From Rosellinia necatrix (lineage: Eukaryota > Ascomycota > Sordariomycetes > Xylariales > Xylariaceae), in the NCBI GenBank assembly GCA_021209875.1, contig JAGYVD010000002.1, positions 4,030,001 to 4,094,000 of the forward strand: a stretch of DNA of 64,000 nt, read 5' to 3'. The position numbers and the translations under genes are program-made. The notes below the pieces were generated by a model, which ran no database searches, had not been told where the DNA came from, and was given only the letters and a program-made list of their open reading frames with translations. Numbering within the stretch: position 1 is the first letter of the stretch; each line of letters starts with the position of its first letter. Positions 1-64,000 of this stretch are shown here, one piece after another.

Positions 1-988
1 ATATAGCCAACATCGAATTAAAGCTTTAACATACTGCTTAAGAATGGAGGCTGATAGTAGTAATGGTAGTTGGTAACTTAAGTGATCTCGCTGACCGACC
101 GATGGCCGGGTCAAAATGAAGGACAAGCATTTCGTCTCCGTCGTTGTCATCAACGGGGAAGTGTTCGGTATCCGTTATCGGCCTGAATGAGGTGCCATCT
201 ATATCTGCATGGAACCTGACGACGGTATTTACGGGTAGATGGAAGTTGGTTCGATATAAAATAAAAAAAAAGAAGTAGGGGGGGGGATTAGCCATGCTCG
301 GAAATATACTTTACTTTCGCAGTGCCCCTTGGGGAGAGGAGGGAATTAAAACATAGAGCAATATGATATATCTCGGGTTGTTAAAGATAACAACTGTATA
401 CAAGTAAAACGATGGGGCAAGAAAATACGGTTGAGATAGTGTTATCTGGCAGGTCAACGGATGTTTGGGTACGGGTCAGATCATTCTAAACAGTGATTAC
501 GATGTTGAAACAAGGCTGCTCTGTTTGTCTTGTTGCTAAGTGGTGGGATACAGGGCAAGGTAGAGATTAAGTTGGGCACCTAGGTAGTTATGTGCCTGCT
601 GTGACCTTACTAGGGAAGTACCTAGGTAGGTATGTAGTTGTTATAGTGTAGGTATCTTAGGCACTGTAGTTACCCGAGACAGGGATACCCGGTATTGCAT
701 CGAGAGGGTCGATAGGTACTTTCTACCTAGGTACTTATGTAATGTCATAGTTAGTTACTTGGTTATCGATAACAGATTCGGATTGATTAGGCACGTTAAC
801 CGACCCCCCGTGAAGTGTCTCCACTTCCGGCACCAACAAATCGCATAGGTAATCCTTACCAACCCTTACCTGCTTTTTTGAATGAGACTGAGCAGCTGTG
901 ACCAGCTGTGATTATTGCCATCTACCGAATTGCTTCATCGACCTGACCACCAACTGTCGGCCAGCAGGCGACGTCACAACCGGTCGTC
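1..988. other. Intergenic, left edge
   Basis: I see no gene I can support. A short minus-strand open frame at 38-295 lacks family resemblance and runs through an A/G homopolymer tract near 260-285, so I leave it unassigned; it could be a last exon of a gene off the left edge. Between about 575 and 745 the DNA carries several copies of the CCTAGGTA / TAGGTA motif that recurs in intergenic DNA across the window. Confidence 0.5.
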
Positions 989-1402
989 ATGAAAGGCATC
1001 GTGACACCTGCGCGAGGCCGCCCGGCCAAGATCACCAAATCAACCGCCACCCCGCGTACTCGTCCGCTGCGTCGGGTCGACACCGTCCCTAACCAAGACC
1101 CCGATCTCGAGGGGCCCCTCGTCCAGGACGACGACGAGGAGATTGGCGAGGGCGAGGGCGAGGGCGAGGGCGACATCGACGCCGACAACGAACAAGACCA
1201 CAACCAAGAGCAGCAGCAGCAGCAACAGCACCAGCAGCACCAGCAACACCAGCAGCATCATCAACAACAACAACATCTACAACAACAACAACAACATCAT
1301 CATGCTGACTTTGACTCGGAGGCCTCTGCAGCAGCGGCGGCGGCGGCAGCGGCAGTCCATCACCAGCAACAGCAACAGCAGCAACAGCAGCAGCAACAAC
1401 AA

Positions 1403-1452
<50 letters not shown>

Positions 1453-2347
1453 ACAGCAGCACCAACAACAGCAGCATCATCACCAAGCCCTCGACCTGAC
1501 CGCGGCGAGCATCCTCGCGAACAGCGTAAACAACCCCAACGACCAGCCCCACCACCCAGACCTCGGCGGCCCGCACGGCCCGCCTATGGACGGCCCGCCC
1601 GACGCGAACACCACCGAGAACCTGGCGCGGGAGTCCGGCTACAGCAGCGTGGTCGTCGAGAGCGCTCTGGCCAAGCGCCTGGCGCGGGAGCCCGGCATGC
1701 GGCTTGCCCAGCAGCGGCGTCCAGAGCAGGCCCTCAACTTGCAGCGGCGCAGTAACGTGGAGGCCCTGTTCGCGCACATCGCCGGCGACGCCGCCCCGAT
1801 GCCCTGCAAGAACTGCCACAAGGGCCACGGGCCGTGGACCACCTGCGTCGTCGTGGACGGGCAGATGTGCGGCAGCTGTGCCAATTGCTGGTTCAACGCC
1901 TCGGGGGCGAGGTGTTCCTTCCACGGTAAACACATGCCTACCCCGTCCCCCTTTCCCCCCTCCCCCCCCCGTCCTCTCATCCCTGCTCTATTTTCGGGCT
2001 CGTCGGAGCTAATCGGTCGCGTAGAAACCCGGAATCCCGTCGCGCACGGCGGCCAGGTCATGGGAGGCGATGCTATGGGCTTTCAGCTGCCCCCCGCGCC
2101 GCCCCAGGCCATGGCCCCCTTCAATTTCGCGTCCATCCCGGCGTCGTCGGACCCCGTGGTCCGGTACACCGTCGAGCAGGCCATGGCACAGGTTCGGGGC
2201 GCCGACAAGAAGACGCGCTACATGCTCATGATCGAGGCCGCGGCGCGGCAGCTTGCCTTCCAGATTGCCATGTATGAGGAAACGGTCCAGGAAGAGCAGC
2301 AGCAGGGCCCGCCTCCCGCTGTTATGGACGGTCCAGACGCGCCCTAG
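989..2347 (+). CDS. Poly-glutamine protein with DUF3716 zinc-like domain
   Basis: Seen: after a short basic N-terminus come an acidic Glu-Gly run, a Gln/His-rich stretch, an Ala run, a second tract of more than 30 Gln encoded by mixed CAG and CAA, and then a cysteine cluster (CKNC, CVV, MCGSCANC, RCSF) at about residues 270-310. That cluster is the pattern of DUF3716, a fungal domain often found in proteins suspected of acting in the nucleus; its function is not established. The reading frame is open for 452 residues. A good intron candidate lies at 1926-2024 (GTAAAC donor, pyrimidine-rich body, GTAG acceptor) just after the cysteine cluster; it is 99 nt, so removing it keeps frame and gives 419 residues. 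I start at ATG 989, the first in-frame ATG. Regulatory or chromatin roles would be guesses. Confidence 0.75.
1371..1483 (+). repeat. CAG/CAA trinucleotide tract (poly-Gln)
   Basis: An interrupted run of CAG and CAA codons encodes the long glutamine stretch of the DUF3716 protein; a shorter Gln/His-coding tract lies at about 1206-1310. Mixed codons suggest selection for glutamine rather than pure slippage, though length variation between strains is expected. Confidence 0.9.
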
Positions 2348-3484
2348 GAAGATACGGAGGCACCAGTTCGTACGTTCGCCCCAGACCGCGCCATTCGGCT
2401 TTCACCAATCTTCATAAATCATGACCGACCGGGGCACGTGGACCTTTCGCCCCATACCAACACTAGGGGCGGCTTTAGCGGCGCAAATAGATCTAAAGGA
2501 GGGTCATTTGCGGCGTTAGTTACTGGTGCTCCAGCTGCTCCCTTGACGGAGCACAAGTCTGGCCCTTGAGCCTTGGTCTCTCCTATTGGATCGCGATACA
2601 GAATCATCTCAGCCCAGTAACTACACAGAGCTCATCTTACAGCCCTATCTATAATAAGATCCTGAAGCTTGCTCTGTACCTACTAAGGTTTGCGCCTGGC
2701 ATAAGTGGATCATGCAAGGCTGTTCTGTCACGACGCCATATTTCGCGCCTTATCCTCTACCGCGCCATCAGAATAACCCCGGAATCTGTGCGCCTGTGGG
2801 AGGTTACGGCGTTTTCTTACCTGTTTTCTTTCTTCTATTTGATGTGGTCATGGAGGGGGCTGGGGAACGGTTATGGGTTGTGTACAGTCGGTATTGTCTA
2901 CACTGCGGCGATTCTGACCCTACAGAAGGGAAACAATACCTTTCTGGTCGGTACTTTCCATAGGAGTTTGTAGGCAGTGAATGTATTGCACTTCGTGGCC
3001 ATCACGGTTCCTCGAGATTTCGTATTCTCTGGGTCGGTATTACCGAGTTGCTATGGGGGCTTTGCCGTGCACGTTCCTGAAAAAAAAAGAAATGAAAAAA
3101 AGGAAAAAGAAAGAAGAAAGGGGTTTCACTCAAATAAACCAATCTACGATAATGCTAAGGGAAGAGGCTCGCGATTAGAGAATGGTGACCACGCTGTAGC
3201 GCATACCGGTACCCATACTACACATCTGCAGCGCAAATACCATGATCTGAATCGCTGTCCTGCTCGCGAGGACATCGTAGGATTAAATTAAATGAATACG
3301 CCGCGTACCTACAACACCGAGGGTATCTTTCATCTTCTTTTTTAAGGGGTTGGTTTTTTTTTTTAAAAAAAAAAAGTACAACTCCTCGAGCTTTATGCTC
3401 CGCGCAACGAAATTGGCCGTCCGTTCACGCCCAATACAAACTCCAGAGGAGGTCCTGGTCCCGGCCGCTCGGGGGTAACCCGTC
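2348..3484. other. Convergent 3' intergenic region
   Basis: Lies between the 3' ends of the DUF3716 gene (plus) and Swd2 (minus). The open frames here (for example 2566-2973) show no recognisable protein. At 3354-3375 there is a perfect T11-A11 palindromic homopolymer about 110 bp beyond the Swd2 stop codon. Confidence 0.5.
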
Positions 3485-4921
3485 CTACGCGTGCTGGTCC
3501 GGCAGCCAGAACAGCACCTCCTGGTCCGCGGTGGCGAAGAAGTTGAAGCGCGGGTTGAAGGCGATCACGGCGGCCTGTCTCGGGTCCTCTATCGTGTGGG
3601 CCGGGGACAGCGTCTTGCTCTCCGGCGCCGGCTGGGCGAGCGTGTCCCAGACGACCACACCCTGCTTGCCGCCGCCGATGACGAACCGGCCGTCGGTGGT
3701 GAAGCAGCAATCCCCGCTGCTCTCTACGTTGGCGCCGTTCCACCCGCCGTTCATGGCCGCCTCCTCCCCGGGCGCCAGCCGGGCCGTCCGACCGTCGGGC
3801 TTCCGTAGATGGGCCTTGAGGTGCCCCCCGAACGAATCCAGGAGGAAGTGGCCTCCGCCCTTGGTGCCCAGCAGTATCGTTTTTCCGTCGTTGGAAAACT
3901 CGAGTTTCGTCCAGCCCTTCATCATCTGATCGGCGTCGGCCGACCCGCACGATTCGACAACGTCAAACGTGCTAACCGGGGCCTTGTCGAAATTGCGGTG
4001 ATCGTAAATCAGAATCTGTCCGGTCAATGGCGAGCCGATGGCGAAGACTTGCCCGCTAGGATCAAAGGCGGAGAGGTAGGGCGCATTTAGGTGCAGCATG
4101 CCGGTTGCGTTTCTCGTCCCGATGCTCCATAGTCGCACCGTGTTATCCTTGCTACACGAGATGAAATCATCGCTACCGGGGTGCATCGCTAGGTTTGTGA
4201 CGACGCCATCGTGGCCTTCGAAATACCGTATGAATGCATTGTCGTGCGTTGTCAGGTATCGAATCGCATCTATATGGACCGGCGAGTCAGCGTCGTCGCC
4301 CACGAAAGTGTTGCACTAAAGGCGTCGTCATATTACCATTCTGCTTGGTGCTCGCATATATAATGCTGGAGCTATTCCGTGTAAACTTGGCCAATTTGAC
4401 ACCGTACTTCTTGCTAAGCAGCTGTTTATCGTGCCGTCCTTCTCGGACTTTGTAGATCTGAATGGCCTCGTCGCTTTCGGATGTCATTAGGAGCTCGCCG
4501 GGGTCGTCGAAGTCGAGACTGAGGACGTAAGGCTGCGGTCGGCCGTCTTTCGCTTCATCGCGCTTGAAGAGCTGCTGGAGGTTAGCGACTTCGTGCTAGA
4601 CGTCGTTCTAACGAGCCCGACTGGCGGGGCCAGCCCTTATTCCCCGATATTGACTTATTCAAGTGCGGTAGCGGCGCAAGAGAGGCGCGATGATGGGCTT
4701 CTCGCCGAACAGCGCCAGCATGACTGACTTGAAAACACGCCACGATATCATGGAGGCGGGCAGGGGGCGGACGGTACCTTCGTAGGCCGGAAGTTTGCGA
4801 TTATATCCGGCACGGCCGAAGTGCTCGCCAGAGTGCGCGCAAGCGGGAGGGAAGTGGAAGGGGTCCCGTTGGCAGGCGATGCACCATCGAGATGGTCGAG
4901 GTCCATTGGCGTCGAAGCCAT
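3485..4921 (-). CDS. swd2: Swd2/WDR82 WD40 protein of COMPASS and CPF
   Basis: Three exons, 4921-4778, 4574-4337 and 4269-3485, give 388 residues. Seen: FRPTK is split from QLFKRDEAKDG by a 203-nt intron; then a YVLSLDFDDPGELL segment, the TSESDEAIQIYKV and KKYGVKLAKF motifs, and FIRYFEGHDGVVTNLAMHP, followed by further WD repeats with SxDxTVRLW. This order matches the conserved Swd2/WDR82 family. Swd2 is known as a WD40 subunit shared by the Set1 H3K4 methyltransferase complex (COMPASS) and the cleavage and polyadenylation factor in the nucleus. The second intron (4270-4336) splits the Asp codon of KQN-DAIRYL. I chose ATG 4921 because it opens the low-complexity N-terminus before FRPTK; the N-terminal 30 residues are poorly conserved, so this start is the least certain part. 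Confidence 0.9.
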
Positions 4922-5909
4922 CGCGGGCGGGACGAGCTTGTGGCCTTCGCGGAGGAGGGTTTCGTACCAAGCGCGGTTGTTTTTACCAATAGCCGGTGAG
5001 ATCTCATACACACGCAGGGGGGGGAGTAAAGGGAATGAAATGGGACCCGGAGCGTCAGCCGAAAGCACCCGGTAGCAGTTCAATTGGCGCGCTGTGGTTG
5101 AACATGGTAGGTTGAAGGTTCGACGGGAAGATGACCTACACACAGGAAATAAATGAATGCGGCCAGATTCAACAGCTAGCACTGGATGCAGTCCCACACG
5201 GCTAATTGTGGGGCTTCAACTTGCTTGCAGCTCTACTGTAGGCTTACCTAAGGCGCATCCATAGGTATGATGTAGGTAGGTAAGCAGTTACGGTAGTTAC
5301 ATCATATCATGTACCCGGGTAGGTACGTAGCAGGTAAGTGCCCAGGCTATGCAATGCATAGGTGTATCTTCAAATTGAGCTACAGCGATACTATGCTATT
5401 TCTAGCCTAATTCCAGGTCGATCGCGATCGAAACACATGTTTGTCTCTGCAACCAGGTACCTATCAACCCCACCATATTATCAACACCAGCACCCCAGCA
5501 CTTTCAAGACCGAAGAGGATGCAATGCAGCCCTCTGAGAGCTCGGAATGTGGTATTCTTTGAGGTCTGGAGTTATGTCTAAATCAACTCTCATCGTAATT
5601 GGAATTATTATGCCCAACAGGCCTGCTTCGTATGTACTGTACAGTGTCATCAATTCCACATCATCGCCTTTTTTTGACATGATCCTGTAATACCGATGCT
5701 CGATCCTCAATGCCGCTGCTGATGCAGTAGATACCCTCCATGCCTGCTAGTCATCCGCCCGCCAAATGCTTAGGCAACGCAATACAACTATAAAAGGAAC
5801 CGCCGTCGCTCGCATCCATGCGGATATATATGTACAAATACTGCGATATCGTACGCCATACCCGGCTGGGGCATGATTATAGGGTGGGGAGGGGCACATG
5901 TCGATGCTA
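4922..5909. other. Intergenic between Swd2 promoter and GT90 3' end
   Basis: No gene recognised. Copies of the TAGGTAGGTA / TACCTA motif occur at about 5240-5340. Short open frames on both strands look random. Confidence 0.5.
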
Positions 5910-7970
5910 TTACCTGTCTGCTGTGGTGCCCTTACCATCCTCTTTTTTCTGATTGGTACGGGCCGTGGATCCTGACGCAACGGTCGTATAACCAATTGAA
6001 GCTCTATCATCATCTATGACCCGGCCGTATCTATTACAGTGTTAGCAGTGTAATCCCCAAGAAGAGTGAGGGGTGGGGGGAGGATTGGGGGGGTAATGGG
6101 CTACGTACTCTAAAAGTAGCCGAAAGAACCAAACCTCCATGTCCTCATGCCTCAACACCTTGTCAGCCCAATCTCTTTGCTGGTTTGCGAGGCGCTCCGC
6201 CTCCTTCTGTCCCTGGTCATTATCCATGAAGTATCTAACCGCTTCAAGCCAGTCATCCCCCTGAAGGCTGAGTGGGATGTAATGAGCCCACGGCTTAAGC
6301 CACTCCAAGTGCCATTCTCTGAAGATGGCCCACTTGTAGGTAAGACTCTTGCTCCTTAAGAAGGCATAAAATCGGCCACTGAAGGCATTCCCATCTATAT
6401 CCAGTAGGTATTTGTAGCCCCACGCGTCGTTCTGTTCAGCATGGCCATGGACGTTAAAGAACTCTTTCTGTGCTGTACAATCTCCGGGGTCACATTGTCC
6501 CACCCCTGAAAAGTACACATCAATCAAGTGTTTATAGTCGCCCCGAGGCACAAGCTGTGTCTCCCACTTCTCTTTTCCCCCCTTCCCATTGTTCACTAAG
6601 ACTTTGGTGTTGTCGACGGCGTTGATCTTTTGGACGAAACGTTGGCGATGTTGGCGTCGCCAGCCACCATTTCTACTGAACCCGCCTGTAGTCGAACCGC
6701 GCCAGTAGAACCTGCTCTTTTTCTGATCCCATAGCATATCCTCCGACTCGTCGTAATGGACCTTCTCGTACCAGTACCACGGCGATGGGTAGAGTATGTC
6801 CGCGTACGACGAGATCTTGGACTGCGAGAAGATGGGGAAAAGGTCATGAACGATATTGTACGCGTTCGGACGATCGAAGAACCCAAACGTAGAACTCAGG
6901 CTCGGGGAATAGCAAATATCGGACATGGCCGTTATATTGTAGACGAACCCCAACTCGCTCATCCCATACCTAGACACATCATCAATTCTCTCGTCTTCTT
7001 CGAGCGCTCTTGAAGGGCTGTCGGGTGGACAGGACATCCTGGAATGCGTCCATGTTGGTTGATGAGCAAAGACATTAAATCGCGTTAGTTTGCTCTCCTC
7101 AAACCTTGTTCCGTCATTGAGGCCCTTAGGCGCCTCCGTAAAGGCATTTTTCAGGTTAGGTTTATTGGCGGCGGGCATGTTGACTTCCTTGGCCTTCTTC
7201 ACGAGCCTATTCATGTCGTCATGAGGTACGACAACCCTTGACTCATCATGCAAATTAAAACAGAGGTCCATATCAGGCAACCACTTCAGGAACTTGCCCA
7301 GCATGCCGGCGGTTGCTTCTCGTTGCCAATCCGCTCCTCCATCCATATGTGTGATCCTGCCACCACGGATTTGGATACCAAGCAGGGCATTGTCAAACCC
7401 CAGGGCTTCAGCGGCCCGCTCTCGTATCGTTGACGGTTTCAATCCCCAGAAGGGGGTTATGGACTCGTGGACCATGTCAAATTCGTCGATCAACTGAACA
7501 TCCTTCGCTCGCGCAAACTCGAACCACCGGTTGAAATTCGGCGGGGGAGCGATGCCATAACGACGACGGTATTCGGCAACGGCCTGACCCAAGGACTTGG
7601 ATTGCCTTGCCTTCAGAGCTTCGAGTTCTTTCTCCGCTTCCGCTACGAGAAACTTCACAGGGTGGACGCCCGCTGGCGACGCCTTGTAGTTACGATTGGA
7701 GGTAGAGGATGTCGAGATAATGGGTGCCGAGACTGGAGCTTCGGGCTTGGTATCGTGTGCGTGGTCATGGCCATCTTTCTGTTTGGCTTCGTCCGGCGCC
7801 TGAGCTGGAGGATCTTGGGGGGAGCCGGGACCGGTACCCGGGGCATTGTCATGATGGGGATCGAAGATGCCACCCGAGATACTGGAGTCGGGGCCCAGAC
7901 GGAGAAGGCTCGCGATGCAGATGAGCGTGAAGGCGACGCCGCCGATCAACAGTAGCTGACGCCGCCGCAT
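5910..7970 (-). CDS. CAP10-like (GT90 family) type II membrane glycosyltransferase
   Basis: Two exons, 7970-6109 and 6030-5910, give about 660 residues. Seen: a basic start (MRRRQ) followed by a hydrophobic signal-anchor at residues 5-23, then a Pro/Asp-rich stem, then the catalytic region with FYWRGSTTGG near residue 422 and a C-terminal RLLLEY motif. A 78-nt intron (donor GTACGT at 6108, branch-like CTAAC, TAATAG acceptor) joins LLE to YGRVIDDDRASIGY; without splicing the protein would end in a proline-rich tail atypical of the family. Members are related to Cryptococcus CAP10/CAP59-type capsule proteins and transfer sugars, often xylose or glucose, in the secretory lumen; the acceptor here is unknown. 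The open frame extends upstream to 8048 but without an ATG, so ATG 7970 is used. Confidence 0.85.
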
Positions 7971-10784
7971 TGCGCGCAAAGGTTGCGAGAATTTGGCAAT
8001 CGGGAATCTCGAGTCCGTCCTCGTCCTCGTCGTCCTCGTCCTCGTCAATCACGACTTTCGCGCGCTTGCGTCTGCACCTGGCGGTAAAGGGATCGGCAGG
8101 TACATCGGGGCCACCCCTATCAGGACGCAATGTGATGTATTAGAAGGAGTGAAAAGGACGGAGGGAACGGAAAACGGAGAACGGAAAACGGAAAGTGGAA
8201 GGCGGAGGACGGAAGACAGAAAAGAAAGACAGGAGTTGAAAGGCAACAACAAACAGTAAGGAAGCGGCGGAGAGCAAAAATGATTCGGGTAGGGAGGTGG
8301 TGGGCATTAGAAACCCATGGCTACGGGCTTGTCACGTATGGGGACCTCGAAGACTTACTATTAGTAGCAGCGAAATAATGATGTAACCCGAGATAAGGAG
8401 TTAGTCAGTCCCAACGTCCCAACGTAACTGCCTAGTTGCTGCATTGATTAACGATTGATTAATTCGCTACCCGCCCTAACTGCTAACTGCCTACCAAGAT
8501 ACCAAGCAGGTAGTCGCTGCTATGTAACTACAGATTTACTGCCCGTTCCTGCCCTAACCCAATCAAATACACTAGGTAGGTACAAGGCCCCTGACCCATC
8601 CATGGATAGTTCTAGGCCGAGGAATAAGCCGCCATTGCCGCCCCACGGCACTCGGCCCCAAACCTTGCTCTGTTTGTTTCAGTCGAGCAGAAATCAGTTG
8701 CACCAGCTGAATTGCGCCATTATCACACACCTTCGGTTCAAAGTCGAATTACTCGCCGTAGATGGGTAATTATGCTCTGCGTACGAATAAATACCAAGGC
8801 TTGGAATGCTCTAGTGACAAAATCAGTTAGCTCCCGCAGACTACAGCCCCCGGTTTTACGTCAGGGGTGTCAATATAATTCAATTGGTGGCGCCAGCCTG
8901 ACTCTCTGTCCATTGTGGATGGATGCACAACTAGTAGGGTCATAGTAGGGTTGTATTCACACGTGGACATGACTCTCGACGTTTAGCATTTTGTGGCATC
9001 ATGGTACATATAAATGAGGTTTTGGGCAAAAGCTCATACATTATTCACCCCCTAAGCACCTAAGAATGTTCCGTCCACCCAACTCTATTTTGACTATTTC
9101 ATACGAGCCGGTCATCGTCCAGCAGAAGGATTCGGCGATTTCACTAGATCCATGGTTCCCACCAGCCCCCTCATGATTCATTATACTAGTAGAGGCGACA
9201 AGGATGCCGTACTGTAGTTCTCAATACTGGCTAGATCTCCTAAGTATGATAGCGTGTAAGTTGCGCTGAATTGATGGGAGGGAGCAGCCCAACAGCCCAC
9301 CCCTAACTAGATAGGACTGGCGAATGTTGCATCGAGAAGAGATGGCATTAGTTTGATAGACACGTCCGTTAAGTTGGACAATGGTCCTGCCCGTACGATA
9401 GCAACATTATTGAGGCGACGTAACTGAAGAATTTAGTACGGCGGTGCGTACTAAATCGGCAGTCATCGAACTGCTCGAACTCGCCAATGCCTAGCACCTT
9501 CAATCGAACTACGATCATAGTCAAGTTAGGGGGAATTCCTGTTAAGAGAGTTAGTAAAAATGTAGCGAATGACTAAACGTAAAGACTTCATGTAGTTGAT
9601 CAGAGAAACGTGTAAGATTCCTTCGCTTGCATAACATTCATCTATCGGCAACTTAAAAGACTTTGGTCGTAGGAAATATTGAGACCGTCGTCCAGTTATC
9701 ATGCCGAATGGGAGGGTGCGTGGCAGTCAAGCGAAGGACCTCTTGATGCTAGGGGGAAAAAATTGTGTACGCCTTTGCAGAACAAGGAGCCATTATAATG
9801 CTTGGCCATCAAAGGATATTGCACAATACAAACATGGGAAACCAGAGTATCCACGAAGGAGATATCAAGACTAACCTTTACAATGACACTCAACGAATCT
9901 CAACTAAGAGCCGGTAAGCAAGCACATGGCGCTTTCCAAGCTTTTCAGCATTGTTGATAGCGTCGAGAAGGGTCGTTTAGGCACATTCTCACGGTGTTTA
10001 TGATGATTCGACAGTTTGGCCTTTACAGGTCTACAGCATGAAGAGTGTTCCCTCCAATGCCATTTGGTTGAGGTTCTGCCGGCTCGATACCGAAGAGGAG
10101 AAGCGTGTCGGGACCGCGACGCGCCTGATTGCCCTTCACTAGCCGCGGAAAGGGCATCTCGGGGGGGAAGAGTCGATATGCCTGGATTTCTCAACCCAGG
10201 GCACTCTGAAATGTCTTACATGCCTCGGTTGTGACCGTAACCGACGTGGTGATAGCAGTATTGATGATGGGCGGACGTGAGCGTGTTACTATGAAGGTGA
10301 AGGAAGGAGAAAGTCGGTCAAAGGTGGGTATGGAAAAGTTCACACGGCACGAGAGCAGGGGATCCAGCTCCTTTTTTTCTCCTGAAGCTACAATTTGTTC
10401 AATTGTGGTGGGTGAGCCCCGCATAGCCTACTTGGTACATAGCTACTTTGATGGCCAACCAAGCCGGTCCACCAACTGTCGACAGTCCGGAGCGGATCCT
10501 AAAACCAGGGCTGCAGCCAATGGGGCAAACTCTGGCAAACCGAACCCTAACCGATACCATCGATACACAGCGATACACAGCGGGAACCCCCACCAAGGAG
10601 CACCCGGCTCCTCCCACCAGTGCCCTGTGGCTCAATTGAGAATTGCTATACATCTCTAATCGCGAAACATTTCTCGGGTTTCCTCGCACGCCTCTTCCCC
10701 CCCCCCCCCAGCTATTCACCCCAACAACTCTACACACGTCAACACCAACTCTTCGAGGATCGCACCGGTATCATAAAAGCCACG
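7971..10784. other. 2.8 kb intergenic region, divergent promoters
   Basis: Separates the GT90 gene (minus) from eS12 (plus). A polypurine block at about 8155-8235 (GGA/GAAAACGGA repeats) sits in the likely GT90 leader, where it is pyrimidine-rich in the sense direction. A C-run near 10700 precedes eS12. No gene, tRNA or transposon recognised; open frames at 10016-10660 look random. Confidence 0.5.
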
Positions 10785-11462
10785 ATGGTACGTCCAGCCC
10801 AACTCTCTGCTTTTCGAGTGTCCAGCTGTTTTTGTCGCACATCTCAGGGATTGGCCCCGCCTTGCAGATGAGATGTTGGCCCTTTTCCCACAAGGCTGCC
10901 TGGCGACCATGGTCCTGTCCGACCCCTACCACCCTGTAGCTAACATTTGCGCCGTTTTCAGTCGGACGTAGAAGAGAACAACGCCCCCGATGTCCCCGAG
11001 GAGGTCGAAGTCTCCGCCGATGCCTCCAAGGGTCAGATGTCAGTTCTGGACGCCCTGAAGGGTGTCCTAAAGCTCGCCCTCATGCACGACGGCCTGGCCC
11101 GCGGCCTCCGTGAAGCCTCCAAGGCCCTCGACAGGCGACAGGCCCACATGTGCGTTCTTAATGAGACATGCGAGGAGGAGGCCTACAAGAAGCTGGTCAT
11201 TGCTCTCTGCCAGGAGCACAAGATCCCTCTCATCAAGGTCCCCGATGGAAAGCAGCTCGGCGAATGGGCCGGCCTTTGTAAGTCGCCCGACCTCACTATA
11301 CGGCGGTATCGAACCCAAGCTGACAATCGTGTGTTAGGCGTCCTGGACCGAGAGGGCAATGCGCGCAAGATTGTAAACTGCTCGTGTGTTGTGGTTAAGG
11401 ACTGGGGTGAGGAGTCGACTGAACGTTCCGTACTCCTTAACTACTTCCAGACCGAGCAGTAA
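10785..11462 (+). CDS. rps12: 40S ribosomal protein eS12
   Basis: Three exons, 10785-10787, 10962-11277 and 11338-11462, give 147 residues. Seen: the mature start [65 protein letters not shown] and the C-terminus [18 protein letters not shown], all diagnostic of eukaryotic eS12. This is a small-subunit protein at the cytosolic ribosome beak. The first exon is exactly the ATG codon, followed at once by a GTACGT donor and a 174-nt intron ending TTTTCAG; the next codon is TCG (Ser). A 60-nt second intron splits the Cys codon of GLC. Introns immediately after the start codon are common in fungal ribosomal protein genes and often carry transcription-enhancing sequence. Confidence 0.95.
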
Positions 11463-11710
11463 ACGTTATCGACGGGCGTTAAATGGGGATATAGACATCT
11501 GGGACTCGGGGTTCCTATCATATTCACCAAATTCAATGCATGTAGTCTGTTCCTTCTCAGCTGTTATAGATGCTGGGCATGGGAAATTATGACACGCCGG
11601 AATCAAAATAAAAAACCGCATCGAGAAGCATGATCCTGGTCCCGTTCGCCATGACTCCCTAAATCGCAGCCATATACAATGAGCATCCAGTAGCATGACG
11701 TTTCGGCTTC

Positions 11711-12306
11711 TTACAAGCGCTTGTCCACCACGATGAGATGATAACCCCAGTCTGTCTTTGCTTCCCCAATATGAACAATTCCGTTCTCTGTCGGCTGCAG
11801 CGCATACGCAACTTTTTCGAAGTCAGGATGTAGCGAGCCTTTCGTTTTTACTCCGAGAGAGCCGCCTAGGTCATGGTGAGCGCCGGGTCATGGTATGGAG
11901 CGTGATGTAGATGTAGACCCTCACCCTGGCCAGGCTTGTCCTCTGAAAACTGTTTAGCCACGTGAACAAATACGGCATGTGTAGGTGCCTTGGTCTTCGT
12001 CTTCGGATCCAACTTTCCTGTTGGCTCTGCCCCGGACCCCGAACTACCCTCCTTCGGCTCTCCTCTCGTGAGACGCTGGATCTCGGCGAGGGCCTCCTCT
12101 TTCCTCGCATGCTTCGAACACTGGGGGCGTCACCAATTACCATGATAGGTCTGCTATCACCAATAGAGACTAAGACTTACGAGAATGTGTCTGACTTCAA
12201 TTTTCTGCCCACCTTTCATCTTGCCACCGCCCTTGTCTTTGTCTCCATCTCCGCCAGACTTACTGTCGCCCTTAGGTTTACTGCTGTTGTTCTTCTTAGC
12301 ACCCAT
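11711..12306 (-). CDS. Parvulin-type peptidyl-prolyl isomerase (Par14/PIN4-like)
   Basis: Three exons, 12306-12181, 12120-11925 and 11865-11711, give 158 residues. Seen: a short basic, Gly/Lys-rich N-terminus (MGAKKNNSSK), then IEVRHIL-CSKHARKEEAL, VAKQFSEDKPGQGGSLG, KTKGSLHPDFEKVAYAL and a C-terminal DWGYHLIVVDKR. This is the single rotamase domain of the Par14 class; it lacks a WW domain and the phosphate-binding loop of Pin1, so a phospho-specific role is unlikely. The basic N-terminus resembles Par14 proteins that bind nucleic acid and pre-ribosomes. An approximately 35-residue charged insertion follows the first helix. The acceptor at 12121 was preferred over one 9 nt downstream because it restores the conserved C-x-K-H motif. 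Introns are 60 and 59 nt. Confidence 0.88.
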
Positions 12307-12668
12307 GGTCGGTTATTATTATGTATGATCGATGATCAATGATCAATGATCGATGATCAATGGCCGTAGCAACGTGACATAGAGAGGGGTGGTAAGAAGA
12401 GAGAGGAGGGTACGTATATTTCACCCCCGCCCCACTTCAGCGTGTCCACGAACCCGCATATGTAGTATGCGCATATAACCGTTTATGGTTATACATTATC
12501 GAGACGCTGTAGTCAACTAGAATATGCCATATGGAGTATGTTGTCCATGCATAACCACATGGTACACATACTCCATGGTACATATACTATACATACCTAA
12601 CTACCCATGTACATGGCACCACTCAAGTTAACTTAACAGCAAGATCATGACAGCGACTTTGGCATTAA
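12307..12668. other. Short intergenic region with GATCAAT repeats
   Basis: Leader of the parvulin gene and downstream DNA of the dioxygenase gene. Near 12326-12362 a run of GATCRATGATCAAT units forms overlapping short inverted repeats just upstream of the parvulin ATG. ATGTAC/CATGG-rich DNA follows at 12480-12620. Confidence 0.5.
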
Positions 12669-14392
12669 CTAGTTCCAAGGGAGCCCAAGAGCTTCACGGC
12701 GTCCCTTCGAGGCGGGATCAAGATACGGTACCTCACCAATGCCCGATGCTCTTACGCCAACCCGTATCCCGTCGGCAAGATGCGTGTCAGGCTATCAAAA
12801 GCACAAAGATGTGTCAGCGGATTGGACCTGTATCCTCCCTGTTCGAGGGGGGGATGAAGGCGCGACCTACTGTGGCGGCATGCAACGTGCACGGGTTGCT
12901 CCAGATTGCACAGGCCTGCTTCGTCCAATGCATGCGGGCGATGCAGTCGTGGTTGCGCGTGATCAGTCGCATGATGTAGTCTCGAATCATCGGATCCTCG
13001 TCACTTCAACGCCCGGGTCAGCTATCTGTCGCCATTCCAAGTATTTCGAGGCTGTCAAGAGGCCTGTCTCTATGGCATGATTCGTCGGTCGAGGACCCTC
13101 CCCTGCACCCTCGAAGCCGCCGTGATGTGGAAAGTAGAAACCCGAGGGCCACCTACCGGGCATGGACACCGTTGATATGCGACACGTGTAGCCCGACGCC
13201 CGCGAATAGGCTCTTCCATCCGGTGACCGGGTGCGTCCGCACGACCGGGTGTGACGGCGAGAATTCGAAGTCCTTGTTCAACGGCGAGCCCCGGGGCGAG
13301 GTAACTTCGTATCCACCGGCCTCGCAGGCCGATTTTAAGATGGGCTGCGCGCATGTCGCCGTCAATGTCTCAAGGTACGAACGAAAGGATGGCGAAATTC
13401 GGTCGTAACTTTTGATCTTGGTTAGTGGGTGCGCGGCTTGTGATATACGGCGGCCCCGGCTGCCATCTGGCATTCTTCTAGCGAAGAGCAGGGGAGGGGA
13501 CCTACAGTTCGTACCCCGAACACCAGAGAGTATCGCCCCCCGATGGTGGCGTGTCCTGCATACGCAGGAAACTGAAGTCCGATGGGCAATTCTCAAACAG
13601 ACCTTGCAAGTTTAGAAATAGATTTCGTGGAACAAGAACGAAAATGGCTTACTATCGCTATGCCACTCGCGAGAGAGATCTCGAGGCTCACTCGACGCAC
13701 GCAAGAAGCTTGTTTTATACAGCTTCTTCATCGCCTCCGAGTTTATCACATATCTCGATCATTTCGGTTAGTGCATATTCTAACTACGCGCGAGAACCAG
13801 GAAGAAACGTCGCAATCGTGTATGAAGTACATACATGTTCGGATCCGAGGTCCCATCAGCCATCGGTAGGTTGTTCGGGTCATTGTACAGGGGATGGACA
13901 TGTAAGCCATGGCCCTCTGGGCGTCCAGTTAACTTGCCCAGCATATACGTGACGTGTTTCTGCTCGTCAATCGTGAGGTCACTTTGGGGCGCCCGGAAGA
14001 ACACTGTAACGTTAAGCGGTATCAGTAAACGGCGCGCGATGTACATCGATATCGGTGATCTGGCAGTTTCCGGGGTCACATATTAAGCCCCAATACGACA
14101 CGGCCCTTCTACGTAACCACGAAGGAAGGAAGAAAGTTATCAGCTACTTACCGACGCCGCGTTCGCATATCGTGATGGCGAGGTCTCGTAGCTGCTGATC
14201 TGAGTTCGGAGCAGTAAGGATATCTTTGATTTTAGCTGTTGGGTATTCACGTCCGATGATCGGCGTCACATCTACATATTCTAGATGATCGATCGACCCA
14301 GAACCCTTCAGCGGCTCTCGTCGTAGCTTAGGAGCTGGCGGTGTGTGCCCATTCAACTGGTTGGCGTGGTTTTCGCTCTGTGGTGTGATCAT
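12669..14392 (-). CDS. TfdA/TauD-family Fe(II) 2-oxoglutarate dioxygenase
   Basis: Seven exons: 14392-14152, 14003-13835, 13753-13653, 13602-13506, 13408-13157, 13003-12871 and 12791-12669, giving 371 residues. Seen: EYVDVTPIIGREYP, RDLAITICERGVVFFR, MLGKLTGRPEGHGLHVHPL, the H-x-D iron motif in REWHSDS, PPSGGDTLWCSGYEL, SHPVVRTHPVTGWKSLF, a distal histidine in CTLHAAT, and RASGIGEVPYLDPASKGRREALGL at the C-terminus including the arginine expected to bind 2-oxoglutarate. The family hydroxylates small acids such as taurine, alkyl sulfonates or aryloxy acids; the fungal substrate cannot be deduced. Usual fungal members have Asp-Asn-Arg before the distal histidine, but here it reads IWSNPCTLH, a notable change. 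All introns are 50-153 nt with GT-AG ends and the frame stays open throughout. Confidence 0.82.
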
Positions 14393-15030
14393 GGCTACAG
14401 CGATGTCGTTTGAGCCTTGCTACGGCCCAAGTTTTCAAAGGCGATATCAAGCGTTTTCAAGATATGAAGTTTTGGACTTCACATTAAGGAGAGGTTGAGA
14501 GCTTAATGTGAGTGAATATTGGTTTAGTACGGATATAGCCATTATCCCATAGCATATACAGGGCTAGCCATGGCATAGCAGCAGGTTTTATCATAGGTAT
14601 TAATTAACTCCAGGACTATAGATACAATTGCCGGTTCTCTAGGTTGAATGTCACTTCCTTCTCCGCACTCCACATCTTTACCCTATCATTTTCATAAGTA
14701 TGTACTCCAAGTCTACATGATCACTCCGCAACTTGCCAGGGGTATATCCTCGCCAGATATTCCCTAGGTGCTATTCCGCCCGTGGAAGTACGTCGCCATT
14801 GGATACCGTTGCTGTGAATGCGACATGGCTTTGGGGATGTGGCCAGGGTGACATGCAGACCGTCAGGGTCCGCTCATGGAGATTATCCGACAGAGATATG
14901 AAGAGGCAGAGCTTAGTTGGCTAATACAAGAGCAGCTCATACGAACGATTGTCGATTGCGGATGTCATTTCATCTCCAGCCGCCTCAACAACAGACAAAT
15001 AAAGTGACAGGAGTGTAAGGCCGTGAAAAT
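14393..15030. other. Intergenic, divergent promoters
   Basis: Between the dioxygenase (minus) and the sugar transporter (plus), which therefore could share upstream control. No gene or distinctive element recognised. Confidence 0.4.
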
Positions 15031-16984
15031 ATGTTTGGTGCTACGATCTCCGCGAATCCTTTGAAACTCGATGTGAGAAGTCACATCAAGTGCATCTCGA
15101 TATGCTTCATCGCAACAATATCCACCTTTCAATATGGTAATTCCACTTCCCATACAGCTCAAGGTACGTACGTACATGAGGCTAAGGACGCCCAGGACTT
15201 GACTACGCCCTCGTAGGCGGTTTCCTTTCGTATGTACGCAGGCCCTGGCGGGATGCTGCCGTGCTCGGAGAATTGACTAGTGTGAATAGCATGCCAGGCT
15301 TCTTGAGAGTATATGGGTATTATGATACTGAGCTTCAGTCCTGGAACATCGACGTATGCACGGCCATAATCACACCCTGGGGACCCTTGACTAACCTCCT
15401 TAACAGCCGACAGTACAGCAGCTCATATCAAGCCTCATGACAATAGGGACCCTTTTTGGCTCGATTCTAGTTGGCCCGTTCAGCAGTAGGTTTGGGAGGA
15501 AAGCTGGGCTCTGGGCCGCCTCGTTGCTCAATTTCGTCGCAACCGCAATTATGCTGGGAACTACGAGTCTCGGGTCTCTCTACTTTGCTCGTTTGCTACT
15601 CGGTATGTCTTTTCACGCAAAGCTCGCCCTGTCTCATATGGTTCACACATCGAATAGGCATATCAGTGGGTTGGTTCCTTACCTTCTCGCAGCTCTACGT
15701 GCACGAAGTAGCCCCCGCCCATCTCCGGGGCATAACGTTCGCCGTGTACCAGTGCCAGCTGTCCATCGGCTCGATCGTCGGCGCGACGGTCGACTACGGG
15801 ACACACGACATGGAGAGCCGGCGGTCGTACCAGATCCCGCTGGCCGTTTTCTTCGTCGCCCCCGCCATCCAGTCGGTCGCGCTGTTCTTCTTCCCCGACT
15901 CGCCGCGGTGGCTGGCCGTCCAGGGCAGGGAGGCCGAGGCCGAGGCGGCGCTGCGCAGCCTCCGCAACGCGAGCATCGACGAGACCGAGCTACTGGCCGA
16001 GTTCAATGAGATCAAACAGTCGACGCGCGAGCAGGTCGAGCAGAACAAGAAAGCCTTGTTTTTGGAAATGTGGCGAGGGACGAACCTTCGACGGTCGTTG
16101 CTTTCCATTGCCGTCGTGTGCTTCCACTCTGCTAGTGGTCGGCCACCCCCTTTTTTTTTTTTTTTTTTTTTTAAATGATGGTCTAGTGTGAAAACTAACA
16201 TGATGAATGGCATAGGCTCCTCGTGGGTCAACATCTACACGACCTACTATCTCGAGATAGCAGGCGTCTCGAATCCTTTTGCCTTCTCTATCCTAATAAC
16301 CGGCCTGGGGCTCATTGCCGCCATTGTCAGCTCGCTATTCGTGCGGCATATTGACCGACGAGCTATCATGATCATCGGCGCTTCGATATGCGGGCTTGCA
16401 CAGCTCACACAGGCAATAGCTTGGACAATTAGTCCGGGGTCGACGGCAACCGGCCAAGTAGTCGTCACGTTCATAGGACTATTCGTCTTCTTCTACGTGG
16501 CTTATGGTGAGTCCTGTCAAACACTACTACTGATGTAGCGGAACCCAGTTCTGACACCTCCTCCCTAGCCCCGTTCGCGTGGCTTCTCGGCGGTGAGTAT
16601 CCGAATAGCGCGCTGCGTGGTTATTGCTTCGGGGTCGCCACTGCGTTGAACTTCCTCGGTAATTTTTTGGGCACGTTGACGGCACCGTATTTTATCAATC
16701 CGGCGAGCCTCGCCTGGGGCCCGAAATACGGATACATCTGGTTTGCCTCGAACTTCGTAGTTGTCGTGTTCGCGTATCTTTTCCTTCCGGAGACTCGGGA
16801 CCGGACGCTGGAGGAAATACACGAGATGTTTGAAAATAAAGTTCCAGCGCGTAAATTCAAGACGTATGTCTGTGTTGGCGTTGAGAATTACGCGGCTGCA
16901 GTGGGGAAAGTGTCGGTCCACCACGAAGAAACAGTGGCAAACGAAAGGGTTGCATCTTCAGGGGTTGACTCGGGGAAAGGATGA
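15031..16984 (+). CDS. MFS sugar transporter
   Basis: Seven exons: 15031-15136, 15196-15229, 15290-15353, 15407-15602, 15658-16137, 16216-16506 and 16569-16984, giving 528 residues. Seen: FQYGLDYALVGGFLSMPGF in the first helix region, GPFSSRFGRKAGLW (MFS signature A), YFARLLLGISVGWFLTF, LYVHEVAPAHLRG, the central loop starting FPDSPRWLAVQGRE, and the closing LPETRDRTLEEIHEMFE. These are the hallmarks of fungal proton-coupled sugar porters at the plasma membrane; the specific sugar is not predictable. Twelve hydrophobic segments fit the sequence. The 34-nt exon 2 is required to join QYG to SMPGFL. The fifth intron (16138-16215) holds a T22 homopolymer. Neighbouring DNA carries no regulator or hydrolase that would point to a substrate. 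Confidence 0.88.
16151..16172 (+). repeat. T22 homopolymer inside an intron
   Basis: Twenty-two consecutive T lie in intron 5 of the MFS gene, between the GTCGGC donor at 16138 and the CATAG acceptor ending at 16215. It acts as an oversized pyrimidine tract and is a likely site of length polymorphism or sequencing error. Confidence 0.9.
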
Positions 16985-17283
16985 CAGGGTTGGTGAATCA
17001 CCGCAAGGGGTACGGGAGCAACAGTGGCTAGTCACTGACGCCGAACGGTGTCTAAGGATAAAATACGTGTGATGAAATACGGGTTACTTCGTGGTAAATG
17101 ATGGGTATTGTATTTACTATCTCGACATTAATTATATCATCTCCGAACTGTGCCATGTATACTAAGCAGCACAGCGGCCCAAAACCATAAGCCATATGCC
17201 CAGCACGAATTTGTCGTCATCACTAACGCAGTTAATCCGTATAGCGGCGTATATCATGAGTATTCCATAAAATCCTTATTCCC

Positions 17284-18706
17284 TCATAGCTTCGCCAGCG
17301 CTAGCTTCAGGCCCATCTTCAGCAGGCTCTTCGTCGCCGGCGCCTTTATGGTTCTTGACCCGTATGGCGCCGACCTCCCCATCTTCGATGACAGTCCAGT
17401 GCCATTTGTATGGAGTGTCGTGTTGAAGTTGTTCAACAACCCTTCAATAAACGTCGAGTTGCCAAGCGTATCGCCCAGTAAGTCGGTGAGAGAGGCCTCT
17501 CCATTAGCACTGAAACTGCTGATGATGTCCCCTAGTAGTGTGATGACTGGCATCGATGCTATTAACTTCTTCTTATTCAGAACCTTCTCCACGTATCCGA
17601 TATGAACTCCGTTGACCATAGTGGAGTTTCCGGTAGCTCTTAATTCGATATTACCCTCGGCAAGAGGCCCAGCTTGGCTGTCTAGGATGGGTCCAATATT
17701 GGGTAAAAGCTCATTGAGGAAGAGCTCACCCTCGAAGGGGCAAGAATTGTTTCCAGGGGGTAGAACAACGTTGTAGATGTTGACGAAACCAAGCCTGATG
17801 TCACCGGAAAACAAGTCGAGGGTGAGATTACCAAGTCCAAGGGTCAGCACGCCCGCGTTAGGTAAGTTGAGCGTTCCCTTAATATTTACGCCGTCCTCTC
17901 TAGGGGGGAAGATAAGGCGCAGGGTTGTGATGCCAAAGCCGTGCAAGTAGTTGAGAGCCCCTGCTTTGATTGTCTTGTGGATGTTCGCACTCATCTTCAG
18001 CGCCCCCAGGTGGATGGTTGGTTTACCCTTTACGGACAATTCTGCCTCGGGCAAGTCAAAGATTTTGTCAAAGAACTTGACCAGCTCGGTTTCGTTGGTC
18101 ACTGTGACAGTCTGGTTCGTGACCATGACGGGCGTCTTATGGTTCACGTGAAGCTTTGGCAAAGTAACGCTCATGAAGGGTGAATAGACCGGGGTTTCCT
18201 TATTGTAGACAAACAAGGTTGTGGGATCAAGGTCTGCTGGTAATGGCGTATCTAGCTGCGTTTCTAGCGTCACCGAGAGTTCCGTCGGCGACAGCGCCCG
18301 GAATGTACCCCCGATGATGGGGAGTTTCTGCGCATCAACTATGTCCTGCGTAATCGCCGGAATGATCTTGGTGAACCTGGGTCAGGGTTAACGGCGCTGC
18401 GTCTCCTCCGAGAGCCTCTATGAGCACTTACAAGAGCGGGAGCAAGATGATGGCGATGACTACAGCAGCGCCTAAATACCACCACTTGAATTGGCCGCAG
18501 TGCCGCTTCACCTTCTCCTTCTTCGTTAGCGGGACCACCGGCGGTGTCTTCTCATGAACATGGTCGACTGATGAGGCCTCGTCGCTGCCTCTCCCCGGAG
18601 CATCGGATGGACCGTCGACGCCATCACCCCTGGCGCCGTGAATCGAAGCCGGAGGGCTGCTGTGGTCAAAGTGGGATCGCTCCTGGAACTGGGACTCGGT
18701 GGCCAT
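17284..18706 (-). CDS. DUF3712 single-pass membrane protein
   Basis: Two exons, 18706-18432 and 18376-17284, give 455 residues. Seen: a hydrophilic, Ser/Pro/Asp-rich N-terminus, a charged KKEKVKRHC segment, then one strong transmembrane helix (WWYLGAAVVIAIILLPLLF) around residues 75-93 joined over the intron to TKIIPAITQDIVD. The rest, about 350 residues, is predicted outside the cytosol and carries LEA-like beta features typical of DUF3712, for example VNGVHIGYVEKV and several NxT sites (NQT, NET, NLT, NST). Function of DUF3712 is unknown; the family is widespread in Pezizomycotina and expected in the secretory or vacuolar membrane system. ATG 18706 is chosen over an upstream in-frame ATG because the latter would start inside a 10-bp tandem repeat. 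The intron is 55 nt. Confidence 0.82.
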
Positions 18707-18720
18707 CTTCTCGGTGACAG

Positions 18721-18760
18721 TGACACACGTCGACACACGTTGACACACGTTGACACACGT
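18721..18760. repeat. Four tandem copies of a 10-bp unit, YGACACACGT
   Basis: Four head-to-tail units (TGACACACGT, CGACACACGT, TGACACACGT, TGACACACGT) lie 15-54 bp upstream of the DUF3712 start codon. On the sense strand of that gene they read ACGTGTGTCR, giving regularly spaced ACGTG cores one helical turn apart. Confidence 0.9.
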
Positions 18761-21700
18761 CTTCTATCTAACCTAGGTGGTGGCAGATGGTAGGACGGCA
18801 GGCGGACGGGGAGAAGGAAAGATGAGCGAGCACCCCGGGGATTGATCGGTAGTTAGGTATCATATCATAGCCACGAACGAGGAGACCAAGAGACCATCAG
18901 GTACTGCCGCGGCAATATGACACCATATGTGCCATCCCTCGAGGCCAGCTGCCATCGTCAGTGCACCATCTCATCTCTTCATCTTGTACACTACCCCCAA
19001 CACGCCTCCCCACAGTTCCACTTCCTAGTCTTATCCCCGCACACGAGATATCTTCTAACCCTGGTCGCGAACATGCAAGACCAAGGCAGTTGCAGGGGCC
19101 CCGGCTCGGTTGTCTTGCCACTCCCCAGGTCGCCGGCGGGTTCTCACTGGGTCCCGGCCGGTCACGCTCTCATCCATACTCGTTTGGGTCTGTGGCGATC
19201 CAAGACCGTTGTTCAATATTGTGTCTCCCTAGCAGCTAAAGTGGACTCTTCAGAAAAATTTTGATGGCTTCGATGGCGCCTTCGTGGGCTTTCAGGCCTG
19301 TGTACTTAGTCAGTCTCGGCGGGATTTATTGTCGATCCTCCGGTATGCAGTAGGCACATGGTCCAGCCTTCCTGCTAACGATAATAACTACGACAAACGG
19401 GGAAATGCGGTAGAAAGCTTAGTCTCTGGCTCAAATAGCACCGTGGCCATACTGTAGCAGTTCTGTTGCCGTATTCCAAATATATACTACGCACATAGTA
19501 AACAAAACATCTGAGCGTTTTGATCTCGAACGTCCAGATGTTCAAAACGTTTGGGTAGGGCAGCCACAAATGCCAGGGGTGAAGGCTCACATACTACGGC
19601 GATCAAAACATGCCCTGGGTACCTGACTCGATCGCACCATCCTGGGCTGCTGGTTTAATCTCACCTATAAGCACATATTGGAGGTCTGTGGGCGTTCTAC
19701 TGCAAGGCTCCCGCGGTACGTACTATACAGTACTACTATAGTCTGGTAAGGCTCGCGTTTCTCCATGCCAAGAGCTCGCGACATCGTACCCATTGAGTGT
19801 GTATAATCTCCCAGAATATGCAAGGCCAACTCCCACCCGTGCTCGCACAACGCCCAGGGCTGCGCTAACTGGTGCGTGTTTATGCGAGTCACATAACTAG
19901 CGTTCCATTATGTATATCTATATGTATGCACACATGTACGTATGTAGTTATGGATCACCCATCTGTACACTATGCATGTACAAGTACGTAGTAGTGTAGT
20001 ATGTAGTGTAGTATGTAGTGGGTGCACAGTAGTGTAGTGTAGTTACAATACACTACGCTATGTGCGAGTTTGGCGTGATGATGGATCATGGATCAGGGTT
20101 GAGCTAGGTTAGTTAGCTTGTCAACGCACGCCACCAAGGAACGCCCAAGGAAAAAAGCAATGCTCACCACCCTAGCGTTGGCCGGTATAGGAACCCGTGC
20201 CGTTAACTTCCACCGTTTGACCATATGTATGTTGGCAATGGTGTTGGGACGCGTCGTTGGGCTTAGAGTGCACCAGACTGGCACCGGGATGGTCTGGGGC
20301 TTCGTCTCAGCTTCCATCTCATTTCAGAGTAACTGCAAGTACGTATGTAGTTGTGTAGTGCAGCTACATAGTACCGCAGCAGTATCGAATTTTCATCAAG
20401 GATAGACGAATAACTAACCCTTGCCATTTCGGCTTTTGCTGCCCAGAACCATCAAATCAACACTAGGCTAGTTCAGCTCGACTAAACCACAGGACAGTAC
20501 ACCACAATAACTAGTGAGTGTACTTGTGGACTTACACGACCAAACCATAGCATCCATCCGTAGCCTCTCCTCACCCGCAGCTTCAACTACAAGTAATACA
20601 GCTCACAACATGTACTCCCACGTGGCCACGACGGTGTCTAAACTTGCGGGGTTGCCCTGTTCTGGTCACAATGCTTTCCAGGCATGGACTAGACAGAGAC
20701 CAGGTTGGGCGGCGTTGAACTAAATTGCCTCGGCAATGCAAGAAAACGGCTGGCAAAAATAACTGACATTAGCTTGTGAGACTGGGATGGGGATGCGAGG
20801 TGGGAGAAGAAAGCTAGTATTGACAGTAAGACAGACTCAGAGTAGTGTACCGGCTACGACTCTACTGCGTACACTATGTTGTTGATCCAAAAGAAGTTGG
20901 CTTGGCTGACGCGATCCCCTCTTCAAGCGAGCGGTCAGGAAGCCTTCTCCATCCAGTCTGCCCCGGCCCGGAAGTTATTCCCTCGGCTCTTCCAGGCGTG
21001 GAGGTGGAGGTGGAGGAGGGGAGGGGAGGGGGAGACAAGGCCTAGCTGTGACGTATCGACACTAAAACATGAAATATTTCTGCTGCTGAGATCTCTGAGC
21101 AGACCTCTGAGCAGACCTCTGAGCAGTCCTCTGAGCAACGGGAAATTGGTCTTGGGTGGGGACAAGACAATTATTGCCCACTTGGTTTAGCTTGCGAGCC
21201 CGGTCGAAGGACAACAGATACACTACGTCCATAAACAGACATTCCACCCGTATAGCTGGAGGGGGAGCTGGGGAAACCGGGACGGGCTAGGCCACATGCG
21301 TAGGCGGATGACAGGGTGAGCAGGGGATCTGGCCAGGGGAGCTCATTGCCCAATACGGAGGCATGACCAGATGTGGGAAAGGATCCTCCACATTCTCTGC
21401 ATCCTGCAGGACGAGACCACACAAGACTACACTATCAAGGTACACTATCAAGGTACAGAGGGACCAAGGTTAATCGGCAATGCGCCTGCTTGGCTCTCCG
21501 CACTGACAGACAGAGTACTTCCCCAATCTTCAACGGAACTTAGCGTAGTTGTATTACTAGTACCTGTGCCCTGACGACCGTCGATCATGTGTAAACGAGA
21601 CAGACGAGCGATGGAGGCGTTTCGTCTGCCCGGTCCGCGAGAATAACTATTATTGCCCATGTCCCATACCCTTGGCCCGTCTGGTTTCTTCGTCTTTTCT

Positions 21701-21819
21701 TATTCCGCGCCCATCTTTTGGTCGAGCTAGACGCGCTTCTTGAAGCTCATTGAGGAGTCTCAGCGTGGCCTGGCGGATAACAGCAACCCAGGACTTGTTC
21801 TCCATCGCCAATCACCACC
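18761..21819. other. 3 kb intergenic region
   Basis: No gene recognised on either strand. Contents seen: GTAGTGTAGTATGTAG-type simple repeats at 19920-20060 and a GGTGGAGG purine block at about 21000-21036. Two direct copies of ACTATCAAGGTACA-like sequence lie near 21430-21455. A 12-bp tandem repeat is listed separately. It separates divergent promoters of the DUF3712 and 19-residue-repeat genes. Confidence 0.5.
21093..21138. repeat. 12-bp tandem repeat CTCTGAGCAGAC
   Basis: Three full units and a partial fourth, with a GTC variant in the third, lie in gene-free DNA. Open frames across it in both directions simply translate the repeat and are not evidence of a gene. Confidence 0.85.
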
Positions 21820-24511
21820 ATGCGTTTCTCGACGCTCCTCGTAGCGGCCCTGACGCCGGCAGGGCTGTTCGCAGATAACGCAGCCCGGACAGCCTCGACA
21901 GCAGAGCTTGGTCTGGATCCCGCAGCCCTGGACGCACTGCTGGCGAAGCATAACCTCGCAATAGTGCCCCGGTCAGAGCTCACAGATGCCTTGACGGAGC
22001 TCAACAGCCTCCTCAGGAAGAGCCAGGCACAGCAGTTCCGGACGCCATTGTACCCAAGAGCGAAAGCCAGCACCAATGAAACCGATTCGGGTTCGGGGTC
22101 CGGATCTCGATCAGGTTCAGGTTCAGGTTCAGGTTCAGGTTCAAGCGACGGGGGCTCCGCTACACAGGATCTTGGCGATCTCCTCCCAGGTCTCGGCGAT
22201 CTGGGCGACATTATCGGCGGATTAAAAGATGCCTTGAGCCCCTTGGACGACCTGGGAGCCCTCCTAAAAGCCCTTTCAGAACTATTAACCCCTCAGTTTT
22301 TGCAGGCTGTGCATGACTCACTCACATATCTGGCTGAGACACTTCAGCCGCCTATCCCCCAACTCGCCCGGGGGCTGCTCATGAAGGCTGGCCCATTGGT
22401 CGATCTCCTCGGCGAATTACCACTAAAGGAACTCGTCGGGGAAATTAAGGATATCGATCTTAAGGGGATAGTGGCGGCCCTGAAGCCCCTACTCACGCCC
22501 GAGACAATCGAGAGCCTCGTCCAGTTGCTGAACAACGCCGGCAGTCTATTGACTAAGGACACGGTCGATGACCTGAAGTCTCTCCTTACTAGCGCCAAGC
22601 CGCTTATTGACACCTTGGGAGACCTCGACATCAAGGGGCTTCTGGAAGCACTCAACCCCCTCCTCCAGCCCAAGGCCATCAATGGCCTCGTCACCCTGCT
22701 GGGCAACGCCGAGGAGCTCTTGGACCAGGATACCGTCCATGCGCTCAAGTCTCTATTGGTGGTTGCCCAGCCCCTGATCGAAACTCTTGGAGAGATCGAT
22801 CTGAAGGGGATATTAGACACCCTCCGACCATTCATCACGCCCGACATCGTCAAGAGCATTATACTCTTGGTTGCCAACGCCGAAAACCTCCTGACTTCCG
22901 ATTTCGTCACGCAAACCAAGGGTCTGGTTGCTGGCGCCGGACCCCTCGTTGAAAGTCTCAAGGGCCTAGACTTGGAAAGCTTGATCAACCAGATCAAACC
23001 CATCCTCAACGAGGTTGGCAAGCTTGATTTGGAAGGCCTCTTCAAGGCTCTGGAACCCTTGTTGACGGAAGACTCCATCAAGGGCCTGATCGGCCTCCTC
23101 GGCAATGCGGAGAGTCTGCTTACCAGTCAATTCGTAGACCAGACCAAGGACTTGATCTCTGGAGCCGGTCCTCTGGTCAAGAGCCTCGGCGACCTGGACC
23201 TCGAAGACCTCATTAAGCAAGTCAAGCCGCTCCTAAACGAACTCGGCAAGATTGACCTTGCTGGCCTAGTCAACGCAGTCAAGCCGCTGCTGACTGAGGA
23301 GTCGGTCAAGGGCCTGATCGCCCTACTTGGAAATGCAGAGAATCTGCTTACCAGCCAATTCGTAGACCAGACCAAGGACCTAATCTCTGGAGCTGGACCC
23401 CTGATCAAGAGCCTCAGCGGCCTGGACCTCGAAGACCTCATTAAGCAAGTTAAGCCACTCCTGAATGAACTCGGCAAGATTGACCTCGCTGGCCTGCTCG
23501 ACGCAGTCAAGCCGCTGCTTTCTGAGGAGTCGGTCAAGGGCTTGATCAGCCTTCTCGGAAATGCAGAAGCCCTGTTGACCAAGGACTTCGTGGACGAGAC
23601 CCAGACGCTCGTCGGCGGCGCCGTTCCTCTGGTGTCAGCGCTCGGCAAGCTCAACCTACCCCAGCTTATTGAAAAGGTGTCGCCGCTCTTGGACGAGCTG
23701 TCCAAGATCGATATCTCCAAGCTTATCGGCCTGGTTGAGCCGCTCCTGGACGAGCTTAGCAAGATCGACCTCGAGGCCTTGCTCAGGCAGCTGTCGCCTA
23801 TCTTGAACGCCGTGGGCCAGATTGACATCGCGGGTCTTATCAAGAAGATCACGCCAATCCTAAACGAATTCGGCATGCTCGACCTCGAGGGCACGTATAA
23901 GGCTCTCCTGCCTCTGCTGACGCCCCAGTCCGTGACCGGCATCGTGGGCCTCGTCGACAACGCCGAGTCGTTGCTGACAGGCAAGTTCGTCAACCAGACT
24001 CAAACCCTGGTTGGCGACGCTGTGCCGCTCGTCGATGCACTGAGCGACATCGATCTCAAGGGCCTCTTGGCACAGGTTACACCCTTGCTCAACGAGCTCG
24101 GCGAGATCGACCTGAAGGGTCTCTTAGCCAAGGTCGCGCCGCTCCTCAACACGCTCGCAGAGGTCGACCTCTCCGGGCTCGTCAAGAGCATCAAGCCGAT
24201 CCTGGGCGCCCTCAACGACATCGACATCCAGGGCATTGTCGACCAACTCAAGCCTCTCATTACCCCCAACTCGATCAAGGGTATCGTAAATCTTGTAGAC
24301 AACGCCAAGGCTCTTCTGTCGTCCACTTTCGTAGACCAGACAACCGAACTAATCGGCGATGCTACACCCGTAAGTCCACCAGGCCCTGTCCCCCATCCCA
24401 TCTCGCTTTCCCTTCATCCAGGCAGAGCTGTTGCTAACATCATCGTAGATCGTCGCCACTCTCTCCGATTTCATCAACGCTCTGCTCCAGGCGTTGTTGC
24501 AACAGGATTAA
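21820..24511 (+). CDS. Large secreted protein with strict 19-residue helical repeat register
   Basis: Two exons, 21820-24369 and 24449-24511, give 870 residues. Seen: a signal peptide-like N-terminus (MRFSTLLVAALTPAGLFA), a Ser-Gly linker at residues 89-113, then about 740 residues of leucine-rich, predicted all-helical repeats with no cysteine. A module of the form (I/L)DLxGLLxxVxPLLxxLGx recurs at residues 212, 269, 326, 383, 402, 459, 478, 535, 554, 611, 630, 649, 668, 687, 744, 763, 782 and 801; every interval is 19 or 57 (three times 19). The 57-residue intervals hold a second module with SVKGLI-LLGNAE-LLT and FVDQTKxLI. The C-terminus, spliced over a 79-nt intron, is a short amphipathic IVATLSDFINALLQALLQQD. 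I recognise no named family; a solenoid or lipid/surface-binding role is only a guess. ATG 21820 follows ACCACC. Confidence 0.85.
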
Positions 24512-24807
24512 GTAGCACCCGGCTAGTTATGCCGCGGGGGGGAGGGATTATAATAATGAAAGGTCACGGACCACGGGGTACAACATGAGAAATGATGCTG
24601 GTGCTTAATGAGTAACTAATGAAGTCAAATGATACCATTAATGGAGATACGTTTATGTTCACCCTGCTGCATATTGGTGCCGGTTGGGTGTTGACTTGGC
24701 TATGTGGTATGCCGTGAATCAAATGAAAGCGTGACATTGGGTAAGAGGTTCGTATTCTAGGCATTCTATAGGATACGTCCGTGTGCTTTAAGATTAGGTG
24801 TCTGCTC
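24512..24807. other. Convergent 3' intergenic region
   Basis: Between the repeat-protein gene and the SRA-YDG gene, which converge. Nothing recognised. Confidence 0.4.
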
Positions 24808-26464
24808 CTAGAGTTGACGAGTAGCTCGTCTATCTAACCCACGCCAGCTTGCCTCTGCTTGTGAGAATGAAGCTTTGAAACGTCTTGCCCTTTGCCATTC
24901 ATCGCGATCAATCTTTTCCTCATGCCATTTTAGTTTCCACTCTAAATAGCTAGACTCGCCCTGTAGCAGCTTGACTTGATCGCCCTCTAATTTCTCGTAC
25001 AGAGCCCAGTCGTCTAGTTGTGATGGTTTGGGGATCTTGCAGATATCGTCCAATGGCCGCTGGTCCGCGTCCCGCTCAAGCGTTAACTCGAGACGGTGTT
25101 TATTAATATTATTATCAAGCTTGAAACCATATTGCCGAATAGTGTATCTGTGGGTGCTTAGTATTAGGAAAGATAAAAAAAGGAAAATTGGTTGAGCCAG
25201 GAGAGATTTCTGGGAGGTCGCCTACAGTCCATCGTATCTCAGGCCAGCCTCAGGTGCAAAAGCACTCTTCAGTTTGTACCCTCGAATAACTCGAATTTTT
25301 CGCCCGACCTGTGAGATCAAGGGGATATGCATGTCTGACGTACGCCCCTCACGCACATATTTGACCGTGTTGGAGCGAATGAGCTCCTCCGAGCCGGTCA
25401 ATAGCGGGAGTGCTGTAAATCCATACCGGCCCTTGGTAGGTATTTCTAGCGAACTGTTGACGATGCCGTCACGCTCGGCGCACGTCAGGTTAAGCCACCA
25501 GCTATTTCATGTCAACCAGGCGCGAGGAATACGAGATGCGACGAGACGAAAACGCGAATGTACTCACTGCCCAGACTCAAACTGCATGCTGGCCTCCACC
25601 TCGGAGATTGGATCGGTTACCTTCGTCGCCTGCCATTTCCCCAAGTCGTAGTCCAGTGAACTGTTGAAAGACACGTCCTTGAGCCGTCCGCCTTCAACGA
25701 GAACCGCGCACCGGTGCTGGTCCAGCATGAAGAACTGTTCACGGAATCGGCGGCGCCAAATTCGCCGGAGATTCCTCGCCTGGGAGACATTAACACGGAA
25801 GCGTAATAGGAACTCGGGCGTTAGATTGGAGGTTTTCATCATGTCGGCGAACTGGAGGAGCTCCAAGAGCAGTTTGTCAAGGCGTGCATACTCGATTGTC
25901 CCTAAGCATAGCGTGGGGTGCTTTCGCTCTTCGTCCTTCAATGCGGCTTCGAGAAAGTTGCTGAGCTTTTCGGCATCCGGACTGAAAACATTACCACTTC
26001 GTAATCCCGTACGTATACAGTCCGATAGATCCAATAACCTCATGTAATCCCAGTCGGGGCCAGTCGAGTCAGTCGATATTAGTGATTCGGATGATTGGTC
26101 TGCCATTATATGTTGAGTATGTAACAATCCGAGAGCTCACCTCCTTGGATGGGGGTTGCGCGCACCTCCAGGCGACGGAGGTCGTCGGCTAGATAGCAAG
26201 TCACTGCCGCCATCAAAATTGAAATGCTTTAATGTCGGACTTAAGATCTTGAGGAAAAATAAATAGGAGAATCAGCGATGACGGCAAGGATGGTGAGTGA
26301 TGATGACATAAGCTTACCTGGTTCATAATATCACGTTGGCGGCTAAAGAGCGAATGGCGATGACCGTCATCGCCGATGTGTACCGACTTCGGCTTGAAGT
26401 ACGGTCTATCGCCACGGGCCCGAAGGCTGTGGTTGCTTCTCGCAAATCTTTCTAGCACGCTCAT
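24808..26464 (-). CDS. Fungal SRA-YDG domain protein
   Basis: Five exons: 26464-26318, 26247-26166, 26099-25568, 25501-25226 and 25147-24808, giving 458 residues. Seen: an N-terminal RPYFKPKSVHIGDDGHRHS segment, a helical middle with WDYMRLLDLSDCIRTGL and RRIWRRRFREQFFMLDQ, then the SRA-like core: DGIVNSSLEIPTKGRYGF, TSDMHIPLISQVG, RVIRGYKLKSAFAPEAG and RYDGLYTIRQYG, followed by RLELTLER and a coiled, charged tail. SRA domains in UHRF1 bind hemimethylated DNA; fungal stand-alone members exist whose ligand is not established, and a link to DNA modification sensing is inference. The donor at 26165 was chosen over a nearby GTGAGC because only it keeps frame into DQSSES. Introns are 66-78 nt. Confidence 0.82.
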
Positions 26465-27421
26465 CTGTCCCCTTGTCTGTCTTTCTGTTGGCCGACAGGC
26501 AAAACTTCGTTTGCAAACTTAATATTGCCCCTTTCCTAATCGTGATAGAGGGGATAGGTAATGGCGTCTGTCCGTCGTGTGTAGGGGATCCGACAAGAGT
26601 TATGACTTCGCAAGTTGAGGGACTGAAAGGTGTCAAATTGATGGTTGTGAATAAAGGAGACAAAGCTATCCTAGGCACGCCCCTTCGTGTCGGGGACAAA
26701 GGGATTTGCGAGCTTCACTGTGCGGTCAGCAACTGCAATGGCTCGAAGGACTGGTTGAGATAGTAAGTGCTGTGCACTTGGGGTCTGATTTGTTATCTGC
26801 CGCCAGCAAGTCACGTAATAAACTTAGAAGCAGCGAATCACTTGAAATAGTAGCCGATGTTTCTTAAAGCAATCTCGTGCTAGAATAACCGCCACAAGCT
26901 GGCACAAATGGCGGCATGGATTAACTAGAGTGATTGATTTTGAGAGTTCTTGCCTAAGTATAGCAGCTCTGTATCGTAGCAACTGGGTATCAGCAAATTT
27001 CCAACCGGAATCTTGTACCCTAGCAACAATCTTCCTTGTCGACTTGTTAATCAAGCTATCATTGAACCCGGCGTCCAACAAATGCGACAATACACCAAAT
27101 GTTTATTTGTGCAACTCAATCATGTTACTCCATTCGCCATATGCTGCTACCCTACCGCCGAATGTTTGGGTATTGATCCTACTGTATTCGAACCGGGTTG
27201 TTTTCTTCCTACGTTGGGCGCCTGCTGGAATGCGATCTCCTTAAAGTTGCCATCCACTCCTCTGCTGCTGTTCTGAAGGGAATATCATAAAGGGCAATGT
27301 GTAGAAGTGTACATAGAGCCAACCTTATATCATGTGGGCGAAAAAAAAAAATTCGGTACAGGAGCTTGCAGGTTTAAACAGAGCCAGCGGGGATTTCACG
27401 GATAAGTCAAGCCATTCAAAA
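26465..27421. other. Intergenic region, no supported gene
   Basis: Upstream of SRA-YDG and downstream of Pus7. A minus-strand frame at 26824-27090 has a protein-like composition (STRKIVARVQDSGWKFAD) but no ATG and no partner exon that I can find. I do not call it. Confidence 0.4.
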
Positions 27422-30400
27422 TTAGGCAGAATTATCGTTTGTTGCAGGCGCCCCTTGAAGTTCTCGAATGACAATTGTCGCATATTGACTCGTGTCAAGA
27501 GCGAAGCGCAGGATAACTGCAATCTTCGTGGGGTTGCTAGAGATAGAAGGAACAGCCGTCGTAGTCTTGGTAGGCTCAACTTTATCCGCCGCCACGATGG
27601 AAGTGGGAGCTAATGGACTTATGCCTGATTGCGACTGCTGACAATCACTTGATAGCTGTGCCATCATAGATACTTGGTCTGATCCGGCATCGGGGACCGG
27701 GTGAGGTAATTCAGGTGTCGGCGTTCTCTGCGTGATCAAATCGTTCTTCACATCAACCGCAGTTATCGTTTTGCCGCCAGTCGAAACTGGTTGCGGCGAT
27801 GTTCTGCCTGTCGTTGACCGAATTTCTTGATGTGTGGGTGCCTTGGGAATTATGTTAGTACTTATTGGGACGAATGCCTGTTGCGTCGCGTCGAGGAGAT
27901 CGTTTTTTAATAATTCGCACCTGTGCTGTTGCTACTGTAACCATTGAAGAACCTACTTTTTTTGCTGTCCAATTGCTGACCCTGCAAACTGTCGAAGCCG
28001 TCTTGCCCATAAACAGCAGCTACGTCTAGCCCAATCCCTGCTAGTTTACCGTTCTGTCTGCTGCCATCTATTTGCATCAAATTCTCATCGTGCGTGCTTA
28101 TAGATCCAGGTTCATCTATGTCAGTGTTGGTATGTGTTGCGATCTTGATCCGTTTGTTGCTCCCGTCTACTGATGTCTGAACCCACATATCATTAATACG
28201 TGTTGATGGTGTTAGATCCTCGACTTCGCGCTGGGTGACTCCCGTCTTGGACTCCTTAAACTTGTCTAGGTGAGCATTTTGTGCGAAGGCATGCCACGAA
28301 GCAGCAGCAGTTTTTTGACGAGCGTCATACCCCGTCTGTTCCTTAGCTCTGCGGGTTCGAATAATGTCTAGGTCAGTTGGCACAAGCTGTTCCAGGTCGT
28401 TTGAGTATGCTTGTACTGATGCGGTTGGGACCTTCTTGAGTTTACCCATCAATTTCCGGTAGGAACCCGGAAGACTAAAATCCCGTTGGCGTCGGCGCAT
28501 ATTATACGGGTCTAAGCCCCCGTTCTTAGGCTCGCTCATGAACTCGGCATAGAAATCCCCGATTTCGTTCGGTGGATAGATTACATCCCAACCGGGTGTC
28601 GGCAACACAACATCGTAAATAGAGTATTTCTCGTCCAGAAGATCATCCTCAGTTACTGCGTGAGCTACGAACCCATAATTCTGGGATGCGGCAATGTCGT
28701 CTTCCCACACTTGAGATGCCTCTGCTTCCCTTTGATCCCCATCTGTAGCAGCCGACCTGGATTTGACTAGGACGAGATCACCATTGATGACCTCGGCCCC
28801 GAATCTGTCCCATCGCTTGCTGGCGACAAAATTCCAAACAAGAGACTGGTATGCATGGCTGTACATGGTGCGCATCGAGCGATTGATAGACATAAGCGCC
28901 CCAACAAAGTCGGTTGGATTCCTGCCGAGGTGTTGAATTATGGCCTTTTCCACGTGGCACCGCGGCGGAAGGTATTCAAGCGCCGCCCTAGGGTTTTTAG
29001 TTTCAAGGAATGCCGAGCAAGCACGAGCACGATTTATATCTTCTCTGTGGGCACCTTTCGCATGATCTTGGTCTTGCGATTCCTGGAGCAAGAGCGGATC
29101 GTAAGATAGAAGGGCTTCAATCGCACCGGAGAAATCCTCTTTTAGGATTTTCATGCCGATCTCCTGTGTGCCAATCCGATGTGTACCGAACCTTTGAGTT
29201 CCGTAATAGTTGATAAACCCGCGCTGAATGACTTGGCTCAGTGCTGAGTCCATGATGGACTTCGCCACGCTAAGCTTTTCTTCGAAGTTGAGATTTTCAG
29301 TGTCACTAAAAACACAATTCTTTAGGACGATGACGAACTCATTTCCATCATGGTCGTTTAGTCGTATGGGGTGTTGCTCGTACTTAAAGTCCCCTATTTT
29401 GACATTGCCAATTCGCTCATTGAGAACGATAAGCGAGTTAGGATTGCGACCTTTGATGCTCACACGCTGGACAGTAACAGCACGGCGATCCTTAGTCCCC
29501 GCAGCTCCAAACGCCTTCGGATGAATTCTGAGAGCCTTGGCCATATGATTAAGCGCATCCATTGTGTCTTTATTTTCCTTGTAAAGGGAAAAATGAAGAT
29601 ACGGACCACCGCTGCCCTGGGAAGGGTTCTGGCGGTTGTTTTGGGCTCGAAGATTGATTGATCGATTGCCGCGTTGCTTGCTACCCCCACGAACAGCTGT
29701 GGCTTTAATGGAGCCATCAGAAGCCGTAGTGGTATCAACCTTACCGCCGAAAATGCGACGAATTTCCTGATATATATACATCAGTTGACTGAACTGTGGG
29801 GTGAACTAGGTTTACTTACACCATGGACAAGGGATCTCTGAGATTTATCCCCGATGGCAGGAATACAAACATTTCCGTGGGTGTTAGATGTCGATTTTGA
29901 TTTTTGTTGGATCTTGGAATAGAGGGAAATCAGTTCGTCTGCGGATGGTTGACCCACCAAATCGACCAGAGCATTCTTATCCGACTCTGTGATATTATCC
30001 GTAGGCGGCTCTTCGACCGAAGCGCCCGGCATATCCTCTGTATGCTCCGAGATATCATCTTTGCCTGTTGTATGTACCGGCTCATCTGGCTCATCTGGCT
30101 TTGGGGTGCCGACTGGCATGATATTGCCTTGGCCCGCAGCTCGCGCCTGATCTCGTGTGTTGTTATAGAAATCATTTAGATGAACTACCTCACCGTCCTT
30201 GGTAATCTCATTGACTTGGAAGTCAGTAAACCTGATAGTACTCAGTAATTGATCCTGTAACGCGAAAGGAGCGGCTTGGGCTTGGTTGCCCTGACCGGCT
30301 GTTTAATAAGCCTCATGGACCATATGGCCGCAAGGGGTTGTAACATGCCCATATCTGATAGATATAAAGTTGCGATAGTAACGTACCTTGCACGAGATTG

Positions 30401-30514
30401 GCCAGACCAGCCGTGCTTCTTGGTGGAAACAAAGTGAAGAATGCCAAGGCGTTGTTCAAGCGAGTTTCTCATCGAGGCATTGTTGCCTTGAGCCATGGCT
30501 GTGTGCGTCGCCAT
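27422..30514 (-). CDS. pus7: tRNA pseudouridine synthase Pus7 (TruD family)
   Basis: Four exons: 30514-30387, 30231-29820, 29766-27957 and 27825-27422, giving 917 residues. Seen: SLEQRLGILHFVS, FTDFQVNEITKDGEVVHL, GGPYLHFSLYKENKDTMDA, and GTKDRRAVTVQRVS with the catalytic Asp near residue 273. INYYGTQRFGTHRIG and the PTPGWDVIYPPNEIGDFY stretch follow, and the last exon holds KIAVILRFALDTSQYAT. Pus7 isomerises uridine to pseudouridine at position 13 of tRNAs and in U2 snRNA and mRNAs. The last intron (131 nt) contains a perfect TACTAAC branch site, and its acceptor was chosen for phase. Length is at the long end for the family because of Ser/Thr-rich insertions near the C-terminus. It diverges from the XPB gene. 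Confidence 0.9.
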
Positions 30515-31738
30515 TGTAGGTATGAGATGGTATACCAGGAGAGGTGATAGATGCAACCATGCCTCTAATGAGAGGGTCAATGAGGAACGGGGGGGGTCGG
30601 ATCAAAATATCCTAGCATTCGAAGTGTCCGAGAAAGGGTCTGTTCTTGATGTTGAGAGAAGCATTAGGTATTTCTCTCTAGATCATGGGGGATCAAACAC
30701 TAGCCGGCACTCCTTGCCTGTCTGGGTAGGTACCTACCTACCTGGTACATGCTTCTTAACCATAAGTCTATTTCCTGCATGAACAAGCTCTCTTTTGATG
30801 GTGGGGCAATTGGGGTTGCAGAACAAAATCCATGAATACGTCGGCAGAAAAGTGGCAGGTAAAGGCGGTGTGTCACAAACAATCACAGTTTAGGAAGGCG
30901 GCATAGGTACGGTCTCCAAGGACAATGTCTCGAGTGCCTACCTGACTAACCTAAGTTAGGTACTTAAGTTAAGTACCTACCCAGTAGTACCAGTAGCAGT
31001 GTTATTAACGTTTAGTCTAAGTACCTACCCAGGTAGCACATCTAAATCATCTTCTAGATACTAGGTAGGCAGTTGCCACTCTGGTCTCTTCCAACACCTG
31101 CTAATTGATTTGGTGAATTGTCGATAGTCTGGCCTCTTTTGGCTGTTAGAGAAAGAATAGAAAATTAACTTTATCTATTAGCACATAACCGACTGTCATG
31201 AATCTTTGGACCACACCATCCCGCAAGCCTTTCGTGGTTGAACAGACACCTACCCTTGGGGGACTTTCCCTCAAACTTTGTTTTAACATATTATTGTGCT
31301 TTTTAAGGTTTCCCCCAAATATATACTATAAACGATAGGTATAGGTATTACCAATGCCGTAGATACTTACCAAGGAGAAAGACAGTGTTATTTCATGATT
31401 TACGATGGTTTTTATCCAGTACAGGAATGGTGTAAATGCATACAGACCTGGAAAAGCATGCTTGCCTCAAGACATAGGTACTTAGGTACCTACACTTAGG
31501 CTTCGGGAGGGCTAGCTTGGTGTCTAAAATCCACTGCATTCGGTACTGTACATGTACCGTAGGAAAAGTGGAACTATAATACTGGGGCTCGCCCTAGAGT
31601 GCTGCGATACAGATCTACTTCATTCCTGGCGCCAGGCAACATTACTAAGTTCTTTCTCCCTTCCGTGAACCATCTTTGCCTCTTTAAACACCTTCATCTC
31701 TCGGGCATAGCATATTTATCTTGTGCCCGCTGAAAGTG
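30515..31738. other. Divergent promoter region Pus7 / XPB
   Basis: A 1.2 kb region between two divergent housekeeping genes. Many TACCTACCTA / TAGGTA units occur at 30725-30745, 30935-31075 and 31475-31500, including TTAGGTACTTAAGTTAAGTACCTA, a near-palindrome at about 30955-30980. No gene recognised. Confidence 0.5.
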
Positions 31739-34265
31739 ATGGCGCCTAAGAGGAAGGCTTCTACGAGTAAGCCGTTACCCACCTGTTTGTTAGAACGCGG
31801 TGATTGTGCTGATGGTGCTGACCTGTGCTGAAGACGTCACCGGCACTGCTAAATCGGGCAGGGCATCTGCTTCCTCGACACCTGGCCCTTTGACGCCTCG
31901 AGACATCGATAGCGACGATGAACCGAGTTCGCCTGTAGAGGTAGCCGCAGACGAGGAAGAAATACAGAAGGCTGTTGATCGTTTCACGCTTGCCGCATAC
32001 CAGGACAAGGTCAAGCGAGGCCCCATCGACAGCGCCTCGAGGTATTTTGGGGATAACGGCAAACGTGACTTTTCCTACCTACCTCTAAAACCAGACTACA
32101 AGAGCCGCCCTATCTGGATCGACCCCCTGCGAGGCCGTATCATTCTCGAGAACTTCAACCCACTTGCCGAGCAGGCCAAAGACTTCCTAATCACGATCGC
32201 CGAGCCCGTATCCCGCCCGACCTTTCTGCACGAGTATTCGTTGACACCACACAGTCTTTATGCCGCCGTGTCTGTTGGGTTACTGCCTCAGGATATTGTG
32301 AACACTCTCGACCGTTTCTCGAAAACGCCACTCCCTCAATCCATCATAGGCTTTATTCGAAGCTGCGCGTCCAGCTATGGCAAGGTAAAATTGGTCATCA
32401 AAGACACTAAGTACTTTGTTGAAAGCAATGACCCTGAAGTACTTCAGAAACTTCTCAAAGATCCCATAATCGGCCCGTGCCGGGTCCAAGGAACTGAAAC
32501 CGTGACCAATGCGCCATCTATGGGCGGTCTGGTCATTCCTGGCACATCCAATGCAGCTGGTGTGCAACAGGCTCAGTTGCAGTCAGAAACGGCTGAAAAG
32601 GCCCAACCCGAAAACCCCTTTGATGCTCTGCGGGAAGATGACGACGATGATAACCAAGAGGCTGTACATGCTTTTGAAATCCCTGATACCTGTGTAGAAA
32701 TAGTCCAAAAGCGTTGCCTTGACATTCAGTTCCCTATGCTCGAAGAATACGACTTCCGGAATGATGATCGAAACGCAAATCTGGAGATTGATCTTCGGCC
32801 CGCAACGCAAATTAGGAGTTACCAAGAAAAGAGTCTGAGTAAAATGTTTGGTAACGGACGGGCTAAAAGTGGCATTATCGTTTTACCATGTGGTGCAGGT
32901 AAAACCCTGGTCGGCATTACTGCCGCATGCACTATCAAGAAAGGTTGCATCGTCCTATGTACAAGCACCATGTCGGCACATCAGTGGCGTCAGGAGTTTC
33001 TGAAGTGGTCGAATATACGGCCCGAGGATATTGCTGTTTTCACGGCTGATAGCAAGACAAAATTTCCGGGAAATACTGGTATCATTGTCACGACATATCC
33101 AATGGTTACTCAATCTGGCAAGCGAGCGTACGACTCACAAAAGATGATGGATTTCTTGACGGGACGGGAGTGGGGTCTGATGCTTCTGGACGAAGTTCAC
33201 GTTGTTCCCGCGCAGATCTTCCGAAAGGTATCCCATTCAATCAAGAGTCATGCGAAGCTGGGGTTGACTGCCACTCTACTAAGAGAAGATGACAAAATTC
33301 AAGATCTCAACTTTCTTATAGGACCTAAGCTATTTGAAGCGAACTGGATGGAGCTGTCAGAACAAGGCCATATTGCGAAGGTTCAATGCGCTGAGGTGTG
33401 GTGCCCCATGACGACGGAATTCTATGATGAATATCTACGGACACAAGACCGCAGCCTCAAAGCCAACCTTTATGTGATGAACCCGCGCAAAATCCAGGCG
33501 TGCCAGTTCCTCATAGATTATCACGAACGACGTGGCGACAAGATCATTGTATTTTCGGACAATGTCTACGCGTTGCAAGCGGTAGCTCTGGCTCTCAACA
33601 AGTCCTACATCTGCGGGTCGACGGGGAACAACGAGCGCATGCAAATTTTGGATAACTTCATGCATAACCCAGCCATCCGGACGGTTTTTCTCTCGAAGAT
33701 CGGCGATACGTCCCTGGATTTACCTGAGGCCACATGTCTAATCCAGATCTCTTCTCATTACGGATCGCGACGTCAGGAGGCCCAACGGCTCGGCCGTATT
33801 CTTCGGGCTAAGCGAAGATCAGACGAGGGCTTCAATGCTTTCTTCTACTCCTTGGTATCAAAGGATACAGCCGAAATGTACTATTCTACAAAAAGACAAG
33901 CTTTTTTAGTCGACCAAGGCTATTCGTTCAAGGTGATTACACAGTTGGCGGGCATGGAGAAAATGGAAGGATTGGCATACAACACGCCACGGGAGCGTCG
34001 TGAACTACTCCAAAAACTTCTCGTCGACGCAGACAAGAAGCAAAGCGAGCTTGCGGAAGATACAGATGACCTTTTCTATACTGCATCTAAGAAGAGACGC
34101 GTGAGGCGCACAGCTGGTACTTTAGGCGAGCTCAGTGGCGGGCAGGACATGGCGTACATCGAGCAAAGGAAGAGCATGAATAAGGCACTGAAGAAGAAAC
34201 CACAACAGAACGTTTTCTTCAAGAAGATGGCGAGGGAAAAGCAAAGGCTCAAGGACCAACGATAA
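31739..34265 (+). CDS. ssl2: TFIIH helicase XPB/Ssl2 (ERCC3)
   Basis: Two exons, 31739-31766 and 31834-34265, give 819 residues. Seen: an acidic N-terminus with [13 protein letters not shown]; the damage-recognition-like region [20 protein letters not shown]; helicase motif I CGAGKTL near residue 364; DEVH box [10 protein letters not shown] near residue 461; the RED motif within [14 protein letters not shown] near residue 492; and motif [18 protein letters not shown] near residue 660. This is the 3'-to-5' SF2 translocase that opens promoters as part of TFIIH and acts in nucleotide excision repair. The first exon carries only MAPKRKAST and one base of the next codon; the 67-nt intron was placed by frame and by the AAG acceptor at 31833. 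A basic tail ([15 protein letters not shown]) is typical. Confidence 0.95.
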
Positions 34266-37200
34266 CGTGGTATAGAGGTTTCACATATGTGGCGGGATTG
34301 ACTTGATACGGGCGGGCAGTTATGGAATACCCTATCACCCCGGGACACCTCGTGGAGTGTATATTATTGGTAGAAGAATGATCATATAACACACCGTGGA
34401 AGTTTTCACCGATATTGTTGATGATTCCGTCTCCATGATTGTGCACGTTGACGGGGGATAGTGCAATACGTGCACCAGCCCTTGCAGCCAACGACAGTGA
34501 TACCGCTCGGCCAATATGCGGGTTTTGTTGAAATTTTACCATTATATGTAGTACATTATCGGGCCTATCAGAATTGCCAAAAACAACACATGGTAGATGA
34601 AATGGCAGTTCCGTGATCGGCTTGCGACAGGGTCTGTCTCATGCTACGTAGTGAGATAAATACGTGTCTTTATAGAGTAGAAAAGGGATGGAGATTATAA
34701 GGACTATGAAAGAGTTGCGCTCAACCCTGTAATCTACATGGTCTAGATCCTCGAGGAAGTTTCAGCCCTTCTTTCGTGGTAGGTGCCCCGGCGCAATGGG
34801 AATGCAACGAAGAAGAAAATTACGGTAACCGAAGGTTAGGTACCCGTTACTGGAGGCCGTTATTGCAAGGGTTCGGTTGACCTGCTGATGACATCATCCC
34901 AAGGACGCTAATGAACGCGTTGCGCGCGGCATTCGCGGAAATGGAAACTGGGTCCCATAACTATAGCAAACCTTGTGCATATGGTCCAAAGGGACGGCGC
35001 CCAGCATCTGCCCAGCATCTGCCTAGCAATCTACCATGTGCTGCTGAAAAAAAAACATCACATGGGAAACACGATTGTTTGTGGAGATGGACGATCGACC
35101 AAGCCCGTTGTTTCCCGCCAAGGTACTATATACAGACTAAGTATTATTGGTATGACCTCTCAGGTGGTGAAACATACGGGCGCCCTATCCAACCCTTTTA
35201 ATGTTGAGTCCCGAGATAAGCCCTAGACAAAGGAGGACCCTGGCCTCGGGGGCGCGGCCGGTCAACACGGGTGCAACCACACATGATGAACCATGGCTAC
35301 CAATGAGGCGCGTTTGCTTGCATTGCACTGCTTGTTTTCTTCACCTCCGTTCCTCGGAAGGCGGCGATAAGAGGACGGGTGTCAGAGGACGTGTGTTGGA
35401 GGACAGGTGTTGGAGGGCGCACGGTAAGATATATGCCGGAGGGTAATTATGGAGACTCGGTGGGAGTATAGCAGAGCACATCATTCGGTAAACAGGTGAC
35501 CGGACACACCTGCGTAACGGCAGCGTAGAGGAAACGACCAGGGAGGGACGAGAAAAAAAAAAAATCATATACTCCGTATAGCTCCGTGATTGCATCCAAT
35601 CATCATGCATGTGCCAACAAGATCGACTCATGGTTGCAGCCTTTCAACAGCTCTGCACCCGATAGTTCATGACATCCATGGTTATAGTCCATTCTTATCA
35701 GCTCGGCTATTCATGGTTAAAAACAATTGGCGAACGGGAAAAGCAGCCAACGTACCTGGAGAGGGATTAACATCATTTCAGAATGCCAACTCCGCGGGGT
35801 TGCCTCATCTGGGCACTGATCTGATAGGTAGAATAGGTAGGTAGGTAAAGCAAGTAGAGTAAGTGAGTATTGTCAAGTTCTTCGCGAATGGCCTTATTCG
35901 TGGCCACGGGACCGTTCAACTCATCATACGTATCCTACTCATTCGTCCCTCCGCCATGCTGCGTCTTACCCAAATCTGCTCTCTGCATATATAACTTGCC
36001 TAAAAATGTCTTAGCACCTAGCCAATCTAAAGATCTCGTGCGTCAGCGGTATCCAGTTACGGTATTAGGGAGTAGACAGTACCCACTGGTCTGGTTCGTT
36101 GAGGCTTAGTATACCTCGACATGGGTTAGGTGCAATGCTGTAGGGAGGTAGCTGCGGTAGCGAGTTCATTAATCTGCGCCATGTAGGTATGTAGGTATAC
36201 TTACATAAGACTTGCACCTCAGCTACTTTCGGCTTACATCCAGGTTAGGCTTGTCGTATACACTACCAACCGCCAACACGTGGGAATAATCGAGCCTCGG
36301 GTTAGGTAGGTGGTCTAGATTATCTCGAGATTGTCTACCTACATACAGTACGGATCTACGTGTACTGAATAAGGTGATTGCTATTAGGGGCAAGATTCTA
36401 GGCAGATCTGGGCAGCTAACGGCCTCCCTAGGTATCCGATCTGTCTAACTGTCTGGACTCGCCGGCTGGCCTCGACAATTTCAAATTGAGACATTCTTAT
36501 CTATCGTTTTAGGACGCCTACAGGCTGTAGGCTATAGCCTGCCATGCCTGAGTAGGTACTTACCTACTTCCTGTGGCTTGTACTGTGCTTGACGCACGTA
36601 CTACGGTATGTCGGTATGTATGTCAGAATGCTGCTCATCACCCACATCGTAGGCCATACCGGCATGGATAATTTGCCCACGCCCACCGTGCATTTACCAT
36701 GTATGTGTGAATGTAGGTTTGTATGTACGTACATATGTAGGTATTCCCTAGCTACATGTCGAACAGATCCTTACTATGCTAGTTTGTCTTTGACTCGAGG
36801 AGCCCAGATAGGCCAGGATCCGGTCTGGTCTACCGCCTCTTCGTGAGCTGGCGCCGTCTTGGCACAGTGTGGTGCCGGTATTAGTGTATAGCGTATGTAG
36901 GTATGTAGTGTAGTGCGCACTCCCCCTACTGCTAACTACCCAGACCTTGCTCGGTACGGCCGTCCACTACTGGCACGGTACCTCAGCACAGTACCTACTA
37001 CATGCCACCCCGTAGGAACCTAGATGGTAGCAGAGTGGTAGGTTACTTAGCTTATCTTAAGATTTATTTATACCGTACCATAGTCGTACCTACCTTGGTG
37101 TGTGGCTTTGCAAAAAGCAGGCTAACCATTTATGCGCCTTGAACTCTATTTGTCTCTTTTTTTTTTTGTATTACTTACAGTAGCTAGGTAGGTATAGGTA

Positions 37201-38130
37201 GGGAAGTAGGTGGTAGTGTAGTACGTATACTCCGAATTCCTACCTACCTATCCATAGTAGGTAGGTAAAGAGACCCGCAACCCACTACCTATGGTCAACT
37301 TCAAATACCCGCTAACAAGCCGTCAAGCCCTCGTCCTTCCGACCTCCATCTACCCTTCGCTCTCACTCTACCGTATCCCTCCTACCTCTTAGCCATTGTG
37401 AACCCCGTCCGCCACTGATGCGAACGACCGCTCTCGCCACCTAAGTAAGTGAATCGACAGGTGCCATGGGCACCAATTCCTACTTTTGAGTTCCCTTGGC
37501 GCCCATCTGCTACCATCTGCTTCGTAAGTCGAAGCAAGAAGCCATGCCATGGCAAGAAGCCATTACAAGAAACCATGGCAAGACACCTTTGCAAGACACC
37601 GTTGCTGTTATTAAAGCATTGTACAATAACGATTTCACAAATTTCCCCCATTTCACGTCTCCTAGGAAACCCCTTGGTTTGGCCCTTGCTCCATTTGGCC
37701 GTCCGCCTATCTTTCCCTGTATTCTATTATTACTGCATGCTCTTTCACAGAATTGTTTCATTGCAACCCTACTTGTGTGTCTCGAGCTCCTGCCCATCAT
37801 CCACGCTTTGTCCTCGCCAACATGGCAGCCCATTGTACTATGGCCCCTCATTCGCTCATTAGGGGGACTTGCTTTATAGTCCTGGTGATAACTCTCTAGA
37901 CCCCTAGGGCAGTCTACAAGTCCATGCTTGTGCTAACGAGTTCGCTGCAGCGTCTTTGAAATACCGAATTACGCATCATGTGCTTGAGTCGCTTTGCTAG
38001 CAACGACGACCTGAGCCGCCGGGTCTACCACGCCTTGGATCTCTAACCCGAACCCTTTGACCGCATTTGTTTCACCTTGTTTCCCGTGGAACGCTTCTCT
38101 TGGTGAATTGGCTGATACGCGCCTGCGATC
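34266..38130. other. 3.9 kb gene-free region upstream of TRK
   Basis: No gene recognised despite scanning both strands. The DNA is rich in GTAGGTA / TACCTAC motifs (about 35824-35850, 36180-36205, 36300-36345, 36900-37110, 37180-37270) and in CATGTA-type simple sequence. A T-run lies near 37158-37168. A long, complex promoter or long 5' leader for the potassium transporter is possible. Confidence 0.5.
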
Positions 38131-40862
38131 ATGGGGGGCAGCCGTGAGCGCCTTGTGGGGTGGATTCAAGCCCTTCGCCCTGCCTTTCTCTCGAGGCATC
38201 CTCACTTTAATTTCATAACTATCCATTGTAGGATGCGACTCGACTTGGGTTATACTGTAGTTCTCCCCCGCTAATCGTTCTCTAGATTTCTGGATTATCG
38301 GATGGTCCATCATAGGCTCGATTCTGATATACGCCACAGGCCGTGGTAAGATCGCCTACATCGATGCGCTCGCCTTTGCCGCTGGCGACAATACCCAAGC
38401 CGGTTTGAATACCATAGACCTGAACCTTCTCAATACCTTCCAGCAACTCGTCATGTACTTCAGTGCTCTTTTATCGAATCCAATCACGATCCACTCTTCG
38501 GTGGTCTTTCTTCGACTCTACTGGTTCGAGAAGCAGTTCCAAGGTATCGTCCAGGAGGCGCGATCACGGAGGGTCACCATCAGCAAATCACGTTCAAAGG
38601 CACGGCCGGATGCGGCAAGCGTCGAACTGGGACTAAATGGCCGGAATATTCATGTCGTACACGATACGGGGACATCGATGCGAATGACAAATGATGCCAT
38701 GTTGCTGAATCAAGCTCTGATAAATGGAGAGAAGTCAGACCCGCTTGTTAATAGCTCATCTGGGTCAGAAGATGGATCGGAACACAAGAGTTCAAACGAA
38801 GCGCCACAGACGGCTCAAGCCCAAATCAGATTTGCAACCGATCCACGGAGGAGTAACGCGGTAGAAGATGACGACGATCCCCCAATATTGCCTCAGAAAA
38901 GGACAAATGCAGAGCACATCGCTATCTTGGAGAAGCAGCGCAAAGCCGACAAAAGTGTACTGAGAATACCTGGGCCTCGGGATGCCGACATGGGGGCCCT
39001 GCCCGAAGAGTTCGAGGAAGAGCCCGAAGAGAACCTAGACGCCCCTCGTGGGCGGCGGGAATCAAGCGTGGAAAGACCGCAGGCGACACACCGACCGTTG
39101 CCACATGGGGAACGACAGCAAACCATTACCATCACAGAGCCTAGTAGACCGAGAAGGGAAGACCACGGCGCAGAAGACGCAATCACATCTACACATACTG
39201 CTGGTGCCCTCACGTTCCAAGAGCCGAGGAGGGAGGGGGAAAGGCTCCATCGAAGCGAGACACGATCTACATTTCAAGACCACATCAACCCGCTCCGCCG
39301 TATCAAAACGGCCCTGACGCAGGGTAAAGATGAAAAATCCATGCCATATCTGAGTTGGCAACCCACGATAGGTCGAAATTCACAGTTCGTCGACCTGACC
39401 GAGGAGCAAAGAGAAGAACTCGGTGGCATCGAATATCGTTCTTTGAAGACACTGGCACTTGTCCTTACGATTTATTTCTGGGGCTACAGTATCTTTGGAA
39501 TAATCACTTTGGTCCCGTGGATTGTGCATAACAACCCCTATTACGGTTCAATTGTAGAAGCAGCCGGTGTTAACCGAGTATGGTGGGGTTTCTGGACCGC
39601 CAATTCGGCATTCATGGATCTTGGGTTCACATTGACCTCTGACAGCATGAATTCATTCAACACGGCCATATTTCCGTTGCTTGTCATGTCATTCCTCATC
39701 ATCTTGGGGAATACTGGATTTCCCGTCGCCCTGCGTTTTATGATCTGGCTAGGCTCACTGTTTGCGCCGCGTGGTTCGGGTCTTTGGGAAGAGCTTCGCT
39801 TTCTTTTAGATCACCCTCGGCGCTGTTTTACGCTATTATTCCCTTCGAATGCAAACTGGTGGCTTTTCTTTATTCTCGTTGCCCTCAATGCCATTGATCT
39901 AATATTGTTTATTGTTCTCGATGTTAGTCTCACCGTCCAATCCCAATCCCCAAGATCCGGGCTATCTCGAATTTTGCTAACTGTATGTATAGCTTGGCTA
40001 TGGAGCTGTCTCTGGGCTACCCTTGAACATACGGTTCTTAGATGGTTGGTTTCAAGCTGCGTCGACGAGAACCGCCGGGTTTTCATGTCTCAACATCGCC
40101 GAACTGCACCCGGCAGTGCAAACTTCCTACTTGATCATGATGTACATTTCAGTTTTTCCCGTCGCTATTTCGATCCGTAAGACAAATGTATATGAAGAGA
40201 AATCTCTTGGCGTATACTATAACGCGGACAGCGTCGACGCCGACGATGAATCCAACATATCCTACGTGGGAACCCATTTACGACGTCAGCTGTCTTTCGA
40301 TCTGTGGTACGTCTTCCTTGGGTATTTTATTCTCACCATTACCGAAGGCCCTCGCCTTACATCGGGGGACATTTCTATGTTTGGTGTGCTTTTTGAAATC
40401 GTCAGCGCCTACGGTACCGTCGGGGTGAGTTTAGGATATCCGGGTACGAATACATCGCTCTGCGCTCAATTTTCCGTTCTGGGGAAGCTCGTCATTGTTG
40501 CTATGATGATCCGTGGCCGCCATCGTGGTTTGCCCTACGGCCTCGACCGTGCTGTTCTCTTGCCTAGCAAAGGCCTCAATCGTAGGGAGGCAGAGGAGGA
40601 TGAGCTGAGACTGCAGCGACGCCAGTCTGCGATTTCCCTTGCTCCCGCCGACAATCGGCCACCGAGTGCGCGGGGAGGCCGTAGTCGCAGCGCAGAACGA
40701 CGCAATATTATCACAGGTTTCTTGCATATTGGGCCTGCATATTCAATGGCCAAATCCGAAGGCAAGCCAGAAACGACCGGGTTTGCTAGACCGGACACAT
40801 TACGAAGATATACGAGTGCCACCTCGGTCAGGACACGTGGTTCTTATGATCCACGGAAATAG
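38131..40862 (+). CDS. trk1: TRK-type potassium transporter
   Basis: Three exons, 38131-38227, 38286-39922 and 39993-40862, give 867 residues. Seen: HFNFITIHYFWIIGWSIIGS in the first helix; pore-loop motifs NTQAGLNT, ANSAFMDLGFTLTSDSM, STRTAGFSCLN and SAYGTVGVSLGYPG, each with the filter glycine; RFLDGWFQAASTRTAG; and KLVIVAMMIRGRHRGLP near the end. A long hydrophilic loop of about 280 residues rich in Arg, Glu and Ser separates the first and second pore units, as in yeast Trk1. These proteins import K+ (with Na+ in some species) across the plasma membrane. The second intron joins FIVLD to LGYGAVSGLP; two overlapping open frames here are one gene. The C-terminal tail is basic and Ser-rich. 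Confidence 0.93.
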
Positions 40863-41823
40863 GATCGAACGCTGAAGGCGCTTTCCCCAACGCCGCTTGC
40901 GATTGGCGAGTTATGATCAAGAAGTTATAGACTGCTTTGTAAATAGTTGGACGGTAAGGCGATCTTCGTCCTTAGACATTTATGACGTTCTTAAAGAGGG
41001 GGAAGGCTCACGCCCGGATAAGGATAGAAAGTTCCGTGGTCCGCAAAATTTCCCGCTGCGGGCGCCACTTCGCGTGCGCCAACGGTAAGAACGAGGATAG
41101 AAATTGCCCGATTCCCTATCCTAGAAAAGGGTAAAGGGCTGGGTTATTTCGCTACCCAGTCTCCTTTCGCGATTGAAAGGGAAACGTCTCACGTACCTCT
41201 CTCTCGCGCGGATTTGGCTGACAACCTTCGTTTGCTGCCATGTTAGAGCGTCGGCGTCGGCGTCAGGCATTGGGGTCAGGCAACAGGGTAACCATGTTTA
41301 TAGGGGTCTTTTTTTTTCATTTTTTTTTTTCAGACACATGACTGTGAGTAAGCGCTTTGAGTAACTTTTAAACTATATGAGACGTTCTCTACTTATTTGG
41401 TTGTGCTGTCAATGCTTGACGAACTCTGTAAATGTGTTTGATGGGACGGTTCCGTGATAAGTTCTCTTATACCATAAAAGAAGAGTGGTGTGCCCTCGTA
41501 TGCATCCAACAGGGTTGAGGCTGTTAGTAAATAGTAGTAGTACATTGTCTACAAATATTCATGTACAAGATTTACAGGTCGAGACCTCCTTAACAAGCTC
41601 ATCCGGACCTAGCCAGTTATGTTGCGTCTCTGTCTTGTCTTCCGCTCGGGCCTTGCATCTCTTCATGTTTGCAGATATCCTCGCGTTTCTGGTTGATATC
41701 ATCCGTCGGCCTAGAGAATCCGGCCGTTTTTTTCTCGCCCCCCCCCCAATCTGTCAATATTTGAGCAGAGGCAGAGCTGTCTGAGCGTGTATATATTATG
41801 CGTATATATACATATACGTGCCG
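40863..41823. other. Convergent 3' intergenic region
   Basis: Between TRK and bL19m. T-rich tracts at about 41309-41332 and a C-run near 41740 are seen; no gene recognised. Confidence 0.45.
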
Positions 41824-42782
41824 TCACACCACGCGATAACCGTCGAGAAAAACCCTCCATCTTACCTCTTCCCGCTGCCCCTCGCGGTGGCGCCCTTCCC
41901 GCCCCCTGCCGGAGCTGAAGACGTTCCTGGTGCGGCGCCAGCTGGCGACGAGGTGGTCGACGTTGCCCATGTCGTGCTTGGGCTGGCGCATGTAGGTGAG
42001 GCGGGCGCGGCGGGCGCGCTTGGGGCGGCGCCAGACGACCTCGATGCCGAGGACGTTGGGGCTGTAGACCTTGTACCAGAGCTCGACGCCGACCTTGGTG
42101 AGGTGGTTGCGCAGGAGGATGGCGGTGTCGACGCCGGCGCGGCGGATGGACAGGCAGACGCCGGCGAAGGGTTCGCCGCGCCGCGTCGTCACCTGCAGCA
42201 CGTCGCCCGGCTTGGCCGCGTCTGGGTTCGCCTTGGAGAAGAGCCGGGTCCGCAGGCCCTTGGGGTCCAGGCGCCGCACCTGCTGCGCGTGGTACGCCGC
42301 CAGCACCGCCGGGGTCGCCGACCGCGCGGACGGCACCCGCGGGTAGACGCGGAAGGCGGACCGGGTTGGCATGCTGGAGTTATGTGGCTTCAGGGCGTCT
42401 GTTTGGTTTTTTTGCAACGAGGCCGGATATGTCAGTCAGTCTGCTCGAGTAGTCGGCGGGGAGGGAGGGAGGGAGGAAGGGAGGAAGGGAGGAAGGGAGG
42501 AAGGGAGGAAGGGAGGCGCTAGAGGTCTGGAAATGAGCCGACATACGTAGATATGGTTGAGGCAGCGGTTGTTTCGGTTTCGGTGTCGGTGTCGCTTCCG
42601 AAGGAGGAGAAGAAGAAGGAGGAGGGGGGGGGAGGAGGAGGAGGCGGCTCTGTGGTAGAAGAAGTCGTTGGCGTGGTCTCGGTTGCCATTGTGCGCGGGG
42701 ATGGCATCGGGCGTTGCTGGCGAGCACACCTCAGCACGCCCTTCCAGGCGCCGAGTGGCCGCCGGGCGGTTTGTGTGAGCAT
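41824..42782 (-). CDS. Mitochondrial large-subunit ribosomal protein bL19m
   Basis: Seen in the main exon (42373-41824): KPGDVLQVTTRRGEPFAGVC, AILLRNHLTKVGVELWYKVYSP, IEVVWRRPKRARRARLTY, the bL19 core that binds 23S-type rRNA. A 5' exon at 42782-42547 encodes an Arg-rich, presequence-like MLTQTARRPLGAWKGVLR followed by a Thr/Pro stretch; joined with a GTATGT donor and CTCCAG acceptor the product is 261 residues. The join is the less certain part, since the exon body is low complexity and other frames are open. The 173-nt intron contains GGGAGGAA repeats. Codon third positions are almost all G or C. Acts in the mitochondrial matrix ribosome. Confidence 0.75.
42458..42516. repeat. GGAGGGAGG/GAAGGGAG purine repeat in intron
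   Basis: About five 8-bp GGAGGAAG-like units follow a GGGA run, all within the bL19m intron, where the sense strand is a long CCTTCCTC pyrimidine tract. Confidence 0.85.
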
Positions 42783-43479
42783 TGTGTGGTTGTGGTGGGT
42801 TGTGGTGTCGATTGGCTCGAGACAGCGAGGAGTATCGGGCCACCACGATCTTTCCACCGGTCAAAAAGTTGCTGTCGCTGCTGCCGCTGCCGTTGCCGCT
42901 GCCGCTGTTAGAGCTACAGGGGGGTAGGGGCGGGAGGGTTGGACAGGCTAGCCTCGACCTGATAGGTTGGGAGAAACGTTGTTGCGTGCTGTGTAGCCTG
43001 TGCTTCAGGGACCAGAAGCCCCCCACGATTTTAGAATTGTTTAGGTGAGTATGTACTTATGTGTACTTAAGTACGTATGAAGTACATATGTGGGATAAAT
43101 GTGGGATAAATCTAGATACCTACCTAGGCAATTATCACCTACCTAGACTATATGTAGTTAGTTCTTTTCCTTGGCATGCCCCTAGCGTCGAAACAACGGC
43201 CAGGAAATTTTATGGGAAGCGATATGCATTTAACGCTAAAGTAACTATAGTTGATGCTTGAATGGATAGCAGCTTCGACGGACGTCCAATGCCACTTTCT
43301 TCTTTGCCATGCGACATCGCACATTAACACAACAAGGCCAATTGGGAACGCCGGACCCTGAAAGAGAGAGGCCGACTCGACCAACAGCGGAAGGAAAAGA
43401 AGAATAAAAACGAACAAGAAGAAAAAGAAGAAGAAGAAGAAGAAGAAGAAGAAGAAGAAGCAGTAGAAGTAGAATCATA
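42783..43479. other. Divergent intergenic region
   Basis: Between bL19m (minus) and the 390-residue mitochondrial protein (plus); both products look mitochondrial, so a shared promoter is plausible. A GAA microsatellite lies close to the downstream ATG and is listed separately. TACCTACCTA motifs occur near 43118-43145. Confidence 0.45.
43425..43460. repeat. AAG/GAA microsatellite in the 5' leader
   Basis: About twelve AAG units end 20 bp upstream of the ATG at 43480. Such a pure-purine leader is likely length-variable. Confidence 0.85.
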
Positions 43480-44756
43480 ATGTGGAGGAAATCGGTGCTG
43501 GGCGCCGTGTGTACCAGCAGCAATGGCGCATTCGAAGCCTCATTGAGGAGGATCGCAGTCCAGCAACAGCGGAGCTTCACATGCACGTCTCAAAGGAACG
43601 GTACGGAGTATTTCGTATACCGATGGCTCGTTTTGCATGCCGATATGCTAGCTATATGGTGTGTGTACGTGTATGGTATATACTAATCGGACGCCGTCTT
43701 CTAGCTAGGATCACGCACTTCACGCCGACGTCCTCACCCGCCCTCGACAGCCTCCTCAATGACATCCGCGACAACATCATCCTGCCCTCCTACCTCCCCT
43801 TTTCCCAGCGCATGAGGATCTACTCACCCAAGTGGGAGAAGCGGCTGCAGGCCGACCCCGTCACCATCGAGATCGACGGCGAAGTCATCAAGTTCCGCTA
43901 CCGGAACCAGATGGCCCAACGAGTCGCCATCCGGAAGAAACTCCACGACGCCATCGCGCAGTTCAAGACCCCCGACGACTTCGCCAATCTGAGGCCCCTG
44001 CTTGAGGGCATCACCCGTGCCGGCTGCAAGCTGAAGCCCGGCTTCTACGACAAGGTCCTGCGCGTCGCCGGCACCAACGGCCAGATCTATAACATGATCG
44101 ACTGCGCTCGCAGCGTTCGCTCTACCGGGTACAAGCTCGATACCAGCGAGAAGGTGAACGAGGTACTCCACTTCGTGCAGATGATGGCCTACGACGCCGA
44201 ATGGGCCGAGGTTACGACGCGGAAGGCTCTGCGCTGGGCCGAGATCGTCATCGAGATGCTCTACGAGGATGAGCATCGGCCCGAGCGCCACGAGGACGAT
44301 ATCATTGCGCTCGGCGCGCTTCCCCTGAACCGCGACCCCATGATTCTAGCCGCGCCGCTGCACCTGGCCGCGGTGCTCGCCGCGGAACACGAGGCCGGCG
44401 AGGACATCCTAAAGAAGGTGCACAAGCTCTCACGGGACGTCATAGCCTTGTGGCCCGAGACCAAAGGACTGAAGCAGCTGCAGCACCCCAAGCTCTACAC
44501 AGACCAGACCAAGCTGGGCTATCTCTCGACCCCCAACAAGTTTGCTGCTCTCGCTATCCCGCTTTTACACGGGTTTGAGGCTGCCATCAAGGTCCTCGAG
44601 CCCGAGCTTGCAGCCCAGCTGCAGATACGGCATGACACGCTGGCAGCGGAAATCAAAGAGGCGATGGAGGCTCTCCCCCCGAGCGATACGAGAACGCCGC
44701 CCGGGAAGGAGCTGAGGGCTGAGGCCGTGTACAAGAAATACCACGGCGGGTCATGA
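43480..44756 (+). CDS. Conserved-looking, probably mitochondrial protein of unknown function
   Basis: Two exons, 43480-43600 and 43705-44756, give 390 residues. Seen: an N-terminus rich in Arg, Ser and Gln without acidic residues for the first 15 positions (MWRKSVLGAVCTSSNGAFEA), which looks like a mitochondrial presequence. The body is a helical soluble domain beginning ITHFTPTSSPALDSLLNDIR and including RMRIYSPKWEKRL, RPLLEGITRAGCKLKPGFYD, KLGYLSTPNKFAALAIPLLH. I do not recognise a named family and do not assign a function. The 104-nt intron has a TACTAAT branch-like site and CTAG acceptor, and joins RN to ARITHF; the alternative unspliced frame would read through 35 unrelated residues. It diverges from bL19m. 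High GC third positions support coding. Confidence 0.8.
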
Positions 44757-45179
44757 GTAGACGAGAAAAACGAGATAACAAGTGGAGTAAACAGAGGCAC
44801 GCTCTTGTAATACTCGACACCCCAAACTCCTATGTGCTAGTCGCACATGTAGATAGATGTATAACAGTTCAATATATACAAGAGATCTATCTGATCAGTC
44901 TAGGAACATAGTACAGGCGCTAGATATGATGACCGATCTTGTGTATAGCGTGAGTGTTCGTGGCTCCTTGGCTTTAGAAGGGATTTCCCCGCCTCGTCTA
45001 GAATGCAGTCAGTTACAAGAAGACACAGCGAACGCCATGAAACCCCTCTCTTTACTTTTTTATTTTGTTTTTTTTCTCAAGCTTTTTTGTTTACACCCAA
45101 CCTCGGATCCCCTCCCCTCCCCTCCCCTCCTCTCCCACCCCACCAAACACACCACTCACACGCACATCTATCCGTCCGT
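44757..45179. other. Convergent 3' intergenic region
   Basis: Between the 390-residue protein and cysteine synthase. A CCCCTCC-type pyrimidine tract at about 45108-45140 and T-runs near 45055-45085 are seen; no gene. Confidence 0.45.
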
Positions 45180-46494
45180 CTAGGCCAAGACGATGTACTT
45201 CTCGAGGTGCTTAGGGATGGCGCCGAGGAGGCCCTTGCCCTCGAGCCAGGCGCGGGAGAAGAGGCGGTCGGCGTAGCGGTAGGCGCCGTCGCAGAGGACG
45301 GTGACGACGGTGTGGCCGGGGCCGAGGAGGCGGGCGACGTCGCGGGCGGCGACGACGTTGAGGGGCGCTGCTGGCGCCGAGGTAGAGGCCCTCGTCGTCG
45401 AGGCAGCGGTAGACCATGGCGACGCTCTCGGCGTCGGGCACGTGCAGGCTGCCGTCGAGCAGCGCGAGGTCCGGCGCGAGGTTGTCGGTCACGCGGCCCT
45501 GCCCGATGCCCTCGGTGATGCTGCCGCCGCTGCGCTCGACGAGCGTCCCGCCCGACTGGATGTACGAGTGGAGGACGGAGCCCGGGGGATCCGCCAGGTA
45601 GCTGCGCACCCGGCCCCCCGAGGCCTCCTTGAGGAACCGCGTGGTGCCCGCCAGCGTGCCGCCGGTGCCCGTGGCGCACGTGAAGGCGTCGACGGCGCCG
45701 CCCGTCTGCGCCCAGATCTCCGGGCCCGTCGTCTCGACGTGGGCGCGGCGGTTCGCCGTGTTGTCGAACTGGTTCGTCCAGACGGCGTTGCCGCCGGACT
45801 CGTCGCGCAGGCGCTCGGCGTGCCGCCGCGCCTGGTGGTTGTAGTTGGCCGGGTCGTCGAAGGGCACGGCCGGCACGGGGTAGACCTCGGCGCCGAGCAG
45901 CCGTAGCAGGTCGACCTTGCCCTGCGACTGCGTGTCCGGCATGTAGATGACCAGCCGGTAGCCCCGCGACCGGCACACGTGCGCCAGCCCGATCCCCGTG
46001 TTACCTGCCGTCCCCTCCACCACCGTGCCCCCGGCCCGCAGCAGGCCCCGCTCCTCCGCGTCCTTCACCACGTACAGCGCCGCCCGGTCCTTCACCGAGC
46101 CCCCCGGGTTCATGAACTCCGCCTTGCCCAGCACCGAGCAGCCCGTCTCCTCCGAGAGCTTGTTCAGCTTGATGAGCGGCGTGTTACCGATGGCTGGTGG
46201 TGGTGGTGGTGGCTCGTTAGCAAGCGAGGTCTCGCAAGGGTTGATTATCTGAGGGTTGTTGTTCTCTTTATTTTTATTTTATTTTTATTTTATTTTATTT
46301 TTTGGAGGGAGGGAGGGAGGAAAGGGACGAGGACAACAAAAATCTGCGCAGAACTTACCACCAGTGAGCCCATTCACGATGCCCTGCGCTTTCGAGACCG
46401 CGAGCGTGTAAGGGCTGGGTTCATGAGCCACCACAGGAGCGACGGCTCTGCGTGCGGCTGCCGTCGCGAACCGTCGGACGCTGTGGCCAAACAT
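45180..46494 (-). CDS. Mitochondrial cysteine synthase, with a frameshift near the C-terminus
   Basis: Exons 46494-46359 and 46193-45180; the total is one base more than a multiple of three. Seen: a presequence-like [20 protein letters not shown], then [19 protein letters not shown], the PLP lysine in [31 protein letters not shown] and [13 protein letters not shown], all of the fold-type II O-acetylserine sulfhydrylase family, which makes cysteine from O-acetylserine and sulfide. The frame breaks after [10 protein letters not shown] at a run of four C (sense strand; 45362-45365). Reading on in the next frame restores [17 protein letters not shown] and a normal end at [10 protein letters not shown]; without the shift the protein ends with a foreign Arg/Pro tail at 45211. 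A single-base sequencing error is as likely as a real mutation. Intron is 165 nt. Confidence 0.85.
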
Positions 46495-47337
46495 CCCTTT
46501 GTATCGAGAAAAGATAAAAACAGAATAAACAAACAACACGTCAGGTACGACGCCTTGGTACTCGGGGATAAATACCACCCTCTGGTTTTCACGTCTCGCA
46601 GGGTCACGATATACAATACAGTAGATGTGCATGGGATGGGAGTCTACGAGGTTAGCCAACTACGTGCTAGGACATTTAAGTGGGGACGACTAGATCGATC
46701 GCCCTAAGCCCGCCCGTCGCAGCTCCCGAGCCGCCGGCTCCTAGATCACGCCATTACCGAAAAGTTACGGAAACCACGGCAAGACGCCTGGGGCCATGAA
46801 AAGGTCTCGTATTGGGAAAGGTACTAGCTTGTAAATGGGAACCTGCCTATCTTGAACCCTGGTAGGTAATAGATTTTGGAAAGAGAAAGGACAAAAAGGA
46901 ATTTATTTGTGCTCTCGCCCAATAACCTTATTCCCTCAAGTTTACGAGGCATTTATACATGTAATGCGCACTGATATCAAACGGATGGCATACCAGAGTA
47001 TGCAGCTTTTAATCAAGACAGGACCGATATTTCTTAAAAACGTCCACCATACCATGATTACCTTCGGGGGGGAGAGGGGACAATTTAAATAGAAAGGATT
47101 CCCACTGGTGCCATCCCCTAGCGAATCCGATAAAAGTTGGACCGCCATTCATGAAGTCATAAAAAGTCATAAAACGAGACGACGCGCTTTACGAGCCTAA
47201 CAAGAGGTCGGTAAAGTCGTATCTGGGGCTCCAGAAGGCTCCTAAACGTGTCAAATTCCAAACACTGGCTCGTTGTGCCCTTACTATAGAAGTTGGGATT
47301 AGATCAAGAAGGGCTAGTGAGGTATATATACCGCCCT
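46495..47337. other. Intergenic, cysteine synthase promoter
   Basis: No gene recognised. Contains the cysteine synthase upstream region and the 3' flank of the RING gene. Only random open frames are seen. Confidence 0.45.
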
Positions 47338-50300
47338 TCACGCATTTGGATTCGTGATTCTCACGTACGGCGTGGGGAATAGTCCCTTTGCGTCCATATA
47401 AGTTCCGAAACACCAATCCCCATTGACGTCCTCAATCTCACGAATTTCAGCGCCGCGAGGAAACATCAACTCGTCATCCGCATCTGGCGCTGGGTACCAC
47501 GACCATATAGCGCCTCCTCTCAGTCCAGCCCCTCCATCGGGAGGCAGACCAACTGGTTGCTGCTGCGGCCCAGGTGGACTGGCAGCGACATCCACGGTCA
47601 CGAAGCGCCACACTCTTGAACCTCTGACATACCAATACCATTTCTCCAGCGTCCGGTCGTCGTCATGTGCCTCGATCGACAGCCCACTCCCACCGATCAC
47701 GTCCCGCATGACAACGCGCTTCTGCCCACCTTTTGCCTCGACGAAGCCGACGACGCTCATTCGATGGCCACGCAAACACCGCCGCCAACCAGCGGGTCCA
47801 TTGTCAGAGGAAAGGCGGCCATCACGCAGGAGGCCATCATAGCAAGCGAAGCAAATGTCGTAGTCTCCGGGCTGTGCCTCCGAGACCACGGTACTTGTGC
47901 ACGCACTGCAGTGATATCGCCGATCAGTTGGTGGTATAGAACGTTGGCAGACATCACATTTCATCGTAAATATCAGTGGTCTAAAGTTGCTGGTATTCAT
48001 CGCACTAGGACCTGTGAAAAGCGTCGCTGAATGTGGCCGATGACGTGCTTGTACTTGTCTAAGGCCCGGGCTGCCAGGTGGGGTAGAAGTCGAGTTTGAC
48101 AAAGGAGGAGAAGGCAGTGGCGACGGCGATGAGGGTGGCACATATGTCAAGGGAGTCAGAGGGTGTGTGCAGCCGTACCCCTGATTCACACAGAGGTTGC
48201 AAAACCACCAGTCCCCTTCATTGCACACATCACATCGCCAGCAACACTCATTGGCCCAAGTACCACAACGCGAGCAGAACATACCACTTTCGAGGCGGCT
48301 GTCAGGGTTATCTGTCGTGAGAGTCTTGCGGCCATCTGCCCCGCCTGGAATAGAATGGGGTGGAAGGTAACGAAATGCAGCCAGAGCGTGCGGTGGTTCA
48401 AGCTCATGGCCGACGATAGCACACTGCCGTTCCCACTTCTTAGACGCACCGTATCCAAATCCGTACCAGTTTTTGCACCCTTTCCCTTCTCTATAACAGC
48501 CTAGACAGATATTCCACTGCCCATCGGCACACCGTGCGCAATTATAGTGTATTTCGTATTCGATATGCAGCCGTTGGCACCGAGCGCAAGTAATGGAAGG
48601 CTCGGGGTAAAGTTGCGATTGCGTTCGTTGGTGGCTTCTGCGAGTAGGCGAGGGTACGAACCCAAGGCTAGGTAGTGGGTTTTGAGGCGCAACTAAGCTC
48701 GAAGGCCGTCGTCGTCGCTTAGTGCGCTCGCCACCAGAGTCATCACTAGGTGAAAATAGAGGTTGGGGTACGGGATTCTGAGGTGCTTGTGCCACGGCCG
48801 AAGCTCGTCCGCTAAAGGATAAATCTCGCGTGCTACTGCTGGGCTGTTCGCCCGACGATGAGGCTCGTGCATGGGTTTCGGTCGGCATGCTCGAACTTCG
48901 GCCATCTACGACAGAAGGCCGACGGTTGGAGGGGTCAGAACTTTGGGACCGCAGAGTCAAGTCCGTTTGAGACCGTGCTGCCGGAGGCACCTCAGCTGTG
49001 CTTGGGCGAACAGGGTCGGTTGCACTCCTAGCGCCGGTGGACGTCCCCCTTCGTTGCCGACCCCCAGAATCACCATAGACATCCAAACGTGCAGACGTAA
49101 TAGGTGGGCGTCTACGGTCGTCGGCTTGGCTTCCAACGCTCGAGTCTCTCGGTGAGTGTGCAGAATTCGATCTCTGTCTACTACCGGGGCGCAGGCCATC
49201 CGTAGCAGGGGGCCTTGGTAGAGGCAGAGCTGTCTGCGACCGACTCGAGGGCGTGGCCGTATTACTCCTTCTCGTGGACTCCACGCGAGACCGCTCTCTC
49301 TGACGCCTCCTATAGGCTTCCGTAATCCTACGACTGAGCTCGTCGTTGCGGGTCAAATCGAGATTGTCAAGGTCCAAGCCATCGAGCAGACCCTCTTCTT
49401 GTATCTGGCGAGCAAACTCGTCAATTTCCCGTTCTAGCTCCCTCGAGTCCACGTCCGAGGAGCTGATCAACGACCTTATAGACGCCTGGTGCTCGACATG
49501 CCTCGTTCTCGTGGATGGCGAATCGCGGGTAGACCCCGGCAGTTCACCTCGATGCCGTGACTCGCTACGGCGTCGTCGCCGCTCGTCAGAAGACGCCGGT
49601 TCAGGATGTAGCATTCCAGCCGAACCAGCTCGACGCCTTCGCTCGTCTTCTTGCCCGGGCCGGCGTCGGGTATCGCGACTGGCTTCCCGCTCCATCCTGC
49701 TTCGACTACCACCCTCAGACCGACTATGTTCACGGCGCCTCCGCGACGAGTGCTCGACCCCAGCGTCGCGCAAGCTCAACTCGCGTGCCTGCTCCATCAT
49801 CTGCCGCTCCAGCCGGTCTGCTCGACGCTCCTCGGCAGACCGCTCGGGAAGACGCACCCGAGGAAGGACATTGTCCCCGGGCTTGTACTTCTGGCGCAGC
49901 TCATCTTGCTCCGCCTCCGGCTTGGCCTTCTCGGGGTTCGAAGCGAGGAAGATGTCGAGCAGACTTGTGACCGTGGCATTGCGACGTGTGTCTCGGACGC
50001 TCGCACGACATGCCGGGCAGGTGAAGACGGCGGCGGCGGGGGGGTTCGGGGAGGTTTCGGCAGAAGTCTTCTGCCATTCGAACCAGTCCTTTAGACAGGA
50101 ACCACAAAAAGTATGGAGACAGTCGAGGAGCGTCAAGGGTTGGAATAAAAGCTCAGTACAAATCTAAATAGGCAGTGACAAGGTTCACCCAGTCAGTAGC
50201 TGCGCTTTTCAACTTTCCTCCTTCCTCTACGGTTCGAGACGTTCAGGGCTAGGTAGTCTCGACCTGCTTCTGCCCGTATCCAAAGGCTAAAAGACGGGAC

Positions 50301-50433
50301 GAGGGCCAGTCCAGCTGGCTTCCCCCGCCATATCGCATATCGGATAGCTATCGGGAGAGACAACGTAGCAGGACCGACTTACCGAGCAATTCAACTCTTT
50401 TTCCAAGTCGACCCCTGGTCTTGCAGTAGCCAT
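47338..50433 (-). CDS. RING-finger protein with C-terminal ZZ-like cysteine modules (likely E3 ubiquitin ligase)
   Basis: Two exons, 50433-50383 and 50163-47338, give 958 residues. Seen: a C3HC4 RING at residues 16-68 (CSIC, DCLHTFCGSC, CPAC); a long Arg/Ser/Glu-rich disordered middle with several RSQT/SRS stretches; then three cysteine-rich modules, CARCQRLHIEYEIHYNCARC, MFCSRCGTWANECCWRCDVC and MKCDVCQRSIPPTDRRYHC, the last resembling ZZ zinc fingers; and a C-terminal SH3-like segment ending FPTPYVRITNPNA. A 219-nt intron interrupts the RING between CS and ICTELL, confirmed by restoring the first cysteine pair. RING proteins of this layout, loosely like CHFR, are E3 ligases; the substrate is unknown. 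The upstream exon MATARPGVDLEKELNCS is convincing as the start. Confidence 0.88.
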
Positions 50434-52352
50434 AATCGCGCTCAAAATAGGAAAATTCACGAGGGGTCGCCAGCGGCCTCGGGAATATTATATATCCAAG
50501 AAGCGAGATTATATTGGGAGACGAGACTGTATACGGGGACAAGTCGTCGGTTTTGGGATCACCTGGCGGTGGTGATGGTGCGTGGGGTACATGTACCTAC
50601 ACCTCAGCGCCCATCTATCTATCTACCTACGTGCTTGCCCTACTTATGTAGTTACCTGCTGCAGTAAGTACATCCGTTGGGCGCCCAACAAGATGGGGCT
50701 TAGCGCACATGCCGCCTTCGCTTGGGCTTGGCTTACATACAGGTAGTATTAGGTAGGTACCTAGGGAGGTAGGTAGGTTACCTAGATAGGTACTTAGGAA
50801 CTCTAACCGGTCATCTGTGTCTAGTTCTTCTACAATACCTGAGAAGAAGAAGAAGAAGAAGAAGAAGAAGAAACAGGATAGACGAATATCGGGTGTTTAG
50901 TGTTCAACGGGACAGAGGCGCAGTGAAAATACAGCGCCCCAATACAAACAACTAGTTTTACCTAAATAGGATAAATTACCAGGTAGGGAGGGAAGGTAGC
51001 TAGCTACCTATGTACCTACAGACGGAGCATCTATCTTCTTACCCAGTAGCACTTACTTAAGTACTTACCTACCTAGGTATGTTATAATAGGGCACTTATT
51101 AGTGGTTTAAACGCCAATGCTAAATGCTAGGTAACCTTGGCCCAAGCCATGATGGCATATACACACCTACACACACACCTCACACCTATGCCTTCTTGCG
51201 GATTCCTGAGATTATGCCAGAAGGCTGGCAATCACTCCATCAGCTCTACCAATAAAATGAAGCCCGGGATCACGACGTGTCATTAGAAGCAGAGTGGGCA
51301 GTATTCGGCCTAGTCTTCCGTCCATTTCGTGGTTGTGGTCCAGGATCCGGGTTCTTCCTCCGGCATTGGTGATCCCATGCGCCGGAATAGTTGAACATGC
51401 ACTCTCGCCGCAAATTGGCGACCCCCAAAGGAGTTCCCCAAGAGCGGGCTCCGGTAGTGCCATACATCTTTTAAGCATTCCGGAGTCACATTCTATGGCG
51501 CTTGCCAGGCCGACCCATGCTATATCATACCAGTTACCAGTATATCGGATCACGAGTCACGACCTGGGCAGGCCCAGCTTTGACTTCTCAGCCCCGACTG
51601 AAGAAAAGCGCCTTCTGCGCTGGGAGAGATGCGAGAAAACTGGAGATTTGTCGGCTAGCCTCGGGTGCTTTTAACATTAATAAGTCCCAGAGATGTCAAA
51701 ACAGCGGATTCCCTAATCGGACAACGTCATGAGGAGCTTGAAGGCAGTGATCATGAGGTTTGTCAATGTTTTGATCAAACTAATAGACTTCAATGAAGAG
51801 ACGGCCTACGAATACTAGGTTATTCGGATTCAGATGTTGACACGTCACTGCGTGATCGTCGATAACTCTGTCGCGCTTTCCGCCGGGCCCTTGCATTCTC
51901 TATGAATTCTTGGGGAATATTTTGAATCAGTAGGGTGTGTGACACACCTCACATATGAATATATGAAATAGTAATATCCTAATGAAGCCGCTGTAAGGGC
52001 TGAGGCAATGGTGGTGTCAGCGTCTTTTTTTTCTTCTTTTTTTTCTTTTCTTTAAAAAAAGTTTTTGTGTGAGATAAATTGATGTTAACAGGGGAGTTAA
52101 AGGTACGGCTCCTCATATAGAGGTAGGATTAATGATGATTAACTAATCGGAAATTTCGGCACGCAGTACAATTTTCCCATCTTCCTTCTATCTTGTCAGG
52201 CATGAGAGGAGCATGCCAAAGCCGCCACATTTCTCCGACCATCCGCTCTACAAGTACCATACGGTTCCTCCTTATAATGCAATCTCCACATGGTTTGGGA
52301 TTTGATTAACTATAAAATCAATTATATAAGAGTATTACTCGATCCTACTACA
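50434..52352. other. 1.9 kb intergenic region
   Basis: No gene recognised. TAGGTAGGTA motifs are dense at 50735-50800 and 51000-51080. A GAA microsatellite (listed) and a mixed T/C then A tract near 52022-52060 are seen. Open frames around 51212-51732 look random. Confidence 0.5.
50843..50872. repeat. GAA microsatellite, about 10 units
   Basis: Ten GAA units between TAGGTA-rich blocks in intergenic DNA. Confidence 0.85.
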
Positions 52353-52897
52353 ATGGCGCTGCCGCATTTCTTCAGCATTATCCCCCTCGAACTCCGTATG
52401 CAAATCTATGAGTACTTGCTTAACCCTGAACCGAAATCCACTGCTGTCGTTTCTGTGGCTCTCGAGCAAGACTACACGCAACTAGACGACCTGGCCCTGG
52501 TGTACACAAAAGAGTCGTGGGCTTCAGCCGATTTGAATGTGTTCAGAATCAACAAGAGAGTATACGAGGAAGCCCTTCCCATTCTCTACAAGTGATGTAT
52601 CTTCAGGGAGTGAAGAAATCGCTAATTCGCGTCTCGAAAGGCTCAGCACAGTCCACGGCTGTTACGTGTGCCGAGAAATGGAACCAAGCGGTTGCGAAAG
52701 CTGACTTTGAAACGGCAGAATACTTATCTTGCAAGATTCGTGTGATGGGGACCCGAAATGGTTGGCCAGCCTCGTATTGGAGGATGCAAAGATCAGGCTT
52801 TCCATTTGATATGCCTAAAGGCGATATAGATTTCCGTTTGACAGATCCTAGGACGGGGGATCATCTTCTTGTAGATCGTGATCTCAGAATATTATAG
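52353..52897 (+). pseudogene. F-box/2EXR-like fragment
   Basis: Seen: MALPHFFSIIPLELRMQIYEYLL, then DDLALVYTK and INKRVYEEALPILYK, the N-terminal pattern of fungal F-box-like/2EXR proteins (hydrophobic patch, ELR..IY, RVY-E-LPILY). A stop follows directly at 52593. A second frame, 52600-52897, contains a protein-like AEKWNQAVAKADFETAEYL and an FRLTDPRTGDHLL end, and may be the rest of the same gene displaced by a frameshift. No intron of reasonable size joins them. Truncation makes a functional product doubtful; no function can be given. Confidence 0.45.
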
Positions 52898-52943
52898 TGC
52901 TATAGCTTGACATTAAATAATAGTTCTTCTTACGTTCCTGATG

Positions 52944-54110
52944 TCAAGTTTTCCTCTTGGAGCCTAAACCTCCAAGGCTAAGTTTTCGATCGCCATCCGT
53001 CATCTTGACTTTCCTGCTCTCTCGCAGCATCCTGAGGCCGAATCCTCCAGCGCATGCGGACAAACCCACAGAAGCTACAGTCACGATAGGAAAGCCAAAG
53101 TATGACGTTCGAATGAAGCTTTCGAGGTTTGCGCCAAACAACGAAGAAAATGCGCAGCCAGTAGCAAGCCCAAAAGTGCTGATGCTAATCATGAGTCGGA
53201 GTATGAGAAAATCGTTACGGTTCGCGTCCAACAGGATTCCTACTCTATTTACAACGTGCTTAATGTTTGAGCGCACGATAGAGGACTAGTTAGGATAAAA
53301 ACTTACACTTGCTCTGTGTTCTTGATAGTTGAATCCAAGCTTTCGCATTGCTCTATGATCTTGTCACACACCGCGACGTAGAACTCAACTAGTACTTCGG
53401 CATCCGCCTGACAATCAGCCACGCCTGATTCGTGTTGATGATTGTAAACGAGATGAAACATGTCACGGTAATGATATTCGTCAACGAGTTCTTCTATCAC
53501 AGCACCCACGAGTTTCGCTTTGTTCTGTAGCACATGCACTTCTTCTGACAAGAAAAATAAATACCCAAGTTTGTGGCGATCAACCTCTTGATCTAGCTGA
53601 CGAAGAACGTTTGATGCTCTGGTTCGAATGGTATTTAGCTCGACTTCTAGGTAATTAAGACGTGACCAATAGCAAAGCAGCCTCTAGAGCTCAAAGCTCA
53701 AAAAAACTGCGCTTCGTCAACGATGCCCGGTCCTGTTCGATGAAACGACGGAGATGGCCCAAGAACTCTTCGTTTGAAGCACGACTCGCAATAATTACTG
53801 TGCATACGCAACAGCAAGATCTGTCCTCTTGAAATAATTATCTTGAGATGCAAGAGGCTCAGCAAGATGGCATTGCGGCGGACGAGAATATATGGTAGGT
53901 CGGTCGTATGGAATCTGCGTAGATCTTGCGGCCGTAAACCATACTTGAACGGGAGGTCAGCGTTGAACTTGTCAGTAGAGGAGTCATTACCTTGGACGCC
54001 ACCTCGGCTTGTTTGGTTTTCAAATTAGCTGACCTGTCCTCAAAAACCTGAATGCAGTAAAGGTTTCGTTCAGGGGCTTTGGACAGGTTGCGCGTATTGT
54101 CGCAACATAG
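52944..54110 (-). pseudogene. Decayed Mrs2/CorA-family magnesium transporter
   Basis: Seen on the minus strand in order: NLYCIQVFEDRSANLKTKQA, a 47-nt intron (53944-53990), YGLRPQDLRRFHTTDLPYIL, AILLSLLHLKIIISRGQILLL, then, in another frame, SRASNEEFLGHLRRFIEQDR and FFEL-stop-ALEAALLLV. Then, in yet another, QLDQEVDRHKLGYLFFL, NKAKLVGAVIEELVDEYHYR, and after an intron ILLDANRNDFLILRLMISIS and FGANLESFI. These are the hallmarks of mitochondrial Mrs2/Lpe10 Mg2+ channels. Breaks: frameshift near 53797-53805, in-frame TGA at 53691-53693, and a second frameshift near 53655-53668. The filter motif GMN is GAN here. Because several breaks coincide, this is a dead copy rather than a sequencing slip; a functional paralogue presumably exists elsewhere. 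Confidence 0.72.
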
Positions 54111-54486
54111 CTCTGCCCGAGTTCGGGTTTCAGCGGTTTGGGGGAAGCTTTTTGTGACGATCCAAGATGGATCGAAGAAGCTGAGAGGCACTCGGGCCGT
54201 GGACGAGGTACATTTGCCTTGGATTAGCTTAGATATCCCAATGCGCAGTCTTTGGGGGGCGACCATTGCAACACAAGAATGTCCGGCAGGGTGTGGAAGC
54301 GGGAGGAGCAGCGTTGAATGACGGCACGGAAAGTGACGATGTGTTTGTATGTAGAATGGCTCGAGGTGGTAGACCGATGGGAGGGCTTTATCATTTGGTG
54401 ACACCAACCCATACTAATTACCTAGTTCAGTAATCTCCCGCTCGGGGTGTGACAGGGACTAGGATTATAAGGAAGTAGATAATAGA

Positions 54487-56039
54487 GACAACATCCCAGC
54501 AGCTCGTGGAACGTTCCTCGACAGATGATCTTAGGCTAGTTTCCAGGAGCGCATGACTGAATTCTCGCTCTCTAAATCCCGCCCTGAATCCTCGAGATGT
54601 TGGCTTAGAAGTTCCTTGGCATCGTCGTCACTAGCCCGCATTGTTTCGAGGTACTCGGATACGGTAACGTTGTTCTTGCAAATGAAAGCTGCAGCTTGGG
54701 TGATTGCAAGGGGCAAGAATGACAGCTCTTCGATTGGCGCGACCGCATCGGCCTGGCACCACTGCTCTTCTAATATCTTAGACTTGGGTAATTCTACCGA
54801 CTCCGTGAGCGACATTGGGAAAATCCCAAGACACTGTTGTCTGTTTGTCAGCCGCTCGCCGACTCGCCTATCCCGTGTTGTAACAAGCATAGAGCCGCTG
54901 GTGCCGTTTGGTAAATACCGGGCGTACGCTTTGGAAGCGGTGCCTCCCCCAGACACGGTATTTCCTCTATCCCCATAATACATAGCAGCATCATCCGCGT
55001 TATCGAGCACAAGAAGCCAATTCCCGCTCGGTTTATCGTTAAACCAGTTGTTGAGAAGCTGCATAGCATCCACGTTCCCATCGTTCCATCCAGGGAGTGA
55101 AAGCCTTCTAGCGATCTCAAGCTAGGCCTCCTCGAAGCGTTCAGGGTTACTTCCATAAACCCAAAAGACGTGGGCCTCGGGATATCTATCCCTAAAGACA
55201 TAGCAATACTCTATAGCAACCTGAGATTTGCTTCAATCGGATAACAATTAGTACTGGGTAAGCATCTTATCCAACTGGTGAAGTTGAACTGTCCAGGCCA
55301 GAACTGGGGGGAAGGACGAATAGTGAGGATGGGAGCTCACCCAACGCCTCCAATTACGGATATTGCGATTCAAGATTGCTCTTGGAACATCTTATCGATC
55401 AAGCTCAGAGTCATGTTTCTCCCAACGAAGTTGATATCTCGTGGGAAAGGAACTATGAAAACAGGAGGAATCCTTCGGCGGTGCTGGCTCGTACTCCAGA
55501 GGTGAGGAATATCGCGGGAGGCCATGCGTGAAGGTGATGTTGACATGGGAGCTAGACATATCGAAATTATGCAAGGCTTGGCTTGGATGTGATTTCTGTT
55601 CTACCACAGATTGAAAAGTTCCCGCTTGAAGCAAAATATCAAATTCAGATTTCAAGGCTTCATCAAGCCTCTCTATTTCAGGTTCATGGAGTACACCAAG
55701 CACGGCCTTCTTTCCTCGCGCCCAGGAGGACTCCTGGGGCTTTGGAAGGGCTCTTAAAATATGGTCCTCGAGTCTCCGGGCGAGATTCATACAATTCGTA
55801 ATGACCGGAAGAGTGGTTGCCTTGGACTCATCTTGGATGTTACCTCCATCTATCTGGAGCTGGATCTTGTTTACAACATCCAGCATCAGCGGAAGGCGAG
55901 AACGAATATTTCGAAAGACGACTGGCATCTCGGCCATGTCCTCTTCTAAGCGTCGGAGCTGCCGGACTACCTTGGATCCGAAATCAATGAATTGGACGAT
56001 CGCGCTTGCGAGTCCTATAAAAGCTAGTGCTTCTGCCAT
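54487..56039 (-). pseudogene. Decayed NB-ARC NLR (fungal STAND receptor)
   Basis: Seen: an intact N-terminal domain from MAEALAFIGLASAIVQFIDF (fungal NACHT/SesA-like N-terminal type, about 190 residues); then a linker and VPFPRDINFVGRNMTLSLID; a P-loop IGGVGKS split by an intron (55231-55340, with a TACTAAT branch site); AIEYCYVFRDRYPEAHVFW; Walker B NWLLVLDNADD; LVTTRDRR; and the FLPLAITQAAAFI hydrophobic motif. Breaks: a frame change near 55455 (a 1-nt insertion or an unrecognised intron end), in-frame TGA at 55370-55372, TAG at 55122-55124 and TAA at 54531-54533. After the last, DHLSRNVPRAAG is still recognisable and then the reading is lost, so the C-terminal repeat domain is missing. Such receptors act in fungal heterokaryon or non-self recognition. 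Confidence 0.78.
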
Positions 56040-56768
56040 GTTTGTTATTTGGTGCCCGACTTGGATAAGGTAAATATGATGATATGGGAGTGTTGTTGTG
56101 ACTAGACGTGATAGTTGAGTAATGAAAACGTGATTGGTGAGCATGGTTAGCAAGAGAAGGTAAGTTGAAACTTGAGAATCATAGATCAAAACTGCAGGGG
56201 CAGGCTAGATGTAAATCGACTGGTAGGTGGCTGCTTATACTGACCGGGTCTTGTCGGGTATGGTAGGCACAGTTCATCCCGCAACACTCGCAGTGAGACG
56301 CCTCCTGCAAGCTGAGATTTCCGGTGTAGCTGTAATAGAAGGGCTCCTTGAGCATAAGCCACTGCGTTGCTGGCGAACAGAGATTTAATATTGGCAGTGT
56401 TAAAGCATACAGACCAGGGTTTTTGTCACAAGTATTACAAAGTGCTACGGCTTTACGTATGCCAAGGGGTTGTTGAGAGTGATCACTTGGTAAAAAGAAC
56501 CAATATGCAGGTAGCCGCTTCTTTATCACGCCCTTGAGGCCTTATTATTATCCGAATCAAACCACATTATGTTTCAAGCCCTAGAATCCTGGTCCTTTCC
56601 ACATGTTAAGGGGATTATGGTACGAGGTGGCGCTGGAACACAAGAAACTATCTCCTATATATATAGCCTAGGACATGTCCTACCAGCCCAAACATGCTAT
56701 TCAGCAGATGTTTGCCAGATCAGTCCCCATCTTGCCTGCCCCTACTAAGTTACTCGTATTCTGCCGTC
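56040..56768. other. Divergent intergenic region, NLR and amine oxidase
   Basis: No gene supported; a minus-strand open frame at 56179-56529 shows no family resemblance. A possible TATA-like ATATATATAG occurs near 56656-56667, about 100 bp before the amine oxidase ATG. Confidence 0.4.
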
Positions 56769-58602
56769 ATGGAACGAAAGGCACAACCTAATGCAACGTA
56801 TGATTTGGGCGGGCGTCTTTCACGTATGCAGAACGATCTTGTCCAATGTTCAGCTGATTTCTTAGAGTCATTCAAGTGGAGGCCGGCAACGAGAGCCCAG
56901 ACCAACGGGTCGAAGGTGAAGCCCAAAGTCGGAATTATCGGCGCAGGTCTTGCAGGCTTACGGTGCGCTGAAGTTCTAGCTTCCCACGGTATTGATACAA
57001 CTATCCTCGAAGCGCGTGACAGAATTGGGGGTCGTGTGAGTAATTGAAATAACATTTATTCAGAGATATATTTTGCTGACTTGTTTTTAAGGTTTACCAA
57101 AAGAGCTTTCTCGGCCGCTCAGTAGATATGTGAGATTATCTTCCCAGAATGTGAGTAGACCTGAATGGTTTCAGCTGACTGAAATGAGACAAAAGGGGCC
57201 CAAGTTGGGTACATGGCGCAAAGAATAACCCCATCGTTGATCGAGCGAAAGCAACATGCACATCACTAAGCTTGCTAGACGATTCTACACTAGTGTATGA
57301 TTCCCATGGGGAAATTCTCGCAAAGGACTTGATGGAAGAAGCTTTTGATGCAATGTGGGACTTGATATCTGCCGCATTCAAGTACAGCAACGAAGAATGC
57401 AATAATATATCGCCTGACTTGAATTTGAAGGGGTTTTTTGAAGAAAAGCTCAAGAAAAAGGCCTTTTCACCTGATAAATGCGAGATCATCATACAAATGG
57501 GTGAAATATGGGGGAGCTTCATCGGCGACTCCTGGGAAACCCAAAGCGTGAAATGGTTCTGGTTGGAGGAATGTCTTGATGGAGGTATTGTACAACCGCA
57601 ATGTTTAAGTATGTCGAATGAACGAAGCTAATGACAATAAATCTAGATAATATATTTGTTGCAGATACGCACGCTAAGATAGTTCAGTCAATGGCCGACA
57701 AGGCTCTTTTGCATGCCAAACTTCACCTCTCTACACTGGCACGCTGTGTAGAAAGTAAGATGAAACCGGATGGGGATCCTATGGTAGTGGTACGGTGCTC
57801 TGACGGCGACTTCGAATTTGACGAGGTCGTTGTCACCGCACCTCTAGGTTGTCTCAGGTCCGGTACCATCACTTTTAACCCGGTCCTGACCCCTGCCATT
57901 ACCGCGGCCGTTGCAAATGCCTCTTCTAGCAGTCTCGAGAAGGTTTTTATTGCCTTTCCTATAGCTTTTTGGGAGATACCAGAACCCCAGATCCATGAAG
58001 ATCAGAACAGAACTCCCCCTAGGGTATCAAAAACAGCAAGCTTTGTGCACTTTCTTCGTCCAGCTTATTGCCCGAAGGAACAAAGCTCATGGACCGTGGA
58101 AGCTGTCCCTCTCTCGTCAGGCATCAATTTTGGAGAACTAGCTCAGCCAACACTTTTATTCTCTATCCACGGACCATGTGCGGCTCATGTTATCTCTCTT
58201 CTGCAAGGGCTTTCTCCAGATACTAGCGAGTACCTCCAGGCAATTATCGGCTTCTTTCAACCGTACTATAGTCGACTTCCTAAATACTCGCAAACAGACC
58301 CGGAATGCCAACCCTGTGCCGCCTTGTGTACTAACTGGCAGAACGACGAGCTAGCGGGCAAGGGTTCTTATACCAACTTCAAAACGATTGGCAGCCGCTC
58401 CCCGGGAGAACCAGAAGTTCTCTTAGACCAAGATATATTGGCAATGAGAGATGGAGCCCCAGAGAGAGGTATATGGCTGGCTGGTGAACACACTGCTCCA
58501 TTCGTTTCCGTGGGCACAGCGACCGGCGCATACTGGAGTGGCGAAGCAGTGGCCACTAGAATTCTTGGAGCGCATGGGATATTGTGTCGACAGGATGTAT
58601 AG
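56769..58602 (+). CDS. FAD-dependent amine (polyamine) oxidase
   Basis: Four exons, 56769-57035, 57092-57129, 57196-57584 and 57665-58602, give 543 residues. Seen: the dinucleotide-binding VGIIGAGLAGLRCAEVLASH, the acidic end of the second strand in ILEARDRIGGRVYQ, GPSWVHGAKNNPI after the small exons, VTAPLGCLRSGTITF, and the C-terminal FAD-binding GIWLAGEHTAPFVSVGTATG. This is the flavin amine oxidase / polyamine oxidase fold; it oxidises amines with O2 giving H2O2. LSD1-type SWIRM and tower domains are absent. An in-frame ATG at 56694 would add 25 residues without presequence character, so 56769 is used. All splice joins keep phase and the gene appears intact, although it sits among decayed neighbours. 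Confidence 0.82.
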
Positions 58603-60464
58603 CACGTTACTGTGTGGAACCATGCAAGAATACTCACGTCCTTCTGGTAGAGGAATGATTGAATAGAAGCGAGTAATTATCCACAAATAAACTCTTTCTG
58701 TCCCTTGAGAAAAGTAAGTTGACGAAAATAAACTTTTAGGGAATAAACCTAGATAACTACACAGTGACTTTAAACCGACTTTTACCCAACTCGAAGATCA
58801 TGGTCTGGCGACCCCACGGCGTAACAACGGAAAGCGTAATAGATAGAACGTTTTCTCATGCGACCGGGAGAGATTAGCGTGGTACCAGCTGCTTCACAGT
58901 GTAGTTCTAGTGGTATTTTAATATATATGACAACCACAAGCCTCCGATTGTGAATAATAGGACGCATAATCAAGATAATCAGGACCTATGTGAAGTATTT
59001 ATTATATAATATAAGAATACCTTTTAGTTATTTATTCCAACTATTAATTAAACTGTTTATCTTTTCATAACTAGCCTTCAAAGGAAAAGGGAAAAACATT
59101 CTTTAGTATTATGCTTTGACTACTTTAAAATAGCTAAGCGACGGCAAAGTTATAACTAGCTTCAATAACCCTATCATACAGGGCAGAATATGCCTAGGAC
59201 CAACCCCAAAATGATCTATCTATATTGTTGAACCCTACGATACTACCTAATAGCTACAGATTATTGTCAAGTGTGATGTAATACAGATGGAGACGAATAA
59301 TTATGCCTTAACCAGACTAGCCCTGGTAATTGACTGGTGTGGTATAGGTAGTAATTACGGGAAGAATACGTCGAAGGATGCGTGTTATTGAAAATATATC
59401 AATTTACTTGCTAATTATTATGTTGTAGTTTCCGTAGATTCCATTGCTAATCTCAACATTGCATATCAGGCGTGTACTATAATTATCATCTTTGCTACAA
59501 TAATATTGCAACCCTAATCCTACGCTGTGACTATCTGATTCAGGACAGATACTTAGACCTGGGCATTGCCTGTTTTCGGCATGGATCTTTTAAGGCGTTT
59601 GGAAGTGCGAGTCACTTATCGTAGTCTGCCTAAACGGCTCTTCTAACTACCACCATCTAAAGGGGGGGGGTGTCCTTTGGTGGCGGCTGCGTCGAGGGTC
59701 CGGGGTGAAGTCTGTGGCCAACCAGACGGCCCTAGATGGTACGAGCGCTTAGTGTTGATACTTACATGGTAATTAGTGATTAGATAGAACTGGCCTGTTG
59801 GAATGCCATCTCCCCCCTATGCTTTGCCCCCCTTTGATCTTTGATGATTGACCTAGTTCCACAGTCAGGCAATGTTAGATTCCTGTACGGCCCCATGCAA
59901 CGAGCTTAATATACCGGCTGGTGAGAGAGATTAAGGAAATTAGGGGGGTGCATATGATCGAACTTGCTACGATCTCATGATATCTGACTGGGCGTTTAAG
60001 CGACTAAAAGCTCGGTGATAGGTGATGCGCTACAAAATTTGGGAAATTTTGGCGAGAGCTGCCACACCGAAGATCCCTCCTAGTTATTTTAGTTGGTTAC
60101 ACGACTCTAGATTATTACTACGACCTATTCTACCCCTAGGGACCAAGCTTCACTCCGGGACACCTCCGACTGGCAATTGCAGTCTCGTGGTTTGTGAAAA
60201 CTATAATCATACCAAAATTAGACATGTATGAGAGGCGATTCTCTATCGACGAACTTTTATGCTAATCCAGGTCTTGCGGCTTACAGGAGCTTAGAGACCT
60301 AGCTTGGGAGATTGCTTCTCTTGTACTAACTCTGAGCGTAATAAGCGAACACGTTGTATTTACTTAATCGGGTTGCCTATCTTGACTTCGCTTGTGAGAA
60401 CCCGATTCATACCGCGATTCCGATAACCTCGGTCATATATTGAGTTGTGATATGTAATTAGTTT
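58603..60464. other. AT-rich gene-free region
   Basis: About 1.9 kb, markedly AT-rich at 58950-59560, with a short G-run near 59662-59670. No coding remnant, terminal repeat or transposase motif recognised. It could be repeat-induced-mutation-eroded repeat DNA, but I have no direct evidence of a parent element. Confidence 0.45.
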
Positions 60465-61424
60465 CTATTTGTGTGTCCACTCGGGTTTCTTCTTCTCAGC
60501 GAATGCCTGCATGCCGATTTTCTGGTCCTGGCTGCCGAAGATGCCGTGGAACACCCTCCTCTCGTACTCGACGCCGTCCCTTAGGCCGATATCCTGGCTC
60601 TTGTTGACGACCTCCTTAGCTCCAATGATAGCAACCTTGGAGTATGTGGCAATAGTCTCGGCGGTTTTCAAAACGCCCTCCATGAGCGCCTCATGGTTCG
60701 GGAATGTCTTGGCGGCAAGCCCCCATTTCTCAGCTTCGGCACCAGAGAACGAGTTGCCGGTGAGGATCAGCTCCATAGCCTTGGACTTACCAACGGCCCG
60801 CGTCAGCCGCTGGCTCCCGCCGGCACCTGGGATGGTGCCGAGCTTAATCTCGGGCTGCCCGAAGTTGGCGGTTTCGGTACAGTACAAGATGTCGCACATC
60901 ATAGCAAGCTCGCAGCCGCCGCCAAGGGCGTGGCCGGACACGGCGGCTAGGATCGGCTTTTTGATCTGTGTTGTGAGGTCTGACCACGACTCGATGAAAC
61001 TCGTTGTGTACGCCTCGGAGAAGGTGAGGGGTGCCATCTCCTTGATGTCGGCCCCGGCTGCGAAGGCCTTGGCGGAGCCCGTTAAAATGATGACCGATAC
61101 ATCATCGGCTGAGTTGAATTCGCGGAGCGCTTGGTTGAGCTCGGTTATTAGAGGCGTGCAGAGCGCATTGTACGCCTTAGGGCGGTTGAGTGTCACTGAT
61201 TGTTACGTGTAAGTTAGGATTATATACCCCTTCATGGGAGAGTCCCTGGTCGTTGGGCAGGTTGACTGGTTGGTCTTACCTTGGCCTACGCCGGGTTTCG
61301 GGTTTGACGTCAAAATGTATTCATAAGATCTCGCAAGCGTAGAGGAAAACGGCCGTACTGCTCTCGGAAGAGTAGTTGGCTGGAGGCGGGAGGCCACTGG
61401 CCTCATTGCTCTGAGTGGGTTCAT
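60465..61424 (-). CDS. Mitochondrial enoyl-CoA hydratase (crotonase)
   Basis: Two exons, 61424-61280 and 61195-60465, give 291 residues. Seen: an Arg-rich presequence (MNPLRAMRPVASRLQPT) without acidic residues, VGQVTLNRPKAYNALCTP, the CoA-binding oxyanion segment FAAGADIKEM, HALGGGCELAMMCD and QPEIKLGTIPGAGGSQRL with the two catalytic glutamates, and a C-terminal FAEKKKPEW. This is the short-chain enoyl-CoA hydratase of mitochondrial beta-oxidation and branched-chain amino acid breakdown, hydrating trans-2-enoyl-CoA. The 84-nt intron splits the Val codon of GQV. Upstream in-frame ATG codons exist but the peptide before 61424 is not presequence-like, so 61424 is preferred. Confidence 0.92.
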
Positions 61425-62727
61425 GATGATGAGGGGGAAGGGGAAGCCTATATATTGGTCTGGCGGCTGAGTCGGGTTCCGATGGGACGTTCTGGGCGCA
61501 AAATGTCTGTCAATTGTTTGAATGCCGGGACCAGAATCTAGGCATGGGTAGGTGTTGACTATGAAGCTTTTCAGGTCATGATGGGAAGCCGAAGCTGACC
61601 GAGGATAGCTGCGTTCTCCGGTCTTGGCATAGGTAGTGGCCAATGGACCATAACATTGCTAAGAGAATAATACCACCCCGATTTAACGATAATACGATAA
61701 CAGGGTATCTGAGTCGATCAGCAGGGTATTAGGCCGGCAGGTGCCTAGGTAGTTGCCTATGGTCCCACTTAGAATTTGAAGCGGCCCACTCTTCATAAGC
61801 CACATCAACGGTCCCACGGTGGGAATTGCGTGGCAAGTGGCTTGGGTTATGATGCCGACCTATGTATAGGGGTCCCGGTTTTAGGACACGTTGTTAGCAG
61901 GTTGTTCACAGCCATGTTTGGATCTGTACTTTACGGCTAGTTGGTGCAATATATTTCGGAGAAACCACCCGTGTTCCAACCTTTTAGGTCATACGATATT
62001 GGAGTGTCTACGGTGTTGGCGAATAAAACAATGTTACCGCAATTTCCAGCCAAAAACAGAAGGACAGGTTGAATTGCATTATAACAAAAAACAGTCGTGA
62101 CTACAGAAGTTGTGGCTTATTGAAGTGGGTTATGTAAGTCCAAAACTCTACAGTAGGTAGTTATTGACACTACCTAAGCTACCTAGGTAGACTCTAGCCT
62201 GTCCTAAAATGGGGACCTCTCGGGTCGGTTAGTAAGTTGGGTACTACGTAGGTAAGTACCTACATGTTAGTTAGTACTTGTGCGTCTCAGCATGACACAT
62301 TAACTGCCGCATACCTTTGTACCTTTCTCGCCTTGCTGGGGCAGTACACCACCTAGTACTTCATCCATAAGGTGAGGACGTGGCTAATAGGTATTTAGGT
62401 ATTTAAAAACAGTGGGGCCTCCAGTGGATAGTCACCATCCTGGCTGGCCAGATCACCCATCTTAGGCGACTGCGAAAAGGAGTGCAACAGGCAGGATCGC
62501 AATCTTTGGAAGTGGCTGCAGGCTACTTGCTATCTTCCTTACGACAATCAAAGCCCCGGTTCTTTGCTTCACGCCATTTTGACTTTCCGATCACCACGCT
62601 CATTCCTACCCTTTCCACCTGTTCACAGTTTCGTTTCTCGGGGACTATCTCTATCATCAATCGCACCCATTCTCGCCGCACCGATAGAACTGCCTTAATT
62701 TCGCCCCTCCCCTTTGATTGCGTTGCG
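61425..62727. other. Divergent promoters of enoyl-CoA hydratase and Rer1
   Basis: No gene supported. TAGGTA/TACCTA motifs occur near 61743-61760 and 62155-62270. The plus-strand frame at 62482-62835 is a leader plus the first Rer1 exon, not a separate gene. Confidence 0.5.
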
Positions 62728-63490
62728 ATGGAGAGCACTGAGGTCGACCAGACGCCCTTTGCGGCCGTCACAGCTCAGACGTCAAAACTTCAGAGGGTCA
62801 GCTCGCGCCCGACATCCCTATGGAAGAGAAAATAGCTTGGATACTGATATCTTAACAACAGCAATACCAGACGCTCCTCGACCGATCAACGCCCTATGTC
62901 CTCTATCGATGGGTCGGCACAGCTGTAGCCTTGTCGGTCTTCTTCCTCCGAGTATTTGTCGCGCAAGGCTGGTATATCGGTAGGATGCATCCTGGCACCA
63001 CTATGCGACTATGTTTTGCGATTCCTAACAATTGAATGTATAGTTGCCTATGCGCTTGGCATCTACCTACTGAACCTTTTCCTCGCTTTCCTCCAGCCCA
63101 AGTTCGATCCCTCAAATGATATCCTCGACAACGAAATGGAGGATGGGTCCGCCGGCGGCCTCCCGACTAAACAGGACGAGGAGTTCCGACCTTTTATCCG
63201 TCGACTGCCCGAGTTCAAGTTCTGGTACGAGGCAACTCGCGCGGTCACAATTTCTTTCGTCTGCAGCTGGTTCGATATCTTCGATGTACCGGTCTTCTGG
63301 CCTGTCTTGGTTATGTATTGGTTTATCCTCTTCATCTTGACGAGTACGATAAGACCCCTAGTTTGTTACTATGCAGCAAGGCACGCTGACGTTGACCACA
63401 GTGCGCAAGCAAATCCAGCATATGATCAAGTACCGATACGTGCCCTTCACCTTCGGCAAGGCTAAATATGGCAAGAATAACACCTCATGA
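62728..63490 (+). CDS. rer1: Rer1, Golgi-to-ER retrieval receptor
   Basis: Four exons, 62728-62796, 62862-62979, 63044-63343 and 63402-63490, give 191 residues. Seen: YQTLLDRSTPYVLYRW, VAYALGIYLLNLFLAFLQPK, FDPSNDILDNEMED, PFIRRLPEFKFWYEATRAV, SWFDIFDVPVFWPVLVMYW and the C-terminal RKQIQHMIKYRYVPFTFGKA, with four hydrophobic segments. This is Rer1, an early-Golgi membrane protein that returns escaped ER membrane proteins in COPI vesicles. The last exon (codons RKQIQHM onward) is joined through a 58-nt intron ending CCACAG; it splits the Met codon of ILTMRKQ. Introns of 65, 64 and 58 nt each have clean GT-AG ends and keep phase. Confidence 0.94.
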
Positions 63491-64000
63491 GAGGAATACA
63501 GGGCTTCAGGGGCTAGGGACGATGGCAAGGGACAGGATACGACGGCTGACTGAGACGCGAATTGACTGTCCAGAAAGCCTACATATGGGTTGACCGTTGG
63601 AGGCTCAAGACGGGATGATGGGATGCGCTCGATAGGGCGTCTAGCTTTTCTGACACAGCAGAGTTCCGAATTGTACAAATTAACGATAGATGTATTGTGC
63701 GCACGACGCATGACGTGGGATGGTCACGCCTCTTTTTTTTTTTTTTTTCTCTCTGCGAATTATGGGACACGTTTGATAGCAAACAGGTTCTTACGCGTGT
63801 ACCTGAGATGGGGTACTCAAGCATGGGATTCCGGCACCCAAAAGGGATGTTTCGGCACAGAGAATGTCCATTTCTCGGATGGCTATAGATTTTTTTTTTT
63901 TTTTTTTAATAATGCGAAAAAAAACACCAAAATCTCAGCAGCTACTCCAGCTGGGTGTTTAATTTCTATGAACTGGCACAGCTGGGCTACCTTCAGTACC
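63491..64000. other. Right edge, gene-free
   Basis: T-runs of about 18 at 63732-63749 and 17 at 63891-63907; nothing else recognised. A gene starting beyond the window cannot be excluded. Confidence 0.45.

What the first reader, a model, noticed from the sequence alone, without database searches (positions are those of the whole stretch)
21820..24511. Secreted protein locked to a strict 19-residue repeat register over about 600 residues
Eighteen copies of an (I/L)DLxGLL..PLL module start at residues 212 to 801, and every spacing is 19 or 57 residues (31 register steps with no slip). The 57-residue spacings contain a second 38-residue module (SVKGLI-LLGNAE, FVDQTKxLI), so the whole array reads as 19-residue helical units with two alternating types. 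With a signal peptide, a Ser-Gly linker and no cysteine, it looks like an extended helical solenoid or amphipathic surface/lipid-binding scaffold. I know no named family with this layout, which makes it the best candidate here for something undescribed.
Basis: partly seen in the sequence, partly recalled or inferred. Interest (0 to 1): 0.85.

Follow-up and report, generated by a model that had tools for sequence, protein, structure and literature searches.

The report
Fungal secreted 19-residue helix-repeat protein
A fungus encodes a probably secreted protein built mostly from one 19-amino-acid unit, probably a helix, repeated 34 times in a row without a slip in four unit types that follow an order rule; a Cordyceps protein uses the same unit types under a similar rule, and no named protein family matched.

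Summary
A two-exon gene (21820-24369, 24449-24511; 870 aa, no Cys) holds 34 consecutive 19-residue units (residues 212-857); 34 of 34 score best in one register. Order: ABCx3, aABCx3, aaaaABC, aaaABC. A Cordyceps militaris protein (P0002) keeps register, unit types and N-terminal domain but cycles mostly as aAC; a Fusarium fujikuroi protein (P0001) is looser.

No family reached its Pfam cut-off, none matched in NCBIfam, and PDB matches were linker-only or chance-level. dN/dS between copies was 0.09-0.59 in 12 usable comparisons. Predicted secondary structure is helical without strands, but both AlphaFold models have low confidence (pLDDT 31 and 41), so the three-dimensional fold is NOT established.

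Best reading: a secreted, acidic, modular alpha-helical rod or solenoid acting as an extracellular or cell-wall scaffold. Odd cycles (3 and 7 units) argue against a plain two-helix-hairpin solenoid. Lipid-belt helices are less favoured by charge. An undescribed variant of helical repeat proteins; not an orphan, and not proven to be a new fold.

The parts
21820..24511 (+). gene span, two exons 21820-24369 and 24449-24511, 870 aa
   Evidence: open frame, GTAAGT donor, CTAAC branch-like site at 24434, TAG acceptor; removal of the 79-nt intron continues the helical frame to a stop. No transcript evidence
21820..21873 (+). probable signal peptide (residues 1-18, MRFSTLLVAALTPAGLFA)
   Evidence: read from the sequence by eye; no predictor was available. 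P0002 has a hydrophobic stretch before the conserved domain, but its gene model differs upstream
21895..22026 (+). conserved N-terminal domain, residues 26-69 (contains LDALLAKHNLAIVPRSELTDALTELNSLLRK)
   Evidence: 25 of 44 identical to Cordyceps P0002, E 2e-12 in a pairwise test
22084..22161 (+). Ser/Gly-rich linker, residues about 89-114
   Evidence: sequence; 6-bp tandem repeat TCAGGT at 22111-22143
22180..22452 (+). N-terminal cap of the array, residues about 121-211, repeat-like but in another phase, ending in a 12-residue partial unit
   Evidence: 35 of 93 identical to P0002; phases
22453..24369 (+). repeat array, exon-1 part: 19-residue units from residue 212 to 850 (order ABC ABC ABC aABC aABC aABC aaaaABC aaaABC; the last C unit runs into exon 2)
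23078..23567 (+). closest copies: 228-bp (76-residue) tandem repeat, 2.1 copies, 88% matches
   Evidence: dN 0.049, dS 0.368 between residues 421-496 and 497-572
24370..24448 (+). single intron
24449..24511 (+). exon 2: end of the last C unit and a 13-residue tail FINALLQALLQQD

Best explanation
It is a secreted, acidic, alpha-helical tandem-repeat protein of Hypocreales-type fungi (order inferred from the two relatives). Each 19-residue unit makes one amphipathic helix with the same hydrophobic core positions (6, 7, 10, 13, 14; also 3 in types a, A, B and 17 in types a, C). The helices pack side by side through that stripe into a long modular rod or solenoid with a hydrophilic, negatively charged surface. 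The conserved N-terminal domain plus the flexible Ser/Gly linker hold it at its place of action, most likely the cell wall or extracellular matrix, so that it works as a spacer or scaffold whose length is set by duplication of units. Shown: register, unit types, order rule, conservation of units, purifying selection between copies. Supported only by low-confidence models: helical secondary structure. Inferred: packing into a rod, secretion, location and scaffold role.
For: 34 of 34 units in one register. Positions 10, 13 and 14 are hydrophobic in 34 of 34 units, 6 and 7 in 33 of 34, in all four types. Amphipathic peak at 100-105 degrees per residue. No strands, and helix starts repeating at 76 with about one helix per 19-mer (9 helices in 8 units, one C helix split). 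Helix caps fit the sequence by eye (Asp2 before a and A, Thr15 before B and C). Ala at position 10 in 16 of 34 units and Gly at position 5 in 15 of 34, small residues that suit close helix packing. Net charge -38 over 646 residues. Register and unit types kept in P0002. dN/dS of 0.13, 0.18 and 0.37 between 76-residue copies and 0.13, 0.12, 0.31 at other offsets of 76.
Against: AlphaFold gave no confident tertiary structure with 3 or 6 rows (pLDDT 31.0 and 40.6; pTM 0.19 and 0.20), and in the full-length model the helices are irregular and some units have none. Proline at position 12 in 26 of 34 units may kink the helices. No signal-peptide predictor, expression or localisation data. P0001 does not keep a single register (15 of its 26 high-scoring windows in one phase). 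Three of 12 usable copy comparisons have dN/dS of 0.42-0.59.
Confidence: 0.5

Rival explanations
1. Apolipoprotein- or perilipin-like belt: the units are separate amphipathic helices that lie on lipid or on hydrophobic surfaces (cuticle, aerial hyphae) and do not pack with each other when free.
For: Strong amphipathicity of the mean unit; regular proline punctuation (26 of 34 units); low AlphaFold confidence fits helices without a fixed tertiary fold; 9 Phe in the array; repetitive amphipathic surface proteins exist in fungi, e.g. Ustilago Rep1 (PMC4617103, passages seen).
Against: 0 of 34 units reach 1.34 and 6 of 34 lie at 0.68-1.34 in a HeliQuest-type score (formula and cut-offs recalled, no control protein run); units are net negative on average; no Trp and one Tyr in the array; basic residues do not sit nearer the hydrophobic face than acidic ones (mean angles 127 and 112 degrees), so no class-A pattern; lag 22 scores -0.32 against 0.89 at lag 19.
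Confidence: 0.2
2. Secreted effector or host-interaction protein (the organism's lifestyle is unknown) using a modular helical scaffold to bind host proteins, comparable in logic to repeat-containing effectors.
For: Probable signal peptide, no enzyme domain found, expandable repeats; both relatives found are from fungi that live on insects or plants (names; lifestyles from general knowledge).
Against: The 76-residue copies are conserved rather than diversifying (dN/dS 0.13-0.37); no second copy in the genome at the search's sensitivity; large size and no cysteine.
Confidence: 0.15
3. String of separate three-helix bundles (57-residue beads) rather than one continuous solenoid.
For: Many cycles are three units: ABC three times here, aAC six times in P0002.
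Against: Single units are inserted freely (cycles of 3, 4, 6 and 7 units) and there is no linker between cycles.
Confidence: 0.1

Closest known systems
Cordyceps militaris CCM_07087 (P0002, 819 aa, UniRef name begins 'Aggrecan core') and Fusarium fujikuroi CEK25_007815 (P0001, 1292 aa)
   Same: Same 19-residue units. P0002 also has the same N-terminal domain and cap, and one strict register (23 of 23 windows over 12 bits in one phase).
   Different: P0002 cycles mostly as aAC (57) and has one aABC; P0001 is more divergent with phase changes. Neither has a Pfam match over its cut-off; nearest are NAF (23.7 against 25 bits) for P0002 and Adaptin_N (16.1 against 37) for P0001.
Alpha-solenoid repeats (TPR, PPR, SEL1, HEAT, ARM, Pumilio)
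   Same: Tandem amphipathic helices; chance-level match of a profile to designed ARM repeats (best E 0.08).
   Different: Unit of probably one helix and 19 residues, with odd cycles of 3 and 7 units; no Pfam match to these at E up to 1. Helix numbers per unit of the known families are recalled.
Apolipoproteins, perilipins and LEA proteins (11- or 22-residue amphipathic repeats; recalled)
   Same: Amphipathic helical tandem repeats, proline punctuation in apolipoproteins (recalled).
   Different: Period 19, acidic, no Trp and one Tyr (9 Phe), no class-A charge pattern.
Ustilago maydis Rep1 and Hum3 (secreted amphipathic repeat proteins, PMC4617103, passages)
   Same: Fungal amphipathic repeat proteins outside the cell.
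   Different: Rep1 repeats are 34-55 aa and separated by Kex2 sites; here the whole protein has two dibasic pairs, RK at 66 and KK at 675, and no KR or RR. Hum3's repeats are followed by a hydrophobin domain; none here.
Filamentous-haemagglutinin-type beta-helix with 19-residue repeats (PMC3756990, search listing and abstract start only; the protein and repeat type are recalled)
   Same: Period of 19.
   Different: Predicted helical, not beta: no strand in either model.

Membership tests
Same family as Cordyceps CCM_07087 | 19-residue units in one register, same unit types | tested here: met
   23 of 23 windows in one phase; each type is most alike to its own kind (a-a 0.41, A-A 0.53, B-B 0.52, C-C 0.36), though a-A is close at 0.38
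Same family as Cordyceps CCM_07087 | shared N-terminal domain and array cap | tested here: met
   25 of 44 residues, 35 of 93
Alpha-solenoid families in Pfam (TPR, HEAT, ARM, ANK, PPR, SEL1, LRR) | match to a curated profile at its cut-off | tested here: not met
   (exon-1 product, 850 aa): 7 families at E up to 1, none over its cut-off, none of these
Alpha-solenoid (as architecture) | stacked helices in a superhelix | tested here: inconclusive
   helical secondary structure without strands but pLDDT 31.0 and 40.6
Two-helix hairpin solenoid | even number of helices per cycle | tested here: inconclusive
   B-to-B distances of 3, 3, 4, 4, 4, 7, 6 units: not met if each 19-mer is one helix, which rests on low-confidence models
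Apolipoprotein-like lipid-binding helices | 11- or 22-residue period, lipid-type discriminant, class-A charge pattern | tested here: not met
   lag 22 scores -0.32; for the other two; lipid binding itself was not testable
Kex2-processed repeat proteins (Rep1 type) | KR or RR between repeats | tested here: not met
   pairs RK at 66 and KK at 675 only
Hydrophobins and HsbA | eight cysteines (recalled); or HsbA profile | tested here: not met
   no cysteine in 870 residues; no such Pfam match
Secreted protein | signal peptide that works | not testable with these tools
   hydrophobic N-terminus by eye only

The most novel reading that the evidence does not exclude
A new class of helical repeat protein in which the repeating step is a single 19-residue helix rather than a hairpin, so that helices can be added one at a time. 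Four unit types obey an order rule (a)n-A-(B)-C shared between fungal genera while cycle length changes. The result would be a length-tunable extracellular helical rod, a natural counterpart of designed repeat proteins.
Probability: 0.3. Interest if true: 0.68.

Novelty: new variant of a known kind. Interest (0 to 1): 0.52.

Why it matters
Known alpha-solenoids grow by hairpins or three-helix units (recalled). A natural array that grows by single helices under an order rule shared between genera, with an indel-free register over 646 residues, would be a new building principle and a ready source of modular scaffolds. It would also give a first handle on an unnamed fungal surface or secreted protein family; no description was found in the keyword searches (an open-access library only).

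Tried and rejected
AlphaFold of exon 1 with three rows and of residues 459-610 with six rows made from repeat segments and P0002: both low confidence, so no fold search was run. A first alignment of overlapping segments (A2) aligned identical stretches to themselves and was dropped; A3 was used for a PDB profile search and A4 for the model. The second protein search (residues 20-125) found nothing, probably swamped by Ser/Gly words (7990 candidates, capped). The third (residues 23-83, 719 candidates) found nothing at E up to 10 and did not return even P0002, which has the domain; I cannot explain this, and it means absence in these searches proves little. The two relatives (7992 candidates, capped) are a lower bound. 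A prokaryote genome scan with residues 212-850 gave no relative (116 stretches matched a pattern, none confirmed). The search of the own genome found no paralogue at its sensitivity; of two matches, one is the gene and the other a minus-strand match inside it with six stops, rejected.

Rejected ideas: beta-helix (no strands), LRR (no Pfam match), Kex2-processed peptides (no sites), chance frame (homologues, dN/dS). dN/dS: 14 comparisons (3, 11), 2 saturated and unusable; of the 12 left, 9 are 0.09-0.37 and 3 are 0.42-0.59 (687/801, 611/630, 269/326). They overlap and are not independent.

Papers: PMC4617103, PMC11514114 and PMC7542391 seen as passages (the last names an 'Aggrecan core protein' gene family near LTR elements in Ophiocordyceps, not shown to be this family); all others only as search listings with the start of the abstract.

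Full report
What is there. The window lies in a genome of 49.1 Mb in 12 contigs. The gene runs 21820-24511 on the + strand with one 79-nt intron (24370-24448) and encodes 870 residues. The order is: hydrophobic N-terminus, conserved domain 26-69, Ser/Gly linker, cap about 121-211, 34 units of 19 residues (212-857), 13-residue tail.

Check of the observation. Written in rows of 19 from residue 212, 34 of 34 rows score best in the common phase with a profile made from the other rows (38 rows were tested, and 3 of the 4 rows before residue 212 prefer another phase). Among lags 5-129, autocorrelation is positive only at 76, 57, 114, 19, 95 and 38 (whose last 20 residues were misread). On residues 136-857 of the corrected protein the value is 0.90 at 19 and 1.57 at 76, against at most -0.43 in 300 shuffles. 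Its 57-residue gaps hold two more 19-mers, B and C, with the same core hydrophobic positions, so the array is one 19-residue ladder.

Unit types and order. Examples are a: LDLEDLIKQVKPLLNELGK; A: IDLAGLLDAVKPLLSEESV; B: KGLISLLGNAEALLTKDFV; C: DQTKDLISGAGPLIKSLSG. The labels were set by eye; each unit is nearest to its own type when left out, 34 of 34. Different types share only 20-35% identity on average, like types 47-57%. The order is ABC ABC ABC aABC aABC aABC aaaaABC aaaABC. Only the steps A-B, B-C, C-a, C-A, a-a and a-A occur, and 0 of 200000 shuffles of the labels obey that rule (block duplication alone produces order, so this is no test of selection). B-to-B distances are 3, 3, 4, 4, 4, 7, 6 units.

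Relatives. A search of 5.8 billion proteins found two (candidates capped): P0001 of Fusarium fujikuroi (32% identity) and P0002 of Cordyceps militaris (35%). P0002 has 23 windows over 12 bits, all in one phase, against a mean of 0.14 in 50 shuffles. P0001 has 26, of which 15 are in one phase, so strict register is not universal or its gene model is faulty. P0002 reads a-(aAC)x5-aABC-aAC by nearest type (23 units; the first label is doubtful), so it mostly skips B. Like types are the most alike between the two proteins, though a and A are close (a-a 0.41, a-A 0.38). The N-terminal domain (25 of 44 identical) and cap (35 of 93) also match. Unit types and the order rule thus seem older than the split, while the cycle (76 here, 57 there) is lineage-specific, as expected from block duplication. 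The closest copies here are the 228-bp repeat at 23078-23567.

Selection. Between 76-residue copies dN/dS is 0.13, 0.18 and 0.37, and 0.13, 0.12 and 0.31 at other offsets. Over the 12 usable comparisons it is 0.09-0.59, 9 of them below 0.4; 2 more are saturated. The protein sequence is maintained, more loosely in some copies.

Structure. Positions 10, 13 and 14 are hydrophobic in 34 of 34 units, 6 and 7 in 33, 3 in 28 and 17 in 18, which gives a helical stripe. AlphaFold models have low confidence (mean pLDDT 31.0 for 850 residues, 40.6 for 152 residues). Neither has a strand. The full-length model has irregular helices and gaps. In the 152-residue model helix starts recur at exactly 76 (3/79, 22/98, 35/111, 54/130), about one helix per 19-mer (9 helices in 8 units because one C helix is split). 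The tertiary fold is not determined, and no fold search was run on such models. Because cycles of 3 and 7 units occur, a two-helix hairpin solenoid in which helices alternate inside and outside would have its parity broken there. This suggests (inference) that units are quasi-equivalent single-helix steps, or that they do not stack as a solenoid at all.

Function. Lipid binding is less favoured: acidic units, no Trp and one Tyr in the array (but 9 Phe), no unit at the recalled HeliQuest threshold (0 of 34 at 1.34 or more, 6 of 34 at 0.68-1.34), and no class-A charge pattern. A scaffold or spacer at the wall or in the extracellular space is the most likely role (0.5); lipid or hydrophobic-surface belt 0.2; effector 0.15; beads of three-helix bundles 0.1. 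Location and role are inference.

Known or new. No Pfam family over its cut-off, no NCBIfam match, PDB matches only around the Ser/Gly linker (14 of 14) or at chance level (best E 0.08, 0.74), and no description in nine keyword searches. I file it as an undescribed variant of helical repeat proteins, with relatives in at least two other genera.

Noticed in passing
17284-18273 (-): DUF3712 protein (Pfam E 1e-28), another protein of unknown function about 3.5 kb upstream of the gene.
   Followed up: no
45077-46134 (-): Two overlapping frames that together read like a PLP-dependent cysteine-synthase-type enzyme (by eye, no search), probably split by an intron or frameshift.
   Followed up: no
989-2347 (+): ORF with very long glutamine runs (CAG/CAA arrays at 1209-1476).
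   Followed up: no
P0002 and P0001: Public gene models of the relatives look faulty: P0002 starts with unrelated residues before the conserved domain, and P0001 changes phase several times.
   Followed up: partly
21089-21137: 12-bp tandem repeat AGACCTCTGAGC (4.1 copies) upstream of the gene.
   Followed up: no
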